A DNA stretch of 64,000 nucleotides from Geobacteraceae bacterium (lineage in GTDB: Bacteria > Desulfobacterota > Desulfuromonadia > Geobacterales > Geobacteraceae), in contig WSYB01000015.1 of the NCBI GenBank assembly GCA_009773645.1, positions 23,130-87,129 of the forward strand, read 5' to 3'. Numbering within the stretch: position 1 is the stretch's first letter; every line of letters begins with the position of its first letter. Made by a program: the position numbers and the translations under genes. Under the pieces are notes generated by a model. It was not told the origin of the DNA and did no database searches. It saw only the letters and a list, made by a program, of their open reading frames with translations. Positions 1-64,000 of this stretch are shown in pieces.

Positions 1-39
1 CCTCTCACCCCTCACCCTTCACCCCTCACCCCTCACCCC
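1..39. repeat. Short tandem GTGAGGG-type repeat
   Basis: Immediately after the stop codon of the dehydratase gene (minus strand), units of about 7 bp of the form CCTCACC/CCTTCACC are repeated five to six times up to the window edge. Similar runs occur near 33350-33375. These look like dispersed low-complexity intergenic repeats. No function is visible. Confidence 0.6.
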
Positions 40-456
40 TCACTGCATTGTTCCGATGGCGAGGGTGAGGGTCGCTGAGGCAACCGTCGCTTCCTCCACC
101 CGGGCCTCCCCTTCCACCAGAAAGAGCCTGCCGAACGCCTTCACTATGCGCACCACTATCAGCACCGTGTCGCCGGGGTTTACGGCCGCCGGCAGATTTC
201 CCCGCTCAATGGCGGCCAGAACCCCCCCCTCTCCTTCACGTTGTCCGGCGGCAATCCCCGCCAGTTGGGCCATCGCCTCCAGCAGCAGGATTGGGGGGAA
301 ACTCACCCCTTCCCAGGTGATCTTCTTGACGCCGGATGCCGAAACTCCCGGTTCCAGGGCGAGGACCCGGTCTATATGGAGGAAGGGATTGCGGTGGGGA
401 AGATATGCGGCTGGGTCAGGTTTGAACAGGGGGGCCTCCGTGGAAATCGATCGCAA
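40..456 (-). CDS. FabZ/ApeP-like 3-hydroxyacyl-ACP dehydratase
   Basis: Hot-dog-fold dehydratase of about 138 residues, predicted to remove water from a 3-hydroxyacyl-ACP during chain building. The stretch LPHRNPFLHIDRVLALEPG matches the FabZ/FabA pattern of an active-site His inside PHR.PF...DRV, and LLLEAMAQLAG matches the following helix that carries the acidic residue. The frame is open further upstream, but that part lies inside the neighbouring ketosynthase and does not resemble a dehydratase. A TTG at 456, overlapping the ketosynthase end by 41 nt, is my best start; an ATT or other nearby codon is possible. It is the last gene of the minus-strand cluster inside the window. Nearest known analogues are the dehydratases of aryl polyene clusters. 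The cellular product is not known from sequence. Confidence 0.75.
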   Translation of the reverse strand: MRSISTEAPLFKPDPAAYLPHRNPFLHIDRVLALEPGVSASGVKKITWEGVSFPPILLLEAMAQLAGIAAGQREGEGGVLAAIERGNLPAAVNPGDTVLIVVRIVKAFGRLFLVEGEARVEEATVASATLTLAIGTMQ

Positions 457-1465
457 AATACGGTCCTTCCGGAGAGGCGGCAAGATGCAGACCGTTTCGA
501 CCTGCGGGGAGAGTGAGAATATGCGATACCATGGCGAGCCCCCCCATGGCCAGGGAGCGCCCCAGGAGCTTGCCGGTCTCAAGGCGAGGCACCGGTGGAA
601 GTCGGTCCAGCACCGGCCGCATCTCACAAGCGCTGCCGGAAAGGGAAACCAGAGCAACCTCTCCCCCGCTCTTCCAAAGCCGATCGATCCCTTCCGTTTC
701 CGCGCCGGGGACGAGCAGCCCGATGCTCCTGACGTTCCCCACACCTGCCATGATGTCCGCACCGCGCTTAAATGCGTGGTCACGTTTTTCCAATACAAGC
801 AGCCCCGCCCCCTCGCCAAATCCCTCCCCATGACTCCGAAGCTGACCGAGGGACTTGAATCCCTTCAGCATGCCGGGGCTCAAGTCATCAACACCGCCGG
901 TCAGCATGATATCAGCCCTCTCCTCCTCCAGAAAGCGCAGGGCCATCATGAGCGCCGCTTCCGCGGAGCAAAAACGCTGTACAAAGGTTACGTTGGGCCC
1001 TTTCAGGCCATGCTCTATGGAGGCGTTGCTGGCAGGGGCGTTCGGTACGGTGTTGGGGAACAGCATCGGGGCAAGCCCGTCGATGCCTGCCGTAAAGTAC
1101 CCGCTGAGGAACTCCTCCGAGTTCACTATGCCGCCGAAACCGCAACCGAGCACGATGCCGATGCGGGTCCGGTCCGTCGCGGCCATATCCACCCCCGCAT
1201 GCTTCAGGGCCATTCCCGCGGCGACCACCGCAAACAGACTGCACCGGTCAAATTTGCGCGCCTTTAAAGGGGGCATGAAGTCGCCGGCCCGGAAGGCGTC
1301 GGCCTTCCCCCAAAAATGGCCCCCCTCTCCCAGAATCTCTTCCGGCACGGGTTGCAGGTGGGAACTCCCCCTGCGCAACGCTTCCCGAAGAGGTTCAAGC
1401 CCCACTCCCGCCGCAGAGACGGCGGCCTGACCGGTAACGACTATGTCATCCATGTTCTTTATCAT
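416..1465 (-). CDS. Degenerate ketosynthase, chain-length-factor-like (KS-beta)
   Basis: A thiolase-fold beta-ketoacyl synthase of 349 residues, shorter than the roughly 400 of FabF. It keeps a Cys at the usual nucleophile place (RFCSAEAAL) and the glycine-rich GEGAGLLVLE strand. The two catalytic histidine motifs of FabF are absent: where HGTGT should be there is SLSGSACEM, and the GHxxGAxG loop reads LLGRSLAMGG. Loss of both His residues is typical of chain-length factors, which pair with a complete ketosynthase; the complete partner is encoded just upstream (1594-2799). I infer a KS/CLF heterodimer that sets chain length. The overlap with the downstream dehydratase suggests translational coupling. 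The start could also be the Met four codons in (1453). Confidence 0.75.
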   Translation of the reverse strand: MIKNMDDIVVTGQAAVSAAGVGLEPLREALRRGSSHLQPVPEEILGEGGHFWGKADAFRAGDFMPPLKARKFDRCSLFAVVAAGMALKHAGVDMAATDRTRIGIVLGCGFGGIVNSEEFLSGYFTAGIDGLAPMLFPNTVPNAPASNASIEHGLKGPNVTFVQRFCSAEAALMMALRFLEEERADIMLTGGVDDLSPGMLKGFKSLGQLRSHGEGFGEGAGLLVLEKRDHAFKRGADIMAGVGNVRSIGLLVPGAETEGIDRLWKSGGEVALVSLSGSACEMRPVLDRLPPVPRLETGKLLGRSLAMGGLAMVSHILTLPAGRNGLHLAASPEGPYFAIDFHGGPPVQT

Positions 1466-1513
1466 TGTATACTCAGAGAAACGATGACAGCTAACTTATC
1501 CGATGAATCAACC

Positions 1514-1580
1514 GGCTAAAGGCTAGGGGCAAAAGGTAAAAGGGAAAATCCTTTAGCCCTTCGCCTTTAGCCTTTCGCCT
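1514..1580. repeat. Imperfect inverted repeat between the two ketosynthase genes
   Basis: Purine-rich GGCTAAAGGCTAGGGGC on the left is mirrored by CCTTTAGCC-type units on the right (1551-1580). It could fold as a hairpin in the minus-strand transcript. It resembles other low-complexity repeats in this window (1-39, 8918-8990, 33318-33380). Confidence 0.45.
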
Positions 1581-1593
1581 GTTTATTACGTAT

Positions 1594-2799
1594 TTATTTC
1601 GCAAGCACCAATGATGTTATATTCCCGCCGAAGGCGAAGGAGTTGGACAGGGCCATCCGCGCATCGCTCCGTACCGGTCCGGCATGGCGGTATTCCAGGT
1701 CGCATTCCGGGTCGGCCCCTCTGTAATTAAGGGTTTGCGGGATGATCCCCTCGTTCAGGGCGATGACCGTCGCCATCGCCTCGATGGCGCCGGCGGCGCC
1801 GAGACAGTGGCCGGTCAGCGCCTTGGTGGAAACCAGCGGCACACCCTTTGCCCTGTCGCCGAAGAGCAGCTTCATTGCCTTTGTCTCCACCACATCGTTG
1901 AGAGGAGTGCCCGTGCCGTGGGCATTCACCCAGCCGACCTCCCCGGATGAGACACCTGCGGCTTTAAGGGCGTCCGCCATTACCCGGCCCGCTTCAGCCC
2001 CGCTCGGCTCCGGAGCCGTCATGTGATACGCCTCCCCGGCAACGGAATAACCACGGACATAACCGTAAATTCTGGCGCCGCGCCTTCGGGCCTCCCCCTC
2101 TTCCTCAAGCACCATGAACGCAGCCCCTTCCCCCAGGGAAATTCCCTGGCGCCCCAGGCTGAACGGCGAGCAGGGGAGAGAATCGACCACCTTGAGCGCG
2201 TTGAAGCCGGCGAAGGTCAGCAGGGAAAGGCTGTCCGAACCGCCGCAGACGGCTGACTTAAGCCTCCCGGTTGCAATCAGGTCGGCCCCCCAGCCGATGG
2301 CCGTGGCCGATGAGGAACAGGCGGTGGTAATGCTCCCCTGGTAACCTCCCAGATTGAACCTGGCGGCGATTGCCGTAGTGGTCCTGTCCGGCAGAAGCCC
2401 GCGGAGGTCTGAAGGATGGCCTTTTTTACCTGCCAGGGTGTCTTTCAGCCACCGCTCCGCCTGAAACATGCCGGCAGCGCCGGCCCCCATGGAAACCCCG
2501 ATATCGTAAGGGGAGTAATGGGCCCCTGCGCCGCTGTCGGCCAGGGCTTCCCCCGCAGCAATGACGCCGAACTGGTCGGTGCGCGACAGCTTTGCTGCGC
2601 TCTTCCGGTCAAAAAAATCAAGCGGGGTGTAATCACGTACCTGTGCGGCAATCCGCCCCGGGAAAGGGGTGACATCGAAGAGATCAACCGGACCGATGGC
2701 GCCGTGACCCCCCTTTAGGGCGACTGTAAAGGAAGCGACATCCTTTCCCGCGGCACAGAAGATGCCGAGGCCGGTTATGGCAATCTTTTTTCCGTTCAT
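1594..2799 (-). CDS. Beta-ketoacyl-ACP synthase, FabF type (KS-alpha)
   Basis: A 401-residue condensing enzyme expected to extend an acyl-ACP by two carbons using malonyl-ACP. All three catalytic elements are present: the nucleophile Cys in TTACSSSATAIGW (about residue 160), the first His in VNAHGTGTPLND, and the second His in TGHCLGAAGA. The C-terminal glycine-rich FAFGGN turn is intact, and length matches FabF. It sits upstream of the His-less ketosynthase with 128 nt between them, and downstream of fabG. The cluster around it (ACP, malonyltransferase-like, ketoreductase, dehydratase) is a self-contained elongation set. It is more likely to serve a dedicated product than housekeeping fatty acid synthesis, given the radical SAM and glycosyltransferase neighbours. 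Confidence 0.9.
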   Translation of the reverse strand: MNGKKIAITGLGIFCAAGKDVASFTVALKGGHGAIGPVDLFDVTPFPGRIAAQVRDYTPLDFFDRKSAAKLSRTDQFGVIAAGEALADSGAGAHYSPYDIGVSMGAGAAGMFQAERWLKDTLAGKKGHPSDLRGLLPDRTTTAIAARFNLGGYQGSITTACSSSATAIGWGADLIATGRLKSAVCGGSDSLSLLTFAGFNALKVVDSLPCSPFSLGRQGISLGEGAAFMVLEEEGEARRRGARIYGYVRGYSVAGEAYHMTAPEPSGAEAGRVMADALKAAGVSSGEVGWVNAHGTGTPLNDVVETKAMKLLFGDRAKGVPLVSTKALTGHCLGAAGAIEAMATVIALNEGIIPQTLNYRGADPECDLEYRHAGPVRSDARMALSNSFAFGGNITSLVLAK

Positions 2800-2890
2800 A
2801 CCGTCACTTTAAAGCAGTTTCAATAAACCTTCAAGGTTTAAGAAAATAGGGAGAAAAACAAGGCTAAACCGACTTTTGGTTTTAGTTTCG

Positions 2891-3631
2891 TTATACGATG
2901 CCGCCGTCAACGATCAGGCACTGCCCGGTAATGTACGAGGCCCGTTCCGAAGCGAGAAACGCTACGGCGCAGGCCACCTCCTCCACCCGCCCGATTCTAC
3001 CCAGTGCGGCGCTCTTTACAATCGTCTCAACCTGCGCCGCTTTCATGGCGGTGATCATCTCGGTATCGATGAGGCCGGGCGCCACCGCATTCACCCTGAT
3101 CCCCATGGGGCCCAGCTCACGGGCCAGGGACTTGGTAAAGCTTATTGCCGCCCCCTTGCCGGCAGCGTAGTTGGTCTGGCCCGAGGTGCCGGTAACGGCC
3201 GAGACCGAGGAGAGGTTTATGACAACGCCGCGCCGCTTGCCGAGCATCTTCCTCACCCCCCACTTGCAGCAATGAAAGAGGGGGTAGAGGTTCCCCTTTA
3301 TCACAGCATCCCAGTCGGCCTCGGACATCATGGGGAGATAGCCGTCCCGGATTATGCCGGCGTTGTTTACCAGGACATCAATATGCCCGGCCTCCCCCGA
3401 CGCGCTCTCCATCAGGGCTACCGCCCCTTCCGATGTGGCCACGTCGGCCTTCATCGCCGAGATCGTGCCGGCCAACCCCGCCGACTCCTGCGCCAGAGAA
3501 TCGGCAGCGGCGTCATCCTTCAGGTAGGCGGCGGTAACCCTGGCCCCTTCCCGGGCAAAGTGAAGCGATATGGCCCGGCCGATCCCCCTGGTCCCACCGG
3601 TGACGACGACGATCTTGTCCTTGAATTCCAT
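2891..3631 (-). CDS. 3-oxoacyl-ACP reductase, FabG-like SDR
   Basis: A short-chain dehydrogenase of 246 residues that should reduce 3-oxoacyl-ACP with NADPH. The Rossmann motif TGGTRGIG is at residues 12-19, NNAG at about 89-92, and the catalytic Tyr-Lys pair in YAAGKGAA at about 157-161, preceded by the serine-rich LSSVSAVTG strand. The C-terminus ends in the usual GQCLIVDGG. Position between a radical SAM gene and the ketosynthase gene, all on the minus strand, supports a role as the ketoreductase of the cluster. A general dehydrogenase role cannot be excluded by sequence. Confidence 0.88.
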   Translation of the reverse strand: MEFKDKIVVVTGGTRGIGRAISLHFAREGARVTAAYLKDDAAADSLAQESAGLAGTISAMKADVATSEGAVALMESASGEAGHIDVLVNNAGIIRDGYLPMMSEADWDAVIKGNLYPLFHCCKWGVRKMLGKRRGVVINLSSVSAVTGTSGQTNYAAGKGAAISFTKSLARELGPMGIRVNAVAPGLIDTEMITAMKAAQVETIVKSAALGRIGRVEEVACAVAFLASERASYITGQCLIVDGGIV

Positions 3632-3646
3632 GTGCGCACCTCAATG

Positions 3647-5026
3647 TTACATCGGTTTCACCCGGCTTCGCCCCAGCCTCTTCATCAGCTTCCAGAGAGG
3701 CCCCCGCACCGGAAAATGACGGAGTGCCTCCAGCATGGCGTCGCTCATGTTAATTTCCAGTCCCGGTGCGACCCAGTTTTTTCTCAGAAGGGCCTGTTCG
3801 GTCACCACCGTGCAAAGGGTCTCCCTGACCCCTGCCGAGATATAGAAAACCGGCTCCAGGAGTCGGTCTTCGAGACTGATTACTCCTTCCTCCAGTGCCC
3901 TGCGGAAGAGTGCCGTGCCAGGGTAAATGCGGATGCCGGTCATGGCGATAACGGCTGTCGGCTCCACCTCGTCCATGAGGCAAAAGCTTTGTACCACCGT
4001 CCCTTCGGTTTCCCCCGGCCCGCCAAACAGGATGTAATGGGCGAAGTCCACCCCCGCCTCCCGGCAGAGCCGGGACGAAGCCCGGATATCTTCCACACCG
4101 AACGATTTGCCGAGCTCTTTCAGCATGAACGGGGAACCGGAGTCGGTGCCGAACTCAACCGCATCGCACCCCGCCTCGATCATGGCCTGTATCAGGGTCG
4201 GCGTGATGAAACCCGGATTGATGAAGGCCGCCCAGTTAACCTTCAGTCTTGCCGCAGTGATGGCGCGGCAGAGCTCTTCGGCAAAGGCAGGCGGGTAGTT
4301 GAAGATGTCGTCAACGAAATAGATGTAATCGACGCCGTAAACCTCAACCAGTTCCCGCATCTCGGCGATAATGTCAGCCACCGGGCGGAGACGCAGACGG
4401 TTCCCTTCGAGAATCGGATACGTGCAGTAAATGCAGGTAAAGGGACATCCCCGTTTGGTTTGCAGGTTGGCCATCCCCCCTTCACGGCGGTAGCGGTCAA
4501 CCAGGAAAAGCCGCCGGTCCGGGGTTCCGATGTGCTCCACCGGCCGGGAAGGAATGAAATCGGCGGAACCTTTGGTGACCACCCCTGGGAGCGGTCCCAG
4601 GCTCTCGCCTGCCGCAAGCGCGTCCAAAAGCCGTGGCAGGACCTCGTCCCCCTCGCCGACCACGCCGTAATCACCTCCCAGATAAGAGAGGAGCTGGACC
4701 GGCATCAGGGAAAAGCCCGATCCGCCGAGAACCACCGGCACCCTGCCGGCGCAGGCGGCTACCGCCCCCCTTACCCCGTCAAGATACGACCGGGAACCGG
4801 GATAGGTTACGTTATCGATGTTCCTGATGGATAGTACCACTGCGCCCGGCTTGAACCGGTCCAGTGCTTCGGCAATCGCAGTCTCAGGGTTATCGGCAAA
4901 GCAGAGGTCGAGCGATTCAAGGCGATGTCCGGCTGCGGCCAGCGGCCCGGCCAGGTAAGAAAGACCGATGGGGAAGACCGGATAGGGGTTCCGCTCAAGA
5001 TTTGCCGAAATGAGAAGAATGTTCAA
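3647..5026 (-). CDS. B12-binding-domain radical SAM protein
   Basis: 459 residues. The N-terminal 140 or so form a cobalamin-binding-like Rossmann domain (starts NILLISANLERNPYPVFPIG, with VVLGGSGFS later) but lack the DxHxxG His motif, so base-off B12 binding is unproven. The radical SAM core carries CPFTCIYC (CX3CX2C) around residue 195, then FVDDIF and FGTDSGS strands typical of the Elp3/MiaB-NifB-type fold. The C-terminal part is cluster-specific. It belongs to the large class that catalyses methyl transfer or unusual cyclisations on unactivated carbon. Its place among acyl-chain genes suggests modification of the acyl product. The exact reaction cannot be read from sequence. Confidence 0.85.
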   Translation of the reverse strand: MNILLISANLERNPYPVFPIGLSYLAGPLAAAGHRLESLDLCFADNPETAIAEALDRFKPGAVVLSIRNIDNVTYPGSRSYLDGVRGAVAACAGRVPVVLGGSGFSLMPVQLLSYLGGDYGVVGEGDEVLPRLLDALAAGESLGPLPGVVTKGSADFIPSRPVEHIGTPDRRLFLVDRYRREGGMANLQTKRGCPFTCIYCTYPILEGNRLRLRPVADIIAEMRELVEVYGVDYIYFVDDIFNYPPAFAEELCRAITAARLKVNWAAFINPGFITPTLIQAMIEAGCDAVEFGTDSGSPFMLKELGKSFGVEDIRASSRLCREAGVDFAHYILFGGPGETEGTVVQSFCLMDEVEPTAVIAMTGIRIYPGTALFRRALEEGVISLEDRLLEPVFYISAGVRETLCTVVTEQALLRKNWVAPGLEINMSDAMLEALRHFPVRGPLWKLMKRLGRSRVKPM

Positions 5027-5446
5027 TCAGCCCTCCAGATAGGCCACCAGTCGCTCCAGCCGTTCCCGTATTACGGGGGGCACCGTATATTGCAGAGTGC
5101 CTTCTTTGTCCGTCAGGGCATGCACGGTGCGCCCTTCGGCCGCCACCTTGCCGTCCGCTCTCACTATCCGGGTAATAAACTCCAGGGTAGCCGTTTCCGT
5201 GTGACACAGGGTGGTCAGCACCCGTATCTCTTCACTGAAACGGACCGGCTTTTTGTACTTCAATTCCAGCGCCACAACCGGCGCAAAATAGCCGCTCGTA
5301 GCGATGTGCGCAGCATCCAGCTCAAAGCGCCCGGCCAGGTCGTTGCGCCCCACCTCCATCCAGGCCACATAATGGCCGTGCCAGGCGGTATTGTACGCAT
5401 CAACCTCGTTGAAGCGGACGGCTACAGGGGTTTCATGGTATTTCAT
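5027..5446 (-). CDS. 4HBT-family acyl-CoA/ACP thioesterase
   Basis: A hot-dog thioesterase of 139 residues. The active-site segment RFNEVDAYNTAWHGHYVAWM has the Asp and the H..Y...E arrangement of 4-hydroxybenzoyl-CoA thioesterase-like proteins. The Met chosen (5446) overlaps the end of the malonyltransferase-like gene by 4 nt (ATGA), a tight operon junction; upstream codons in this frame lie inside that gene and have no thioesterase character. Thioesterases of this class are common in aryl polyene clusters. It may release or edit acyl chains on the cluster ACP. Confidence 0.85.
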   Translation of the reverse strand: MKYHETPVAVRFNEVDAYNTAWHGHYVAWMEVGRNDLAGRFELDAAHIATSGYFAPVVALELKYKKPVRFSEEIRVLTTLCHTETATLEFITRIVRADGKVAAEGRTVHALTDKEGTLQYTVPPVIRERLERLVAYLEG

Positions 5447-6285
5447 TTGGCCTCGTTGTCTATCCAGCGGTTGTACTTCTTCAGCGAATCCCCCACCCCA
5501 ACCTCGAAAAAGGAGCCCGCCCCGGCAGCGCGGAGTGCATGACAGGTCCTCTCCCAATACACGGGAAGAAGCAGCTCCCGCGCCATAAAATCCTGCAAAT
5601 CGGCGGCAGTAAGATAGTCCTGGTCGATGTGGTCCATCAGGGGAAAGGCCGGTTCCCGGTAACGGTATCCGGCGAAGATCGCCCGCATCTCCCCCTCAAC
5701 CTCGGCCATCAGGGGAGAGTGAAGGGGAGCGTCACAGGGAAATATCTTTACCGAAAAGGCGCCGCAGGCAAATGCCTCTGCCTCTGCCTCCTCCATGTTT
5801 TTCCGCTCCCCGGAGAGGAGGAAATGGCGGGAGGTGTTATGGTTGGCCAGATAGACCTCGTTATTTTCGGCAATGGCCAACAGCGGCTCCAGGGTGAGTC
5901 CGATCACGCAGCCAAGTGCGTACTGCCGGGACTTCCCCATCTGCGCCATGCAACACCCCGCCCGGAACGTGAGTTCCAGCACCTCTCCCTCGGAAAGAGA
6001 GCCACAGGCAGCCATGGCCGGATAGATTCCCATACTGTGTTCAGCCATCAGTCCGGGTTTTATCCCCTGGCGACGGAGTCTTCGCGCATGGTAAAGGCTC
6101 ATGGCAACCCCGTAAATCTGGAGCTTGACGCTCTCCGTCCCCTCTTCCCCAAGCCAGGAGAACCCATCGAGATCAAAAAGCGCCCGGCGCCCTGCCAGCT
6201 CCCGGATGGCGTCAAAATCGTCATCCCGGGGAAGCAGCTCGCTCCGCAGAAGCGGCTGGCCGGGGAACATGAAACAGTTCATCAT
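5443..6285 (-). CDS. ACP S-malonyltransferase-like (FabD fold)
   Basis: 280 residues of acyltransferase fold. The start MFPGQ is the FabD N-terminal signature. The nucleophile Ser lies in EHSMG (FabD has GHSxG; here the first Gly is Glu), and the second catalytic His lies in DAPLHSPLM. The C-terminal FEVGVGDSLKKY matches the FabD E.GPG..L region. Expected role: load malonyl or another acyl unit on the cluster ACP (7757-8014). The Glu for Gly change next to the nucleophile elbow and the low overall similarity suggest a specialised acyl donor. Start Met is at 6285 with a second Met directly after. Confidence 0.8.
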   Translation of the reverse strand: MMNCFMFPGQPLLRSELLPRDDDFDAIRELAGRRALFDLDGFSWLGEEGTESVKLQIYGVAMSLYHARRLRRQGIKPGLMAEHSMGIYPAMAACGSLSEGEVLELTFRAGCCMAQMGKSRQYALGCVIGLTLEPLLAIAENNEVYLANHNTSRHFLLSGERKNMEEAEAEAFACGAFSVKIFPCDAPLHSPLMAEVEGEMRAIFAGYRYREPAFPLMDHIDQDYLTAADLQDFMARELLLPVYWERTCHALRAAGAGSFFEVGVGDSLKKYNRWIDNEAK

Positions 6286-6320
6286 AACTCCGATATATTA
6301 ATTTGAAAACATGAAACCGA

Positions 6321-6467
6321 TTTGCCACAGAGCCACAGAGGGCACAGAGGAAAAGCGAAAACACAATCTCTATTTAACGCAAAGACGCTAAAGGGCGCTA
6401 AGAAAGCAAAAATCACCCGGTTCAAAGATTATGGATTTTCTCCGTATCTCTGTGGCTCTGTGGCAAA
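6321..6467. repeat. 147-bp palindromic element with perfect 20-bp terminal inverted repeats
   Basis: The left arm TTTGCCACAGAGCCACAGAG (6321-6340) is perfectly complementary to the right arm at 6448-6467. Between them is an A/C-rich segment with GCAAAGACGCTAAAGGGCGC. The size and perfect termini look like a non-autonomous mobile repeat of MITE type; no target duplication or coding capacity was identified. The right end lies inside the 3' end of the radical SAM gene at 6429-7760 and supplies its last codons. Confidence 0.75.
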
Positions 6468-7760
6468 CCCTTGTTTAATTGATTTGCCCGTGCGTCTGAT
6501 GGCGCTCCTGAAACCGAAGTTCATCGGGGCGAAAACCTGCACGGACCGGTGCAGCTTGAAGATGCGTTTGAACATGGAAGAGAACGAGTAAAAGGAGCGG
6601 TTGAGCCATTCGTGGCCCGTCTGCAGCTCGGAGGCGCTCATTCCCGCCGGGCGAAAGGTCACGTGTCCCATGTCGTAATCCTGCCAGGCATTGGAGGTAA
6701 TCCTTTCCTGGGCTTCGAGCCGTTCCCTTACCTTTGTGCCGGGATAGGGGGTGAGGATCGGAAAGATGGCCGCCTCCAGCCGGGCCTCTTCGCAGAAGCG
6801 GAGGATCGCCTCGAAAACCGCCGGGGTGTCTCCGTCATAGCCGAGCACAAAGGAGCCGAGGATGCCAATGCCGTTATCCCTGAATATCCTGGCGTCATCC
6901 AGATAGGAGGCCGCCCTGTTGGTGACCTTCCCCATGGCGACAAGCGCATCCTGGTTCAGGGACTCGAACCCCACGAACATCCCGACACAGCCCGACTCGC
7001 CGGCGGCCTGCAAAAGCTCATGGTCGCGGGCAAAATCGATGGGGGCATGGGAAAGCCATTTGAACCCCATCCCTTTCATCCCCTCAAACAGGGAAAGGGC
7101 ATAGCGGCGGTCGGCCACGAGGTTGTCATCCACAAAAAAGGCAAAGGAATTCTTTTTGCGCAGGACCTCCAGCTCCGCAAGCACCTGCTCCACCGGTCTT
7201 TCACGATATTTCCTGCCGTAAAAGGCGGTTACGGAACAGAACTCACAGTCAAAGGGACAGCCACGGGTGGTCTGGAGGGTATTGGTGAGGAGGTAACCCT
7301 TGCCGTCTAAAATGCTGCGGCGGGCCACGGGAATCATTTCCATATCAAGGAGGCCGGACGGGCGATAGAGCGACTTCAGCTCCCCCCGCTCAAAATCCGC
7401 CAGGAGCTGGGGCCAGACGAGGTCCCCTTCGCCGACCACCACTGCATCCACGTGCAAGAGCGCCTCGGAGGGGAGGCTGCTGGCATGGAACCCCCCCATC
7501 ACTACCGCCTTCCCCCTGGCGCGGAAAGCGCCGGCAATCTCATAGGCCCTGGGCGCCTGGGGGGTCATGGCGGTTATCGCCACCAGGTCCGCAGCCGCGC
7601 CAAAGTCGATACTCTCCATGTTCTCGTCACGGAGGCTCACCTCCCAGGAAGGAGGGGTGACCGCTGCGAGGGCGGCCAACGAGAGGGAAGGAAACTTGAA
7701 CCCCAGTTCCCCCCACAGCCTCCCCTTGGGCCAGCCTGGAGAGATGAGGAGAAGCCTCAT
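6429..7760 (-). CDS. B12-binding-domain radical SAM protein (second)
   Basis: 443 residues, beginning MRLLLISPGWPKG with a cobalamin-binding-like N-terminal domain and VVMGGFHAS. The radical SAM motif CPFDCEFC (CX3CX2C) is near residue 170, followed by FFVDDNLVADRRY and GFESLNQDAL. A C-terminal extension of about 100 residues follows the core, as in methyltransferase-like members with a DUF4070-type tail. It overlaps the ACP start by 4 nt (ATGA), so the two are probably co-translated. The final dozen or so residues (GFATEPQRYGENP) are translated from the inverted-repeat element at 6321-6467, meaning the original stop was lost or moved by insertion. Likely acts on an ACP- or lipid-bound substrate; the reaction is unknown. 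Confidence 0.85.
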   Translation of the reverse strand: MRLLLISPGWPKGRLWGELGFKFPSLSLAALAAVTPPSWEVSLRDENMESIDFGAAADLVAITAMTPQAPRAYEIAGAFRARGKAVVMGGFHASSLPSEALLHVDAVVVGEGDLVWPQLLADFERGELKSLYRPSGLLDMEMIPVARRSILDGKGYLLTNTLQTTRGCPFDCEFCSVTAFYGRKYRERPVEQVLAELEVLRKKNSFAFFVDDNLVADRRYALSLFEGMKGMGFKWLSHAPIDFARDHELLQAAGESGCVGMFVGFESLNQDALVAMGKVTNRAASYLDDARIFRDNGIGILGSFVLGYDGDTPAVFEAILRFCEEARLEAAIFPILTPYPGTKVRERLEAQERITSNAWQDYDMGHVTFRPAGMSASELQTGHEWLNRSFYSFSSMFKRIFKLHRSVQVFAPMNFGFRSAIRRTGKSIKQGFATEPQRYGENP

Positions 7761-8014
7761 TTACGGTGTTCCGTAATGTATTCGGCCATGCTCCGCACCG
7801 ACTGAAAAACCTTGCTGCCGGTGGCCGCATCGGGAACCACCACGCCGAAGTCCTTTTCCATGGCCACTACCAGCTGCAGGGCATCGATGGAATCGAGCCC
7901 AAGGCCTTCCCCAAACAGAGGGGCATCGGTTTCAATATCCGCAGGGTTCATCCCCTCGATGCGCAGGCTGTCGATGATCAGTTGTTTCACTTGATCTATA
8001 AGTTCTTCAGACAT
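7757..8014 (-). CDS. Acyl carrier protein
   Basis: 85 residues, acidic. The phosphopantetheine attachment Ser is in GLDSIDALQL (about residue 42), the standard DSxxxL/V motif at the start of helix II. The flanking ketosynthase, dehydratase, malonyltransferase-like and acyltransferase genes indicate this is the cluster's own carrier, on which the acyl chain is built and then passed to the LpxL-like acyltransferase next to it. The acyltransferase stop directly abuts the ACP start. A holo-ACP synthase is needed but is not in the window. Confidence 0.93.
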   Translation of the reverse strand: MSEELIDQVKQLIIDSLRIEGMNPADIETDAPLFGEGLGLDSIDALQLVVAMEKDFGVVVPDAATGSKVFQSVRSMAEYITEHRK

Positions 8015-8917
8015 CTATGAACCCTTTTCTTTCTCCGTAGTTTCTCCCCCCCAGTAATCGAAAAAATTGTACCACTGGTCGGGATAGAGCCTTAAATATG
8101 TTTCGAATACGCGCAAAACCCGTTCAATTCCCTGCCGAACGGCCTTTTGGTGCAGTGCATGCCCTCCCGTCACATAGATCGGCTCCTCCATGATCGTGGC
8201 GTAGCGCCCTCCCTCCAGGGGAACGAAAACAGGGATGATCGGCGCACCCGTTGCCAGGGCCAGATATGCAGCTCCGAGCGGGATAGCAGCGGGACGGCCG
8301 AAAAACTCCAGGGTTATGGTATGGGAAGAGCCGTCCCGGTCGCCCAGCAGGGCCAGCACTTCATTGCGCCGCAGGGCGTTGACGGCCTCAATGGCCGCCA
8401 GCGGCGAGGTATCATGCCGATCCACATAGATGAACCTGATCCCCCGTGTGCTACGCACCCGTTCCCGCAGCTCGTTGACCGCTTCATCAGGTTCGCGAAA
8501 GGTGAGTACGTTCAAGGGATACCCCTTGTCTGCCAGCCCCAGCCCACCCAGTTCCCAGTTCCCCAGATGGGGAGAGATGAGGATGGCGCCGCACCCCTTG
8601 GCCAGCACCGCATCCAGCTGCTCCCCACCGACACTCCTGCCGATGAGGCCGAACAGTTTGGCGCCGGAAAAGCGCATCATCATCATTACGTCGGTCCAGT
8701 TGCGGGCAAACTTGTAATACGTGGCGAATACCAGTCTCTCCACGTTTCTCCGGCCGGTTATGACCCTGATGTTTCGCCGTACGCCGCGTCTATTCCCCGG
8801 CAGAAGGAAGTAAAACAGCCCCCCCCAGATGAAGGCGAAGGGGGGGTGAAGGAACCGGGGAACCAGGATGGTAAAGAGCCTGATGAAAAAAAGGTTTATG
8901 CCGCTGTAAAGTGCCAC
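8015..8917 (-). CDS. LpxL/HtrB-type lysophospholipid acyltransferase
   Basis: 300 residues with an N-terminal membrane segment (FFIRLFTILVPRFLHPPFAF) and the acyltransferase motif HLGNWELGG (HX4E) near residue 118, followed by GDRDGSS. Family members move an acyl chain from ACP to lipid A or another glycolipid at the inner face of the inner membrane. In aryl polyene clusters a related enzyme links the polyene to a lipid. Here the adjacent ACP suggests transfer of the cluster product to a membrane lipid or glycolipid. Confidence 0.85.
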   Translation of the reverse strand: MALYSGINLFFIRLFTILVPRFLHPPFAFIWGGLFYFLLPGNRRGVRRNIRVITGRRNVERLVFATYYKFARNWTDVMMMMRFSGAKLFGLIGRSVGGEQLDAVLAKGCGAILISPHLGNWELGGLGLADKGYPLNVLTFREPDEAVNELRERVRSTRGIRFIYVDRHDTSPLAAIEAVNALRRNEVLALLGDRDGSSHTITLEFFGRPAAIPLGAAYLALATGAPIIPVFVPLEGGRYATIMEEPIYVTGGHALHQKAVRQGIERVLRVFETYLRLYPDQWYNFFDYWGGETTEKEKGS

Positions 8918-8990
8918 TGTAAAAACCGTTCAACGTTCAATGTTCTCCGTTCAACGTCACAAATCCTCGAACCTTGGACCTCGAACCGTT
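8918..8990. repeat. Low-complexity intergenic repeat (GTTCAACGTTCAA type)
   Basis: Short AACGTTCAA/CGTTCAACG units and CCTCGAACC/CCTTGGACC units fill the gap between the acyltransferase and the SPASM radical SAM gene. No gene or terminator is evident. Confidence 0.4.
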
Positions 8991-10376
8991 TCATCCTTTC
9001 CCGTCGCCGACCCGCTTCTTTGGTCCGGCTTCGCCGCAAAATTCCTTTTCCCAGGCGGGGTCGGCAATTTCCCCATAACGCCGGGAATAGTCATCCATGT
9101 GGGAAGCCAGATCGGCAAAAATTTCGCCTGCCCCCTCGTGTGTCGGGTAAACCCCGGCGGAACTGAATAACTCCCGGCCCGCCGCCGGATGGTCGATCAG
9201 CATGCAGGGGCGCAGCAGGTTCTCATGCTTTCCCTGACATGACCGGATCTTCTGGAACAGCGGTGAGTTCAAGGCCTCTCGGAGGGTGGTCCTGCGGATA
9301 TTGTCCACGGCAAAATGGCAGAAGACGCACGGCTCTATGTCGCCGTTGGCGTTCACATGAAAATATTTTCTGCCGCCGGCAATGCAACCGCTGATAATCG
9401 GCCCGTCGTTCCAGAAATCCACGATGAGCATCGGCTTTTCCGTGCGGAAATCGATGGTGCGGCGGCGCATGCAGTCGCGCTGTTCCGGCGAGGGCATCAG
9501 CCCGAGGTCGGGATTTCTCCCCACCGGCACGTAGGAAAAGAGCCAGAGAGCGAAGCATCCCTTCTCCACCAGCAGGTCCATGAAGGTGTCACTGGTGATG
9601 ATGTCGGTGTTTTGGCTCGTCTGGGTAAAAGAGCCGCAGAAAGAAATCCCCGCCTCCTTTAGTAGGTCCATGGCTGCCATGACTTTATTAAAGTGTCCGG
9701 GGCCGCGACGCTCGTCGGTCTCCTTTTCATACCCTTCGAGGGAAAAGGCGGGCATGACGTTCCCCACGGAGATCAATCGGTCCACCATCCGTTCATCTAT
9801 GAGCCCGCCGTGGGTAAAGACGAGGAAAGCCATGTCCGAGTGCTTTTTGAATATTTCAAAGATGTCCTGCTTGAAAAACGGTTCGCCGCCGGAGATCACC
9901 GCAAAATAGATCCCCATCTCCTTCACCTGCGTCAGTACGGAATCCACCTCCTCAAGGGAGAGTTCCAGCGACTTCTGATAGTCGCCGGCGTAACAGCCGT
10001 AGCAGGAGAGATTGCACTTCATGGTGGGACTGATGACCACGGTGGAAGGAGGATAGTACCCTTCCCGCTCCGCCCATGCCTTCCGTTTGTTGGTGCCGGA
10101 GAGGAGGTGATTCACCGCCAGATTGGCGATCCACTTGTCGCGCTGGTTGGGGTGGAGATCGCGCAGGACCCGTCTCGGAAACTCGATGCTGGGGTGGTTC
10201 TCCCTGATAAGCTGACGGATCCACTTGATCCGTTCCCGGTAGTAATCCTTCTTCGGCAGGAGTTCCATCAGATAGGTCATCCGTACCAGATTCTCGTTGG
10301 AGGAGTTGGTCGCCAGGGAAAGGAGAAGGGAGAGTATCTTTTCGGTCGTGTAATTTTTCAGGCTTTGCAGCATCAT
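8991..10376 (-). CDS. Radical SAM protein with SPASM-like C-terminus
   Basis: 461 residues. The radical SAM motif is CNLSCYGC (CX3CX2C) near residue 119, followed by SGGEPFF. A cysteine-bearing C-terminal domain (GCIAGGRKYFHVNANGDIEPC then VFCHF and a later Cys) resembles SPASM domains that hold auxiliary FeS clusters and modify peptides, sugars or lipids. About 85 residues precede the core and are not recognisable. The start overlaps the glycosyltransferase stop by 4 nt. The gene is syntenic with the acyl cluster, but whether it works on the acyl chain or on the head group is unknown. Confidence 0.85.
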   Translation of the reverse strand: MMLQSLKNYTTEKILSLLLSLATNSSNENLVRMTYLMELLPKKDYYRERIKWIRQLIRENHPSIEFPRRVLRDLHPNQRDKWIANLAVNHLLSGTNKRKAWAEREGYYPPSTVVISPTMKCNLSCYGCYAGDYQKSLELSLEEVDSVLTQVKEMGIYFAVISGGEPFFKQDIFEIFKKHSDMAFLVFTHGGLIDERMVDRLISVGNVMPAFSLEGYEKETDERRGPGHFNKVMAAMDLLKEAGISFCGSFTQTSQNTDIITSDTFMDLLVEKGCFALWLFSYVPVGRNPDLGLMPSPEQRDCMRRRTIDFRTEKPMLIVDFWNDGPIISGCIAGGRKYFHVNANGDIEPCVFCHFAVDNIRRTTLREALNSPLFQKIRSCQGKHENLLRPCMLIDHPAAGRELFSSAGVYPTHEGAGEIFADLASHMDDYSRRYGEIADPAWEKEFCGEAGPKKRVGDGKG

Positions 10377-11053
10377 CTGGTTCCGTTATACCTCATGTAT
10401 TTAAGGAAGGTCATGCATATCTTCCAGGTGTCCTGCACAGCCCGGTAATGGCTGGTAGCGCGGCCATCGACCACCTGTGCCGCCACGGGTATGGAGCCGA
10501 TCCGAAAGCCGCCTCGCCAGGCTTTCATGAGGATTTCCATTTCCATGTGATAGCCGTTCGCGGAAAGCTCAACCTGCCGCAACAGAGAGGCGGAATAGTA
10601 ACGGAACCCCGACTGGGAGTCGGTTATTTCAAAGCCGGTCCGCTTCGCCATGCACCAGACCCCGAAACGATTCCAGATGCTCCGCAGTCCGGCCATCTGG
10701 CCGAACTGTGAGAACCTGGAAGCAATGAGGATGTCGTACCCTTTTTCCCGGGCGGTTGAAGCAAGCAGGGGAATTGCAGAAGCGTCGTGCTGGCCGTCGG
10801 CATCGATGGTTACAACTCCGTCGAAACCGTGCTTGAGAGCCCATGCAAAGCCGGTCCGAAGCGCAGCTCCCTTTCCGAGGTTCCGTCCATGGCTTATGAT
10901 ATTCACCGGAAGCTGCGAAGCACAGGCGGCGGTTCGGTCACTGGAACCGTCGTCAACCACCAGAAGCGGCGCTTTCGCCTGGAGGGCGTCATAAACCACA
11001 GCCGTTAGCATCTGTTCGGCATTAAAGGCCGGTATGATTATGCAGATTCCCAA
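10373..11053 (-). CDS. Glycosyltransferase family 2 (dolichyl-P-mannose-synthase-like)
   Basis: 226 residues of GT-A fold. The N-terminus IIIPAFNAEQML and VVDDGSSDRT are the nucleotide-sugar binding signature, and TIDADGQHD carries the DxD metal site (about residue 90). There is no clear membrane segment. It probably transfers a sugar from a nucleotide sugar to a lipid or polyprenyl carrier. Overlaps at both ends (with the deacetylase by 16 nt and the radical SAM gene by 4 nt) place it in the same operon. Confidence 0.88.
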   Translation of the reverse strand: MGICIIIPAFNAEQMLTAVVYDALQAKAPLLVVDDGSSDRTAACASQLPVNIISHGRNLGKGAALRTGFAWALKHGFDGVVTIDADGQHDASAIPLLASTAREKGYDILIASRFSQFGQMAGLRSIWNRFGVWCMAKRTGFEITDSQSGFRYYSASLLRQVELSANGYHMEMEILMKAWRGGFRIGSIPVAAQVVDGRATSHYRAVQDTWKICMTFLKYMRYNGTR

Positions 11054-11859
11054 CTCTCAACCAACTGCCTCAGCGTAACGAAGCTGAAACGCTGTAATAA
11101 ATGATTAAGCCGCCCCGCGGCATCGCTCCTGGGACCGTAGACGGCAAAGGATTCCAGGGGGGAAAGCTTCAGGCGGGGGCCGCAAGCATCCATTTCCCTG
11201 GGGTGGAGATAAAGCACCGCCGGGTTTCCCGCCTTGTTCAGGCGCCGCATGGTCCAACTGACCACGGCCGGAGGGAAAAGCCTGAACCCCCATCCCCCGC
11301 CGGAAGGAATATTGATAAACGGGAGTGATGTAACCATTGGCGGTATCTCGAAAATGCTTCCCCCCCCTGTCTCCACCTTGAAAGGGGCCCTCGGGCCATG
11401 GGGGTCTCCTACGAAGAGGAGAGGATTGAGGCTGGAATCGTACAGATACCCCTCTTCCTTTAATATATCAAAAGCCCACGGCATAGCCCGGCTAAGTGAC
11501 CACTGCGGCGCCCTGAACCCGACGGGGCGGTACCCGGCCTGACGTTCGAGGATACTCCCGGTGCGCCTGATTTCATCCCTGAACCGTCCGGGACCGAGCT
11601 GCCCAACCAGCCGGTGGGAATAGCCGTGCGAGGCTATTTCGTGGCCGGCAGCGGCGATCATGGGAACCAGCGCCGGCTCTTCCTCCGCCACGGAACCGAG
11701 GACAAAGAAGGTGGCCTTCACCTCAAACGCCGCCAGAAGAGTCAGTATCCGCTCGATGTTTTGCCGCACCCGCCGGCCGGAGACAGGAATCACCGGCTCA
11801 ACATCAACTTTGCAGACGTGGAACCATTCTTCCACATCAATGGTTATCGCATTATCCAC
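11038..11859 (-). CDS. Polysaccharide deacetylase (NodB homology, DUF3473-like C-terminus)
   Basis: 273 residues. ITIDVEEWFH gives the catalytic Asp and metal-binding Asp region, and HEIASHGYSHRLV gives the HxxxH metal site. FRAPQWSLS matches the RxPY/W substrate strand, and YLHPREMD the last His motif. The family removes N-acetyl groups from sugar polymers; this subfamily is common in exopolysaccharide and lipid-linked sugar clusters. It is the first gene of the minus-strand cluster, so the promoter should lie in 11860-12106. Confidence 0.87.
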   Translation of the reverse strand: MDNAITIDVEEWFHVCKVDVEPVIPVSGRRVRQNIERILTLLAAFEVKATFFVLGSVAEEEPALVPMIAAAGHEIASHGYSHRLVGQLGPGRFRDEIRRTGSILERQAGYRPVGFRAPQWSLSRAMPWAFDILKEEGYLYDSSLNPLLFVGDPHGPRAPFKVETGGGSIFEIPPMVTSLPFINIPSGGGWGFRLFPPAVVSWTMRRLNKAGNPAVLYLHPREMDACGPRLKLSPLESFAVYGPRSDAAGRLNHLLQRFSFVTLRQLVESWESA

Positions 11860-12106
11860 CGAAAAAGGCCAAAGAAACGAACCGTTGGTATCCCATATAG
11901 TTAAAGGCGCAGACTACACTGTTTTGCTAATTAAGTCAATATGAGTGGCGACCTGCCGGCAGCGCCTTAAACCGACAGCGGACGCCGCGCCTTAATCATA
12001 TAAATCTTGACTATCCCCCCTTTTCTACATTAATCTTGAATCAATGTATCGTTTTTAATGCATATTTCCGTTCCTAGTCCTATATCTATGAACCAGGAGT
12101 AAAGAT

Positions 12107-13741
12107 TTGCGCCTCAGCCTTATCACAAAGCTGACTATCGCCACGAGTCTGGTTTTGCTGACTTTTATGACGGTCTTTGCTTATGTTAACCTGGAAGCAC
12201 TGGAAAAACTCCTCATTGAGGAAGCAATCTCGGATGCGGACAAGTTGAGCGAAACTATCATTAAAACAACCCACTATCAGATGCTCGAAAACAACCAGAT
12301 GCGGGTCTATCAGATGATTCAGGAAGTGGGGACCCAGAGCGGGATCGAGCATATCCGGATGATCAACAAAAACGGCCGCATCATCTTTTCGACCAAAGAA
12401 CCCGAAATAGGGACCTTCCTCGACAAGACAGCCGCAGCATGCAACATGTGCCATGCCGGGGAAAAACCGCTCACACACGCCTCCACCATGAACAGGAGCC
12501 GGACTTTTTTCGACAAGGATGGGAAACAGGTCCTTGGGCTGGCCAAGGCCATTTACAACGAAGAGGGGTGTTACACCTCAAAATGTCACTTCCATCCCGA
12601 AAATTTCAGGGTTCTCGGCGTACTGGACATCATAGTTTCCCTGGACAACATGCGTGCGCTGCTCAGCTCATACCGTTACAAGATCGGCGCCATGACCTTC
12701 TTCATGCTTGCCCTGGTCTGGGGCAGTATGACTTTATTAACGCAGAAACTTGTAAATCAGCCGGTCAAGCACCTGTTGCGTCACACAAAGCTGCTCGCCC
12801 AAGGAGAACTGGACGCAAGTGTTCCGTACTTCTCCACCAGCGAACTTGGGGAACTGGCAAACGCCTTCAACGACATGACCTTGAATCTGAAAAGGGCGAG
12901 GAACGAACTGGAAGACTGGGGAAAAAACCTGGAAACTAAAGTTGAAGAAAGAACCCACGAGTTGAAGGCTATCCAGGCACAGCTGGTACGTTCCGAAAAA
13001 CTTGCATCCCTTGGGGAGCTGGTAGCAGGCATTGCACATGAAATCAACAACCCCCTGACAGGGATAATGGTCTTTGCTTCCCTTGCCCGCGACAATCCGA
13101 AGCTTCCCCAGGATATTAAAAACGATATGAATCTTATCACCAGGGAAACTGAACGCTGTGCCAAGATCGTCAAGGGGCTCCTTGAATTTTCCAAGGAATC
13201 GCCGCCGCAGAAGAAACCGTCGTACATCGACGACATTATGGACCTCACTATTGCACTAGTTGAAAACCAGTCGAGCTTCCATGACATCAACATTATCAGG
13301 GACTATGATAAAGAGATGGTACAGATCCTTATAGATCCGCACCAGATCGAACAGGTGTTTGTCAATATTCTCCTTAATGCCAGCCACGCCATGCCGGACG
13401 GCGGCGACCTCACGATCAAAACCGGCATGGAAAGCGAAGAGGGATATGCCTACATCAAAGTATCGGATACCGGTTGCGGTATCTCCGAACAGAATCTGGA
13501 AAAAATATTCGACCCGTTCTTCACCACAAAAGAAAACAGGGGGACCGGTCTCGGCCTGTCGGTTTCCTACGGAATAATCGAAAGTCACGGCGGGAAGATC
13601 GAAGTCAAGAGCAAGGTGGGGTCAGGGACTGCATTTACAATCAGGCTCCCATTACACCCAGACGGAGAAGAGGGAGTTTCTTCCGCCGCCCAAAACGGAA
13701 TAGTGTTAGGAAACATAGCGAGGCCTGAAGAGGAGAGGTAA
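12107..13741 (+). CDS. Sensor histidine kinase with periplasmic c-type heme domain
   Basis: 544 residues. TM1 about 5-25, periplasmic domain 26-190, TM2 about 192-212, HAMP 213-265, coiled linker, HisKA with phospho-His 311 (GIAHEINNP), then HATPase ([28 protein letters not shown]). The periplasmic part has CNMCH (C112-H116), a canonical heme c site, and CYTSKCH (C155-H161), a CX4CH site. A His in TTHYQML (H56) is conserved in the paralogue at 28912-29778, with all sites at the same residue numbers. Expected to sense periplasmic redox state or a heme ligand. TTG start at 12107 follows AGGAGT by a good distance. The stop is 5 nt from the end of a convergent NtrC-type regulator, its likely partner. 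Confidence 0.92.
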
Positions 13742-13746
13742 GCAAT

Positions 13747-15165
13747 TCAATTATCGGCCCGGTGGCCCCTGGCGGAGATGCCCAGTTTCTTAAGGAGAGC
13801 CTGAAAGTTGGGGCGCTGCATCCCGGTTTCTTCAGCAGCCTGTGTGATATTCCAGTTATTTCTTTTCAACGCATTGATCACAAAGGCCTTTTCTATAGGT
13901 TCGACTGCCCGTTCACGGATCTGCCGCTTGGTTTCCTTAAGCTCCTCCACGCTGCGGGGAATATACCCCCCAAGGTTGCCTTTTTCAGCATCACCCGGCA
14001 GCTGCAGCTCCAGGTTCATCTTTTCAATCGTATCTCCTTCGGCCAGAACAACCGCCCGTTCAATAATGTTCTCCAGTTCACGGACGTTCCCCGGAAAAGC
14101 GTATTGCTCCAGAAGTGCCATGGCATCAGGATCCACCCCCCGCAATTCCCTGCCGAGTTCGTCGGCAAACTTTTTCAGAAAGTGTCCGATCAAAAGCGGC
14201 AGGTCCCCTTTCCGCTCCCGAAGGGGAGGGAGGTCTATCGGTATGATATTCAGCCTGAAAAAGAGGTCTTCCCTGAAGCTCCCTTCCGCAACCATCGTAC
14301 GGAGGTTACTGTTGCTCGCAGCCACCAGCCGTATATCTATGGGAATAGGCTGGGTGCCCCCGATAGGAGTGACCTCACGCTCCTGCAGAACACGCAATAG
14401 CTTTGCCTGGGTAGTGAGACTGATGTTGGCAATTTCATCCAGAAACAGGGTCCCGCCGTCCGCCACCTTGAACAGCCCGGTTTTTGTCTGGATGGCGCCG
14501 GTAAACGAACCCTTGACGTGCCCGAACAACTCGCTTTCCAGAAGGTTCTCCGCCAGAGAAGTGCAATCGACCGCGACAAAAGGATTATCACGCCTTGGGC
14601 TGTTTCTGTGAATGGCCTGCGCAACCAGTTCTTTTCCCGTCCCGCTTTCGCCGGTAATCAGAACAGTGCTGTCGGTGGGAGCAACCTGAAGGATGCGTCG
14701 ATAAATCCTCTGCATCTCCCTGCTTTCCCCGACAAACATGTCAAAACCGTGGTGGTCGCGGAGTTCCTTGCGAAGATAGATGGTATCCAGAAGAACAACT
14801 TTTTGTTCCAGGGCTTTATTAACTTTTTCGACGATCTGTTCAGGGGTGAACGGTTTTGCGATGTAATCAACCGCACCGCTTTTCATTGTTTCAACAGCAG
14901 TATCCACGGTGGAATACCCTGTTATGATGATGACGGGGACCTCGGGCTGGAGTATTTTTATGCTTTTCAGGACCTCCATGCCGCTCATTCCCGGCATTTT
15001 CAAGTCTGTAATGACAAGAGCAAAATCTTCCTCCTGCATCCGTTCAATGGCAAGACGCCCGGTTGCAAAGGTCGCAACCTCGAATCCTTCGCTTTCCAGA
15101 ATCCGCCGCAGCCCCTCCCTTATTACCGCTTCATCATCAACAACCAGTATATTCTTTTTTTCCAT
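13747..15165 (-). CDS. Sigma-54 response regulator (NtrC family)
   Basis: 472 residues: receiver 1-120 with DD at 10-11 and phospho-Asp 54 (VITDLKMPG), AAA+ domain with GESGTGKE Walker A (about 170), the sigma-54 contact loop as GSFTGA (common variant of GAFTGA), GGTLFLDEI Walker B, and a C-terminal Fis-type helix-turn-helix (NITQAAEETGMQRPNF). It activates RNA polymerase with sigma-54 from upstream sites. It converges on the heme-c kinase gene, which I infer to be its partner. Its targets may include the cytochrome operons at 18.5 and 23.4 kb. Confidence 0.93.
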   Translation of the reverse strand: MEKKNILVVDDEAVIREGLRRILESEGFEVATFATGRLAIERMQEEDFALVITDLKMPGMSGMEVLKSIKILQPEVPVIIITGYSTVDTAVETMKSGAVDYIAKPFTPEQIVEKVNKALEQKVVLLDTIYLRKELRDHHGFDMFVGESREMQRIYRRILQVAPTDSTVLITGESGTGKELVAQAIHRNSPRRDNPFVAVDCTSLAENLLESELFGHVKGSFTGAIQTKTGLFKVADGGTLFLDEIANISLTTQAKLLRVLQEREVTPIGGTQPIPIDIRLVAASNSNLRTMVAEGSFREDLFFRLNIIPIDLPPLRERKGDLPLLIGHFLKKFADELGRELRGVDPDAMALLEQYAFPGNVRELENIIERAVVLAEGDTIEKMNLELQLPGDAEKGNLGGYIPRSVEELKETKRQIRERAVEPIEKAFVINALKRNNWNITQAAEETGMQRPNFQALLKKLGISARGHRADN

Positions 15166-15359
15166 CTATCCTGCCCCTTCGCTTCTCCTCTGCCAAGGAT
15201 AAGCCCCCATGTGTCAGCGATACAACCATGCTCCGTGAACTCGCCATAAAACACCGGTTCACGAGATAAACCGTGCTTTATTCAGGAGGCTGAAGCCGGC
15301 AGCTCCCCATAAATGCCGTGAACACGCATTGCATCAGACAACACTAATCTGACCCGATA

Positions 15360-15388
15360 ACTCTAAATAAATTATTCAGTTAAGTCAA
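15360..15388 (-). promoter_or_regulatory. Possible sigma-70 promoter for the NtrC-type regulator
   Basis: Minus strand: TTGACT, 17-nt spacer, TAGAGT. It lies about 195 nt upstream of the regulator start. The rest of 15166-15531 (about 370 nt) shows no gene on either strand. Confidence 0.35.
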
Positions 15389-15531
15389 GCATCAAACGAG
15401 GTCCCGAAAACATGCAGATTGATTCGTATCTTTTTAGGGAATTCCAATGCCAGGGATGGAGTCTTGAAAGGGAAAAAGAGAGGGCCGGCAATTTTAATTT
15501 CTTAACGCCGGCGCCACCATCATGAAGAACT

Positions 15532-15572
15532 TAAAAAAACCCGGAGGAAGATGCGTTCCCTCCGGGTTTTGA
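15532..15572 (-). terminator. Intrinsic terminator of the 7-heme/cytochrome b operon
   Basis: Complementary arms CCCGGAGG and CCTCCGGG with a run of seven T on the minus strand after the stem. It sits 23 nt past the cytochrome b stop codon. Confidence 0.75.
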
Positions 15573-15594
15573 TGATCATTTTTGTTGAGAAGTC

Positions 15595-16287
15595 TCAACT
15601 GCTCACATGTTCCGCATGTTTTCCCAGATCGTGTACCGGTTTGTGCTCATGGCCATGCTCCTCGACCTCTTCCCACCCGGTTATCATCGGCACAAAATAG
15701 GCGAAGGGGGTATGCCCCAGGGTTGCCAGGTAAATATGGGTGAATAGGAAGGCGCACAGGGAGCACGCCAGGAGGAAATGGGTACCGACGAGAATCTTGA
15801 GCCCGCCCATCATGATCAGCAGATCCCTGAGCGGAGCTATGTTCATCAGAGCAATCCCGGTAAGGCTGACGAGCGGCACGAGTACAAACATGATGGCCAG
15901 GTACGCCGACTTCTGCATCGGATTAAACTTGTTGTCCGGCGTTGCGTGGTGCGGGTTGGGCTTGCCGCGGAAGTAGTTGAAGAAGTAAAATATCGCCTGG
16001 CGGATAATGCCGCTCTGAAGATCTTCCTTTTTGGGGATGTAGAGCTGTGCCATGGTGCCGGCAAACAGCGTGTAGTAAAAGAACCACAAGGAGAAGGAGA
16101 GCGACACGACGATGCCGGCAGTGTTGTGGAGGCGGATGGCCGCCTTATAGGTTCCGAACAGGTTGACGTATTCCGGGAAACGGATCTGCGCGCCTGTTAT
16201 ACACAGTGTTACTATCCCCAAGGCGTTGAGCCAGTGCCAAATGCGAACCGGGGTCGGCTGTAGATAGATCATTTTCTTTTCACTCAT
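15595..16287 (-). CDS. Membrane b-type cytochrome subunit (HyaC/FdnI-like)
   Basis: 230 residues with four to five hydrophobic helices (about 18-36, 55-80, 130-152, 168-190). His residues in PVRIWHWLNA, RLHNTAG, GTHFLLACS and FTHIYLATLGH fit ligands for two b hemes in the cytochrome b561/formate dehydrogenase gamma class. The C-terminal tail is rich in His/Glu (EEVEEHGHEHKP). It begins 2 nt after the stop of the seven-heme cytochrome gene. Together they should form a menaquinone-linked membrane complex, comparable to Geobacter CbcL, where both parts are fused in one protein. Direction of electron flow is not determinable. Confidence 0.85.
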   Translation of the reverse strand: MSEKKMIYLQPTPVRIWHWLNALGIVTLCITGAQIRFPEYVNLFGTYKAAIRLHNTAGIVVSLSFSLWFFYYTLFAGTMAQLYIPKKEDLQSGIIRQAIFYFFNYFRGKPNPHHATPDNKFNPMQKSAYLAIMFVLVPLVSLTGIALMNIAPLRDLLIMMGGLKILVGTHFLLACSLCAFLFTHIYLATLGHTPFAYFVPMITGWEEVEEHGHEHKPVHDLGKHAEHVSS

Positions 16288-16289
16288 GA

Positions 16290-17360
16290 CTAGTGCCCCT
16301 TTCCATTTCTGTTTTTCCTGGTTAAAAACCGCATCGAGCCGTGCCCTACAGGCAGGATCAGCCCGCCTACAATGATGAGAAGACCGATTTTATCGAGTAT
16401 CGGGTTTCTGGTCGATCCCAGCATGTAGAAATCCGGTGTACCGTTCAGTGCATCCAGCACCGCACCTTTCTCCACCTCTGCCCGCTGGAAGCTCCCGTCC
16501 TTCTCCGGCAAGGAGATATAGCTGGTCTGTCTGGCTTCAGGCCCGGAGGCGTGACAGAATGTACAGTCCCACCGATTGGCAAGCACCTGGAAGTTGTGGG
16601 TAGCAACTTCGGGGGTCATCATCCCCAGCAGGCGGATTGATTTGTGGGCAGGATTGCCGTTGAACAGTTTGAGTTCGGCCAAGGATATGTAGTTGTCGCT
16701 GTTGGTATCAATCAGTGTACGGATATCTTTATCCCCTACAAACTTTTTCAACTCATCGTGGGTTGCCAGTTTAAAATCCCCATATCGAGAGTTGTCTTCC
16801 CGTTTGATGATATACATGGTGATCACGTAATTCTTGGACTCGGAATGACAGGTGACGCAGGGAAGCGCTTCAATATGCTGTTCGGCCTGGGGCAGCCATT
16901 CAGCGTGCTTCTCCACCATTTTGGCAGGTTCGTGACATTTTGCGCACATCTTGTTCATATCATGCCCGGAAATTTCCGTAGGTGTGCATACCTCATGGGG
17001 GTTATGGCAATCGCCGCAATTGGCGTTTTTAGCGTGCATGCTCTTGGAGTATTCTTCGAGTACATCTCCGTGGCAATCCTGACATCTGGTCGTGGCCGAC
17101 ACGGATATCCCGTCTTTCGGGTGTTTATCGGTGACCGTGTCATGGCACGTACGGCAACCGAAGTTTGAATCTGCCAGCTTCGAATGATTGGTATGGTTGT
17201 ATTTCACCGGATCAATCAGATGATCCTTCCCTACCTTGGTAATGTCATTGTGACAGTTAAGACAGCCTTCGCTACCCGCGCCCCATGCCGCGGAAACCAA
17301 GGCGACCAGTGTAAGCGCCAGGGCCAGACAAAGAAATGGTGGTTTTATCTTTGTTTTCAC
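16290..17360 (-). CDS. Seven-heme membrane-anchored c-type cytochrome with an EF-hand
   Basis: 356 residues from a GTG start at 17360 that follows GGAGGAAGG at ideal spacing (the TTG at 17375 is part of that ribosome site). An N-terminal signal (about 6-27) is followed by seven CXXCH sites: CLNCH, CRTCH, CQDCH, CGDCH, CAKCH, CVTCH, then after a gap CTFCH. Between hemes six and seven, DTNSDNYISLAE (16674-16709) is a complete EF-hand calcium loop. A C-terminal transmembrane helix (KIGLLIIVGGLILPVGHG) anchors the protein with heme domains in the periplasm. Paired with the cytochrome b gene downstream. Preceded in the operon by two small membrane proteins and a receiver. Confidence 0.9.
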   Translation of the reverse strand: MKTKIKPPFLCLALALTLVALVSAAWGAGSEGCLNCHNDITKVGKDHLIDPVKYNHTNHSKLADSNFGCRTCHDTVTDKHPKDGISVSATTRCQDCHGDVLEEYSKSMHAKNANCGDCHNPHEVCTPTEISGHDMNKMCAKCHEPAKMVEKHAEWLPQAEQHIEALPCVTCHSESKNYVITMYIIKREDNSRYGDFKLATHDELKKFVGDKDIRTLIDTNSDNYISLAELKLFNGNPAHKSIRLLGMMTPEVATHNFQVLANRWDCTFCHASGPEARQTSYISLPEKDGSFQRAEVEKGAVLDALNGTPDFYMLGSTRNPILDKIGLLIIVGGLILPVGHGSMRFLTRKNRNGKGH

Positions 17361-17471
17361 GGTTCCTTCCTCCAATAAAGTTGATCTTTCATGTTATTTG
17401 CCTTCATTCCAATGCCCTGTGAGATGTGCAACCTCCCATGATCGATTCCCGAGGCTTCGGAGAGGCCGGTT

Positions 17472-17699
17472 TTACACCTTTTCCTTGGCCTCTTCGTTCT
17501 CGACAGCCCTTTTTTCGGTGGTGCGGAGATTGCGGATCAGTGGGAACAACTGGCCGATAACAATGAGGGCGCAAAAGGCCAGGAAAGCCCAGACAACAAA
17601 ATCGCTGTTATCTTCCCGCGCCCCTGATGCGGCAAAAGCGGAACACGCTGTTCCAAGTATTGCTGAAGTCACCATGCATATTGCTTTGTTTGCTTTCAT
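17472..17699 (-). CDS. Small membrane protein of the receiver module (A2)
   Basis: 75 residues: signal-like N-terminus (MKANKAICMVTSAILGTACS), short acidic spacer, one hydrophobic helix (FVVWAFLAFCALIVIGQLFP), then a charged cytoplasmic-type tail. RBS AAGGAG precedes the Met. It resembles the products of 23399-23653 and 24162-24398 in layout and in the helix pattern F.ALV...QL.P. It is not a family I can name. It lies between a receiver gene and the seven-heme cytochrome gene. Confidence 0.75.
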   Translation of the reverse strand: MKANKAICMVTSAILGTACSAFAASGAREDNSDFVVWAFLAFCALIVIGQLFPLIRNLRTTEKRAVENEEAKEKV

Positions 17700-17757
17700 G
17701 ATCTTCTCCTTGTCTCTCTTATTTAAGTATCTACCCTGAATCGCTTAGCTTCCAGGC

Positions 17758-18150
17758 CTATGGTGTTTTCAGGGCATTGTCGAATGCACATCCCACAACC
17801 TGCCGGATTTCCTCCTTATCTTCCTCGCTTTGCGGCTTCAGGGCGTGGTAAAAAATTCCTTCCTGCCGAATTTTTCTGACAATCGGGAGGGACGTTTCAT
17901 CGGAAACCAGAATAATTGCCAGTCGTCGGTTGCATTTTTTGAGCAGGTGTATCAAGTCAGCCGACGTAATCTTTTTGTCGAAATCGGTCCCAAGGAGCAC
18001 CACCGGGGTCTGTTTTTCCAGAATGTTGCAGAGGACATGTACTGCTGAATCGGTCGTCTCAACCTGATAACCCGCCTCAGCAAAAATTTCGGCTACCTGC
18101 TTGCGGACCTCGTTGTCTTTATCCGCTATGAGAATTCCTCGTTCTGTCAT
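17758..18150 (-). CDS. Stand-alone receiver-domain protein (module A)
   Basis: 130 residues of CheY-like fold with no output domain. Acidic pocket ADKD at about 9-12; candidate phospho-Asp in VVLLGTDFDKK; conserved Lys in FYHALKP. It is clearly homologous to 23698-24084: LLKKCNR, GIFYHALKP, EEIRQ and CAFDN are identical. Flanked by small membrane protein genes on both sides in the same order as in that second module. It may be a phosphate sink or a diffusible partner for one of the kinases here. RBS GAGAGAG precedes the Met at 18150. Confidence 0.8.
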   Translation of the reverse strand: MTERGILIADKDNEVRKQVAEIFAEAGYQVETTDSAVHVLCNILEKQTPVVLLGTDFDKKITSADLIHLLKKCNRRLAIILVSDETSLPIVRKIRQEGIFYHALKPQSEEDKEEIRQVVGCAFDNALKTP

Positions 18151-18198
18151 GGCTCTCTCTCGCTTCTTTCTGTAATTTATTTTAATAAAATACTAAGC

Positions 18199-18462
18199 CT
18201 ATTCTTGTATCTCCGCCTCTTTCACCGCTTCTCTTCGACTTAGGGTGCTAAGTCCTCTGATCATTGCTCCGAGCAGAATCAGTCCGGGGATCACCTGGAT
18301 GGCAATAATCGCCCCCATAAAGACAAGAAAAAGCTTTGTCATCACCCCCGTGCCCTGGGCCACTTCACCAATTCCGGAGACAAGTGTCGTACCGATAAAA
18401 ACAAGGGCCAGTATCAATGAGGTTGCAATTTTCCCTTGCGTTGAGCCTGGTAATAGTTTCAT
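18199..18462 (-). CDS. Small membrane protein of the receiver module (A1)
   Basis: 87 residues with two hydrophobic helices (about 12-32 IATSLILALVFIGTTLVSGI and 42-66 KLFLVFMGAIIAIQVIPGLILLGAMI) and a charged tail. RBS AAAGGAGA precedes the Met. It is the first gene of the minus-strand operon, downstream of a sigma-54-like promoter. The second helix resembles those of the other three small proteins (I..IQVIPGLI against VV.QLIPALI). Unnamed family. Confidence 0.75.
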   Translation of the reverse strand: MKLLPGSTQGKIATSLILALVFIGTTLVSGIGEVAQGTGVMTKLFLVFMGAIIAIQVIPGLILLGAMIRGLSTLSRREAVKEAEIQE

Positions 18463-18555
18463 GGCCGTCTCCTTTCTGCCGCATTCGTCTTTCCCGTAAC
18501 ACCGACGAGGATCACGGCAGTCTTGCTCTCAATAAATTAGATTTTACTTAATATA

Positions 18556-18574
18556 CAGCAACCTTAATACCAAC
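18556..18574 (-). promoter_or_regulatory. Candidate sigma-54 promoter of operon A
   Basis: Minus strand TTGGTATTAAGGTTGCTG: GG and GC separated by exactly 10 nt, with TTGG at -24 and TTGCT at -12, close to the consensus TGGCAC-N5-TTGCA. It lies about 95 nt upstream of the first small membrane protein gene. Sigma-54 activators are encoded on both sides of this operon. Confidence 0.6.
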
Positions 18575-18584
18575 TTTGTTAAAA

Positions 18585-18619
18585 TCAGGTAATTAAATTA
18601 TTATTAATTTATTACCTGA
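18585..18619. promoter_or_regulatory. Dyad upstream of the sigma-54 promoter
   Basis: TCAGGTAAT (18585-18593) is mirrored exactly by ATTACCTGA (18611-18619), with an AT-rich centre. The centre is about 30 nt upstream of the -24 element. It could be an activator site for one of the NtrC-type regulators; it is closer than typical enhancers. The rest of 18620-18864 has no convincing gene. Confidence 0.45.
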
Positions 18620-18784
18620 ACAATTTCACAATATTACTAGTCTTTAATTTTGTATGCCGATAATACGGTCGTTATCCCTTACTTCGAAGCTTCTTCTGGG
18701 GCCACAGGGTGATCTGGATGAATTATTGTTTATATTTCGGCAAGTTACCCGACTAAAGAGGAAGGAGAACTGGGATGGACGCGA

Positions 18785-18839
18785 GCAAGATTTTTTCTTG
18801 CCGGGCAGGAATTTTCTCGTCCGGCAAGAAAAAATTTGC
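18785..18839. repeat. 14-bp perfect inverted repeat downstream of the sigma-54 regulator
   Basis: TTTTTTCTTGCCGG (18791-18804) and CCGGCAAGAAAAAA (18821-18834), extendable to about 20 bp with one gap. The T and A runs lie within the stem on both strands, so it does not look like a standard intrinsic terminator. It may end or stabilise the minus-strand regulator transcript that stops at 18865. Confidence 0.55.
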
Positions 18840-18864
18840 ATGCAATAATGTAATTATTCTAGCT

Positions 18865-20274
18865 TTACGAAAGGGGTATATCGTGCTTTTTCAGGAGGGC
18901 ATAAAGACGGGACTGGGACAACCCGGATATACGGCATGCCTCGCCGATATTTTCTGCAGACCGCGACATCAGTTCTTGTAAATAGTTCTTTTCCATCTGG
19001 GCATAAATCGATTCCCGATACTCATGAAGTTTTGGAAGTGTCTCGGGAAGATTCGTCGATAAATTGTTTTCTGTGTGAACTTCTTGCCCCAAAGACGCCT
19101 GCGCAACCTGAATGCGGATATGAGCAGGCAGGTGCTGGGGGAAAAGAATCGGTTCAAAGCGCGCTGCAACAACCGTCCGCTCCAAGGTATTGACAAGCTC
19201 TCTCACATTTCCGGGCCACGTATAAGCAGTGATCGTTTCCAGGAAATCGGGAGAAAACCCTTTTGGCGCAAGTCCATAGCGATCGCAAAATCTGTCGATA
19301 TGATATCTGGTCAATTCCCTGATATCCTCATGGCGTTCTCTCAAGGGGGGAAGTTCTAAAACAAATGCCTGGAGGCGAAATAAAAGATCACCCCGGAATT
19401 GGCCGTTCTGCACCATTTGATCGAGATTGCGGTTGGTCGCCGCCACCAGCCTGAAATCGCTTTCAATCTCCCGGTGACTCCCTATGGGACGGAAGCGGTG
19501 TTCCTGAATGACCCTCAAAAAAGCCTTTTGCAAAGCCATAGGGAGCTCGCCCACCTCATCCAGAAAGAGTGTCCCACCGTTTGCCTGACGGATCAACCCT
19601 TCCCGGCTCTGTTCAGCTCCGGTGAAGGATCCTTTTTCGTGGCCAAACAGGAGGCTCTCAATAAGGTTCTCAGGAAGGGCGGCACAGTCTACAACCACAA
19701 AATTCCCATTGGCTCGGAGGCTGTTTTGATGAACTGCGCGGGCAAAGAGTTCCTTCCCCGATCCGGTCTCCCCCGTAATCAGCACAGTTGCATCGCTGCC
19801 CGCAGCCTGGGCTACAAGGTCAAGACAGGCCTTCAGCTTGGGACTGCTCCCGACAATTCCTTCCCGCTTCAGAGCAATCACGTTCTGGACGTTACTCCCG
19901 CTTTTTTTCTGTTCCCGGTATTGAAGGGCGCGACCCAGCGGAAGACTTATCTCTTTTACAGAAGACCCCTTTTCAACGTAGTCCCAGGCGCCGCTCTTTA
20001 TTGCCAGTTCTGCCCCGTGAGGGTCACCGAACCCGGTGATGATGATAATTTCAGGTGAAGACGGGGTTTCTTCAATTTTAGGCAACATCTCCAGCCCGTT
20101 TCCGTCAGGCATCCGCACATCGAGAAAAACCACATCAAACGGTTGCGAGTTAGCCAGTTCAAGCCCTGCACCAAGGGTGTTCGCACAAACGGCTTCATGC
20201 CCCATCCGCTTGACTACAAAAGACAAAGAACTGCAGATTGTATCGTCATCATCAATGATCAGAACTCTCGCCAT
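18865..20274 (-). CDS. Sigma-54 response regulator (NtrC family, second)
   Basis: 469 residues from the Met at 20274, which has an AGAGGG ribosome site and directly begins the receiver (MARVLIIDDDD); an upstream in-frame extension is unsupported. Receiver with acidic DDDD at 8-11 and phospho-Asp 52 (FLDVRMPDG), AAA+ domain with GETGSGKE, GSFTGA, GGTLFLDEVGE, and a Fis-type C-terminus (NIGEACRISGLSQSRLYALL). The neighbour upstream on the same strand is a hybrid kinase, its probable phosphodonor. Position between the two receiver/small-membrane-protein operons, each with a sigma-54-like promoter, makes them its most likely targets. Confidence 0.92.
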   Translation of the reverse strand: MARVLIIDDDDTICSSLSFVVKRMGHEAVCANTLGAGLELANSQPFDVVFLDVRMPDGNGLEMLPKIEETPSSPEIIIITGFGDPHGAELAIKSGAWDYVEKGSSVKEISLPLGRALQYREQKKSGSNVQNVIALKREGIVGSSPKLKACLDLVAQAAGSDATVLITGETGSGKELFARAVHQNSLRANGNFVVVDCAALPENLIESLLFGHEKGSFTGAEQSREGLIRQANGGTLFLDEVGELPMALQKAFLRVIQEHRFRPIGSHREIESDFRLVAATNRNLDQMVQNGQFRGDLLFRLQAFVLELPPLRERHEDIRELTRYHIDRFCDRYGLAPKGFSPDFLETITAYTWPGNVRELVNTLERTVVAARFEPILFPQHLPAHIRIQVAQASLGQEVHTENNLSTNLPETLPKLHEYRESIYAQMEKNYLQELMSRSAENIGEACRISGLSQSRLYALLKKHDIPLS

Positions 20275-20399
20275 GATACCCTCTTTTACCTTATTCCCAA
20301 TTCTTCTTACACGCTGCTGCGTGTATTGATTTGCCAACCACATGGCGTGAAGTGTACTTACACGGGTAGGTTGCATCGTTTAACCTAAAAACGGCAATT

Positions 20400-20541
20400 G
20401 GACACGGATTAACACGGAAAAAGCGGATTAAAACTGATAATTCAAGGAGATAAACCGGCTTACTACCACAATCTTTTGGGTTAATGCTCTCCGTGGTTTA
20501 AATCCGTGAAAATCCGTATAAATCAGATTTGATCCGTGTTC
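20400..20541. repeat. Intergenic CACGGATTAACACGG-type repeat
   Basis: GGACACGGATTAACACGGAA at the left and AATCCGTGAAAATCCGT plus GATCCGTGTTC at the right form an imperfect inverted repeat filling the gap between the hybrid kinase and the regulator. It looks like a dispersed non-coding element, not a promoter. Confidence 0.55.
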
Positions 20542-20559
20542 AAAATGCTTTTTCTAGGT

Positions 20560-22866
20560 TTACTGTTTTTTGTCCAGCACGCGCCTGATAATCCTCGCCA
20601 TTTCCGACTGATCGAGTGGTTTAAGCACCAACTCCCGGATTCCCATCGTCTTTTTTTCTTCCTGGCTTATGGCTCCGCTGGCAGCTGGGCCCAACCCGGT
20701 ACAGAGAATAACCGGAATATCGGGACGGATGCAGTGGATTTCTTTAATTAACTCCGTCCCGGTCATGCCCGGCATGGTCTGGTCGGTAAAAACAAGGTCA
20801 AATCGGTTCGGATCGTCTCGGAAAAGTTCCAGCGCCTCCTGGCTGCCGTTTTTTACAACAACCTCATAACCAAACCGCTCTAACATTTTTTGCCCGGCAA
20901 ACGCTACGTCTTCTTCGTCATCAACGAAAAGAATCCGTTCGCTCCCCTTGGGAGCGAGAATCGGCGACTCACCTTTCGCCACCTCTCTGGAACTGTCGAT
21001 ACGAGGCAGATAAACGTGAAAGGTGGCCCCCTCACCCGGTTTACTGTCGACAGTAATGGCCCCGCCGTGGTTTTTCACTATGCCGTGAATGACGGAAAGT
21101 CCGAGCCCCGTGCCCCCACTCTTTCCCTTGGTGGTGAAGAAAGGATCAAAAATCCGCTCCATGACCTCAGGAGTCATTCCGTGACCCGTATCCTTCACAG
21201 TAAGCCTCAGGTAGTTACCCGCCTGCAGATCCTGAAAATCAGATGCAGCATCGGCATCCAGGTCCACATTTGCCACGCTTATTTCCAACACCCCCCCCTT
21301 TTCACGCACTGCGTAGGCGGCGTTGGTGCAGAGATTAACGATGATCTGATGGATCTGCGTCGGATCGGCCAGCACCACTCCCAGCCTGTCCGAGAAATGT
21401 TGGCGGATCTCGATGGACGCGGGAAAAGAGGCCCTGAGCAATTTAAGACACTCTTCCACGATGAGTTCAACCTGGACCAGCTGTCTCTCCTGTTCCCCCT
21501 GGCAGCTTATGGTGAGAATCTGCTTAACCAGGTTCCTTCCCCGGTAACCGGCCTTAAGGACGACGTCCAACAGCTCCCTGACGGGTGACCCTTCCGGCAC
21601 GTCGTCTCGCGCCATCTCGGTACAGGTAATGATGGCCGCAAGGTTGTTGTTGAAATCGTGGGCAATCCCTCCGGCAAGTGTCGCGATGGCCTCCATTTTC
21701 TGCGCCAACCGGAGCTGTCGTTCCAGTTGGACCTCACGGGTCACATCCCGGATCAAGGCTGCGTAGTTGCTCACATTGCCAGGGATATCGGAAACGGCCC
21801 AGATGGTCGAATCGATTTCATAGAGTGAGTTATCTTTAACGTTGTAGATATAATTGCAGGTCCGCCCCTCACCCCGGAAAAGGGTATTCCAGATTGCCTC
21901 GTAAAATTCCCTGTTCTGCTCCTCACCTCCCAGTGCTCGGCTGTTCTGGCCGATCATCTCGCTCGGCGCATAGCCGGTAATTCTCTCGACAGCAGGGTTC
22001 ACATATTGAATCGTACCGTCGCTGTCAAAGAGGATAATCCCTTCCATCGCCTGTTCAACCACCGATGCAAGAAGTTTCTTTTCCTTCTCCGCCTTCTTCC
22101 GCTCCGTATTCATCCTGAGGGTTGTAACACCAAAGGAGAGATTTTCGGCCAACTCCTCAAGGAGTTTCATCTCATCACGGTCAAAGGCCCCCGGTTCGCC
22201 CGATAGAATGACAAGCGCGCCAAAGACTTGCCCATCACTAATGAGCGGAAGGGAGATGGCGGAAGCAAACCCGTACCTGAGCGCCCTATCCCGCCACGGT
22301 TCCCATCTTGGATCGGTTAGAATATGCTGGGCAACGCTCGTCATGGCAGTTCGGATCGCCATGCCGGTTGGGCCCCTTCCGTTTTCCGTGTCGTCCCAGC
22401 TGACTTTCAGGGTTTCCAGATACCCCCCCTCATCCCCGTACTGAGCCACCGGATGGACGGTTTTCCCCTCGTCGTTCTCTGCAATACCCACCCATGCCAG
22501 GCGGTATCCCCCAATCTTCACAATTGTCTCGCATATTCTGTTCATCATTTCCAGCTCATCGGCTGCACGGATAAGCGTATGATTGCACTCAGTGAATGCC
22601 TTGAGCGCGCGGTTGACCCTCCGCAGAGACTCCTGCCTGCGCCTGACCGCTGCTTCGCTGTGACAGATAAAAAAATGAAGCGCCCAAGCCGTAACGATGA
22701 TGAAAAGGCCCTGGTTGAGGTTCTCCAGTCTCCTGAACACTTTCGGTTCATTGGACATAACCGAGAGAAACTGATTGGGAAGCAATATCCAGAGGACACC
22801 GATGAGCGTATAGAGGAGGGAGATATTGAGAGGGCTCAGCCTCCACTGGGAATCTTTTCGGAGCAT
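20560..22866 (-). CDS. Hybrid sensor histidine kinase (GAF-PAS-HisKA-HATPase-REC)
   Basis: 768 residues. Two N-terminal membrane helices (about 12-33 and 50-68), GAF domain about 95-250, PAS about 265-375, HisKA with phospho-His 403 (GGIAHDFNNN), HATPase ([12 protein letters not shown]), and a C-terminal receiver with phospho-Asp in FTDQTMPGM. The short periplasmic loop argues for cytoplasmic sensing through GAF/PAS. No CXXCH is present, unlike the kinase at 12.1 kb. Same strand as the sigma-54 regulator 285 nt downstream. The start Met at 22866 has only a weak ribosome site. Confidence 0.9.
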   Translation of the reverse strand: MLRKDSQWRLSPLNISLLYTLIGVLWILLPNQFLSVMSNEPKVFRRLENLNQGLFIIVTAWALHFFICHSEAAVRRRQESLRRVNRALKAFTECNHTLIRAADELEMMNRICETIVKIGGYRLAWVGIAENDEGKTVHPVAQYGDEGGYLETLKVSWDDTENGRGPTGMAIRTAMTSVAQHILTDPRWEPWRDRALRYGFASAISLPLISDGQVFGALVILSGEPGAFDRDEMKLLEELAENLSFGVTTLRMNTERKKAEKEKKLLASVVEQAMEGIILFDSDGTIQYVNPAVERITGYAPSEMIGQNSRALGGEEQNREFYEAIWNTLFRGEGRTCNYIYNVKDNSLYEIDSTIWAVSDIPGNVSNYAALIRDVTREVQLERQLRLAQKMEAIATLAGGIAHDFNNNLAAIITCTEMARDDVPEGSPVRELLDVVLKAGYRGRNLVKQILTISCQGEQERQLVQVELIVEECLKLLRASFPASIEIRQHFSDRLGVVLADPTQIHQIIVNLCTNAAYAVREKGGVLEISVANVDLDADAASDFQDLQAGNYLRLTVKDTGHGMTPEVMERIFDPFFTTKGKSGGTGLGLSVIHGIVKNHGGAITVDSKPGEGATFHVYLPRIDSSREVAKGESPILAPKGSERILFVDDEEDVAFAGQKMLERFGYEVVVKNGSQEALELFRDDPNRFDLVFTDQTMPGMTGTELIKEIHCIRPDIPVILCTGLGPAASGAISQEEKKTMGIRELVLKPLDQSEMARIIRRVLDKKQ

Positions 22867-23328
22867 AAACCACCCGGCAGCTATGTATGGTCCGGAATAT
22901 CTAATTACATACCCAAACCTTCATAAAACTCTCGCTGCCACAACTATTTAAAATATTATTATTATGACATTGTAAGAATATTTATAACCCAAAACACCGG
23001 GCGCTCGCAAGGATTATATGGGAATAGCCAAGGTGATTCACTCCAGGCTCACGGCCGCCACATTACCCTTTCACATGACACCATTAAAAGATGTTATAAA
23101 GTTAAATACAATGTGAATATTTTTCTATACACCCTGACAACACAAAAAATATCTGCTATTTAAGCCACTTAGGGCGGACATCAGCCCCGCATCCTACTTT
23201 CACACATATCACCCGTATATAAACAATATACATTTTTGCCCTCAGACGTCTTGGGAAGGGCACCGCCTCCATCCATAGAATCCTTTAATTCCGGCAACTT
23301 AACAAAGCATAATAAAAATGATTTAATT
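22867..23328. other. Gene-free divergent intergenic region
   Basis: About 460 AT-rich nt between the hybrid kinase (minus) and operon B (plus). No coding sequence is convincing. A 12-bp direct repeat TTTAATTCCGGC occurs at 23284-23295 and 23322-23333; the second copy overlaps the sigma-54-like element. This region should hold the promoters and activator sites for both directions. Confidence 0.5.
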
Positions 23329-23346
23329 CCGGCATGGTCGGTGCAA
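23329..23346 (+). promoter_or_regulatory. Candidate sigma-54 promoter of operon B
   Basis: CCGGCATGGTCGGTGCAA: GG and GC separated by 10 nt, GGCAT at -24 and GTGCAA at -12. It is 53 nt upstream of the first small membrane protein gene. It matches the position of the similar element in front of operon A. Confidence 0.5.
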
Positions 23347-23398
23347 TATCCCTGTTCAAAGAAGAAATTATTAAGGAAGCCAAAAAAGGAGGGACATC

Positions 23399-23653
23399 AT
23401 GAAAAACTCGATCAAAAAAGCGTTAATTACTCTCCTCATTGGCAGCGCTTCAGTGGCTTTTGCAGCAAGCGGGGCAGAACACGAAGGAAACAGTCTGGTC
23501 CTCGCTCTTTTCCTGGGGTTCGGAGCCCTGGTAATCGTATTCCAGTTGTTTCCGGGCGTTATGCTGTTCGTGTCGATGGTGAAAGGGCTGTTTTCCTCGG
23601 CCCCAAAAGAGAGCACAGTTCCTGCGGGCAAAGAGAACGACAGGATATCATAA
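23399..23653 (+). CDS. Small membrane protein of the receiver module (B1)
   Basis: 84 residues: signal-like N-terminus (IKKALITLLIGSASVAFAAS), then one hydrophobic helix (SLVLALFLGFGALVIVFQLFPGVMLF) and a charged tail. RBS AGGAGGG is directly upstream. It resembles 17472-17699 (same AFAASGA...EDNS/EGNS pattern before the helix). First gene of operon B. The function is unknown. Confidence 0.8.
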   Translation: MKNSIKKALITLLIGSASVAFAASGAEHEGNSLVLALFLGFGALVIVFQLFPGVMLFVSMVKGLFSSAPKESTVPAGKENDRIS

Positions 23654-23697
23654 ACCTTCGGTCAGCACGGCTGCCAACATTGAGTAAACAGGGGCTT

Positions 23698-24084
23698 ATG
23701 ATGATGCAAGGACTTCTCATAGCGGACGAAGATGTGGATTCCCGGAAGCAGATGGCCGACATATTTATCGAAGCCGGATACAACGTGACGGTAACTAATT
23801 CAGCAGCCAATGCACTGCACGGGATACTGAAGAAAACCGCCCAGGTAGTTTTGATCAGCAGTGAATTTGATGAAATGACGGCCACCGATCTGATCCCCCT
23901 GCTGAAGAAGTGCAACCGGGACCTGACGGTCATTCTGGTCACAAATGAAATTTCTCTGCCTTTGATCCGCAAATTGCGCAAAGAAGGGATTTTCTATCAC
24001 GCACTGAAGCCGGTAAAACCTGAAGACAGGGAAGAGATCAGACAGGCTGTGAAATGCGCCTTTGATAACCGCAGAAGCAGTTGA
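23698..24084 (+). CDS. Stand-alone receiver-domain protein (module B)
   Basis: 128 residues. The start is the first of three ATG codons following AGGGG; upstream sequence in this frame overlaps the previous gene. CheY-like fold with acidic ADED, conserved Lys in FYHALKP and strong identity to 17758-18150. The end of the third strand reads VVLISSEFDEM, so the residue aligned to the phospho-Asp of its paralogue (GTD) is Glu, unless the Asp two residues later serves. A Glu would mimic permanent phosphorylation. No output domain. Confidence 0.8.
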   Translation: MMMQGLLIADEDVDSRKQMADIFIEAGYNVTVTNSAANALHGILKKTAQVVLISSEFDEMTATDLIPLLKKCNRDLTVILVTNEISLPLIRKLRKEGIFYHALKPVKPEDREEIRQAVKCAFDNRRSS

Positions 24085-24161
24085 GAGAGGCGCTCTTAAA
24101 AGATGAGCAGATGCATTCCAAATCGGTAAAAGAAACAATAACCCCAACAAAGGAGGCTGTC

Positions 24162-24398
24162 ATGAGAGAATTAAGAATGTTTATCACCACATTGGCATTG
24201 GTACTCACCGCCATCACCCCCGCTTTTGCCGCCGATACTCACAAGGTTTACAGCAGTGGGATACTGGTACTGGTATTCCTGGGTTTCTGCGCACTGGTAG
24301 TCGTTGTTCAGTTGATTCCGGCCCTCATCACCCTGTGGGGAATGATCAGGAGCATGGCATCCGGGACTGCAAAAGAAGAGCAGGTAAAAGTCAAATAA
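24162..24398 (+). CDS. Small membrane protein of the receiver module (B2)
   Basis: 78 residues from the Met with AAGGAGG upstream (24162). Signal-like N-terminus (MFITTLALVLTAITPAFAAD) and one long hydrophobic helix (GILVLVFLGFCALVVVVQLI), then a charged tail. Close in layout to 23399-23653 and 17472-17699. Third gene of operon B. Confidence 0.78.
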   Translation: MRELRMFITTLALVLTAITPAFAADTHKVYSSGILVLVFLGFCALVVVVQLIPALITLWGMIRSMASGTAKEEQVKVK

Positions 24399-24411
24399 GT
24401 GAATGAGTGCA

Positions 24412-24442
24412 TCTGCCCGGCGCTCGTAAAGCGCCGGGCAGA
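24412..24442 (+). other. Strong hairpin between operon genes
   Basis: TCTGCCCGGCGCT and AGCGCCGGGCAGA pair over 13 bp with a 5-nt loop. There is no T run, so it is more likely a transcript-stabilising or partially attenuating hairpin between the receiver module and the cytochrome genes than a full terminator. Confidence 0.65.
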
Positions 24443-24492
24443 AACAAACTAAAATCAGAACTGAAAACCATTACCGAAAAGGAGGAGTAACC

Positions 24493-24657
24493 ATGCCAGA
24501 TCTTATCACAACAGTCGGGGAGTTCAAGTCAGTCTATACACTGGTGGATTTCTATCAGTACATTAAAGGGGTCGAATATCTAATCTGTGTAGCGTTTTTT
24601 GTCGGCTTCCCCATGTTCTACAGATATATCCACAAGTCAGATGAGATTCATAAATAA
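24493..24657 (+). CDS. 54-residue single-helix membrane protein
   Basis: An ATG with a very good ribosome site (GGAGGAG, 5 nt upstream) opens a 54-codon frame ending in TAA. One hydrophobic helix (EYLICVAFFVGFPMFYRYIH) follows a polar N-terminus. Size and position just before the cytochrome genes suggest a small accessory subunit of the membrane complex. No family recognised. Confidence 0.65.
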   Translation: MPDLITTVGEFKSVYTLVDFYQYIKGVEYLICVAFFVGFPMFYRYIHKSDEIHK

Positions 24658-24784
24658 AAACAAACTGTTTCACGAGCAGACATGGATTTAAGATGCGAAT
24701 CCCGGAAGAGACGTTTTGTTACGCACGATGAAATATGCTGGATTCATTTGAGACCGTCATAATTATAAAAAAGGAGAATGCGAT

Positions 24785-25303
24785 ATGTATGCTGTCAGGA
24801 ACTGGCTCATCGGGGGGGTCATAACGCTGGTGCTGTACCTGGCCCCGCCCGATTGTCGGGGTGCAAACGTGCCGGATTCCATAAACCTGGATTCCCTGGC
24901 GCAACTGTACGAAAAGGTAAAATTTGACCACGCCAAACACATCAAGCTAACCAAAGATTGCAGTGATTGTCATCACCACACGACCGGCACACTTTTTGAG
25001 GACCGGAACTGCATCAGATGCCACCGGAACAGCGGTGAAACAAAGACTGTGGCCTGTAAGGGATGTCACTTATCACAGCCTTTCTCCGCCGCTACGTTGA
25101 GAGAGAAGAACCTTAACACGTATCACCTGGATAAGCCCGGTCTTAAAGGGGCTTACCACCTGAGCTGCATGGGTTGCCACGAGAAAAACGGAGGGCCGAC
25201 CGGCTGTCAGGATTGTCATCCGAGGAATAAAGAAGGCGATAAATTCTACAACGCCGGAGAGTATGCGCCGAAAAAAGTCGAGGGCAAACACTCCGGTCAT
25301 TGA
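24785..25303 (+). CDS. Five-heme periplasmic c-type cytochrome
   Basis: 172 residues with a signal sequence (about 7-27) and five CXXCH sites: CSDCH, CIRCH, CKGCH, CMGCH, CQDCH. The opening FDHAKHIKLTKDCSDCHHHTTG is the FxHxxH...CxxCH arrangement of class III (c3/c7) cytochromes, in which distal His residues are supplied early. RBS AAGGAG precedes the Met. It is followed by an FeS protein and an NrfD-like membrane protein, the usual set for a menaquinol:cytochrome oxidoreductase of the Cbc type in Geobacter. Confidence 0.9.
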   Translation: MYAVRNWLIGGVITLVLYLAPPDCRGANVPDSINLDSLAQLYEKVKFDHAKHIKLTKDCSDCHHHTTGTLFEDRNCIRCHRNSGETKTVACKGCHLSQPFSAATLREKNLNTYHLDKPGLKGAYHLSCMGCHEKNGGPTGCQDCHPRNKEGDKFYNAGEYAPKKVEGKHSGH

Positions 25304-25357
25304 AAGAGTGATTCGTTAATATTATAGATGAAATTCGAACCGAAGGAGAAATTAATC

Positions 25358-26287
25358 ATGAAACGAAGAGATTTCCTGAAAGGCTGCCTGATGTGCGGAG
25401 CTGCAACCTCGCTCGGCATTTCAAACAAAGCCTGGGGTGCCGGTTCCTTTGAAGGATATCCCGAAGCGATGGGGGTCCTCGTGGATCTGACCCGCTGCAT
25501 CGGCTGCCGGAGTTGCGAGGCGGCCTGCAACAAGGAACAGCGACTCCCCGAACCGAAAGTATCGTTTGACGATCAGTCGGTCTTTAAGGAGAAGCGGCGT
25601 CCTGACGAAAATGCGTATACGGTTGTCAACCGGTATGAAACCGCAAGTGAAGGTAAAACGGTACACCGCAAGATCCAATGCAACCATTGCAATGAACCTG
25701 CCTGTCTCACCTCATGCTTTGTCAACGCTTACACAAAAACCAAGGAAGGGGCGGTCATCTATAATTCCAAGATATGCGTCGGTTGCCGCAACTGCATGAT
25801 CGCCTGTCCGTTCAATGTACCGGGATACAGCTATTCCAGCGCCATAAACCCGATAGTCAAGAAATGCATCTTCTGTTATGACACCCGCGTAAAATTCGGC
25901 AGGCCACCCGCATGCGTGGAAATCTGTCCGCAAGAGGTCCTCACCTTCGGTTACCGCAAAGACCTGATCAAGATGGGACACGAACGGATCAGGGAAACTC
26001 CCGACAAATACGTGGACCACCTTTATGGTGAGAAGGAAGTAGGCGGGACCGGATGGCTCTACCTCTCCGGCGTCCCGTTCGAGCAGGTCGGCTTTGATAC
26101 CACCCTGGGGAATGACCCGATTATTTCCAACGTGAAGGAATTCCTCGGCACGGTCCCCATGGTCCTCGCCATCTGGCCCGCCCTGTTTACCGGCTTCCAC
26201 CTGCTGTCCACCCGCAACAAGGGCCATGAAGGCGGCCATGGACATGATGCACATTCAAAATCGGAGCAGGAGGACGCCAAGAAATGA
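25358..26287 (+). CDS. Tat-exported 4x[4Fe-4S] protein with C-terminal anchor (HybA-like)
   Basis: 309 residues from the Met with AAGGAG upstream (25358). Twin-arginine signal MKRRDFLKG. Four ferredoxin-type Cys groups: CIGCRSCEAAC, CNHCNEPACLTSC, CVGCRNCMIAC, CIFCYDTR...CVEIC. A hydrophobic helix near the C-terminus (TVPMVLAIWPALFTGFHLL) and a His-rich tail anchor it in the membrane. HybA/DsrO-type subunits carry electrons between an NrfD-like quinone-binding protein and a periplasmic partner. The stop overlaps the next start by 4 nt. Confidence 0.92.
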   Translation: MKRRDFLKGCLMCGAATSLGISNKAWGAGSFEGYPEAMGVLVDLTRCIGCRSCEAACNKEQRLPEPKVSFDDQSVFKEKRRPDENAYTVVNRYETASEGKTVHRKIQCNHCNEPACLTSCFVNAYTKTKEGAVIYNSKICVGCRNCMIACPFNVPGYSYSSAINPIVKKCIFCYDTRVKFGRPPACVEICPQEVLTFGYRKDLIKMGHERIRETPDKYVDHLYGEKEVGGTGWLYLSGVPFEQVGFDTTLGNDPIISNVKEFLGTVPMVLAIWPALFTGFHLLSTRNKGHEGGHGHDAHSKSEQEDAKK

Positions 26288-27681
26288 AAACGTATAGAGA
26301 AAACGGAGTGGGAATAGTCGATTCCCTCTACAAGGACACCAATAAGACAAAATGGAGCCTGAAAGAAAAACTGCTCCTGGGCCTCACCCCTCAGCAGTAT
26401 ATCGGCCAGGCCCTGCGAAACCCTTTCAACTGGCTCTTGGCAGCTATCTTTGCGGTCGGGATTCCGATCATCCTCGGCCGCTTCATCTTCGGGCTCGGCT
26501 GGGTAACCCACAGTTCTAATGATTATCCCTGGGGGATGTTTCTCGGATTCGGGCTCTTCGCCATGGTACCCCTCTCCTCGTCGGGCTTCCAGTTGGGAAC
26601 CACATGTGAGGTCTTCGGTCGCCATGATTTCGAGCCCATAGAACGGCTGGGGCTTTTGAACGGCCTCTTGGGCTACTTATTCGCGGTCATCTACCTCATG
26701 GTGGACCTGGGGCAGCCCTGGCGCCTTCCCTATCCGATGGTGGTCTCCTTCGGTCCCGCAGCGGTTCTCTTCCTGGTGGCGTGGCATGTTGCCACCTATC
26801 TATCCGTTCAGGTAGCCGAGGTCTCCGTGGCGTTCTTCGAATGGATAGGTTTCCCGATGGGCAAACGGGGAGTCAGAAAGATCACTCTCGGTCTCACCGT
26901 TGCGGGAATCATCCTCTCCACCCTCCACCAGGGCGCCCTGGGTGCACTCTTCACCTACGCCCCCGGCAAGGTTCACCCGCTCTGGTATTCCGCCTCATTC
27001 CAGTGGCTTCACTTCTTCGTCTCCTCCCTGCCGGGCGGGCTCTGCATGGTCATCGCCGTCAGCACCATCGCCAGAAAAACCATGACCTGGCGCTTGGACA
27101 AGAACTTCAACGACAATCTGGACAAACTCACCATCGCCCTTGCCAAGGGGGCCAGCATGGGTCTTGCCACGTACCTCACCATCAAGCTGATCGGCATAGC
27201 CCACGACAACAAGTGGGAATACCTCGCCACCGGCTGGGGACAGTGGTTCATGTTCGAAATCTTCTTCGGAGTCATCCTGCCGCTTGGGCTGTTTGCCTAT
27301 GCCATCAGAAACGAGAAGGTCGGTCTGGTCCGCTTCGCCGCCTTCATGACGGTCTTCGGTGTCGTGCTCAACAGGGTGAATACCGCCATGATAACCTTCA
27401 ACTGGAAACTGGCGGAGCGTGAAATACCCCACTGGCGTGAGGTCCTTATCTCCATTACCATTTTCGCGATTTATATTACGGTCTACCGCTTCATCCTCTA
27501 CCGGCTGCCGATCCTTTTCCAATGGAAAACTGCGGACGAGCCTGTGGAAGAACTGGCCACCGCCAAAGCAGGCGCTTCCTACTCGGTTGCTGACGGGTCC
27601 GCAACGCTTGGAACCTACCGCAGCAAGGTAGAATCTCCCCTCTCTCCCAACAGCTATACCACTATGAATGATGGAGAATGA
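26284..27681 (+). CDS. NrfD/HybB-like polytopic quinone-binding membrane protein
   Basis: 465 residues with about ten hydrophobic helices between residues 48 and 405. The pattern DYPWGMFLGFGLFAMVPLSSSGF and the HQGALGALF and WHxxF motifs match the HybB branch of the NrfD superfamily, which oxidises or reduces menaquinone without heme. ATG overlaps the FeS gene stop. Together with the FeS protein and the five-heme and twelve-heme cytochromes this forms a complete inner-membrane to periplasm route. Confidence 0.9.
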   Translation: MKTYRENGVGIVDSLYKDTNKTKWSLKEKLLLGLTPQQYIGQALRNPFNWLLAAIFAVGIPIILGRFIFGLGWVTHSSNDYPWGMFLGFGLFAMVPLSSSGFQLGTTCEVFGRHDFEPIERLGLLNGLLGYLFAVIYLMVDLGQPWRLPYPMVVSFGPAAVLFLVAWHVATYLSVQVAEVSVAFFEWIGFPMGKRGVRKITLGLTVAGIILSTLHQGALGALFTYAPGKVHPLWYSASFQWLHFFVSSLPGGLCMVIAVSTIARKTMTWRLDKNFNDNLDKLTIALAKGASMGLATYLTIKLIGIAHDNKWEYLATGWGQWFMFEIFFGVILPLGLFAYAIRNEKVGLVRFAAFMTVFGVVLNRVNTAMITFNWKLAEREIPHWREVLISITIFAIYITVYRFILYRLPILFQWKTADEPVEELATAKAGASYSVADGSATLGTYRSKVESPLSPNSYTTMNDGE

Positions 27682-27812
27682 CCGGCCTGAATAATCCGGT
27701 GGTACAGTGCGCGTAAAAATAAATTAATTGATAAATGATATTGATTGAGCTAGAATCCAATGCCGGACTTAAACAGTCCGGCATATTATTTTATTTTCCA
27801 GGGGAGAAAAGC

Positions 27813-28799
27813 ATGAAATTCAGGGGGACTCTTATTCTGGCTTTAATGGCTTGCAGCGTCACATTTGCAACGGCACTGGAACTCAAAGACGTAACCTTCG
27901 ATACCAAGGGTGCGGGAAAGGTTGTGTTCAGCCATAACGCACACCTGAAAAAAAAGGCGAAGAAAACTGCCAATATAAGCTGTAAGGCGTGCCATAACGC
28001 CAACATGCGGCTGAACGTCCGTTACACTATGGCGGACATGGAAAAGGGGAAATCGTGCGGTATGTGTCACAACGGCAAGACTGCCTTCACTATAAGCAAG
28101 TGCACGGAATGCCACAAGGTGCGCGATATCACCTACAAAGTCAAGGAAACCGGGCCGGTTGCCTTCAGCCACACCAAGCATCTGAAAACCATGCAGTGTA
28201 ACTCATGCCACACCAAACTCTATTTGGCCGGACCCAACAATAAACATGTCTCCATGGCGGAGATGGAAAAGGGGAAATCCTGCGGCGCATGCCACAACGG
28301 GAAAAAGGCATTTGACATAGGCAAGTGCGCCACATGTCACCCGGTCAAGGAAATAACCTTCAAAGTCAAGGAAACCGGCCCCACCCACTTCAGCCACAAG
28401 AAGCATATTGAAATGTACAAGTGCGGCGATTGCCACTCAAAGCTCTATGCGGCCGGACCCAACAATAAACGTGTCTCCATGGCGGAGATGGAAAAGGGGA
28501 AATCCTGCGGTGCATGCCATAACGCCAAAGATGCCTTCGCAGTTGCCGACTGCGCAAAATGCCACCCGGTCAAAGAGGTCGATTTCAAGTTAAAAGACAT
28601 AGGCAATGTGAAGTTCAGCCATACCTTCCACCTCGGCATGTACAAATGCGGTGAATGCCATACCGGCATCTACCGCCCCTCATCCGGAAACAAGGCGGTA
28701 TCCATGACCGAAATGGAACAAGGGAAATCGTGCGGCGCATGTCACGACGGCAAGTCTGCCTTCACGGTAAAAGAAAACTGCGACAAATGTCATAAGTAG
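27813..28799 (+). CDS. Twelve-heme cytochrome built of four c7-type triheme repeats
   Basis: 328 residues from the Met with GGGGAG upstream (27813). Signal peptide about 1-21, then four repeats of about 75 residues, each with FSH..H and three CXXCH: CKACH/CGMCH/CTECH, CNSCH/CGACH/CATCH, CGDCH/CGACH/CAKCH, CGECH/CGACH/CDKCH. This is the arrangement of Geobacter c7 polymers (GSU1996 type), long periplasmic electron wires. Repeats two and three share a stretch of about 65 nt with very few mismatches (28228-28293 and 28453-28518), showing recent internal duplication. Last cytochrome of the operon. Confidence 0.93.
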   Translation: MKFRGTLILALMACSVTFATALELKDVTFDTKGAGKVVFSHNAHLKKKAKKTANISCKACHNANMRLNVRYTMADMEKGKSCGMCHNGKTAFTISKCTECHKVRDITYKVKETGPVAFSHTKHLKTMQCNSCHTKLYLAGPNNKHVSMAEMEKGKSCGACHNGKKAFDIGKCATCHPVKEITFKVKETGPTHFSHKKHIEMYKCGDCHSKLYAAGPNNKRVSMAEMEKGKSCGACHNAKDAFAVADCAKCHPVKEVDFKLKDIGNVKFSHTFHLGMYKCGECHTGIYRPSSGNKAVSMTEMEQGKSCGACHDGKSAFTVKENCDKCHK

Positions 28800-28812
28800 C
28801 CTGTAAATCCTC

Positions 28813-28870
28813 GGTAGGGGCAACCCTTGTGCCCGCCCTAACCTGGGCAACCACAAGGGTTGCCCCTACC
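28813..28870. repeat. Palindromic element with perfect 19-bp inverted repeats
   Basis: GGTAGGGGCAACCCTTGTG (28813-28831) and its exact complement (28852-28870) with a 20-nt centre. It lies between the dodecaheme gene and the truncated heme sensor. It looks like a dispersed repeat; it could act as a transcript hairpin but has no T run. Confidence 0.7.
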
Positions 28871-28911
28871 ATAATATGCAGAAGCGAAGTTGCGACCGAA
28901 GGGGAATCCTT

Positions 28912-29778
28912 ATGTTTAAAACAATAACTGCCAGGGCCATCGTGCCGGTAGCATTGGCGGTGACCGGTTTTGTAATCGTCTGCTGCATTCTTCTCTATTC
29001 CCTCATGAAAACCGACATGATTAACGATGCGGTCCATTACGAAACCAATCTAGCCGATACCATCATAAAATCAACCCATTACGCAATGCTCAAATCTGAC
29101 CGTGAAATGCTGAGCAACATCATCGACAACGTCGGCGCCCAGCAAGGGGTAGAACATGTGCGCATCTTCAATAAGAAGGGGCTCATCATGTTCTCGCAAA
29201 ATCACAAAGAGATAAACCGTCTTGTGGACAAAAAGACTGCGGGTTGCATCGGATGCCACACCGGGCCGGTTCCGACATCGAGCCTCGGGGTCATGCAACA
29301 GGCACGCAGATTCAAAAATGAACGGGGGATAGAGGTCCTGGCAATCACCGCCCCCGTCTACAATGAGCCCGCATGTTACAATGCCGATTGCCATTTCCAC
29401 ACGGCCGGGCAAAAGGTCTTGGGCACTCTAGACATAGGCCTCTCGGCCGCCCCACTCCTGAAAACCCTCTCCCTCATGCGGAGCAGAATGATGGTGTTCA
29501 GCGTCATGGTACTCATCCTGACAATCGGAGGGGTATCCGCCCTCCTCCGTCGAAATGTCTTCGTTCCCCTCCAGGAAATTAAAGAATTTACAGCCAAGGT
29601 GAGCCGTGGTAATTTGGATGCTGAACTCCCCGGAATTACCGGTGAGCTGACCGATCTTGCCAACGACGTCAGGGATGTGTCGCTCAAGTTAAAAAGAGCC
29701 GGACAAGAACTGGAGGTTTTGCGAGACGGGCAGAAAACGTTAAACAAGAAGGCGACTACGGAAGCGGACAGCCCATAG
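28912..29778 (+). CDS. Kinase-less heme-c sensor with HAMP domain
   Basis: 288 residues from the Met with GGGGAA upstream (28912). TM1 about 9-31, periplasmic domain, TM2 about 190-211, HAMP about 212-265, short coiled end, then stop: there is no HisKA, GGDEF or methyl-accepting domain. The periplasmic part aligns without gaps to the kinase at 12107-13741: CIGCH at C112-H116, CYNADCH (CX4CH) at C155-H161 and His56 in STHYAML. It may be a redox antenna working on another kinase by HAMP contact, a negative regulator, or a remnant. Follows the cytochrome genes on the same strand. Confidence 0.85.
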   Translation: MFKTITARAIVPVALAVTGFVIVCCILLYSLMKTDMINDAVHYETNLADTIIKSTHYAMLKSDREMLSNIIDNVGAQQGVEHVRIFNKKGLIMFSQNHKEINRLVDKKTAGCIGCHTGPVPTSSLGVMQQARRFKNERGIEVLAITAPVYNEPACYNADCHFHTAGQKVLGTLDIGLSAAPLLKTLSLMRSRMMVFSVMVLILTIGGVSALLRRNVFVPLQEIKEFTAKVSRGNLDAELPGITGELTDLANDVRDVSLKLKRAGQELEVLRDGQKTLNKKATTEADSP

Positions 29779-29830
29779 GTGATCTGCATCCCGACTCCCG
29801 CCTCGACACAGCCGGAGATGAAAGATCACC

Positions 29831-30379
29831 ATGGAGAACCAGAACAGCCAGCCCCATCAGATTAATGATTCTGATATAGACCCCGACCTGCATAAAAAGG
29901 TGACGGAGGTGCTGGGCAATATCCGGCGGCTGAAGGCAAAGGCGTACCGGGGTTTTTATATTATTGCCATCTTCATGGTCGTCAGCATAGGAGCTGTCAG
30001 GGATTTCGATTTTCTTCCTTCCTTTTCCCCCCATATACGGGCCATCCTGGGGCGGCCTCCCTCCTCCAACATGATCAGTGCGGCACTCATGCTTTACAGC
30101 TTTTCCGCCATCATCCTCGTCCTGTCAAGGATGATGAGTGCGTCCACCCACTACAGCGGGATAGCCCATGTGGGATATCTCGCGGGTTTCTACTTTTTCT
30201 ATCACTTTTCCGGCGCCCTCAATGAGAATTTCCTGGCCGTCTTTGCTGCCGGCATTACCATCTTGGGACTGGAAAGCTACCATATCTGGACGTTCTGCAT
30301 GGAAGAGATCAAGCGGGAAGAGGAATCACTTGAGGATTTGAGTAACGTCTATCGCAAAAAACGATGGATCAAGGGATAA
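29831..30379 (+). CDS. Four-helix membrane protein of unknown function
   Basis: 182 residues: polar N-terminus, helices about 43-60, 80-103, 113-130, 137-153, and a charged tail rich in Glu/Lys/Arg. No motif recognised. The ATG is 53 nt after the heme sensor stop, so it probably is the last gene of operon B. Could be an accessory to the sensor or to the quinone complex; this is inference from position only. Confidence 0.7.
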   Translation: MENQNSQPHQINDSDIDPDLHKKVTEVLGNIRRLKAKAYRGFYIIAIFMVVSIGAVRDFDFLPSFSPHIRAILGRPPSSNMISAALMLYSFSAIILVLSRMMSASTHYSGIAHVGYLAGFYFFYHFSGALNENFLAVFAAGITILGLESYHIWTFCMEEIKREEESLEDLSNVYRKKRWIKG

Positions 30380-30437
30380 GCCTTTTTAATAACACATTTC
30401 CTTGATAAATAAGGCATGCCGACGCCCAAGAAAAGAG

Positions 30438-30467
30438 TTGACAGGAAGCGCTCAATATTGCTAGTTT
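30438..30467 (+). promoter_or_regulatory. Probable sigma-70 promoter of the thiamine operon
   Basis: TTGACA, 18-nt spacer, TAGTTT, located about 60 nt upstream of the TPP riboswitch. Confidence 0.5.
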
Positions 30468-30527
30468 ACTTCTGAAAAGGTCCATAAACCTTTCGTATTT
30501 CAAACATTTAAACATAATTGTCACAAC

Positions 30528-30620
30528 TGACCGCTGGGGGAGTTTCGACTGAGAGTCCGTTTTGAAGAACGGACAACCCTTTGTACCTGATCCGGGTAAT
30601 GCCGGCGTAGGGAAGCGCAC
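30528..30620 (+). promoter_or_regulatory. TPP riboswitch (THI element)
   Basis: The conserved core is present: CTGGGGGAG...GACTGAGAG, then ACCCTTTGTACCTGATC and GGGTAATGCCGGCGTAGGGA. P1 can form between CGCT (30532-30535) and AGCG (30614-30617). It lies in front of thiS-thiG-thiE and is followed by a terminator, so thiamine pyrophosphate should cause premature termination. Confidence 0.95.
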
Positions 30621-30640
30621 CGTTCAGGTATTCCTGACGA

Positions 30641-30670
30641 AAAGCCGCTTCCGCGGCTTTTCTCATTTTT
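30641..30670 (+). terminator. Riboswitch-controlled intrinsic terminator
   Basis: AAAGCCGC and GCGGCTTT pair around a TTCC loop and are followed by a T-rich run ending in TTTTT, 26 nt before thiS. A competing TCAGG/CCTGA hairpin at 30624-30637 lies between aptamer and terminator. Confidence 0.8.
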
Positions 30671-30696
30671 GATTCAAAACACGGAGAGGAATCAAG

Positions 30697-30894
30697 ATGG
30701 AAATTACCGTCAACGGAGAACAGAAGATCGTGGAAAGCATCTCGATGCTCAACCTGCTGGAATCTATGAATATAGACTCCAGACGGGTCGCCGTAGAATT
30801 GAATCTGGAGATACTGCCAAAGAGAGAGTACGCAACCACTATGCTCAACGAAGGTGATAAGATCGAAATCGTGCACTTCGTGGGGGGCGGGTAA
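30697..30894 (+). CDS. thiS: Sulfur carrier protein ThiS
   Basis: 65 residues of ubiquitin-like fold ending in VGGG, where the C-terminal Gly is adenylated by ThiF and thiocarboxylated. [10 protein letters not shown] opens the beta-grasp. GAGAGG-type ribosome site precedes the ATG. Donates sulfur to ThiG, encoded 29 nt downstream. thiF and thiH are not in the window. Confidence 0.93.
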
Positions 30895-30923
30895 GAAAAT
30901 ACTGTTTTTATAAAGGAGTATAT

Positions 30924-31703
30924 ATGTCAAATTCAGACAAACTCGTCATCGCCGGTCGGGAATTCACCTCCAGGCTGATGGTGGGAACCGGCAAATACGC
31001 CGACTTTCAGCAGATGGTCAAGGCCATAGAAGTGTCGGGAGCAGAGATCGTCACCGTAGCCGTGCGGAGGGTGAACATATCGGACCGAAGCAAAGAGTCG
31101 CTCCTGGACTATCTGGACACCGGAAGATATACGCTCCTCCCCAACACCGCCGGCTGTTACACCGCGGAAGACGCCATCCGCACCTGCCGTCTGGCCAGGG
31201 AGGCGGGGCTCTCCGACTTTGTAAAGCTGGAAGTGCTGGGTGACGAAAAGACTCTGTTTCCGGATAACGAAGAACTGCTGAAGGCGGCCAAGGTATTGAT
31301 CAAGGAAGGATTCACGGTCCTCCCCTACACGACCGACGATCCCATAGTCTGCAAAAAACTGGAAGATATCGGCTGTGCCGCCGTCATGCCTTTAGGCGCA
31401 CCGATCGGCAGCGGTCTCGGCATCAGAAACCCTTATAACATTCGCATCATCCTGGAGACCGTGAAGGTTCCGGTCATCGTCGACGCTGGGGTCGGCACCG
31501 CCTCCGACGCTGCGATCGCCATGGAACTGGGATGCCACGGGGTATTGATGAATACCGGCATTGCCGGGGCAAAGGACCCCATTGCCATGGCCGAAGCGAT
31601 GAATCTGGCGGTCCGGGCAGGCAGACTCGCCTATCAGGCAGGGCGGATCCCCAAAAAGCTTTACGCTACAGCATCAAGCCCCGTCGAGGGAATAATCGAG
31701 TGA
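30924..31703 (+). CDS. thiG: Thiazole synthase ThiG
   Basis: 259 residues, TIM barrel that forms the thiazole phosphate ring from deoxyxylulose phosphate, dehydroglycine and ThiS-thiocarboxylate. [12 protein letters not shown] at the start, VAVRRVN, and the phosphate-binding [12 protein letters not shown] and [11 protein letters not shown] loops are typical; the Schiff-base Lys is expected in VKLEVLGD. The stop overlaps the GTG start of thiE. Confidence 0.95.
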
Positions 31704-32359
31704 AGGAGCCGACCCGCCACCGGATTGACTTCAATCTCTACCTGATTAGCGACAGGAGGCAGGCTCGCAGTGGGAACCTGCTCGAAGTGGTCGAAGAGGC
31801 CCTCAAAGGAGGGGTAAAGGCGGTCCAACTGCGGGAAAAGGATGTCTTCAGCCGGGATCTCTATGAAATGGCCCATGAACTGCGGAAGCTGACCTCCCGC
31901 TATGGTGCCGGGCTTTTCATCAACGACCGGCTTGACATCGCCCTGGCCGTGGATGCGGACGGCATCCACCTGGGAGGGGACAGCCTCCCCATCTACAAGG
32001 CCAGGGCACTCCTCGGCGAGAACAAACTGCTCGGCGTCTCCTGCCACAACCAGGTAAGCGCCATCACCGCCCAGGAAAAAGGAGCCGACTTCATCACCTT
32101 CGGTCCGGTATTTTACACTCCCTCCAAGGCTCCCTACGGAGATCCGGTAGGCCTGGCCAAACTGGCGGACGTGACAAAACTTCTGGAGATACCGGTCTTT
32201 GCCCTGGGGGGGATAAACAGGAATAACGCCCGGCAGGTCATTGCCGCCGGCGCCCATGGAATTGCCCTCATATCCGCGATCATTGCCGACGAAAAGCCGC
32301 GTCAGGAGACGGAAATGCTCCTTTCGCTCCTTCCAGCAACCGGAAAGCAAGAAGATTAA
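31700..32359 (+). CDS. thiE: Thiamine-phosphate synthase ThiE
   Basis: 219 residues from a GTG that overlaps the thiG stop (GTGA). Joins the pyrimidine and thiazole parts of thiamine. YLISDRRQ at the N-terminus, [33 protein letters not shown] and [10 protein letters not shown] are the family motifs, and [10 protein letters not shown] the C-terminal phosphate site. Length is normal. An upstream extension in this frame would lie inside thiG and is rejected. Confidence 0.95.
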
Positions 32360-32362
32360 GCC

Positions 32363-33322
32363 ATGCCCGACTGTCTTATCCACAAGGATCTCCGCATCAA
32401 CTCTTACGGCTCTTATCTGCGCCGCCGGTTCCGCTGCCGGGTCAGCAAGGTCAACGTGGACGGCGGCTTCACCTGCCCCAATCGCGACGGAACAAGGGGG
32501 AGCGGCGGCTGCATATACTGCGACAACAGCTCGTTCTCCCCGGGCGGCACTCAGCCCGATATTCCGCTCGAAGCCCAGATGGCGGAGGGGATGGCCTACC
32601 ATCGAAAAAGGCTGGGGAGCGAAAAATTCATCATCTATTTCCAGAAGCACACCAACACCTACGCCCCTGTTGCCAAGCTGCGAGATCTTTTCAGCCGGGC
32701 ACTGGCCCACCCCGACGTGGTGGGGATCTCCGTCGGCACGAGACCCGATGCCCTGTCCGGCGAGGCGCTTGAGCTTCTGGAGGAGCTGGCGCAAAGCCGT
32801 TACGTCTGCCTGGAACTGGGGCTGCAATCCATGGACGACGCCATTCTCCGGCAGATAAACCGCGGCCATACCCTGGACGAATATCTCGAAGCCATCGAGC
32901 GGGCAGCCCACCGTGGCATCGACATCTGCACCCATCTCATCTACGGCTTTCCCGGTGAGACCCGCGGCGGGTTCCTGAAAACCGCCGAGTTGATCGCCTC
33001 GCTTCCCATAAATTCCTTGAAGCTCCACCAGCTCCACGCGGTCAAAGGGACCGCGCTGGCCGACTTATACTACCGCGGAACATTTGCCCCGCTTACCCAC
33101 GAAGAATATGTGGCGGCCGTCTGCGACTTTCTTGAACGGATTCCGGCGCATATGGCCATCCAGCGGCTCTACGGCTCGGCGCCCCTAGCCATCCGGGTTG
33201 CCCCCACATGGGACCTGAAAAACAACCAGATGTGGTATTCGGTGATAAACGAGCTGAAGCGGCGTAACACCTGGCAGGGGTGCAAGCTGGACGGAGAATG
33301 CTGCAAGGTGAGCAACCTGTGA
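32363..33322 (+). CDS. YhcC-like radical SAM protein (TIGR01212 family)
   Basis: 319 residues. The opening INSYGSYLRRRFRCRVSKV and NVDGGFTCPNRDGTRGSGG followed by CIYCDN gives the family's spread-out Cys motif (C..(10)..CxxC), and LELGLQSMDDAILRQINRGH and IYGFPGE are Elp3-like radical SAM strands. The substrate is not established for the family. It starts 3 nt after thiE and may be co-transcribed by chance of position; a thiamine role is not implied. Confidence 0.88.
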   Translation: MPDCLIHKDLRINSYGSYLRRRFRCRVSKVNVDGGFTCPNRDGTRGSGGCIYCDNSSFSPGGTQPDIPLEAQMAEGMAYHRKRLGSEKFIIYFQKHTNTYAPVAKLRDLFSRALAHPDVVGISVGTRPDALSGEALELLEELAQSRYVCLELGLQSMDDAILRQINRGHTLDEYLEAIERAAHRGIDICTHLIYGFPGETRGGFLKTAELIASLPINSLKLHQLHAVKGTALADLYYRGTFAPLTHEEYVAAVCDFLERIPAHMAIQRLYGSAPLAIRVAPTWDLKNNQMWYSVINELKRRNTWQGCKLDGECCKVSNL

Positions 33323-33396
33323 AAAGTGAAACGTGAAAAAACATGAAGCCTCAATTCACCCTTCACCCTTCACTTATTTTAAATACGGAGGAAACC

Positions 33397-34053
33397 TTGA
33401 GAACCATCAGACTTGTCGGCACTAACGAAGAGTACCCCATCGGCAAAATCCTCTGCATCGGCCGCAACTATGCCGAGCATATCAAGGAGCTGGGAAACGA
33501 GACCCCCGAAGCGCCGGTTATCTTCATAAAACCGGCCACTGCCGTTATCGGTAAGGGGGAAGAGATCGTCATCCCCCCCTATTCGCAGGAATGTCACCAC
33601 GAGGCGGAACTGGCGCTTCTGATCGGGAAGAAGGGGAAGGATATCCCGGTGGTGGAGGCAATGGGCCTCATCGCCGGTTACGGGGTCGCCATTGATCTGA
33701 CCCTGCGGGACGTGCAGGCGGAATTGAAGAAGAAGGGCCTTCCGTGGGAGATCGCCAAGGGGTTCGACACCGGGTGCCCCCTATCCGATTTCGTGGCGGC
33801 CTCGCAGGTGAAAGACCCCCAGAACCTTCGGATCAGGCTCACGGTCAACGGCGTCGTGAGGCAAGACGGCAACACCTCCCTGATGATCCACCGGATCGCC
33901 GAGATTGTGAGCCATATGTCCGGCATTTTCACCCTGGAGCCGGGGGACGTGATCCTTACCGGCACACCCGCCGGTGTCGGCCCCATCACCTCAGGCGACC
34001 GGCTGGTCGCCGATATTTCCGGGGTGGGGAGCCTTGAGGTGAGCGTCAGATAA
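33397..34053 (+). CDS. Fumarylacetoacetate hydrolase-family protein
   Basis: 218 residues from a TTG at 33397 that follows GGAGG; the ATG at 33343 lies in low-complexity repeat sequence and has no ribosome site. CIGRNYAEHIKELGNE opens the FAH fold. Metal ligands are in HHEAELALLIGK (ExE) and AIDLTLRDVQ (Asp). DVILTGTPAGVGP is the C-terminal family motif. Members hydrolyse or decarboxylate acylpyruvates and oxaloacetate; the substrate here is undetermined. Confidence 0.88.
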   Translation: MRTIRLVGTNEEYPIGKILCIGRNYAEHIKELGNETPEAPVIFIKPATAVIGKGEEIVIPPYSQECHHEAELALLIGKKGKDIPVVEAMGLIAGYGVAIDLTLRDVQAELKKKGLPWEIAKGFDTGCPLSDFVAASQVKDPQNLRIRLTVNGVVRQDGNTSLMIHRIAEIVSHMSGIFTLEPGDVILTGTPAGVGPITSGDRLVADISGVGSLEVSVR

Positions 34054-34106
34054 GTGCACCCGGCGGCCTGCCACAAGGTTTGGGTTTCAATAATCGTACT
34101 ATTTCG

Positions 34107-34136
34107 TTGACTTTTCAATCGCCCGGCGGTTAGACT
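34107..34136 (+). promoter_or_regulatory. Probable sigma-70 promoter of the UGA-containing gene
   Basis: TTGACT, 18-nt spacer, TAGACT, 31 nt before the ATG at 34167. It shows the small gene is likely transcribed on its own. Confidence 0.5.
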
Positions 34137-34166
34137 TTATTCAAGTAAAACCATTGGAGGTCTGAT

Positions 34167-34313
34167 ATGGATACCCACAAGGAATGCCCCGAATGCAAAG
34201 GGCTGATGGTCCTCCTCCCCGGATGAGGCGGGCTCTTCTGGCGGTGCCAGAAGTGCGGCAAGAAAATTCCGTTTGCCGGCGACGACCTGAAAGGCTGCGG
34301 CTGCAGCGAGTAA
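34167..34313 (+). CDS. 48-codon zinc-ribbon protein with in-frame UGA (possible selenoprotein)
   Basis: ATG with GGAGG 6 nt upstream, then 19 sense codons, TGA at 34224-34226, 28 more sense codons and TAA. The frame is meaningful on both sides: CPEC (residues 7-10) before the TGA and CQKC (27-30) after it make one zinc ribbon, and the tail ends GCGCSE. So translation must pass the TGA for the fold to exist. The 8-bp hairpin just after the TGA matches published bacterial SECIS rules. Alternatives: a nonsense mutation from Trp, Arg or Gly (single base change) or a sequencing error. Promoter and ribosome site intact. Without homologues I cannot decide. Confidence 0.6.
34235..34253 (+). other. 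bSECIS-like hairpin
   Basis: CTTCTGGC and GCCAGAAG pair over 8 bp around a GGT loop. The loop begins 16 nt after the TGA and has G as first base. The bacterial SECIS consensus asks for a small apical loop 16-37 nt downstream of UGA with G among its first two bases, so both criteria are met, the distance at the lower limit. Confidence 0.5.
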
Positions 34314-34340
34314 CGATCAAGGGGGTGACGACACTCCGGC

Positions 34341-34778
34341 TCAGACACCTCGCAGCGTATCAATAACCTCTTTCACCTTTTCCGGCTCATCCGTGCCGAT
34401 GCGCAGCCGTTTATTATGTCGCGTACGAATCTCGACCGCTTTCAGCCCGGAAACATTGAACAACCAGCCATGGGGGGTAAACCTGATCCCCCAGCCGTAA
34501 TACCAGGGATTGCTCACAACGTCCACCGTATCAATATCTTCCAGTGTTATTCTCTTCTTCACTATGCCATTTGAAAAATAGAAAACCAGCCCCCTCTCGT
34601 CAATTTCAATGGTAAGTGAATGGAACAGATAGGTACTTGCGGCCAGCACCGCCAGGACAGCCACCCCGCCCACCGTGATCTCGGTGGACAGCATGACACC
34701 TGAAACCGCCACCATGGCCACTGCCATAGAGCCGGTCATGAGATACCCCCGTTGCTCGTGTCGATAAAGCATGCTCAT
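34341..34778 (-). CDS. Membrane protein with bacterial PH-like domain
   Basis: 145 residues: two hydrophobic helices (about 12-32 and 35-55) then a beta-rich domain (LTIEIDERGLVFYFSNGIVK, ITLEDIDTVDVV, VEIRTRHNKRLRIGTDEPEK) that looks like a bPH domain. Role unknown. Convergent with the UGA gene. Confidence 0.65.
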   Translation of the reverse strand: MSMLYRHEQRGYLMTGSMAVAMVAVSGVMLSTEITVGGVAVLAVLAASTYLFHSLTIEIDERGLVFYFSNGIVKKRITLEDIDTVDVVSNPWYYGWGIRFTPHGWLFNVSGLKAVEIRTRHNKRLRIGTDEPEKVKEVIDTLRGV

Positions 34779-34877
34779 GTATGCACCTCATCATGCAGGA
34801 ATTTTACGTGCGCTCAACGGCTGCAAACAGCGGCAGCAGGGGCATCCTCAGGAACATCGGTCTGTAAAGGTCCGTCA

Positions 34878-35174
34878 TTAAAGTGTATCCACCATCATGC
34901 CCGACTCACGAGCAGCGGCAATTTCATTACTATCGGACAAGACCAGAAGGCATTTGTCGGCACGCGTCATGCTCTTTATCGCGGCTTCTCTCCTGCCCGC
35001 TGTACTCCGGCTATGCCCGCTTTCCAGATACACCACGTGCCTCGGCTGGCGCCCGCGAAAATACTTGGCCCCGCGTCCGTTCCCGTGTTGACGCAGCCGT
35101 CGCTCCATATCGTTGGTGGTGCCTGTATACAGCGAGTCGTCCGAACAAAGAATGATGTATACGTGCCAATTCAT
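34878..35174 (-). CDS. GIY-YIG nuclease-superfamily protein
   Basis: 98 residues, the size of YhbQ/UPF0213 proteins. HVYIILCSDDSLYTGTTNDM is the GIY-YIG strand pair (YII...YTG), with RRLRQHGNGRGAKY containing the Arg/His helix and a Glu in YLESG. Single-domain members are thought to cleave DNA; in vivo role is unclear. Confidence 0.85.
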   Translation of the reverse strand: MNWHVYIILCSDDSLYTGTTNDMERRLRQHGNGRGAKYFRGRQPRHVVYLESGHSRSTAGRREAAIKSMTRADKCLLVLSDSNEIAAARESGMMVDTL

Positions 35175-35251
35175 AGGTATCTAACGTTTTACGGTGGATT
35201 CTGACAGGAAAGTGAGCCCGAGACATGGGCGCACCCACGACTCCGCCGGAA

Positions 35252-35674
35252 TCAGTGAGGCCCGATCCGAAGGCTCGCCGTAGCGATGAATATCTCGCGC
35301 AGAAACACGAGCAGCCCCAGAACCAATGACAACATCGCTATGATGAAAAGCAGGGCCACGGGAATCGAGATGTTGAACTGTAGGAAATTCCCGAGAAACA
35401 GGATAGCGATGATAGTGCACACCAGCAGGGCGGTGGCGGTGCAGAGGGTGATGGCGTGACCGATGAGCTTTGCGCGCAATGACAGAATGGCAAGGTTCCT
35501 ATGGAGGGCCGCGCCGACCTCGGGCGGAGAACTCTCCACCCTGGCCTCCAGAACGCGGGCGCGATCGATAACGCGACCCAGCCGGTTCGCCATCACGTTG
35601 AGCATCGTACCGATCCCCGTGAGGAGAAACACCGGCGCAACGGCAAGCTGGATGACGTGAGCGACTTCGCCCAT
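35252..35674 (-). CDS. DUF2721-type membrane protein
   Basis: 140 residues from the Met at 35674 (MGEVAHVIQLAVAP), preceded by GAGAAG. Three hydrophobic helices (about 5-25, 75-95, 100-125). PVFLLTGIGTMLNVMANRLGRVIDRAR matches the DUF2721 opening. Upstream in-frame codons have no such similarity. Function unknown. Confidence 0.75.
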   Translation of the reverse strand: MGEVAHVIQLAVAPVFLLTGIGTMLNVMANRLGRVIDRARVLEARVESSPPEVGAALHRNLAILSLRAKLIGHAITLCTATALLVCTIIAILFLGNFLQFNISIPVALLFIIAMLSLVLGLLVFLREIFIATASLRIGPH

Positions 35675-35814
35675 ATTGTAAACTTCTCGCACGAGAAATA
35701 CCCCCCATCTCAAGTCAACGTTCATGGCGTCACGGAGCGCGACCGGCCGGTAGACGACTCCCTCCTCCTGCATCCTCATAAAGGGGATCTCGCGCCCATC
35801 ACGTCGTTCACCGT

Positions 35815-36435
35815 TCACCGTTCCGCCAGGGCCAGCCTGATACCCAGTGACGCGAAGACTCCCGCGGTCAACCGGTCAAAGTACTTGGCGATCCGTGGCT
35901 TGGCCAAGATGAAGCTGCCGATACTACCCGAAAAATAGCCGATCAGAGAGAAAATGACGACGGCCTGCACCATGAAGATGAGCCCCAATAGCAGCATCTG
36001 GAGGGGAAAGAAGCCGGGGGCGGGAGTTACGAACTGCGGCAGGAATGCCAGAAAAAACATGGCCACCTTCGGGTTGAGCACGTTCATGATGAAGCCCCGC
36101 TTGAACAGGGCTGACGCGGCCCTGTCATCGGCGATGGAGAGCTTTATGGCGGATCGTTCCTTCAGTGTCCTGTATGCCAGGTACAGAAGGTACGCGGCGC
36201 CGGCGTATTTGACGATATTAAAGGCAACCACCGATGAATAGAACACCGCCGAGATGCCGAAGGCGGCTGCCGTGGTATGAACGCTGATTCCGCTGCACAT
36301 GCCGAGGGCCGTGACGATGGCGGGTTTTCTCCCCCGGGCGATTCCCTGGGTCATGACGAAGATGTTGTCGGGACCGGGCGCTATGGTAAGGGCGACGGAT
36401 GCGCCGAGGAAGTAGAGCAACGTCGATGCCGTCAT
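35815..36435 (-). CDS. LysE/RhtB-family amino acid exporter
   Basis: 206 residues with six hydrophobic helices. The motif APGPDNIFVMTQGIARGRK near the N-terminus is the LysE/RhtB signature. FMNVLNPKVAMFFLAFLPQF is the second conserved segment. Likely exports an amino acid or derivative by proton antiport; substrate not predictable. Confidence 0.9.
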   Translation of the reverse strand: MTASTLLYFLGASVALTIAPGPDNIFVMTQGIARGRKPAIVTALGMCSGISVHTTAAAFGISAVFYSSVVAFNIVKYAGAAYLLYLAYRTLKERSAIKLSIADDRAASALFKRGFIMNVLNPKVAMFFLAFLPQFVTPAPGFFPLQMLLLGLIFMVQAVVIFSLIGYFSGSIGSFILAKPRIAKYFDRLTAGVFASLGIRLALAER

Positions 36436-36506
36436 TTGTTATCCTTTCTCTGTGGGTAAACCGAGAGATGACCAGCTTGACCGGTCAATCCCATTGTTCG
36501 CTTCTC

Positions 36507-36929
36507 TTAATCACTTTGAGCAGACAATATTCTGACCATCTCTGACGAGGTGTAGACTGATATTCTTGATTTCTTGTAATCCTTCCGATTGCGAGTAACA
36601 ATTGCGTCAGCTCCGGCATGGCAGGCTGCTTCGTGAATCACCGCATCTTCAAAATCGTTAAAATCAATGGCAAGAGCGGATTCGAGAACAAGCCTGTTGA
36701 CAGGTGCCACTTCAAAAAGAGTCAGCAATTTCTTGATTTCTTCGTGTGCCCTTGCAGCGCCGACGGTCTTGGATGCAAGATAATATACGGTCGTTATCGT
36801 AGTGCCGCACAAATATCCGATGATAGTTCCGTCTTCCACCTTTGAGAACAGTTCAACTGCGGCATCCGCATACGGCATCCGATCCATGAGCAGATCAAGG
36901 ACTATGTTTGTATCGAGCAGAATTTTCAA
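36507..36929 (-). CDS. PIN-domain toxin (VapC-like)
   Basis: 140 residues. Acidic residues of the PIN nuclease site are in LLDTNIVLDLLMDR (Asp6), the Glu in the middle helix, DFNDFEDAVIHEAA and DAIVTRNRKDY. The start overlaps the antitoxin stop by 4 nt. Likely an RNase held inactive by the preceding gene product. Confidence 0.85.
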   Translation of the reverse strand: MKILLDTNIVLDLLMDRMPYADAAVELFSKVEDGTIIGYLCGTTITTVYYLASKTVGAARAHEEIKKLLTLFEVAPVNRLVLESALAIDFNDFEDAVIHEAACHAGADAIVTRNRKDYKKSRISVYTSSEMVRILSAQSD

Positions 36930-37168
36930 AGGTGTTTTTTCTCCAGATACTTGTTGTAATCCTTTTCATCAAGCTTAGATTCCCGCAACAGTCCGCGAAG
37001 GGATTGAGTTACGGGTGTCGAGGAAGAGACCGGTTTGGTTTTCTCGGATGTCAGTAATTTAAAATACTCTGCTACAAGCTGAGATACTGATTTTCCAGCC
37101 TTTGCTGCGTAAGATTTTGCCTGCTCGATCAACTGATCTTCGAGGCGAAGGGTGAGTTTTGTATGCAT
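36926..37168 (-). CDS. DUF6364-like antitoxin
   Basis: 80 residues from the Met at 37168 with GGTTCCC-type leader; upstream in-frame sequence belongs to an unrelated gene remnant. HTKLTLRLEDQLIEQAKSYA is a ribbon-helix-helix opening as in DUF6364 antitoxins, followed by a Lys-rich toxin-binding tail. Forms the antitoxin-toxin pair with the PIN gene. Confidence 0.8.
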   Translation of the reverse strand: MHTKLTLRLEDQLIEQAKSYAAKAGKSVSQLVAEYFKLLTSEKTKPVSSSTPVTQSLRGLLRESKLDEKDYNKYLEKKHL

Positions 37169-37297
37169 GGGGAACCTCCGAATGCGCTGACGTATACATT
37201 TTATAATAATATACGTCGCATGCCTTCTGATGTCAACTTTCATGGTGAATATATCTTGTAACTTCCAGGTCGTTAAGCGAACGTCAAAGCTCGGCAG

Positions 37298-37369
37298 GAG
37301 CGATTCCCGCCAGAGCGCGACAAGGCCGCTGGTGTCCAAGTAGTTAGGATGTAACGTCCAAAGGCGCAT
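37298..37369 (-). pseudogene. 5' remnant of a pyrimidine-dimer DNA glycosylase-like gene
   Basis: MRLWTLHPNYLDTSGLVALW plus RESLL is the N-terminus of the Pyr_excise/DUF-type pyrimidine dimer glycosylase family, here cut after about 25 residues; the following sequence in frame has no similarity. The antitoxin gene lies just downstream, so the toxin-antitoxin insertion may have destroyed it. Confidence 0.6.
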
Positions 37370-37390
37370 GACTCAGCACTAACTACGGTG

Positions 37391-38032
37391 TCAGAAAAAT
37401 GTGACCTGCAGCAGAGGTGCAAGAACTCCCCGATTCGGTCCCGTGGTGTCGTTGATTTCGATGAGCCCGGGGGAAACTATCCCTAAATCCTCTAATATTC
37501 GAACCTGGAAGTCGGCCAGGCCCAGACGCTGTGCCTCCACCATCAATGAAGTCACATCGACCAATACGTGTTGACGGAAGTCGGATTGGAAAATCTGAGT
37601 CGTGATAGTCGCCAGCGCCCGCTGGCTATTAAGGTCAAAATCCGAAACCACCAACGTTGGCGGTTGAAAGGAAACAAGGTCGATACGAATTGGAATCGTG
37701 CCGGCCAGCGGTTGAATGTCGTCGATAAATATATCGAGGAACGCCGATACAATGACGGCGTTACCCGGGACCACGCCTGTCAGAGGGAAATCCAGGAACG
37801 CACGGAATTCCGCTCCTGTAACAGGGTCTATGCCCGCAAACACACTTTGAGTGTTGACCTGTGTAATCGTGAAAGCACCGGTGAGGGGATCTCGCTCGAT
37901 ATCGCCGTCAAACGCCGGGTCACTGAGGATATCCGTAACAATTGTCGGGGGTGCGCTGTCGCCGCCACCGCCACACCCTGCCAAGCCCAGTATTATGAAC
38001 ACCATTATTGCCGCAAGGAACGTCCTTTTCAT
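37391..38032 (-). CDS. Secreted lipoprotein of unknown function
   Basis: 213 residues. Lipoprotein signal with lipobox LAGC (Cys about 20) followed by Gly-rich spacer. The body is beta-rich with many Thr, Val, Asp and no Cys. No family recognised. Stands alone, with gene-poor sequence upstream (38033-38177). Confidence 0.7.
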   Translation of the reverse strand: MKRTFLAAIMVFIILGLAGCGGGGDSAPPTIVTDILSDPAFDGDIERDPLTGAFTITQVNTQSVFAGIDPVTGAEFRAFLDFPLTGVVPGNAVIVSAFLDIFIDDIQPLAGTIPIRIDLVSFQPPTLVVSDFDLNSQRALATITTQIFQSDFRQHVLVDVTSLMVEAQRLGLADFQVRILEDLGIVSPGLIEINDTTGPNRGVLAPLLQVTFF

Positions 38033-38177
38033 GGCTGCCTCCCGTTTTTTTATTTGAGAAGTTATACTCTTTTCCCTACTGAAATGCTACCAGAAGAAGG
38101 GCCTAATACAAATTAAGCAGGAACCGCCTTCTCCGCACGTCGGAGCGCACGGCAGCGGCGCTGGTAAAGATTTGTTT

Positions 38178-38654
38178 TCAGCAATGATCTCTGTCGACCC
38201 CATGGATAATCAGCTTGAATTCACGAGCGCCGGGGTCTGGCGAAACACCATGAATGGTTACTGTGTCGCCACCAAAGATGATGGCTGGTTGCAATGCGTT
38301 CGTATCGGCAGCGATTTCCTTCCCTTTATCATCAATCCAGTAAAACTGGTACATAAATGGAACAACATCCGGATCTTTAGCATTCGGAGAGATACGTAAA
38401 GAGACCTGCGCCTTCTGCACACCACCGGCCTTTGTGCACTTCATATCAGTAATTTCGATTTCGCCGGCCAATCTTTTGTCGTGGAAGACAACGTTCTTGC
38501 CAGGCACCGGTGTAAACTCCCGGTTCAAGTTTTTAGCGCCGCTCGCCTCGCCCCCCCCAACAATTGCGCAACCGCCGGAGCAGAAGGCGACAACCAGGCA
38601 ACCGGCCATGAGCGTTGCAGCGGCAACTCCTTTGATTCGTTTGGGCACCGTCAT
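38178..38654 (-). CDS. YcfL-like (DUF1425) lipoprotein
   Basis: 158 residues from the Met at 38654 with GGGGAGGAG upstream. Signal with a Cys-rich hydrophobic core and lipobox-like GGCA. The mature part (VVFHDKRLAGEIEITDMKC, RISPNAKD, YQFYWIDDKGKEI) resembles YcfL/DUF1425 proteins, associated with LpoB-type cell wall lipoproteins. Call by motif memory only. Confidence 0.65.
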   Translation of the reverse strand: MTVPKRIKGVAAATLMAGCLVVAFCSGGCAIVGGGEASGAKNLNREFTPVPGKNVVFHDKRLAGEIEITDMKCTKAGGVQKAQVSLRISPNAKDPDVVPFMYQFYWIDDKGKEIAADTNALQPAIIFGGDTVTIHGVSPDPGAREFKLIIHGVDRDHC

Positions 38655-38793
38655 CTGCTCCTCCCCGAAACACTTTAGCATGCAGTCTCTTACGGTAAGA
38701 TACACCAAGATCAGCTTGCTCGACAACGGTTTTGATAGAGGGTGTGGCACAGTGCACCGTGGAATCCGTTTGCCCTTCCCCCAACCAGCATAT

Positions 38794-39534
38794 TCAAACC
38801 TCCACCAAGTGCTTCCGGTACTTGAGGGGGAGCTTGCTCCCCTGGAGCCGGGGGTTCTTCCTCTCCTCGATGGCGATCCGGTCAAAGTACCGCTTCCACA
38901 GTTCCTGACAGAGCCGTTCTTTTGCCGTGAATTCCGGTGTGCCGCAGAGATCCATCTCCACCGGCACCCACTTCTTCCTGGCCGCATCATGGATGATCGC
39001 TTCCCCCCGCCTTATGTCATGGATGATCCAGTTCTGGTCACTGAATCGCTCGCTGAAATGGGGGGCGATCAGGGGGAGGATGCGGTGATCCGGCTCCAGT
39101 TGGGCATAGTAGAACCCTTCCCTTGTCTGTTTGAAGCGGACAAAACCCTTCATCCGGTGGGTCTCATGCACGACTTTCCGCGCCAGCCGGTGCACCGGCA
39201 ACACCTCTTCGCGGGTGAGGAGGCTGTCGAACCTCCGGCCCACCCGCCACCCCAGTTCCAGATAGCGAAAAAGGTCCATTTCCATACCGGCGGCGTCGGA
39301 GAGAAAGGCATGGTAGAGCGTCCGGCAGGCAAAGGGGGAAATCTTCACCGCAATATCGTCGAAAAAGCCGAGGGCCCTTTCCGGTGCAGTCTCAATATCG
39401 ACAAGCTCCGAGAACAGCCCTCTCTGGAGCAAAGGGGTCCGGGTGATCTCCACCGGCTTCTCCCCCCTCTCCCATGCCGTGGCCAGGGCGGTCAGAAACC
39501 CTTCAAATGTGCCGTCGTAGGTATAGATGGTCAT
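38794..39534 (-). CDS. TIGR03915-type putative DNA repair protein (DUF4130)
   Basis: 246 residues. IYTYDGTFEGFLTAL at the start, HETHRMKGFVRFKQ and YYAQLEPDHRILPLIAPHF in the middle are typical of the family that co-occurs with the radical SAM protein encoded 1 nt upstream. C-terminal ERLCQELWKRYFDRIAIEER also fits. Proposed to act with that partner in DNA repair or modification; no reaction is established. Confidence 0.85.
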   Translation of the reverse strand: MTIYTYDGTFEGFLTALATAWERGEKPVEITRTPLLQRGLFSELVDIETAPERALGFFDDIAVKISPFACRTLYHAFLSDAAGMEMDLFRYLELGWRVGRRFDSLLTREEVLPVHRLARKVVHETHRMKGFVRFKQTREGFYYAQLEPDHRILPLIAPHFSERFSDQNWIIHDIRRGEAIIHDAARKKWVPVEMDLCGTPEFTAKERLCQELWKRYFDRIAIEERKNPRLQGSKLPLKYRKHLVEV

Positions 39535-39535
39535 T

Positions 39536-40831
39536 TCAAAGCTCTCCGGTTATTGAAGAGCGCATATTCAACGCATCAACGGGGTCAAACAGTGACAACT
39601 GTTGCGTTGCTCCCTTATTCACGGGCTTTTCCGCCAGCCGTGCCCGCAGCCCGGCTGCTTCAAGAGGGCACTCTCCGAAATATTTCCCCCGGGCGGTGAG
39701 AAAATACTGTGCCCGCTTCAATACCACGCCGAGTTTTTTCAGATCGTCGCATGTCAGGTGCCCCTGCCGTCTGGCCCTGACAATTCTCTGGGCAGAGCGG
39801 ACGCCGATCCCGGGAACCCGCACAAGCTCCTCGTAGTCGGCCCGGTTCACCTCTACCGGAAAGAGATGGAGATGGCGCAATGCCCAGCTGCATTTCGGAT
39901 CGACATCCGCATCGAGATGGGGATGCTGCGCGTCCAGAAGCTCACAGGAGTCGAAACCGTAAAAGCGGAGCAGCCAGTCGGCCTGATAGAGCCGGTGCTC
40001 ACGCAGAAGCGGTGGAGGGGAGAGCGCCGGGAGCCTCGTGCCGCCATTGACCGGAACAAATGACGAATAGTAGACCCGTTTCATGTCGAGCTTTTTATAG
40101 AGCCCTTCCGAAAGCCTGATGATCTGGAGGTCCGTTTCCGGGGTAGCGCCAACGATCAGTTGGGTGGTCTGGCCTGCGGGGGCAAAGACCGGCGTGCTCC
40201 TCAACACCCGCCGTTCCTCCCGATACCGACCGATCAGCTCATTCACCCGCCGCATCGGCTCGACTATCGATTCTTTCGTCTTGTCAGGAGCGAGTAAAGC
40301 CAGGCTCTCGCGGGTCGGTAGCTCAATGTTGACGCTCACCCGGTCGGCGTACTTTCCTGCCGCCTCCACCTGGAGAAGATCGGCTGCGGGAACCACCTTC
40401 AGGTGGATGTACCCGTTGAAGCGGTGGACCTCGCGCAGCAGGCGGGCCGTCTTTATCAGGAGTTCCATTGTGTAGTCGGGGGATTTGACCACACCGGTGC
40501 TCAGAAACAACCCTTCGATGTAATTTCGCCGGTAGAAACTGATCGTCAGGTCTGCGACTTCTTCGGGGGTGAGGGCGACGCGCCGCAGGTCGTTACTCCT
40601 GCGGTTTACGCAGTAGGCGCAGTCATAAATGCATATGTTGGTGAGGAGGATTTTCAGGAGCGAAACGTAGCGGCCGTCGCTGGTCCAACTGTGGCAGATC
40701 CCGCAGGCAGCGGCGCTCCCTATCCCTTCCCGGTTTCTGCGGCGGCTTCCGCTCGACGCACATGCGACATCGTACTTGGCGCCGGCGGCAAGTATTTCCA
40801 GCTTCTCCAGCAAAGAGATATCCATCATCAT
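39536..40831 (-). CDS. Putative DNA modification/repair radical SAM protein (TIGR03916-type)
   Basis: 431 residues. Radical SAM motif CIYDCAYC (CX3CX2C) near residue 70, after an extra Cys pair (ACGICHSW). The C-terminal part has a helix-hairpin-helix DNA-binding motif (LVRVPGIGVRSAQRIVRARR). Adjacent to the DUF4130 partner with no gap, the standard two-gene unit. Likely works on a DNA base or lesion; substrate unknown. Confidence 0.88.
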   Translation of the reverse strand: MMMDISLLEKLEILAAGAKYDVACASSGSRRRNREGIGSAAACGICHSWTSDGRYVSLLKILLTNICIYDCAYCVNRRSNDLRRVALTPEEVADLTISFYRRNYIEGLFLSTGVVKSPDYTMELLIKTARLLREVHRFNGYIHLKVVPAADLLQVEAAGKYADRVSVNIELPTRESLALLAPDKTKESIVEPMRRVNELIGRYREERRVLRSTPVFAPAGQTTQLIVGATPETDLQIIRLSEGLYKKLDMKRVYYSSFVPVNGGTRLPALSPPPLLREHRLYQADWLLRFYGFDSCELLDAQHPHLDADVDPKCSWALRHLHLFPVEVNRADYEELVRVPGIGVRSAQRIVRARRQGHLTCDDLKKLGVVLKRAQYFLTARGKYFGECPLEAAGLRARLAEKPVNKGATQQLSLFDPVDALNMRSSITGEL

Positions 40832-40983
40832 AACGCGCCTCGCTCAACGCAGGAAAACCTGCAATTCCAGAACCAGCTTGGTTTACACGTAAAAAGTAAT
40901 TGCGGTAGCCATGGTACGGGAAGAGTGTGACAGAATATGTCTTACAAAAGGCTTAAGGAGAAGAACGCAGGTGGGAAGATGGT

Positions 40984-41556
40984 TCAGATGCCCGTACTTT
41001 TTAAAAACATCTCAACCTGGCGGAACAGAATGTACCGGGAAAGAAACTGATGATGCGGAGAGTGGTCCCATGGAGGGAAGATCAGAACGACCCTCTCCGT
41101 GTCGCTTCGCGCAGCGACACGATAGACCGTGCTTTTAACGACAAAATCGTGGGGAGATTTATCCTCCGGCACAGGGAGGGAGCACTTGAGAAAGACGGTA
41201 GCTCCGCAGTCAAGCCTTGATTTGTTCGCCGCAGAAATCGTGACGAGAGCCCCCGCGATTGAGATATCCTTGAGATATCCCGTTATTTCATCCTCCTGTG
41301 TACGGAGTTTCGCCTTGACCTGGGTACTGGGGCTTACCCGAAAGGCCTTTCTTCTGTCGGGAACGGCATTGCTCTTCACCACAACGCCGTTGCTGATCTC
41401 GAACGTGTTTATCCCCGCTTCTTCGTAAACGTACACTTCATTTCCCTTGTACATGAACGATATGGCGGGAATCCCCATGAAAGCTTCAAGGACGGGTCTA
41501 TCGACACCGAGAAACGATTTGCTGCCATAGGTTTGATGTCCAGGATTACGGCTCAT
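40984..41556 (-). CDS. PilZ-domain protein (c-di-GMP receptor)
   Basis: 190 residues. The PilZ signature is complete: RRKAFRV at about 68-74 and DISIAGA at about 93-99. The N-terminal 65 residues are a separate small domain. Likely changes state on binding c-di-GMP. It lies 68 nt downstream of the hydrogenase maturation protease on the same strand, so it may be read from the hydrogenase promoter. Confidence 0.88.
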   Translation of the reverse strand: MSRNPGHQTYGSKSFLGVDRPVLEAFMGIPAISFMYKGNEVYVYEEAGINTFEISNGVVVKSNAVPDRRKAFRVSPSTQVKAKLRTQEDEITGYLKDISIAGALVTISAANKSRLDCGATVFLKCSLPVPEDKSPHDFVVKSTVYRVAARSDTERVVLIFPPWDHSPHHQFLSRYILFRQVEMFLKSTGI

Positions 41557-41624
41557 ACAGACAAGCTCTTATCTCCGGCAGATTCCGGCGCATGGTCGTG
41601 CAGCTCCAAGCCCGTTAACGATCA

Positions 41625-42125
41625 TCAGATAGATACACCTTCGGCTGCTGAAATGTCAACGGTTTTAACACCCCACCTCCCTAACTCCCGTATGACATTA
41701 TCCACAAGGGCATCGAACTGCGCCTCGACAGCCGGCGACAACTCCATACCCATGCCGATATATGACGGCTGCACTCCCCATAACACCATCTCCAGGGGGG
41801 CGAACCCCTGCAGATCCGCAACGGAAAGGAGATCCTTGAGCCCCATCTGATGGGGTGACAGTTTCGTTTCCAGGACAGCAGGAATTGCGTCTCCGGACAA
41901 CCTTACCAGCGCCCCCGCCTCCCGGCCGGTATCAACGGCATCAACCACCAGAAGCCGCTCAACCCCATCAAGCCTCGGCAACAGGTCAAGCCCCAGGGTG
42001 CCGCCATCCAGGAGCGTCACTCCTGGAGGAACCCGCAAGCGCGCCTGGAGGCGCTGCACCACCCTGACCCCGACACCGTCGTCCGACATGATCAGGTTCC
42101 CGATCCCCAAAACCAGAATAGACAA
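41625..42125 (-). CDS. hyaD: Hydrogenase maturation endopeptidase
   Basis: 166 residues. VLGIGNLIMSDDGVGVRVVQ carries the nickel-binding Glu/Asp region (Asp in SDDG), and VVDAVDTG the second Asp; a His in LSPHQMGL completes the set. It clips the C-terminal tail of the large subunit after the nickel ligands, beyond the final His of DPCLACAVH. Last member of the hydrogenase operon before the PilZ gene. Confidence 0.92.
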   Translation of the reverse strand: MSILVLGIGNLIMSDDGVGVRVVQRLQARLRVPPGVTLLDGGTLGLDLLPRLDGVERLLVVDAVDTGREAGALVRLSGDAIPAVLETKLSPHQMGLKDLLSVADLQGFAPLEMVLWGVQPSYIGMGMELSPAVEAQFDALVDNVIRELGRWGVKTVDISAAEGVSI

Positions 42126-42135
42126 GTTAGTTTCC

Positions 42136-42792
42136 TCAGTTTTTCCCGCTTACCGGCTTGTAGCCGCTGAATATGCTGGAAATGACCCGCCCCTTTTCCT
42201 TGACGTCCATCAACCAGGCGCTGTAGACGTGGTGGATGGCGAAGGCAAGCAGAAACCACATGGTCATGTGGTGGGTCAGCCGCATCCCCTGGTTGCTGAA
42301 GAGCAGAAACATCCACCCGAGCGCCTTGTGTCCGAACGACTGGGGAGCGTGCTCTGTGTAAAGGGCAAAACCGGTGAGGATCATGACCAGGTAGAGAACG
42401 AAGACCAGCAGGTAGGTGATCCCGGCCAATGCGTTGTGTCCCACCGGATGCGGCACTCTCTTGCCGATAAAGGTGTAATAGCGGAACATCTCCAGCATCT
42501 GCCTGCGACCGTCGGCTGTGAGCACGGGTAAAAATTCCCGCCACTCCGCGTATCGGTTGCCGACAAACGCCCAGTAGATGCGGCTTATGACGCTAACGGC
42601 AAATACGTACCCCGTGACAAAGTGGATAAACCGCACCCAACCCATCACGAACTGGGATGGGTTGAGCGCCAGAGTTTTGGGGGAACCGATATAGACGCCG
42701 GTTACGGAGAGAATAACGATGGCCAGGAAATTCACCCAGTGGGTTACCCGCACCGGCACTTCCCAGACATATTTGTTATGCAGGTTGTCCAT
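42136..42792 (-). CDS. hyaC: Hydrogenase b-type cytochrome subunit
   Basis: 218 residues with four helices (about 18-36, 58-76, 128-146, 172-192). His ligands for two b hemes are in RVTHWVNFLA, FIHFVTGYVF and LTHHMTMWF/AIHHVYSAW. It anchors the periplasmic hydrogenase heterodimer and passes electrons to menaquinone. 10 nt separate it from the large subunit gene. Confidence 0.92.
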   Translation of the reverse strand: MDNLHNKYVWEVPVRVTHWVNFLAIVILSVTGVYIGSPKTLALNPSQFVMGWVRFIHFVTGYVFAVSVISRIYWAFVGNRYAEWREFLPVLTADGRRQMLEMFRYYTFIGKRVPHPVGHNALAGITYLLVFVLYLVMILTGFALYTEHAPQSFGHKALGWMFLLFSNQGMRLTHHMTMWFLLAFAIHHVYSAWLMDVKEKGRVISSIFSGYKPVSGKN

Positions 42793-42802
42793 GGCATCCC
42801 TC

Positions 42803-44512
42803 CTACAGTACTTTTACACGTACCGTCTCTTTGCCGGCCGCATCAAACAGGTGGACGGCGCAGGCAAGACACGGGTCAAAGGAGTGGACGGTTCGCAGGA
42901 TCTCCAGGGGCTTTTCGGGGTCGGCCAGCGGTGTACCCACCAGAGCGGCCTCATAGGGGCCGCGCGCACCTTTCGCGTCGCGGGGAGAGGCATTCCAAGT
43001 TGACGGGACGACCGCCTGGTAGTTGAGAATCTTCTGGTCTTTTATCCTGATCCAGTGGCCGAGCGCACCACGGGGCGCCTCATGCCAGCCGTAGCCGGAG
43101 GCTTCAGCGGGCCAGGTTGATGGATCCCACCGCTCATTGTTGTGGATTGCCAGATCGCCGGCGGCAATGTTGACGGTCAACTGATCAAGCCACTTCGGCA
43201 GTTCACGGGCAATCAGTAGAGTCTCCACACCGCGCGCCGCAGTCCTCCCGAGGGTGGAGAAGAGCGCCTCCGGCCCGACGCCGAGTTTTGCCAGCACTCC
43301 GTCCACCGCACTCTTCACTCCCGCATGGCCGGAGGCGTAGGCAACCAGAAGCCTTGCCAGGGGACCTACCTCCATGGGACGGTCTTCATAACGCGGCGCC
43401 TTGACCCACGAATATTTCTGACTGGTATCGAGAAACCGGTAGGGCGGTTTGGGGCCGGTGTATTTCTGCTCCGTCTCTCCTTCCAGGGGATGCAGCCCTT
43501 TGCCGGCGCCGACGGAATATTCGTACCAGGAGTGATCGACGTATTCGCTGATCTTTTTATGATCGACCGGATAGACCTTTGACAGGTCACGGCCCATGAT
43601 AATCCCGGGCGGCATCCAGAGCTTTTCCGGCTTGCCGCTGTTGTCCATGGGGAATTCACCGTAGGAGAGGTAATTCCCCACCCCTCCCCCTATCCCGGCC
43701 CATTCCTTGTAGAATGACGCCACCGCCAGGAGGTCGGGAATGTAGACCTTTTCCACAAATTCCCTCGCCTTGGCGAGGAGGCTCCTGATTTCAGCCAGTT
43801 TATAATCGTTCAAGGCGCTCTGGGAATCGGGGTCAATGGCTATCGCCATCCCGCCGACCAGGAATGTCTGCGGATGAGGGTTTTTGCTCCCCAGGATGGC
43901 GTGGATCCTGATGACCTCCCGTTGCCATTCCAGCGCCTCCAGATAATGGGCCGTGGCCATCAGGTTCGCCTCCGGCGGGAGTTTATAGGCCGGGTGCCCC
44001 CAGTAGGCGTTGGCAAAGGGGCCCAAGCGCCCCTTGCCGACAAAGGCGTTCAGTTTGTCCTGCACCGATTTGAAATAGGTGGGTGAATTCAGGGGCCAGT
44101 CGGAGATGGAGGCCGCAAGGGCGGCGGTCTTTGCCGGATCGGCCTTTAGCGCCGAGGTAATATCAACCCAGTCCAGGGCATGAAGATGGTAAAAATGGAT
44201 CACGTGGTCCTGGACGCTCTGGATGCCGATAATGATGTTTCTGATTATCTCCGCGTTGGGGGGGATCTTGATGTTCAGGGCGTGCTCCACGCAACGTATG
44301 GAGGCGATGGAGTGGACCGTGGTGCAGACCCCGCAGAAGCGCTGGGTAAAATACCAGGCGTCACGCGGGTCCCTGGATTTGAGGATTTTCTCGATCCCCC
44401 GGAACATGGTGCTGCTGCTCCAGGCGTCTGTAACCCGCCCGCCGCTGACCTCGGCCTCGATGCGGAGGTGCCCTTCTATTCGGGTAATCGGGTCGATAAC
44501 TATCTTTGCCAT
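42803..44512 (-). CDS. hyaB: NiFe hydrogenase large subunit
   Basis: 569 residues from the Met at 44512 with GGAGGAG upstream. KIVIDPITRIEGHLRIE at the start, the first nickel motif RFCGVCTTVHS, and the second DPCLACAVH near the C-terminus; the short tail beyond the final His is the HyaD cleavage target. All four Ni-coordinating Cys are present as Cys (no selenocysteine). Group 1 uptake enzyme, periplasmic, exported with the Tat-signal-bearing small subunit. Confidence 0.95.
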   Translation of the reverse strand: MAKIVIDPITRIEGHLRIEAEVSGGRVTDAWSSSTMFRGIEKILKSRDPRDAWYFTQRFCGVCTTVHSIASIRCVEHALNIKIPPNAEIIRNIIIGIQSVQDHVIHFYHLHALDWVDITSALKADPAKTAALAASISDWPLNSPTYFKSVQDKLNAFVGKGRLGPFANAYWGHPAYKLPPEANLMATAHYLEALEWQREVIRIHAILGSKNPHPQTFLVGGMAIAIDPDSQSALNDYKLAEIRSLLAKAREFVEKVYIPDLLAVASFYKEWAGIGGGVGNYLSYGEFPMDNSGKPEKLWMPPGIIMGRDLSKVYPVDHKKISEYVDHSWYEYSVGAGKGLHPLEGETEQKYTGPKPPYRFLDTSQKYSWVKAPRYEDRPMEVGPLARLLVAYASGHAGVKSAVDGVLAKLGVGPEALFSTLGRTAARGVETLLIARELPKWLDQLTVNIAAGDLAIHNNERWDPSTWPAEASGYGWHEAPRGALGHWIRIKDQKILNYQAVVPSTWNASPRDAKGARGPYEAALVGTPLADPEKPLEILRTVHSFDPCLACAVHLFDAAGKETVRVKVL

Positions 44513-44516
44513 GAAA

Positions 44517-45638
44517 TCACTCCTCCTTTCCCCCGCGAGATTTGTCATCATGCCGGAAGGCGCTCACCACACCGTGGGCTGCGAATGCCGCCGCCGTAGC
44601 CACGGCAAGGCCTGCGCCGATCTTGTCCGCGGTACTCTCAATGCCGAAACCGGGAACAGTGGGAAGCCTCTTGTAGAACGGCGTCATGGTGTCCCAAAAC
44701 ATCGGTTCCGAGCAGCCGACGCAGCCGTGCCCGGCTCCTACGGGCCAGCTGGTCTTCTCGTTGTAGCGCTGGGTAGGGCAGTTATGGAACGTCTCCGGCC
44801 CCTTGCACCCCATTTTGTACAGGCAGTGCCCTTTGCGGTGCGCGCTGTCCCCCCATTGCTCCACATACTGGCCGGCGTCGAAGTGCGGCCGGCGTTCGCA
44901 GGCGTCATGAATCCTTTTTCCGTAGGCAAACAGAGGACGACCGAGGGAGTCGGCAGAGGGAAGCCTGCCGAAGGTGAGAAAATGAACCACCGTCGCCGTC
45001 AGATTATCGGGATTCAACGGGCAGCCGGGGAGATTGATCACCGTGGCCCCCGGCACGGCGTCCTTGACGCCGACGGCGCCGGTCGGATTCGGGGCGGCTG
45101 CGGGAATGCCGCCGAAAGCCGCGCAGCTCCCCGCGGCTATGGTGGCGAAGGCGTTGCCGCAGACCTCGCGGGCTATGTCAACGGCGCTTCTCCCGCCAAT
45201 GCAGCAGTAGACCCCGTCGTCCCTAAGGGGAATGGAGCCCTCCACCACCGCGATGTATTTCCCCCGCTGCTCCTTTATGACTTTGGCGAGCGCCTCTTCC
45301 GCCTGGTGACCGGCCGCGGCCATGATGGTTTCATGGTAGTCCACGGAGAGGACGTCGAGCACCAGCTCCGCCACCGTCGGGTTGGAGGCCCGCAAGAGCG
45401 CTTCGGTATTGCCGGCGCAGTCCTGGAACTCCAACCATACGAGGGTCGGCCTCTTCACCTCTTCCAGCGCCCTGGCGATTCGCGGCGCAAAAGTCACGGG
45501 GAGCGCCAGCGCAGCAGACATGGCCGTGCAGAACTTCATGAAGTCACGGCGGGAAATCCCCCTCTTCTCCAGAATAGCCGGCATATCCAACATCCGTTCC
45601 CCTGAGCCGGCCTTATCCTCATCGTTCCCTTTTCCCAT
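44517..45638 (-). CDS. hyaA: NiFe hydrogenase small subunit with Tat signal
   Basis: 373 residues. Tat signal SRRDFMKF (about 29-36). The N-terminal proximal-cluster motif, usually CxGC, reads DCAGNTE (C74...N77): the second Cys is Asn (codon AAT at 45408-45410). Other candidate ligands are C145/C146 (VYCCIGG) and C172 (GSCAAFGG). Medial and distal cluster Cys (CLYKMGCKG, NCPTQRYN, GCVGCSE) are intact. C-terminal membrane helix (GAGLAVATAAAFAAHGVVSA) is typical of membrane-bound group 1 enzymes. First gene of the operon. Confidence 0.94.
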   Translation of the reverse strand: MGKGNDEDKAGSGERMLDMPAILEKRGISRRDFMKFCTAMSAALALPVTFAPRIARALEEVKRPTLVWLEFQDCAGNTEALLRASNPTVAELVLDVLSVDYHETIMAAAGHQAEEALAKVIKEQRGKYIAVVEGSIPLRDDGVYCCIGGRSAVDIAREVCGNAFATIAAGSCAAFGGIPAAAPNPTGAVGVKDAVPGATVINLPGCPLNPDNLTATVVHFLTFGRLPSADSLGRPLFAYGKRIHDACERRPHFDAGQYVEQWGDSAHRKGHCLYKMGCKGPETFHNCPTQRYNEKTSWPVGAGHGCVGCSEPMFWDTMTPFYKRLPTVPGFGIESTADKIGAGLAVATAAAFAAHGVVSAFRHDDKSRGGKEE

Positions 45639-45718
45639 CGGATTCCTCCTCTTTTTGTGAAGTCGTGAACGTCAGCAAAAAGTCACGTCAGCCAGTCGCC
45701 ATTGCATGCGTATGTTTC

Positions 45719-45746
45719 AGTATAGCATCTAATGACGTGATGACAA
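45719..45746 (-). promoter_or_regulatory. Probable sigma-70 promoter of the hydrogenase operon
   Basis: Minus strand: TTGTCA, 16-nt spacer, TATACT, about 80 nt upstream of hyaA. Five of six matches in each box. Confidence 0.55.
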
Positions 45747-45763
45747 TTTGAACCCTCGGTAAA

Positions 45764-45808
45764 AAAAAACCGGAGGGGGTGCGGAACTCTACGTCCCCTC
45801 CGGTTTTT
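45764..45808 (-). terminator. Intrinsic terminator downstream of pckG
   Basis: AACCGGAGGGG and CCCCTCCGGTT arms with a nine-residue T run on the minus strand. The plus strand also has a short T run, so it may work in both directions. Confidence 0.8.
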
Positions 45809-45875
45809 CTCAATCACTTATTCAATTAAACCACTCAACAGCTCTTTAGAGAACCTTGGCCACTTCCTCCGACAC

Positions 45876-45910
45876 ATAGTTCCCATCCGGAACCCCCGGA
45901 TGGGAACTAT
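45876..45910. repeat. Perfect 15-bp hairpin just after pckG
   Basis: ATAGTTCCCATCCGG and its exact complement with a 5-nt loop, 10 nt past the pckG stop. No T run; possibly an mRNA 3' end stabiliser in front of the terminator at 45764-45808. Confidence 0.6.
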
Positions 45911-45919
45911 TTAATCGCT

Positions 45920-47785
45920 TCAGTCATTAAAACCCTCGACCGACGTTGGATCAAACTGCTCCCAATGCTCCGGCGAACGCCACAGACCGGAAAGGATCAA
46001 CTCGCGAATATGGAGGAACTCCTTGGGGAGGCGGTCGTACATCTTGACGAAGAGTTCCTCGTGGGAAACGATCTCATCCTTCCAGACATCCCGGTCAACC
46101 GACATCAGCTCGTAGAACTGCTCGCGGGAAACGCCGTCCAGGTCGTTCCAGTCCAGATCCTCGTAGCGGGGCATCCACCCCAGAGGGCTTTCCACCGCGG
46201 CGGCATGGCCGTTGACGCGATCAGCAATCCATTTCAGTATGCGCATGTTTTCGCCGTAGCCGGGCCAGAGGAATTTGCCATCGGCATCCTTGCGGAACCA
46301 GTTGACGCTGAAGATGCGCGGTGGTTTGGGAGTGGTGCGGCCAACCTGGAGCCAGTGGTGGAAATAATCGGCCACATGATAGCCGCAGAAGGGGAGCATG
46401 GCAAAGGGGTCACGCCTGACATTGCCGACCGCCCCAACGGCAGCCGCTGTCGTTTCCGACCCCATGGTCGCGGCGAGATAGACGCCGAAGCTCCAGTTGA
46501 ATGCCTGGTACACCAAGGGGATGACGTTGTTGCGGCGGCCGCCGAAGATAAAGGCGCTCATGGGGACCCCTTTGGGGTTCTCCCATTCCGGATCGATCGA
46601 AGGACACTGGCCGGCTGGTGAGGTAAAGCGTGAGTTGGGATGGGCTGCATTCCTGCCGCAGTCGGGAGTCCATTCGTTGCCCTGCCAGTCGGTCAATTTC
46701 TCTGGTAGGGTGTCGGTCATGCCTTCCCACCAGACGTCACCATCCGGGGTCAGGGCCACGTTGGTGAAGATGGTATTGGCGGCGCAGGAGGCCATGGCAT
46801 TGGGGTTCGTCTTGGCCGAGGTGCCGGGAGCCACGCCGAAAAAGCCATATTCGGGATTAATGGCATACAACTGCCCGTCCGGACCCGGTTTGATCCAGGC
46901 GATGTCGTCGCCAACGGTCGAGATTTTCCAGCCGCTTTTTTTGAAGGTGTCAGGCGGCACCAGCATGGCCAGATTGGTTTTACCGCAGGCGCTGGGGAAT
47001 GCGGCGCCCACATAGGTCTTCTCACCTTTCGGTGATTCGATCCCCAGAATGAGCATGTGCTCGGCCAGCCACCCTTCATCATTGGCAATTTTGGAAGCGA
47101 TCCGCAGGGCAAGGCATTTCTTGCCGAGGAGGGCATTGCCGCCGTAGCCGCTGCCGAACGACCAGATGGAGCGTTCTTCTGGAAAATGGACGATGTACTT
47201 TTCCTTGTTGCAGGGCCAGGGGACGTCCTTTTGTCCCGGCTGCAAAGGTGCGCCCACCGAATGCAGGCACGGCACGAATTCACCGTCGCCGAGTACATCC
47301 ACGACCGCCTTGCCCATGCGCGTCATGATCCGCATATTGGCGACTACATAGGGAGAATCCGATATTTCCACCCCGATCTTCGCAATGGGAGAGCCGAGCG
47401 GGCCCATGCTGAAGGGGATCACATACATCGTCCGGCCGCGCATGCACCCTTTGAACAGTTTAGTCAGGGTTTTTTTCATCTCTTTCGGATGCACCCAGTT
47501 GTTGGTCGGCCCCGCATCCTGCTTGGTGAGACTGCAGATAAAGGTACGATCTTCGACACGAGCCACATCACCGGGGTCTGACCAGGCCAGATAACTGTTG
47601 GGCCGTTTTTCTTCATTCAGCTTCCGAAATGTGCCGCTCTGCACCAGCTGATTGCAGAGCCCATCATATTCCGCCTGTGAACCGTCACACCAATGGATGG
47701 CATCAGGCTCACACAATACCGAGACTTCTTCCACCCATTTCCGCAGTTGTTCGTTCCTGACCTCGTAACCCATACCCAGTTTCAC
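45920..47785 (-). CDS. pckG: Phosphoenolpyruvate carboxykinase (GTP)
   Basis: 621 residues, normal for the GTP family. [11 protein letters not shown] is the kinase-1a/P-loop with the hyper-reactive Cys, and [16 protein letters not shown] follows the metal-binding [20 protein letters not shown] and FSVNWFRKD are also family-specific. GTG start at 47785 follows GGGGGAGGG. Converts oxaloacetate to PEP for gluconeogenesis, or the reverse in anaplerosis. Confidence 0.96.
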
Positions 47786-47810
47786 TATTGTGACCCTCCC
47801 CCAAGTTTTT

Positions 47811-47824
47811 AATTTAGCTAAATT
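47811..47824. promoter_or_regulatory. 14-bp palindrome upstream of pckG
   Basis: AATTTAGCTAAATT, perfectly symmetric, 26 nt upstream of the GTG start and next to a weak promoter-like TTGATT...TAATTT on the minus strand. Possible operator. Confidence 0.35.
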
Positions 47825-48005
47825 ATCACAACATCTTGTAAAATCAAAGTAAAATTAACATAAAAATGTCACCGGCCGGTGGCCAATATTGACAGCATCC
47901 GATTAGCTGCTAGACTGTTCCCAGAATCGGTTTCAGGGAAAGAGAGGACGAATTCCGGCAGCCGAGATTCAGCACGCCTGAGGACGAAGAGAAGGGAGAA
48001 AACAG

Positions 48006-48164
48006 ATGCAACGTTGGATATGCACAATCTGCCAGTATATATACGAGCCGGCCGTAGGGGACCCTGATAACGGCGTGGATCCGGAAACGCCGTTCGAGGC
48101 GTTGCCGGACGACTGGGTCTGCCCGATCTGTGGGGCGGGTAAGGATCTGTTTGAACCGGTCTGA
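48006..48164 (+). CDS. Rubredoxin
   Basis: 52 residues: CTIC (6-9) and CPIC near residue 39 form the FeCys4 site, with [19 protein letters not shown] and LPDDWVCP between, the unmistakable rubredoxin core. RBS GGGAG precedes the ATG. Divergent from pckG. One-electron carrier, often for oxidative stress reductases. Confidence 0.95.
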
Positions 48165-48207
48165 GATCGGCTGGTTTTTGAAGGAAAGCCTCCGTGGGAG
48201 GCGTATG

Positions 48208-48390
48208 CTATTTGGGCGTCTTATTCGCCGGCTTGATTATGTCTACCACGGATTGGTCATCCACCATCTTGATACGCCAGACAAGACCACAGGCTCCGCA
48301 CTCCTTCACCGGCGAATCAACCGCAGTAAACCCCTCCGAATGGATATCAATCTCTACCGCCTTCCGCCCACCACAATTAGGACATTTCAT
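48208..48390 (-). CDS. Small zinc-ribbon protein
   Basis: 60 residues: CPNC at 3-6 and CGAC near 32-35 form a zinc ribbon; RBS AAGGAGG is right before the ATG. No other motif. Convergent with rubredoxin, 43 nt apart. Confidence 0.75.
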   Translation of the reverse strand: MKCPNCGGRKAVEIDIHSEGFTAVDSPVKECGACGLVWRIKMVDDQSVVDIIKPANKTPK

Positions 48391-48533
48391 GCCAGCCTCC
48401 TTTATTTTACTCGCTCACACGACTGAAACAGCGAGCCCCGCATATCACCGTAGTATAGCAGCAAATCAACCAACGGCATCATTAAACTCAACAAAATTAT
48501 ATCGACCCCTTTGCCGGAAGGTGGGAAGTCCCG

Positions 48534-49604
48534 TCACGGCATCGGTAAAACTTGATCCACCACGGAAAGAAATTCCCGCAGATCGGCCATCTGCATATCT
48601 CCCATGTGAGGGATGCGGAAGGTCTTCCCTTTTATCTTGCCGTACCCGTCGTCAAAGGCAAAACCGCGCTCGCCAAGGGATTTTTTCAGGGCCGGGAGAT
48701 CGGTATTCCTGGTATTGACGGCACAGGTAAGGGTCAAAGAACGGTAAGGTTGATCGACAAAAAAACCGTACCCTCTTTCCTGCACCCATTCCCTCACAAA
48801 TGTCGCCATTTCCCGGTGCCGCTCCCAGCGCCGTTCCAATCCTTCGGCAAAAATGCGCTCCAGTTGCCGGTCCAAGGCGTATATCTGGGAAATGCAGGGG
48901 GTTGACGGGGTATTATCTTTTTCATCGGCAGCGTCAAATTCGAGGAAGTCAAAGTAGTATCCCCTTCCGTCGATACCTTTGCACCGCTCCAGCGCCTTCT
49001 GGCTGGCGGTAAAGACAGCAAGCCCCGGCGGGAGGGCAAATGCCTTCTGCACGCCGAAAATGCAGCAATCGATCCCAAGCTCATCAACGGGTATTTTCAA
49101 CGCACTCATGGACGAAACGGTGTCCACAATCGACACCACGTCGGGATATTTCCGCAGCACCGCGGCGATCTCCGGCAGCGGCGACATGACACCGGTGGAG
49201 GTCTCATTGTGGATCATGGTTATGGCGTCGTATCTGCCGGTGGCAAGGGCCTGGTCCACGAGTTCGGGGGTGACCGGCTTCCCCCATTCCACCTTTACAG
49301 CATCGGCCTCTTTGCCGCAACGCCTGGCAACATCGTGCCACTTGTCGGAAAAGGCGCCATTGCAGAAATTAACGCAGCGCTTTCCAACCAGGTTCCTGAC
49401 CGCCCCTTCCATAACCCCGAAGGCGCTGGACGTGGCAAGAAAGACCTTCCCGCCGGTGAAAAGAAGTATTTTCATCTTTTCCTTCACGCCTCTATGGAGA
49501 AGGGCATACTCAGGCATACGGTGGCCGATCATGGGTGTAGCCATTGCCTGCAGAATCTCCGGTGCAACCTCGACGGGGCCGGGAATGAAAAGCTTCTTGT
49601 GCAT
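48534..49604 (-). CDS. Class V aminotransferase (serine-pyruvate/alanine-glyoxylate type)
   Basis: 356 residues from the Met at 49604 with AGGAG upstream. KLFIPGPVEVAPEILQAM and GHRMPEY at the start, FLATSSAFGVMEGAV for the PLP phosphate, VDTVSSMSAL for the pyridine-binding Asp, and GVQKAFALPPG with the Schiff-base Lys. Likely moves the amino group between serine or alanine and glyoxylate or pyruvate. Confidence 0.88.
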   Translation of the reverse strand: MHKKLFIPGPVEVAPEILQAMATPMIGHRMPEYALLHRGVKEKMKILLFTGGKVFLATSSAFGVMEGAVRNLVGKRCVNFCNGAFSDKWHDVARRCGKEADAVKVEWGKPVTPELVDQALATGRYDAITMIHNETSTGVMSPLPEIAAVLRKYPDVVSIVDTVSSMSALKIPVDELGIDCCIFGVQKAFALPPGLAVFTASQKALERCKGIDGRGYYFDFLEFDAADEKDNTPSTPCISQIYALDRQLERIFAEGLERRWERHREMATFVREWVQERGYGFFVDQPYRSLTLTCAVNTRNTDLPALKKSLGERGFAFDDGYGKIKGKTFRIPHMGDMQMADLREFLSVVDQVLPMP

Positions 49605-49754
49605 TACACGCTCCTGATGACAGTGAAATTCCCCGAAACAATTTCCTGAGAAGCTAACAAAACTTTCCATATTTTGTCAAGAAATCAACGCCTTGTTTTC
49701 AGTCAACGACAGGTTTGCTGCCGATAACCAGACGCGCGTGACGGCAGCACGGTG

Positions 49755-51008
49755 TCAGTGGGAATCCTTCACGTCGAAGACGGGGAGTATCTTAGTGAGA
49801 ATCCAAAAAAGGATGAACGGGGTTACCGCAACCGTCAGGGCGCCGAACAGCCCCTCCCTGTATAGCTCCATACTCCCAGGCCAGATCGGCAGCCTGTATT
49901 CCATGAACCCGGCAAACGATGAGGAAAATGCCTGACCGCCGATCACGACGTTCCAGCGCATCATGAAGACCCCGAGCAAAACGAGCATTGTTCCCACAAC
50001 AGCCCGCCTGATGGTCAGGCGCGGCAGGAGGAAGAGGATGAAGGGGACCAGGTTGCCGATTCCGTACTGCAGGATAAAGATACTGACAAAATCCTTGCCG
50101 TAGATGACACTGCGCAGGATATCCCACGACTTGACCGCCGTATAGCCGCGGAAGATGAGGTCGAGAAGTTCCAGCGTAATGGCCAGGATCAGGAACATGA
50201 TGAGGTACCGGGCCGTCATGGTAACCACTTGAACCTCCGCACTCTTAAGCTCTTCGGGTGAAGGGAGTTCGGGGTACTGTTTTCTCTTCCAGGCGACAAT
50301 GAGCTTGCGGATCTCCATGGTCACGATATAGGTGATCATGCAGAGGGCAATCCCCGAAACCACCGCGGAACAGATGAAAATGACCGGCATGAGCGGCGTC
50401 ATCCAGAGGGCGTTGGCTTTTACCGAGCCGAAGATGAAGCCGGCGTAGCCATGGAGAAAGCAGGCTACCGGTATCCCCCCCCCGGCCAGGACCCGCACCG
50501 CCTTTTCATCCCTTTCCAGGGCGTGCTCGCTTATGTCCCAGGCCCCCAGGGTCAGGATCGAATAGAGGAGATGGCGGAAATGCTGGCCAAAGGTGCGGCC
50601 GCCGACCTTACGCAGCTCCAGGGCGGTTTCCACGAAGTACTTGCGGTAGACGAACCAGAGTTCCGAGGCGACGATCATCCCGTAGGTGGTGAAGACGATC
50701 CCGAAGGCGGCAATGGCCGAGGAGAAGTGGGGGGTGAGCATCACGTAGATGCCGCGCTGCGGCTGCAGCAGGTGGAACAGGAGCGGCATCATCGCCACCG
50801 GCAGGAGCGCGAAGGAAAACACGAGGGAAAAGCGCGCAATGTCCTTGAGCTGTTTCACCCCGAACACGTGGTAGAGGGAGGAAAGGACGAAGGCGCCGGC
50901 CACCAGGCCGGTCATGAAGGGGTACATGACGATCTGGATGGTCCAGTAGATGTATTCGTTGGGGTAGACGAAGAACTCTTTTATCGTCCAGGCTTCTCCA
51001 TGCACCAT
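49755..51008 (-). CDS. NrfD-like polytopic membrane protein
   Basis: 417 residues from the Met at 51008 (GGAGG upstream). About nine to ten hydrophobic helices, MVHGEAWTIKEFFVYPNEYI at the start as in NrfD/PsrC proteins. Longer in-frame extension lies inside the FeS gene and is arginine/glycine-rich shadow. Works with the FeS and four-heme genes upstream as a quinone-interacting complex. Directly follows the FeS stop. Confidence 0.88.
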   Translation of the reverse strand: MVHGEAWTIKEFFVYPNEYIYWTIQIVMYPFMTGLVAGAFVLSSLYHVFGVKQLKDIARFSLVFSFALLPVAMMPLLFHLLQPQRGIYVMLTPHFSSAIAAFGIVFTTYGMIVASELWFVYRKYFVETALELRKVGGRTFGQHFRHLLYSILTLGAWDISEHALERDEKAVRVLAGGGIPVACFLHGYAGFIFGSVKANALWMTPLMPVIFICSAVVSGIALCMITYIVTMEIRKLIVAWKRKQYPELPSPEELKSAEVQVVTMTARYLIMFLILAITLELLDLIFRGYTAVKSWDILRSVIYGKDFVSIFILQYGIGNLVPFILFLLPRLTIRRAVVGTMLVLLGVFMMRWNVVIGGQAFSSSFAGFMEYRLPIWPGSMELYREGLFGALTVAVTPFILFWILTKILPVFDVKDSH

Positions 51009-51010
51009 GG

Positions 51011-51796
51011 CTATTTTACCTCCTTGGAAAGGCCGATGTAAAAGACCTGCGGCTTGGTGCCGTACTCCTCCTTGAGGATACCGACCCGCTCCGTCATGAT
51101 GATCTTCGTCACCGGGTCGTCGGGGTCCTTGATGTTCCCGATCCGCCTTGCATCGAACGGGCAGGCGTCGACGCATGCGCTTTTCATCCCTTTCGTTATC
51201 CGGTGGTAGCAGAAGTTGCACTTTTCCGCCACATGGTACACGGGGTGGAAGAACCGCACCCCGTAGGGGCAACCCATGATGCAGTAACCGCAGCCGATGC
51301 ACCATGTCCTGTCCACCAGCACCACCCCGTCGGCGGTCTGATAGGTCGCCCCCACCGGGCAGACCTGGACGCACGGTGGGTTATCGCACTGGTTGCACAG
51401 CTTCGGCACGAAGAACGCCTTGTCGATATCCTCATTCCCGATCTCCTGGAACATCCCTTCTCCCAAGGCGATCTTTCCGGTCGTAAAACCGTCCCGGGCT
51501 CCTTTCGGCGTGTCGGCGAAGGTCCTGCCGTCCTTGGTGATGACGTACCGTTCGACCCAGGTCCTCGTCACGTTGGCATCGTAAGGAACCTCATTCTCTA
51601 TCTTGCACGCCTTTACACAGAACCCGCAGCCGGTGCATTTATAGGTATCCACAAGGAACACCCACCTCTCCCTGGCATTGTCCGATTTGTCGGCAAGGAG
51701 CTTTTTGGGGTCAAATAACTCGAAAGCGGCGAGCGGTATCGCCAAGCCACCCACGAGGAGCATGGTTTTCTTGCAGAAATTTCGACGTGTGATCAT
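51011..51796 (-). CDS. Tat-exported 4x[4Fe-4S] ferredoxin-like subunit (NrfC/PhsB type)
   Basis: 261 residues from the Met at 51796 (GGGAGG upstream). Signal ITRRNFCKK. Four Cys groups: CTGCGFCVKAC, CNQCDNPPCVQVC, CIGCGYCIMGC, CNFCYHR...CVDAC. Periplasmic electron carrier between the four-heme cytochrome and the NrfD-like protein. Overlaps the cytochrome stop by 4 nt. Confidence 0.92.
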   Translation of the reverse strand: MITRRNFCKKTMLLVGGLAIPLAAFELFDPKKLLADKSDNARERWVFLVDTYKCTGCGFCVKACKIENEVPYDANVTRTWVERYVITKDGRTFADTPKGARDGFTTGKIALGEGMFQEIGNEDIDKAFFVPKLCNQCDNPPCVQVCPVGATYQTADGVVLVDRTWCIGCGYCIMGCPYGVRFFHPVYHVAEKCNFCYHRITKGMKSACVDACPFDARRIGNIKDPDDPVTKIIMTERVGILKEEYGTKPQVFYIGLSKEVK

Positions 51797-52266
51797 TTTT
51801 TCGCCTCCCGTTTGGGGTTGTGCGGGTAATGGCACATCACACACTCAGCTTCGGGATAGTGGGTTTCGGGGTTAATCCCCCGGATTTTACCGCGGCCGCT
51901 GGTTTTATAGGGGAGATAGGAGTGGCATCTGACGCAGAGCTCCCGGCTTCTGTCGATGGTCAGGGTCGGAGGATCGGCGGGATGCCCCAGGGCAGGGCCG
52001 TGGCAGTTTTCGCACATGATGTTCCCATGGGGAGAGCCCTTTATGTCCGCATATTTATCCTCATGACACCCTTTACAGTATTCGGACGTTTTATACTTGA
52101 CCTTGAAATTTTTCCAGTATGTCTCGTCGCTCTTGCGGTGCCAGCCGTACATGTAGCCCCGCTCGTGAATGCCGAAGTCCTTGGGCACATACAGCTCCCT
52201 TGCGACGAGGATCATGGCAACAATACCCAGTGCAACATAGAGAGGCCGCCAGACATGGTTTTTCAC
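51793..52266 (-). CDS. Four-heme c-type cytochrome
   Basis: 157 residues from a GTG at 52266 that follows AAGGGGG (a TTG at 52317 is an alternative). One N-terminal helix (PLYVALGIVAMILVARELYV), an uncleaved anchor or signal. CKGCH, CENCH, CVRCH, CVMCH. First gene of the operon with the FeS and NrfD-like subunits; similar to NrfB/NapC-like partners in quinol-oxidising complexes. Confidence 0.85.
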   Translation of the reverse strand: MKNHVWRPLYVALGIVAMILVARELYVPKDFGIHERGYMYGWHRKSDETYWKNFKVKYKTSEYCKGCHEDKYADIKGSPHGNIMCENCHGPALGHPADPPTLTIDRSRELCVRCHSYLPYKTSGRGKIRGINPETHYPEAECVMCHYPHNPKREAKK

Positions 52267-52477
52267 TGATTGTAACCCCCTTTTGCCCTTGCAGAATCCC
52301 TGACCAGCGATTGACAAACTTTAAATACGAGGCGAGCGGTTAATGTATTTGTCAGGTGAAATGATATAATGGTGCTGATAAATTGCAAGCTATCCTCAAG
52401 AACAGGAGAAAAATATTGAGGTGCCCGGTCCCCCAAAAGGGTGCGTCATAACCACCTGATAATTATAAATTTTTATT

Positions 52478-52507
52478 TTGACAAAATGTCTCATTAAATT
52501 GTAGATT
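52478..52507 (+). promoter_or_regulatory. Probable sigma-70 promoter of the imcH-like gene
   Basis: TTGACA, 18-nt spacer, TAGATT, about 62 nt upstream of the ATG at 52569. The divergent operon must use the same 300-nt region. Confidence 0.5.
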
Positions 52508-52568
52508 TTATTGGCTTGCATAAATCACATCGTGCAGCAGACAGATATTTTGAGATTGAGGAGGAGTT

Positions 52569-54098
52569 ATGCCCATCAGAAAAACCGCCGGATATGCCTG
52601 GAACATCATCAGTATGGTCGGGATGGTACTGGCGACTACCGCTACCTTTCTTATCATCGGCTTTCTGTCCTTTGAGGCAATTACCGGAACAGAACACCCT
52701 TATACCGGGTTGATGACCTATTTCGTTTTCCCCGGAATGCTGATAGTCGGCCTTTTACTGGTCCCAATCGGCGCAATACGGGTAAGAAACCAGCGCCGCA
52801 GAGAGCCATCTGCCGACATCCCCCCTTTCCCGCGGCTTGACCTTAACGACCCTCACAAGCGCCACCTGTTCATCTTTTTCAATGCCGCTACCGTCATCTT
52901 CGTGACCATTGTCTCTGTTGCTTCGATAAAGGGGTACGAGTTCACGGAATCCACCATGTTCTGCGGAGAACTGTGCCATCCGGTCATGGACCCGGAACAT
53001 ACCGCCTGGAGCAACTCGCCCCATGCCAAGGTCAGGTGCGTTGAATGCCATGTGGGCCCCGGCGCCGCCTGGTACGTGAAGGCAAAGATATCCGGCTTGA
53101 AGCAGCTTTATGCGGTGCTTTTCCATACCTACCCTGAAACAATCGAGACTCCCATAGAGAACCTGCGTCCTGCGCGGGACACGTGCGAACAATGTCACTG
53201 GCCGGAAAAATTCTACTCGGGACGGCAGAAGGTATTTTACCACTATGCTCCCAATGAGCAAAATACTCCGCGGGAAATCAACATGCTGATCAAGATCGGG
53301 GGCACCCCTAAATCACCCCATGCCATGGGCATCCACTGGCATATCGGAACCGAGGTATATTACATCGCGCGCGACAAGAAGCGTCAGGATATTCCATATA
53401 TCGCAGTCAAGGGCAAAGACGGAAAGATGATTGAATACCTGGACACCGATAAACCCATGACGAAGGAGGACATAGCAAAGGCCGAAAAAAGGCGTTTCGA
53501 CTGCATCGATTGCCATAACCGTCCGACCCATATCTACCGATCCCCCGGGCAGGAGATGGACGAGAACATCGTTTCGGGAAAGATCGATCCTTCCCTCCCT
53601 TATATCAAAAAAGTAGCGGTCGAACTCCTTGAAAAGCCTTACAAAACCAAGGATGAGGCGTTAACGGCCATCCCCAAAGGCATAATTGAATTTTACGCCA
53701 AAAACTATCCCGCGGTCAGCGTCAGAAAGACGGCCAGTATCAGCGACGCCGTGGAACATGTGAAAGACATCTATAACCGAAACTTCTTCCCCGCAATGAA
53801 GGTGTCCTGGAACACCTACCCCAACAACATCGGCCACTTCTATTCCCCAGGCTGCTTCCGCTGCCACGACAACAAGCACAAGACAGCGGACGGCAAGGTG
53901 ATTTCCAAGGACTGCAACCTCTGCCACACCGTCATAAGCCAGAAGCAGGAGAATATCCCTCCCGGCAGGCAGGTTAAGGATTTCGTCCACCCCGTTGATA
54001 TCGGTGACGAACTCATGAAAACCAACTGCAGCGACTGTCATAGCGCCGGCGGTGCGGATGTGCCGGGCGAAGGGGGCCACGGGGAGAAGAAGCACTGA
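52569..54098 (+). CDS. imcH: Seven-heme NapC/NirT-family inner-membrane cytochrome, ImcH-like
   Basis: 509 residues. Three hydrophobic helices (about 10-35, 48-70, 98-120), then a periplasmic domain. Heme sites: CGELCH (CX3CH, unusual), CVECH, CEQCH, CIDCH, CFRCH, CNLCH, CSDCH. Length, helix number and heme count match Geobacter ImcH, which passes menaquinol electrons to high-potential acceptors. RBS GAGGAG precedes the ATG. The symbol rests on architecture; another NapC-family paralogue is possible. Confidence 0.8.
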   Translation: MPIRKTAGYAWNIISMVGMVLATTATFLIIGFLSFEAITGTEHPYTGLMTYFVFPGMLIVGLLLVPIGAIRVRNQRRREPSADIPPFPRLDLNDPHKRHLFIFFNAATVIFVTIVSVASIKGYEFTESTMFCGELCHPVMDPEHTAWSNSPHAKVRCVECHVGPGAAWYVKAKISGLKQLYAVLFHTYPETIETPIENLRPARDTCEQCHWPEKFYSGRQKVFYHYAPNEQNTPREINMLIKIGGTPKSPHAMGIHWHIGTEVYYIARDKKRQDIPYIAVKGKDGKMIEYLDTDKPMTKEDIAKAEKRRFDCIDCHNRPTHIYRSPGQEMDENIVSGKIDPSLPYIKKVAVELLEKPYKTKDEALTAIPKGIIEFYAKNYPAVSVRKTASISDAVEHVKDIYNRNFFPAMKVSWNTYPNNIGHFYSPGCFRCHDNKHKTADGKVISKDCNLCHTVISQKQENIPPGRQVKDFVHPVDIGDELMKTNCSDCHSAGGADVPGEGGHGEKKH

Positions 54099-54232
54099 TT
54101 CCGGCAATGATTCATCAGTGCGGCAGGCCGCTGAGGGATTATCCCGGCGGCCGCTTGACTCTTTCCGGGGTATTGCTATATTTGTGGAAGTAACAGGATG
54201 AGAATTCCATACTCTCCATGAAGGGGGACAAC

Positions 54233-54694
54233 ATGAAGAAAAGGCTCATGGCGATTTTACTGACGGCTGCGGCTCTTGCACTTTCCGGCTGCGCCGGCCA
54301 CCATAAATGGCATGTCCGGGATGCGGCGGAACGGGTCAAGACCGCCGACTGGGCAAAGATGGATACGGCTACCGTGACCATGACCGAATTCGCCTACAAC
54401 CCTCCGACTCTGGTGTTCCGCCAGGGGACCCCCTATAAGCTCGTCATCGAGAACAAGGGTACCCAGAAGCACTATTTCACCGCCGAAAGCTTCTTCAGAT
54501 CAATTGCGACCCGCAAACTCCAGTCCAATACCGACGGGGAAGTCAAGGCACCGTACTTCAGCGCCATCGAGGTCTATCCGGGGCGTTCCCTCGATCTCTA
54601 CTTCATCCCGGTCAGGCAGGGAACCTATGATCTGCACTGCACCATGGAGGGGCATGCCGGCAAGGGAATGAAAGGAGAAATCCGGATCGAGTAG
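54233..54694 (+). CDS. Cupredoxin-domain lipoprotein
   Basis: 153 residues from the Met with GGGGG upstream. Lipobox LSGC. A cupredoxin fold: FAYNPPTLVFRQGTPYKLVI, His in QKHYFTAE, and the type 1 copper loop C-TMEG-H-AGKG-M, giving Cys, His, Met ligands. Likely a blue-copper-like electron carrier or copper protein at the inner or outer membrane; its place after the imcH-like gene fits electron transfer. Confidence 0.85.
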   Translation: MKKRLMAILLTAAALALSGCAGHHKWHVRDAAERVKTADWAKMDTATVTMTEFAYNPPTLVFRQGTPYKLVIENKGTQKHYFTAESFFRSIATRKLQSNTDGEVKAPYFSAIEVYPGRSLDLYFIPVRQGTYDLHCTMEGHAGKGMKGEIRIE

Positions 54695-54732
54695 CGCCAT
54701 CACCCGAACCGGTGCCTGCAGCAATGACCACC

Positions 54733-54775
54733 AACCGCCTTTGCCGGATTTTGCCGGCGGGGCGGTTTTTTCTTT
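54733..54775 (+). terminator. Intrinsic terminator after the cupredoxin lipoprotein
   Basis: AACCGCC...TTGCCGG with TTGCCGGCGGGGCGGTT, followed by TTTTTTCTTT. Confidence 0.75.
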
Positions 54776-54837
54776 AATGAAGCGATGGAATCACGTAAGA
54801 TGTACGAAATTTCAGTGTCACCGAAGGACTGACAACC

Positions 54838-56520
54838 ATGATCCAGCTCGTCGACATCAGCCGCCAGCACGGCTCGCAGATTCTTTTTCAGAACGCCTCC
54901 TTCCAGATCCTCCCCGGCACCCGCAGCGGCCTGGTCGGTCCCAACGGCGCGGGGAAGACCACCATCTTCCGCCTCATCACAGGCGAGGAGCACGCCGATG
55001 CCGGCGAGATCGTCATCCCGAAAAACACCGTGATCGGCTACTTCTCCCAGGATGTCGGAGAGATGGCCGGCCGCTCGGCGCTGGAGGAGGTGATGGCCGC
55101 AAGCAGCGTCACGGTACGTCTCGGCGAGGAGCTGAGGCGGATGGAAGCGCAGATGTGCGAGCCGATGGAGGACGGTGCCATGGCGGCGCTTTTGGATCGC
55201 TACGGCGAAGCCCAGGCCGAGTTCGAGCACCTCGGCGGCTACGACTTGGAGAGCCGGGCACAGACGGTGCTGACCGGCCTCGGCATCGGACCGGATGCCT
55301 ATAATCGGCCGGTGGAGGCCTTCAGCGGCGGCTGGAAGATGCGCATTGCCCTGGCCAGCATCCTCACCCTTAATCCCGACGTCCTCCTCCTCGACGAGCC
55401 GACCAACCACCTCGACGTCGAGTCGATCATCTGGCTGGAGGAATGGCTCGCGACCGAGTTCAAGGGGATGCTGCTGATGACCAGCCACGACCGCGAGTTC
55501 ATGAACCGCACCGTGAGCCGCATCGTAGAGGTCGCCAACCGGACCATCACCACCTACAGCGGCGACTACGACTTCTACCTGCGCGAGCGGGAGATCCGGC
55601 ACGAGCAGCTCCTGGCCAGCCACCGCCGCCAGCAGGAGATGCTGGCCAAGGAGGAGGAGTTCATCGCCCGCTTCGCCGCCCGCGCCTCACATGCGGCGCA
55701 GGTGCAGTCGCGGGTGAAGAAGCTGGAGAAGATCGAGCGCATAGAGATTCCGCCCGAGCAGCGGACGATCAGGTTCGAGTTCCCCCAACCGCCGCGCAGC
55801 GGCGACGACGTGGTCAGGATGGAGAATTTGGCCAAAGTCTGGGAACTCCCGGAAGGGGGCGAGAAATCCGTCTTCGGCGGGGTTTCGGGGCTGATCCGGC
55901 GCGGCGAGAAGATCGCCGTGGTCGGGGTGAACGGCGCAGGGAAATCGACCTTCCTCAAGTGCCTGGCCGGCCAGACCGGGCCGACCACCGGCAGCGTCGT
56001 CATCGGCGCCAACGTCAACCATGGCTACTTCAGCCAGCACGCCATGGAGACCCTCGACCCGAAAAAGAGCGTCTTCGAGACGGTGCAGGACACCCTTCCC
56101 CAGGCCTCCATCGGCGTGCTGCGCAACCTCTGCGCCGCCTTCTTGTTTCAGGGGGATGCCGTGGACAAGCGCATCGACAAGCTCTCCGGCGGCGAGAAGA
56201 GCCGCCTGGTGCTGGCCACCCTGCTGGGACGGCCGATCAACTTTCTGATTCTCGACGAGCCGACCAACCACCTCGACATCCAATCGCGGGAGATCCTCCT
56301 CGACGCCCTCAAGGAGTTTACCGGCACCGTGGTCCTGGTCAGCCACGACCGCCACTTTCTGCGCGCGCTGGTCAACCGGGTCGTCGAGATCGACCACGGC
56401 GAGATGCGCATCTACGCGGGGGATTACGACTACTACCTGCACAAGAGCGGGCGAGCGACTCACGCGGGGGACATGGGGGCCGCGGGGTATGGGGGGCATT
56501 CTATACCCCTTCGGCAATAA
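54838..56520 (+). CDS. ABC-F family ATPase
   Basis: 560 residues with two ATP-binding domains and no membrane segments. Walker A: GPNGAGKTT (about 40) and GVNGAGKST (about 363). Signatures: FSGGWKMR and LSGGEKSR; Walker B: LLLDEPTNHLD and LILDEPTNHLD. The linker between domains (HRRQQEMLAKEEEFIARFAA) is the ABC-F interdomain arm. Members act on ribosomes or related complexes. YheS/Uup-like by eye. Confidence 0.93.
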   Translation: MIQLVDISRQHGSQILFQNASFQILPGTRSGLVGPNGAGKTTIFRLITGEEHADAGEIVIPKNTVIGYFSQDVGEMAGRSALEEVMAASSVTVRLGEELRRMEAQMCEPMEDGAMAALLDRYGEAQAEFEHLGGYDLESRAQTVLTGLGIGPDAYNRPVEAFSGGWKMRIALASILTLNPDVLLLDEPTNHLDVESIIWLEEWLATEFKGMLLMTSHDREFMNRTVSRIVEVANRTITTYSGDYDFYLREREIRHEQLLASHRRQQEMLAKEEEFIARFAARASHAAQVQSRVKKLEKIERIEIPPEQRTIRFEFPQPPRSGDDVVRMENLAKVWELPEGGEKSVFGGVSGLIRRGEKIAVVGVNGAGKSTFLKCLAGQTGPTTGSVVIGANVNHGYFSQHAMETLDPKKSVFETVQDTLPQASIGVLRNLCAAFLFQGDAVDKRIDKLSGGEKSRLVLATLLGRPINFLILDEPTNHLDIQSREILLDALKEFTGTVVLVSHDRHFLRALVNRVVEIDHGEMRIYAGDYDYYLHKSGRATHAGDMGAAGYGGHSIPLRQ

Positions 56521-56555
56521 GAATATTTGCCGCCGGGAATTCGGTGAGATGTCGA

Positions 56556-56948
56556 TTACGACAGGGGAAAGAGCGTGATCTTTGCCGGTTTGCGCAAGGC
56601 GTCAAAATGGGAGTCGAGGGTTGCCAGTTGGGCGCGGCCAGCGGCAGCGGCTTTGGCAATGAAACAGTCGGCCAGCCCAATGGTCAGCCCTTTGCGGCGC
56701 ATGGCAAACGACAGACGGCCGGCATCTTCCCACAGTTGCGGGGTTTCCGGCAGAAATGGAAAGACGTGGGGGAAATCGCCGAGAACAGACAATTCCTTTT
56801 CAGACTTGGCTCCCTGCATCAGTTCAGCCAGAATGAGACCAACACAGCAGACCCGCTCTTCGTCGATCAGTCGCGCCACGATACCGTAGCAAGGTTCATG
56901 CTTACGGAAAAACTCGATCCAGACCGATGTATCTACCAGAACGTCAGC
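56556..56948 (-). CDS. PIN-domain toxin (VapC-like, second)
   Basis: 130 residues from a TTG at 56948 that overlaps the antitoxin stop. VLVDTSVWIEFF, LAELMQG, GLADCFIAKAA and LATLDSHFD supply the acidic PIN residues. The longer frame upstream lies inside the antitoxin gene. Confidence 0.85.
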   Translation of the reverse strand, partial: ADVLVDTSVWIEFFRKHEPCYGIVARLIDEERVCCVGLILAELMQGAKSEKELSVLGDFPHVFPFLPETPQLWEDAGRLSFAMRRKGLTIGLADCFIAKAAAAGRAQLATLDSHFDALRKPAKITLFPLS

Positions 56949-57153
56949 CAAGGCGGCTGTCTTCGTGACGGAGTTCGGAAGCGTCCGTTGTAAATTCCAT
57001 CGCACCGGCCATTGACTTAATCCGTGCCGCCTTGCGCAGCCGGATCTCGTCTTTTATTGCTGTGATCACCGCTTCAGTTTTACTTCGTGCGTCCACCAGG
57101 GACATCAATTCGGTCAGGAGATCCTGAGGGAGCGTCACCGTTGCACGTGCCAT
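56944..57153 (-). CDS. VapB-like antitoxin (ribbon-helix-helix)
   Basis: 69 residues. ARATVTLPQDLLTELMSLVD is a ribbon-helix-helix opening with a Thr-rich strand; AITAIKDEIRLRKAARIKSM follows as the toxin-binding helix. Overlaps the PIN gene by 5 nt. Likely autoregulates the pair. Confidence 0.82.
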   Translation of the reverse strand: MARATVTLPQDLLTELMSLVDARSKTEAVITAIKDEIRLRKAARIKSMAGAMEFTTDASELRHEDSRLG

Positions 57154-57387
57154 AGAGATTCCTCCACTGTTCGATTTCGCATGAAATATGATAGCATTTT
57201 TGTGCTAAGATTCAACACAAATTTTTTGATAAATATGTGCAAGTACTTACAAGGTATGCCAGGGGACGGCCTAGGGGACGTTCTCGGCCTGGACGGGCCT
57301 GGGGGACATTCTGTCTATTCAAGGCGCTCGATGCTTATGGGCCATCCCTGAGATCAGGCTTTGGTAATGGCAATTCCTTCCTGCAAA
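57154..57387. other. Gene-free spacer with GGGGAC-rich mobile-element-like sequence
   Basis: No gene seen. CTAGGGGACGTTCTCGG and GGGGGACATTCTGTC units at 57270-57320 resemble the GGGGAC-type sequences that often flank REP-associated transposases, so this may be a decayed mobile-element edge between the core genes and the Rhs locus. Confidence 0.35.
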
Positions 57388-57747
57388 CTATTTTCCCAAA
57401 AATTTTGTACTGAGAAAAGAACCAAAATATGCAGCTAAAAGACAGGGTATAAGGATAATTGCATGGAAAATTAATCCAAGAGGAAGTAAATTCCAATTAC
57501 CTATAGCGATGCTTAGCCCCATAAATATCTGAGATACTATAATGTATAAAGCTCCCCGAAATGGCGTCCTAGGAAAATAAAATCCAAAACAAAAAGAGGT
57601 TATTATAATAATTGGATATCCAAACCACCAGTAATACACGTGGGATTGAGGATCTGTTTGGCCAGTTATTAATCTCATTATAAACCAAATACTAACTCCA
57701 GAGAGAATGGAAACTATAAATACAAAAATATTACTATTCTTAGCCAT
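57388..57747 (-). CDS. Putative immunity protein to the phospholipase tip (four-helix membrane protein)
   Basis: 119 residues with four hydrophobic helices (about 8-26, 40-58, 65-90, 93-115), AT-rich unlike the Rhs genes. Directly downstream of the Rhs tip carrying the PLA2 motif, the usual place for the immunity gene of that toxin. No family recognised; the immunity role rests on position. Confidence 0.6.
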   Translation of the reverse strand: MAKNSNIFVFIVSILSGVSIWFIMRLITGQTDPQSHVYYWWFGYPIIIITSFCFGFYFPRTPFRGALYIIVSQIFMGLSIAIGNWNLLPLGLIFHAIILIPCLLAAYFGSFLSTKFLGK

Positions 57748-57782
57748 ACGTATACACCGCCCAATAAATTACATAATATAAA

Positions 57783-59021
57783 TTAAAGCCTTGATTTTGG
57801 CTCACACCCTGGAGGTTCACATTTAGTTTTTCCTATATTATTCATAATACAATCAACTGCTTTGCTGTTACATCGTTGGCAACCCGCATCATTACCAATA
57901 ATATTACCAAGCCATGAAGAAGCGTTGCAACCATTACGTTCATAACAGCGGTCATGCTCCTGGCAACACTTTTTGGTGCACTTGGAACTGTTTAAAACTC
58001 CGGCAGGAGCACTGCATACCTGATCTTGATCTTCAAAGCCTGGCACAATGTTACCATTACTCCAGGAACCAGAAGCACCAGCAAGCCCTTTTACATCAGT
58101 AAGCCGTAAAGAATTATTAAAAACATACCCGTAAATATTAATACCCCCCCTTATCCCAATCGGATCCGCCTCAACATACCTCCCAACCCCGGGATTATAA
58201 TCCCTGAAGTAATTGTAATGCAGACCTGATTCGCTATCATAATACTGGCCGGGGAAGCGGAGATTGTTTGTAATCGTTGATGACGGATCAATTGTCGCTT
58301 CGCCAAACGGTTTATACTCCGCACTCCATACGACTGCGCCTGTCCCATCCGTCATCTTCTGCGGAGTTCCGAGATGATCGTTGAGGTAGTAGTAAGTGTT
58401 CGTGCCTTCAATCTTTGCAAGGGGTTGGGAGTTCAGATAGACGTACTCTGCCGTGATCGTTCCCGTGCTGTTCGATTCCGCAATAATCTGGCCGTTTGTG
58501 CTGTAGTGAAAGATGGTTGCTTGTCCATTCACTGCTTTCTTCGCCCGCTGGCCGTTGCCGTTGTAAGTATAGCCAGCTGTCACAGCGCCGTCAACAATCT
58601 GGATCAGCCGTTGGTTCTGGTTGTATGTGTACTGCCTCGCATTCTCTGTCGCGGTGTTTCCGTTTGCGTCAAATGTAAATGAATATGATTCTGCGCCGGT
58701 GATACCGGTAAGCTTGTTCGTGCCGGTCTGGTACGCATAGGTGTTTGTACCGACGTTGGTCTGCGTCTGCCGGTTCCCCACACCGTCATAGGTCCAGCCG
58801 AGTGCCCCCCACAGCCCTGTTGCAGTAGCCGTTGCCAGCCTGTCAAGCGCGTCGTAGGTGTACGATTTGTTCTTTGTGGAATCGAGATTGTTGGTGATGG
58901 CGGTGATGTTGCTGTTGGCGTCTTCCGTGTAGGCGAGGCTGACGACCGTGCCGGCAGTGATGCCTGCTATGCGGTATTGGTTGTCATAGGTGATCGATCC
59001 GCCAAGCCCGTTGCCGTGCAC
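57783..59021 (-). CDS. Orphan Rhs tip fragment with phospholipase A2-like toxin domain
   Basis: 412 residues. Residues 1-300 are RHS/YD repeats ending in the Rhs core box (GRYVEADPIGIRGGINIYGY), colinear with the full Rhs encoded upstream; the N-terminus is cut at GNGLGGS. The variable C-terminal 100 residues contain KCCQEHDRCYERNGC, which fits the PLA2 histidine-site pattern C-C-x-x-H-D-x-C, and a later CQRCNSKAVDC helix where the second-site Asp appears as Asn. No signal peptide. Typical displaced rhs-CT cassette; it could be a reserve tip for recombination. Whether it is translated is unclear (GTG start). Confidence 0.8.
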   Translation of the reverse strand: MHGNGLGGSITYDNQYRIAGITAGTVVSLAYTEDANSNITAITNNLDSTKNKSYTYDALDRLATATATGLWGALGWTYDGVGNRQTQTNVGTNTYAYQTGTNKLTGITGAESYSFTFDANGNTATENARQYTYNQNQRLIQIVDGAVTAGYTYNGNGQRAKKAVNGQATIFHYSTNGQIIAESNSTGTITAEYVYLNSQPLAKIEGTNTYYYLNDHLGTPQKMTDGTGAVVWSAEYKPFGEATIDPSSTITNNLRFPGQYYDSESGLHYNYFRDYNPGVGRYVEADPIGIRGGINIYGYVFNNSLRLTDVKGLAGASGSWSNGNIVPGFEDQDQVCSAPAGVLNSSKCTKKCCQEHDRCYERNGCNASSWLGNIIGNDAGCQRCNSKAVDCIMNNIGKTKCEPPGCEPKSRL

Positions 59022-59074
59022 AGTGGGTCACAGTGGGGAACGTCTCCTTGTCTTCCTATGGTTTTAGTGCCAAG

Positions 59075-59539
59075 TTATTTGTTAGGACTAATTTCCTTTT
59101 TGCTTATTTTCCATAACACTGCCCATAGAATTATTCCAGTCAGTACAGGCCTAATTATTTTTATATAAATTATCCAGTTCGATTCTATTGTAGTTATCTG
59201 TGGAATGAGTCTCAATATAGATATTAAAATAAATGACGCAATGGATAACAGTCCATATTTATTAGCCATTTTATCAAATATAAACTTAATAATTAATGAT
59301 GTTAATACAGAAACAATAATAGCAACTATAACTATTTCTAAACAATTGAATAAAATTACTTTCCACACTATCTCAACTGATTTTTGATCTTTAAAAAATT
59401 CTGCTGGTATTGCAAGTATTATTGGTCGTAGTACCGCCCTTGTAATAATACAACCATAATAGAACATTATGCCTGTTATTATTGCAATACACCATGACAA
59501 CACCCTATTGTTTTGTATGTAATTTACAGTGTTTGGCAT
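59075..59539 (-). CDS. Putative immunity protein to the main Rhs tip (four-helix membrane protein)
   Basis: 154 residues, about 30 percent GC, four hydrophobic helices (about 12-32, 58-85, 95-112, 125-145). Lies 21 nt after the full-length Rhs stop on the same strand. AT-rich base use unlike the Rhs gene, as is usual for recently acquired immunity genes. No family recognised. Confidence 0.6.
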   Translation of the reverse strand: MPNTVNYIQNNRVLSWCIAIITGIMFYYGCIITRAVLRPIILAIPAEFFKDQKSVEIVWKVILFNCLEIVIVAIIVSVLTSLIIKFIFDKMANKYGLLSIASFILISILRLIPQITTIESNWIIYIKIIRPVLTGIILWAVLWKISKKEISPNK

Positions 59540-59560
59540 TTTGTCACCTCAATATATTGA

Positions 59561-62500
59561 TTATCTGCATTCCATAACGGTCTTCCATTCTTCGCACCAA
59601 CAATCCGTGCCAATATCTTTCACAAACCAAGGGCCTTTTGAAGGACAGCTTGCATTTTTATTGCAATTTATTTTCACACATTTATTGATCGGTCTATAAA
59701 CACAATCCGGATCACCTAGATTAAAGCCGGGGATCTCTCCTAAATTATCTAATGCGCCTTTCGGCTTCGAATTGCCTGGCTTAGCTGGCTTATTTGGCCT
59801 ACTACGAGCCAATCCCTCTGGATCAATCCAGTTAATCGGATTATTTTGGACATAAACGAAGAGATGATTTTCACCGCGCTTGATTCCAATCGGGTCCGCT
59901 TCGATATACCTCCCGATCATCGGATTATAATTCCGGAAGTAATTATAATTCAAGCCTGTCTCTTCATCAAAATACTGGCCCGGGAAACGAAGGTTGTTCA
60001 TGGTCGTCGATGACAGATCAATTATCGCTTCTCCAAATGGTTTATACTCCGCGCTCCACACGACAGCGCCGGTGTTATCCGTCATCTTCTGAGGAGTTCC
60101 GAGATGATCGTTGTGATAATAGTAAATATTCGTCCCCTCGATCTTGGCTAACGGCTGACCGTTGAGATACACATATTCGGCGGTAATTGCGCCTACGCTG
60201 TTCGATTCTGCTATGAGTTGGCCGAGGCTATAATGAAAGATCGTAGTCACACTATTCACGACTTTCTTAACCCGCTGCCCATTCCCGTTATAAGTGTACG
60301 CACTCGACATTGCGCCGTCTGCCACCTGTATCAGCCTTTGGTTCTGGCTGTAGATATATTGGCGTGTATCTTCCGCTATTATGTTTCCGTTGTTGTCATA
60401 TCCAAAGGATTTGCCGCCCACGCTGGTCAGCCTGTCCGTATTGGGCGCGTAGATGTAACTGTTCGATCCTTCCGTCAATCTATTACCCACTCCATCATAA
60501 GTCCATGCGAGCGTACCCCACGACCCCGTCCCGCCAGTTAGTCTGTCGAGCGCGTCATAGGTGAACGTTTTGTTCTTCGTTGCGTCGAGACTATTTGTGA
60601 CACCGGTGATATTGTCGTTAGCGTCATCAGCATAGCCGAGGTTCATCACAGCCCCTGCCGTAATGCTCGCAACTCGATATTGATTGTCATACGAGATCGA
60701 ACCGACAATCCCATTCCCGTAAGTGATACTGCTCATTCCGCCGTAGGGTTTGTAGCTAATATTCGATGCGAGATTCGCTGCGTTGTTCAAGACACTGTTC
60801 ACTTTATCGTTTGAATAATTGGATGTGATCACCCTTCCGCTCGGGTAGGTGGTGGTCCTGGTGTTGCCGTTCATATCGAAGCTGTACTGGATGACATAAG
60901 CAATGCCGTCGATGGTTCGCGTCTTCTTAGCTATCTGCCCCTTATTTGTGTACTCGTAGTTGGTGCTGCCACTTTGGTCGGCGACTGCGCAAAGCCGTCC
61001 CTTGCCATTGGGGCAGGTGTCATAGGTGCAGGTGATTGCTGGGTCTGAGGGATAGGTTATTCTGGTAAGACGGTTGAGTGCGTCATAGGTGTAGGTGATG
61101 GTGATACCCTTGGCATCGGTCTTGGTTATGAGATTCCCTGCCGGATCATAGCTGTAAGTGGTGGTGCCGGTGTCGGGGGACACGGTGCGGTACAGCCTGC
61201 CCTTGTCGTCGTGGCTGTAGCTGGTGGCGTTATTGTTGGCATCGCTGACGCTGGTCTGATTGTTGTTTGTGTCATAGCCGAAGCTGGTGCTTATGTTCCC
61301 TGGCTGGAGGGTTGCGGAAAGCCTGTTCAGGGGGTCGTAGGCATGGGTGGTGCTGTTCCCTTTCGGGTCTTTCACGCTTATCCGATTGCCGAGTGAGTCA
61401 TAGCTGTTCTGGGTATACGTGCTGTCCGGGTTGAGACTCTTTGTCAGCCGGTTCAGCGAGTCATATTGATAGCTGACTGTCTTTTGCAGTGCGCCGGACG
61501 GGTCTTTGATCTCTTCCTTGAGCCGGTTTCCTTCACTGTCATAGCTGTAGTTGATGCTGTTATTGAGGCTGTCGCTTATCTTTATCTGCTTGCCGTTGGC
61601 ATCATAACCATAGTCGATCCTGTTCCCTTCCGGGAGAATGATATGGTCGATCCGGCTGGTAGCCCCGCCGCAGCTCGTGCAGCCGCCGCCGGTGTAAGCG
61701 TACTCCGTAACTGCGGTGTCGCCGGGGGCCTTGATGGTGAGAACCCTTCCGACGTTGTCATAAGTGTAAATGGTGGTGTTGCCGTTTGGGTCGGTAACGG
61801 TGCCGGGGTTGCCCAAACTGTTGTAATTGCCGTAAGTGGTGGTGCCAATCAGTGGCTCTGTTTTTGTGAGGCGGTTGCCGCTGGCATCGTAGGTAAAGGT
61901 GGCAACGTCCTGCACATCGGTGCGCGGGCCGTCGATCTTGGTAATGCGACCATTGCTGTCGTATTCGTAAGTAGTCGTGTAGCCGTACGGCGTGCCGGTC
62001 CCCAGGAGGCCGGTTTCGGTGGTGCTCGTGAGGTTCCCTTTGGGGTCGTATGCGTTGGTTGTCACCTTGTTCTGATTGGGATCGACGACGCTCTTGACGG
62101 TTTCGGTCAGCACCTTGCTGAATTGGGGATGATAGGTGTTGGTAGTGGTTTTCTCTATTGGTGTCCCTGCCGCCTCAGTCTTGGTCAGCATGTTCCCCTT
62201 GTCATCATACGTGAAGTTGGTGGCGGTTTTCAGGACCAGGTTCGGCGTTGCGACCGTGCCGGTGTTTTCCCAGTGCTCTTCGCGGGTGATGTTCATTCTG
62301 GCGTCGCGGGTGTATCTGGTCTCGTTGCCGAAGGTGTCGGTGACCTTGATCGGCTGCCCCTGGCTGTCGAATTCAACGGTGCGGATGTTGGTGTTGAGGA
62401 GCGTGCCGGCGCTATCCTTGATGGTGGTGGTGACCTTGGTCTTTTGGGCCGGAACTGTGTATTCGATGTCGATGACGCCGGTGCCGTGGGTCTGTCTGAT

Positions 62501-63445
62501 TACTCTCCCCTTGGTGTCGTAAGTGTCCACGTAGGCCCCATCCCCTTCGTCGATAGAGGTCAACAAGTGCTTGTTGTTCGGGTCGGTGTAGCCGTAGGAT
62601 GATACCAGCATGGGGGTGGTGGCGCCGGTCAGGTTGCCGATGGCGTCAAAGCTGTAGGTGACGGTCCTCCCCAGGCTGTCGGAGAGGCCGATGAGCCTGC
62701 CGGTGGTGATGTTGTACTGGAATGCCGCCCATTTGCCGGTGGAAGTGCCGGCGGGGTCTTTTTCTTCGATCAGGCTCAGGCGGTAGTCATGGGCGACCAC
62801 GAGCGGTGTGCTCTGGTCGATGTTCCACGGCAGGAGCCCCACCAGGGAGGATTTGGTGGCGGCTTCGTAGCTGAGAACCAGGGAGCTGCCATTGGCGTTG
62901 GTGATGCTGACGAGGCGGCCGTTTACGTCGTAGAGTTCCCTGGCGCCGTCCTTTTCGGTGTAAGTGTGGGTGCCGTCGGAATTCACCATCAGGATGCCGG
63001 TTTCGCCCACCGGGGTGGCGAAGCCTTGTCCGGAAGGGGTAAAGCGCCTCTTCCAGCCGGTTTCCTTGCGGATGACGACGGAGCCGTCGGGATAGGTATA
63101 AAGGCGCTTGTCGTAGTTCAAGGCCCAGCCGTAGCCCATTGGGCTGTCGTAGCCCGATTTGCTGTTGTAGCGGCGCTCGATGCTTATGGGAAAGAGGTTG
63201 CCCAAGGTGAGATCGGTGCGCTTGAAGGTTTCCGATCCGGAAACGAGACTGACGGGTTTGCCTGCAAATCCCGGGTTGACACCGCTTCCGCTTTCACTTC
63301 CACCGACACTGAGAGCCAGAATCTCCGCCTCACTGAAATCAGCGTTATCCGCTTGCCCGTAAGTATTGGCCGGAAATACCGCAATGGATACAACAAATAA
63401 GAGGCCCAAGGACATTCTCAAGGAATAGTTCAACCATCGATTCAT
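59561..63445 (-). CDS. Full-length Rhs/YD-repeat polymorphic toxin
   Basis: 1294 residues from the Met at 63445 with AGGAGGG upstream. Signal peptide about 8-30; a DUF6531-type segment (GKPVSLVSGSETFKRTDLTL); long RHS/YD repeat region (YDSLGNRIS, YDALNRLT and many others) forming a shell; Rhs core box IGRYIEADPIGIKRG; and after DPEGL a variable Cys-rich tip of about 85 residues that I do not recognise (CVYRPINKC, CNKNASCPS, CWCEEW). Secreted contact-dependent toxin or cell-surface protein. Followed by its presumed immunity gene. Confidence 0.9.
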   Translation of the reverse strand: MNRWLNYSLRMSLGLLFVVSIAVFPANTYGQADNADFSEAEILALSVGGSESGSGVNPGFAGKPVSLVSGSETFKRTDLTLGNLFPISIERRYNSKSGYDSPMGYGWALNYDKRLYTYPDGSVVIRKETGWKRRFTPSGQGFATPVGETGILMVNSDGTHTYTEKDGARELYDVNGRLVSITNANGSSLVLSYEAATKSSLVGLLPWNIDQSTPLVVAHDYRLSLIEEKDPAGTSTGKWAAFQYNITTGRLIGLSDSLGRTVTYSFDAIGNLTGATTPMLVSSYGYTDPNNKHLLTSIDEGDGAYVDTYDTKGRVIRQTHGTGVIDIEYTVPAQKTKVTTTIKDSAGTLLNTNIRTVEFDSQGQPIKVTDTFGNETRYTRDARMNITREEHWENTGTVATPNLVLKTATNFTYDDKGNMLTKTEAAGTPIEKTTTNTYHPQFSKVLTETVKSVVDPNQNKVTTNAYDPKGNLTSTTETGLLGTGTPYGYTTTYEYDSNGRITKIDGPRTDVQDVATFTYDASGNRLTKTEPLIGTTTYGNYNSLGNPGTVTDPNGNTTIYTYDNVGRVLTIKAPGDTAVTEYAYTGGGCTSCGGATSRIDHIILPEGNRIDYGYDANGKQIKISDSLNNSINYSYDSEGNRLKEEIKDPSGALQKTVSYQYDSLNRLTKSLNPDSTYTQNSYDSLGNRISVKDPKGNSTTHAYDPLNRLSATLQPGNISTSFGYDTNNNQTSVSDANNNATSYSHDDKGRLYRTVSPDTGTTTYSYDPAGNLITKTDAKGITITYTYDALNRLTRITYPSDPAITCTYDTCPNGKGRLCAVADQSGSTNYEYTNKGQIAKKTRTIDGIAYVIQYSFDMNGNTRTTTYPSGRVITSNYSNDKVNSVLNNAANLASNISYKPYGGMSSITYGNGIVGSISYDNQYRVASITAGAVMNLGYADDANDNITGVTNSLDATKNKTFTYDALDRLTGGTGSWGTLAWTYDGVGNRLTEGSNSYIYAPNTDRLTSVGGKSFGYDNNGNIIAEDTRQYIYSQNQRLIQVADGAMSSAYTYNGNGQRVKKVVNSVTTIFHYSLGQLIAESNSVGAITAEYVYLNGQPLAKIEGTNIYYYHNDHLGTPQKMTDNTGAVVWSAEYKPFGEAIIDLSSTTMNNLRFPGQYFDEETGLNYNYFRNYNPMIGRYIEADPIGIKRGENHLFVYVQNNPINWIDPEGLARSRPNKPAKPGNSKPKGALDNLGEIPGFNLGDPDCVYRPINKCVKINCNKNASCPSKGPWFVKDIGTDCWCEEWKTVMECR

Positions 63446-63527
63446 AAAAACCCTCCTGAAGCAAGTCAATATCGTATCGCAATTCATAATTTGAACGTTC
63501 AGTCAAAAAACAATTCGTTTATCTCTC

Positions 63528-64000
63528 TCAGTATTTCCCATCCCCGCCACCCCCGAACCCACCGCCACCACCAGAACCGCCGCCGAAACCGCTGCCGCCA
63601 CTGCCGGAATCACAGCACATATCCCCGCAACAAGGGTTGCCACAGCAAGGGTCTGGATTGCCGCAGCAAGGCGTAGGCGGGCAGCAGGGGTCGGTTGGGT
63701 CGGAGCAATTATTCATGTAACAGGCAGTACCAATATTGTATGTCTTTTGATTTGTGCAAACATAATATTGACCATCCGGACGGGGATAATAGGAGAAACC
63801 AAGTACAATATTAGGAACAACCTCAAAAGAACAACCGCATATATCAATACCATTACGGCTTGCAATAAAACTTTGTACGAAGTCAATAGCCTCTTCTTTT
63901 GTATCGCAAGTCATGCTACAAATATAACCGCCTGACCAGCACATTGCGTTTGTATCTACAGGAAGAATGCTCAAAAGCATTACCACTACAAATACATATC
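63528..64000 (-). CDS. Cys/Gly-rich secreted protein, 5' end beyond the window
   Basis: At least 152 residues, frame open to the right edge, so the true start and full signal peptide lie outside. VVVMLLSILPVDTNAM is the end of a signal sequence. The mature part has a Cys-containing domain (YICSMTCDTKEEAIDFVQSF), then DPCCPPTPCCGNPDPCCGNP-type Cys pairs, and a Gly/Ser tail ending GGGGDGKY. Lies 82 nt upstream of the Rhs gene. No family recognised; may be a surface or metal-binding protein. Confidence 0.65.
   Translation of the reverse strand, partial: YVFVVVMLLSILPVDTNAMCWSGGYICSMTCDTKEEAIDFVQSFIASRNGIDICGCSFEVVPNIVLGFSYYPRPDGQYYVCTNQKTYNIGTACYMNNCSDPTDPCCPPTPCCGNPDPCCGNPCCGDMCCDSGSGGSGFGGGSGGGGGFGGGGDGKY

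Follow-up and report, generated by a model that had tools for sequence, protein, structure and literature searches.

A Geobacterales branch of the dual CXXC small selenoprotein superfamily with a predicted selenocysteine at an in-frame UGA

Proteins of the FmdB type are small, Cys-rich proteins of the zinc-ribbon type, and the small selenoprotein OS_HP3 is reportedly traced to an Olavius symbiont paper. PMC13188914 lists an FmdB-family selenoprotein with a UxxU motif in Table 1 and enters the NCBIfam family NF041197, "dual CXXC motif small (seleno)protein", twice in the same table, as OS_HP3 (RxU) and as DW (GxU), with no function given there; hypothetical protein DW is also named in PMC12013277. 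None of the entries in Table 1 of PMC13188914 is described as the branch reported here, and the accessible part of the lists published in 2006 for the selenoproteomes of three Geobacter species contains no such protein (PMC1794560). A search of a limited library with limited terms retrieved no text with UGGLFWRC or LFWRCQKC, and PGUGG gave two chance hits in papers on tree genetics.

We analyzed a 64,000-nucleotide stretch of a Geobacteraceae bacterium genome (hereafter the window) that carries a 48-codon gene with an in-frame UGA. The predicted product and NF041197 (OS_HP3; DW) were found to be similar in their core spacing, Sec column and small size and in the bSECIS-like hairpin that follows most UGA forms, but they were not identical. 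In particular, the window branch has PGUGG where NF041197 has RxUR, lacks the C-terminal half and the CDRI-type end, and ends in a CXC tail; in addition, UGA is present at all 57 of its loci found, and its neighbor is a gene of the fumarylacetoacetate hydrolase (FAH) family. The FmdB-family selenoproteins carry Sec within a UxxU or CxxU pair, whereas the window protein keeps all four knuckle Cys residues and its Sec is an extra one. Judged from sequence comparison, it is very probable that Sec is inserted at UGA codon 20 and that the gene belongs to a separate Geobacterales branch around NF041197.

Gene layout and the hairpin after the UGA codon

The features of the locus are listed in Table 1. 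With the UGA read as Sec, the window gene would encode a 48-residue product in which CPEC, U, CQKC and the CGC tail follow one another, so that six Cys residues and the Sec bring seven S/Se groups into this short chain. The original prediction had described a GGAGG site, a TGA as codon 20 and the CPEC and CQKC pairs on either side of it, and the sequence coordinates bear out this layout.

Table 1. Coordinates of the predicted selenoprotein gene, its elements and its upstream neighbors in the window.
Feature	Position	Strand	Remarks
Radical SAM protein TIGR01212 (MnmL/YtqA)	32363-33322		321 bits; directly before the FAH gene
FAH-family gene, possibly in the same operon	33343-34053	+	NF007967 240 bits, PF01557; immediately upstream and co-oriented in 48/57 loci
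Promoter-like TTGACT-18-TAGACT	34107-34136	+	Consensus match only, 9/12 positions
GGAGG ribosome-binding site	34156-34160	+	From the sequence
Predicted selenoprotein gene	34167-34313	+	ATG 34167, TAA 34311-34313; 48 codons plus TAA; MDTHKECPECKGLMVLLPG-U-GGLFWRCQKCGKKIPFAGDDLKGCGCSE
First putative zinc-ribbon knuckle CPEC (C7, C10)	34185-34196	+	Cys invariant in the alignment of 32 branch sequences
UGA codon 20, predicted to be read as selenocysteine	34224-34226	+	TGA in 57/57 homologous loci; Cys codon in 25/25 non-UGA superfamily loci tested
Putative bacterial SECIS hairpin CTTCTGGC-GGT-GCCAGAAG	34235-34253	+	Arms 34235-34242 and 34246-34253, loop GGU 34243-34245; identical in 57/57 loci
Second putative zinc-ribbon knuckle CQKC (C27, C30)	34245-34256	+	Invariant in the 32-sequence branch alignment; coding partly within the SECIS 3' arm
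C-terminal CGC motif (C44, C46), possibly resolving cysteines	34296-34304	+	Columns at least 90% conserved in the 32-sequence branch alignment

According to the published bSECIS rule, the hairpin has a loop of 3-9 nt and a stem of 4-16 bp, with a G in loop positions 1-2, a distance of 16-37 nt from the UGA and an MFE of -7.5 or lower (PMC13188914). The window hairpin agrees with every term of this rule: eight Watson-Crick pairs enclose a 3-nt GGU loop, 16 nt lie between the UGA and the loop, and the 40-nt stretch with the hairpin has a folding energy of -18.1 kcal/mol (z -2.39; equally good values came from 6 of 200 shuffles). Fold and coordinates thus confirm what had been claimed for the hairpin from the letters, namely an 8-bp stem with a GGT loop at 16 nt and conformity with the published distance and loop-G rules. 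When all 2105 TGA triplets on both strands of the window were scanned for a perfect stem, 8 bp or longer, that closes a loop of 3-8 nt and has the right spacing and a loop G, a comparable hairpin followed ten of them, two of the ten owing to the same hairpin. Taken alone, the hairpin is therefore mildly unusual and modest evidence; it goes far beyond chance because the TGA and an identical hairpin are kept at all 57 homologous loci.

Conservation of the UGA codon and the selenocysteine machinery

Homologues were searched for with the protein against 196 relatives and with the branch alignment against 141 genomes of the order. The alignment-based search identified the gene in 57 of the 141 genomes, its own genome included (about 40%, 15 genera), among them cultured Geomonas, Trichlorobacter, Citrifermentans and Oryzomonas strains, and found no match in the remaining 84. 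At each of the 57 loci, the TGA is followed by the identical 19-nt hairpin, and a sense codon occupies the UGA place at none. The comparison of homologues that had been proposed as a check on Sec thus came out in its favor, with UGA conserved throughout and no Trp, Arg or Gly codon at any locus. The residues before the Sec vary, and PG is not fixed (PAUGT in L063, AAUGK in L067). In 56 of the 57 genomes the gene lies in one frame with one TGA, and in the remaining genome (G028) it is split. This copy, from Geotalea toluenoxydans (L069/L121), has one base fewer between the UGA and the hairpin and is out of frame, and it is either a decayed gene or an assembly error.

A point mutation in a dispensable gene had been named as the main alternative. 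A nonsense mutation or a sequencing error would suit the out-of-frame homologue L069/L121 and the lack of a match in 84 of the 141 genomes, but the same TGA recurs at every locus in 15 genera, the residues after it are conserved, and a sense codon is found at none of the loci; the UGA conservation refutes this explanation, to which we assign next to no probability.

We also scanned the genome contigs of 84,980 species for the peptides FWRCQKC and M[IVL]L[LMI]PGCGG, which yielded 109 pattern matches and 44 relatives. Forty-three of these were labeled as Geobacter and kin, Pelobacter, Desulfuromonadaceae or Deltaproteobacteria; TGA plus hairpin was present in 43 of the 44, L121 being the exception. 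The second pattern, which spells Cys at the Sec place, returned no Cys form within the branch, and in 20 chosen genomes without the selenoprotein, neither a remnant nor a Cys form was found downstream of the FAH gene (best tblastn E 0.11). The only relative labeled with another phylum was L120 (4351-4527), from a Methylomirabilota draft, which reads CPKCHIEMLVFGDUGGSFWRCQKCG, has a longer C-terminal part and carries a GUU loop in place of GGU. Its genome contains selB (368.9 bits), and horizontal transfer or a binning error is possible.

The differences between the window gene and 55 homologues were counted by codon position. For codons 7-19 they amounted to 162, 45 and 378 at positions 1, 2 and 3 (378 of 585 at the third), and for codons 21-22 and 30-35 to 115, 71 and 233 (233 of 419 at the third). 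This third-position excess on both sides of the UGA indicates that both halves are translated in one frame. Within the hairpin, the codons were frozen: F24, R26, C27, Q28 and K29 are each encoded by one and the same codon throughout the 47 tabulated loci, and L23 is CTC in 46 of the 47 and CAC in one. By comparison, only 1 of 65 invariant degenerate residues in the adjacent FAH gene (48 loci) keeps a single codon (Fisher p 5e-7), and outside the hairpin of the same gene the invariant residues C7, C10, L16, P18, G21, C30 and G31 all vary in codon. As the frozen positions include loop bases, the pattern suggests that the sequence of the RNA is recognized and not its pairing alone; a hairpin in which no nucleotide differs among 57 loci offers a natural probe of the SECIS bases read by SelB in Geobacterales.

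A freeze at the nucleotide level that exceeds what pairing alone needs would also be expected if the UGA were a real stop that ends a 19-residue peptide and the hairpin were regulatory, for example selenium- or stalling-dependent, and not a SECIS. Against this stands the same-frame, protein-level selection on the residues and Cys pairs beyond the UGA. Re-initiation was rejected, as no ATG, GTG or TTG lies in frame between the UGA and the TAA of the window gene, and relatives have Cys at this place and an open frame. In addition, the spacing and the loop match the published bSECIS rule (PMC13188914), and we regard a true stop as very improbable.

The genome of the window was found to contain the components for Sec synthesis and insertion that had been suggested for checking: selA (617 bits), selB (383.6 bits, G000:C14), selD (347.6 bits) and tRNA-Sec (79.5 bits vs a gathering cut-off of 47). 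The selD gene carries a TGA of its own, after which the minimum-energy fold has, at a spacing of 17 nt, a stem of 8 bp and a 3-nt GG-loop, nearly the layout of the window gene. A selB match better than 1e-90 was obtained for 52 of the 57 carriers, and the remaining five genomes are drafts that are 52-85% complete. When 103 good genomes of the order were compared, the gene was carried by none of the 10 with a selB match weaker than 1e-60 vs 42 of the 93 others (p 0.004); these counts were read by eye, the genomes are related and a broken selB may lie behind a match near 1e-55, and the co-occurrence of selB with the gene is only suggestive. It is well supported that SelB with Sec-tRNA(Sec) decodes UGA codon 20 as Sec under the direction of the hairpin that lies 16 nt further downstream.

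Placement around NF041197

Of the NCBIfam models, NF041197 matched the six scanned branch members best, with 19.3-25.2 bits against a cut-off of 40, and none of the six reached the cut-off of any NCBIfam model. Their matches to NF041197 stop at profile position 28-31, and the C-terminal part (positions 32-53) is unmatched. L120 scored 18.0 bits, whereas two UGA loci of the phylum, L124 (53.8 bits) and L125 (47.9 bits), both exceeded the cut-off. In the 196 relatives, NF041197 was over the cut-off in none and below it in 11 genomes, elsewhere than at the window gene; among 395 genomes drawn from the phylum, it was over the cut-off in 87. When the branch alignment was compared with that of 23 NF041197 relatives (hhalign), the two profiles aligned over 31 ungapped columns with a probability of 97.2% (E 3.7e-11), and Sec fell on Sec/Cys. 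The NF041197 members whose sequences were read show the spacing CX2C-X9-[U or C]-X6-CX2C of the window protein, a few with an inserted residue or an altered first pair. The short motifs of hypothetical protein DG (NF049953, GUxG) and of the VPGUxxT family (NF041383) also fit PGUGG in a comparison by motif only (PMC13188914), and neither family was among the NCBIfam matches listed for the six branch members or L120. Four loci outside the order (L128, L129, L203 and L204) were rejected as relatives, being Cys-rich proteins of a different type. In L196, a weak NF041197 match of 22.7 bits, the Sec place is taken by Ala, and this protein may be an unrelated ribbon.

To compare the Sec place over the superfamily, we used 40 loci, made up of the 30 top NF041197 matches and ten chosen UGA loci and thus not random, of which 25 have a Cys codon and 15 a UGA. 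Cys at this position in homologues had been named as support for Sec, and it was found in all 25 non-UGA loci tested, all of them distant relatives outside the branch. The pairing of Sec with Cys rests on such relatives (the 31-column alignment), because no Cys form occurs within the branch. By our own implementation of the published rule, a bSECIS-like hairpin follows the codon in 13 of the 15 UGA relatives vs 8 of the 25 Cys relatives. The distance to the loop is 16 nt in the window branch, whereas it is 21-23 nt in 11 of these 13 hairpins and 16 nt in two.

These data also bear on a readthrough in which the UGA would be decoded as Trp or another amino acid. We found no specific support for it; Trp is encoded by TGG in the same gene (W25), the relatives have Cys and not Trp (25 of 25 tested), and the Sec machinery and the hairpin are present, which makes such decoding extremely improbable.

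A further branch of the phylum, also below the NF041197 threshold, has the same Cys/Sec spacing as the window branch, with UGA in 13 of 15 aligned sequences. In the profile comparison, this GRU branch was linked to NF041197 with a probability of 97.6% and directly to the window branch with only 8.8% (E 0.0038). The GRU protein, CxxCGGxAxIxGRUANAxVVCxxCG, was seen in many genomes of the phylum at 20-37 bits (e.g. L175, L182, L183, L186, L190, L202 and L209). As these scores lie under the cut-off of 40, this UGA protein is probably missed as a selenoprotein, and it may correspond to DW, the GxU form. The window branch likewise suggests that parts of a selenoprotein superfamily lie hidden below this cut-off.

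By sequence comparison, the window gene is a new, unannotated Geobacterales branch of the NF041197 superfamily. The original prediction of a selenoprotein outside the usual CxxU redox families was supported as regards Sec, but the gene is no lone novelty, as the superfamily had already been predicted to include selenoproteins (NF041197; PMC13188914, Table 1). What is added is a selenoprotein branch in which each copy found has the UGA and which about two-fifths of the Geobacterales genomes searched carry.

Predicted fold, neighborhood and possible role

The structure was modeled with AlphaFold2 from 32 sequences with Cys in place of Sec (pLDDT 74.8, pTM 0.49). The model contains strands at residues 13-19, 22-27 and 33-35, and the first β-hairpin turns at residues 20-21 with residue 20 at the turn. 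Two CXXC knuckles, which are invariant, and a three-stranded sheet, which comes from the model, are the features of a zinc ribbon, and the two CXXC pairs likely form a small one. Searches with the window protein gave no Pfam zinc-ribbon model over its gathering cut-off (best zf_UBZ at 17.5 bits and Zn_ribbon_6 at 16.2 bits), and none of the 194 matches that Foldseek gave with the model reached E 0.001. RNA polymerase subunit P was rejected as a homologue, since the best PDB sequence match in the branch-alignment search reached only E 0.013. Among solved structures, zinc ribbons from Rpb9, topoisomerase I and ZifS came nearest to the predicted fold but weakly so, with Z up to 4.6 and an rmsd of 2.4 over 40 residues for 6ted_I (VIA); a fold likeness at Z 4.6 shows no function. 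To our knowledge, none of these three zinc ribbons contains Sec. The model would place the Sec at the tip of a β-hairpin between the CXXC pairs and away from the metal site, that is, outside the thioredoxin fold and outside the metal-ligand positions.

In the proposed mechanism, the two CXXC pairs would form the small zinc ribbon, the Sec would be exposed at the hairpin turn away from the zinc, and the C-terminal CXC tail would come close enough to resolve it. A single Cys close to the C-terminus (CDRI-type end) is frequent among NF041197 members, while others, e.g. several of those ending in IIY, are without it; judged from the sequences, this single Cys fits the idea of a resolving Cys.

A different use of the Sec, as a ligand for a metal or metalloid in sequestration or delivery and not as a redox catalyst, would draw on the seven S/Se groups in 48 residues and on a CXC tail near the Sec loop that would suit soft metals, and Sec has been suggested as a metal ligand in other small selenoproteins (PMC13188914). 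The Sec was modeled away from the CXXC site, and the window neighbors named by family search (FAH, TIGR01212 radical SAM, ThiG and GIY-YIG) are not metal-resistance genes; we consider a ligand role unlikely.

The FAH-family gene lies 20-116 nt upstream of the selenoprotein gene on the same strand in 48 of the 57 loci, and co-transcription is therefore likely. In the other nine loci, one has the FAH gene 995 nt away, two are at contig ends, and six have none within 1.5 kb. The gene had been credited with its own promoter; a promoter-like pair was indeed found, but in view of this close upstream neighbor the statement holds only in part. An FAH-family gene is present in 117 of the 141 genomes of the order vs 57 for the selenoprotein, and since FAH genes also occur without it, the operon link may be mere neighborhood.

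Bacterial FAH proteins of the YcgM type have oxaloacetate-tautomerase activity. We tentatively suggest that the selenol may act in thiol/selenol redox or in the capture of electrophiles or metals, be resolved by the C-terminal Cys and perhaps serve or protect the FAH-family enzyme, a role that we hold to be possible. A more specific version, which we think rather unlikely, would make the zinc ribbon a rigid stalk that presents the Sec at its β-hairpin tip and the CXC a resolving pair, so that the 48 residues would be a minimal stand-alone module for selenol redox or for the trapping of electrophiles, with no relation to thioredoxin-like folds, that works with an FAH-family (oxaloacetate-tautomerase-like) metabolite-repair enzyme in Geobacterales. 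If this were true, the whole superfamily (NF041197 core, GRU branch and window branch) would share the stalk-and-tip design.

The recurrent neighbors of NF041197 relatives gave no functional lead, the largest group comprising 8 loci. An Rfam search of 34040-34360 returned only a chance match, and the 145-residue protein encoded just downstream on the minus strand (34341-34778) matched neither Pfam nor NCBIfam at E 0.001. ThiG is encoded further upstream of the TIGR01212 gene. Additionally, a 354-residue open reading frame on the plus strand of the window (27735-28799) contains repeated CxxCH motifs and looks like a multihaem c-type cytochrome.
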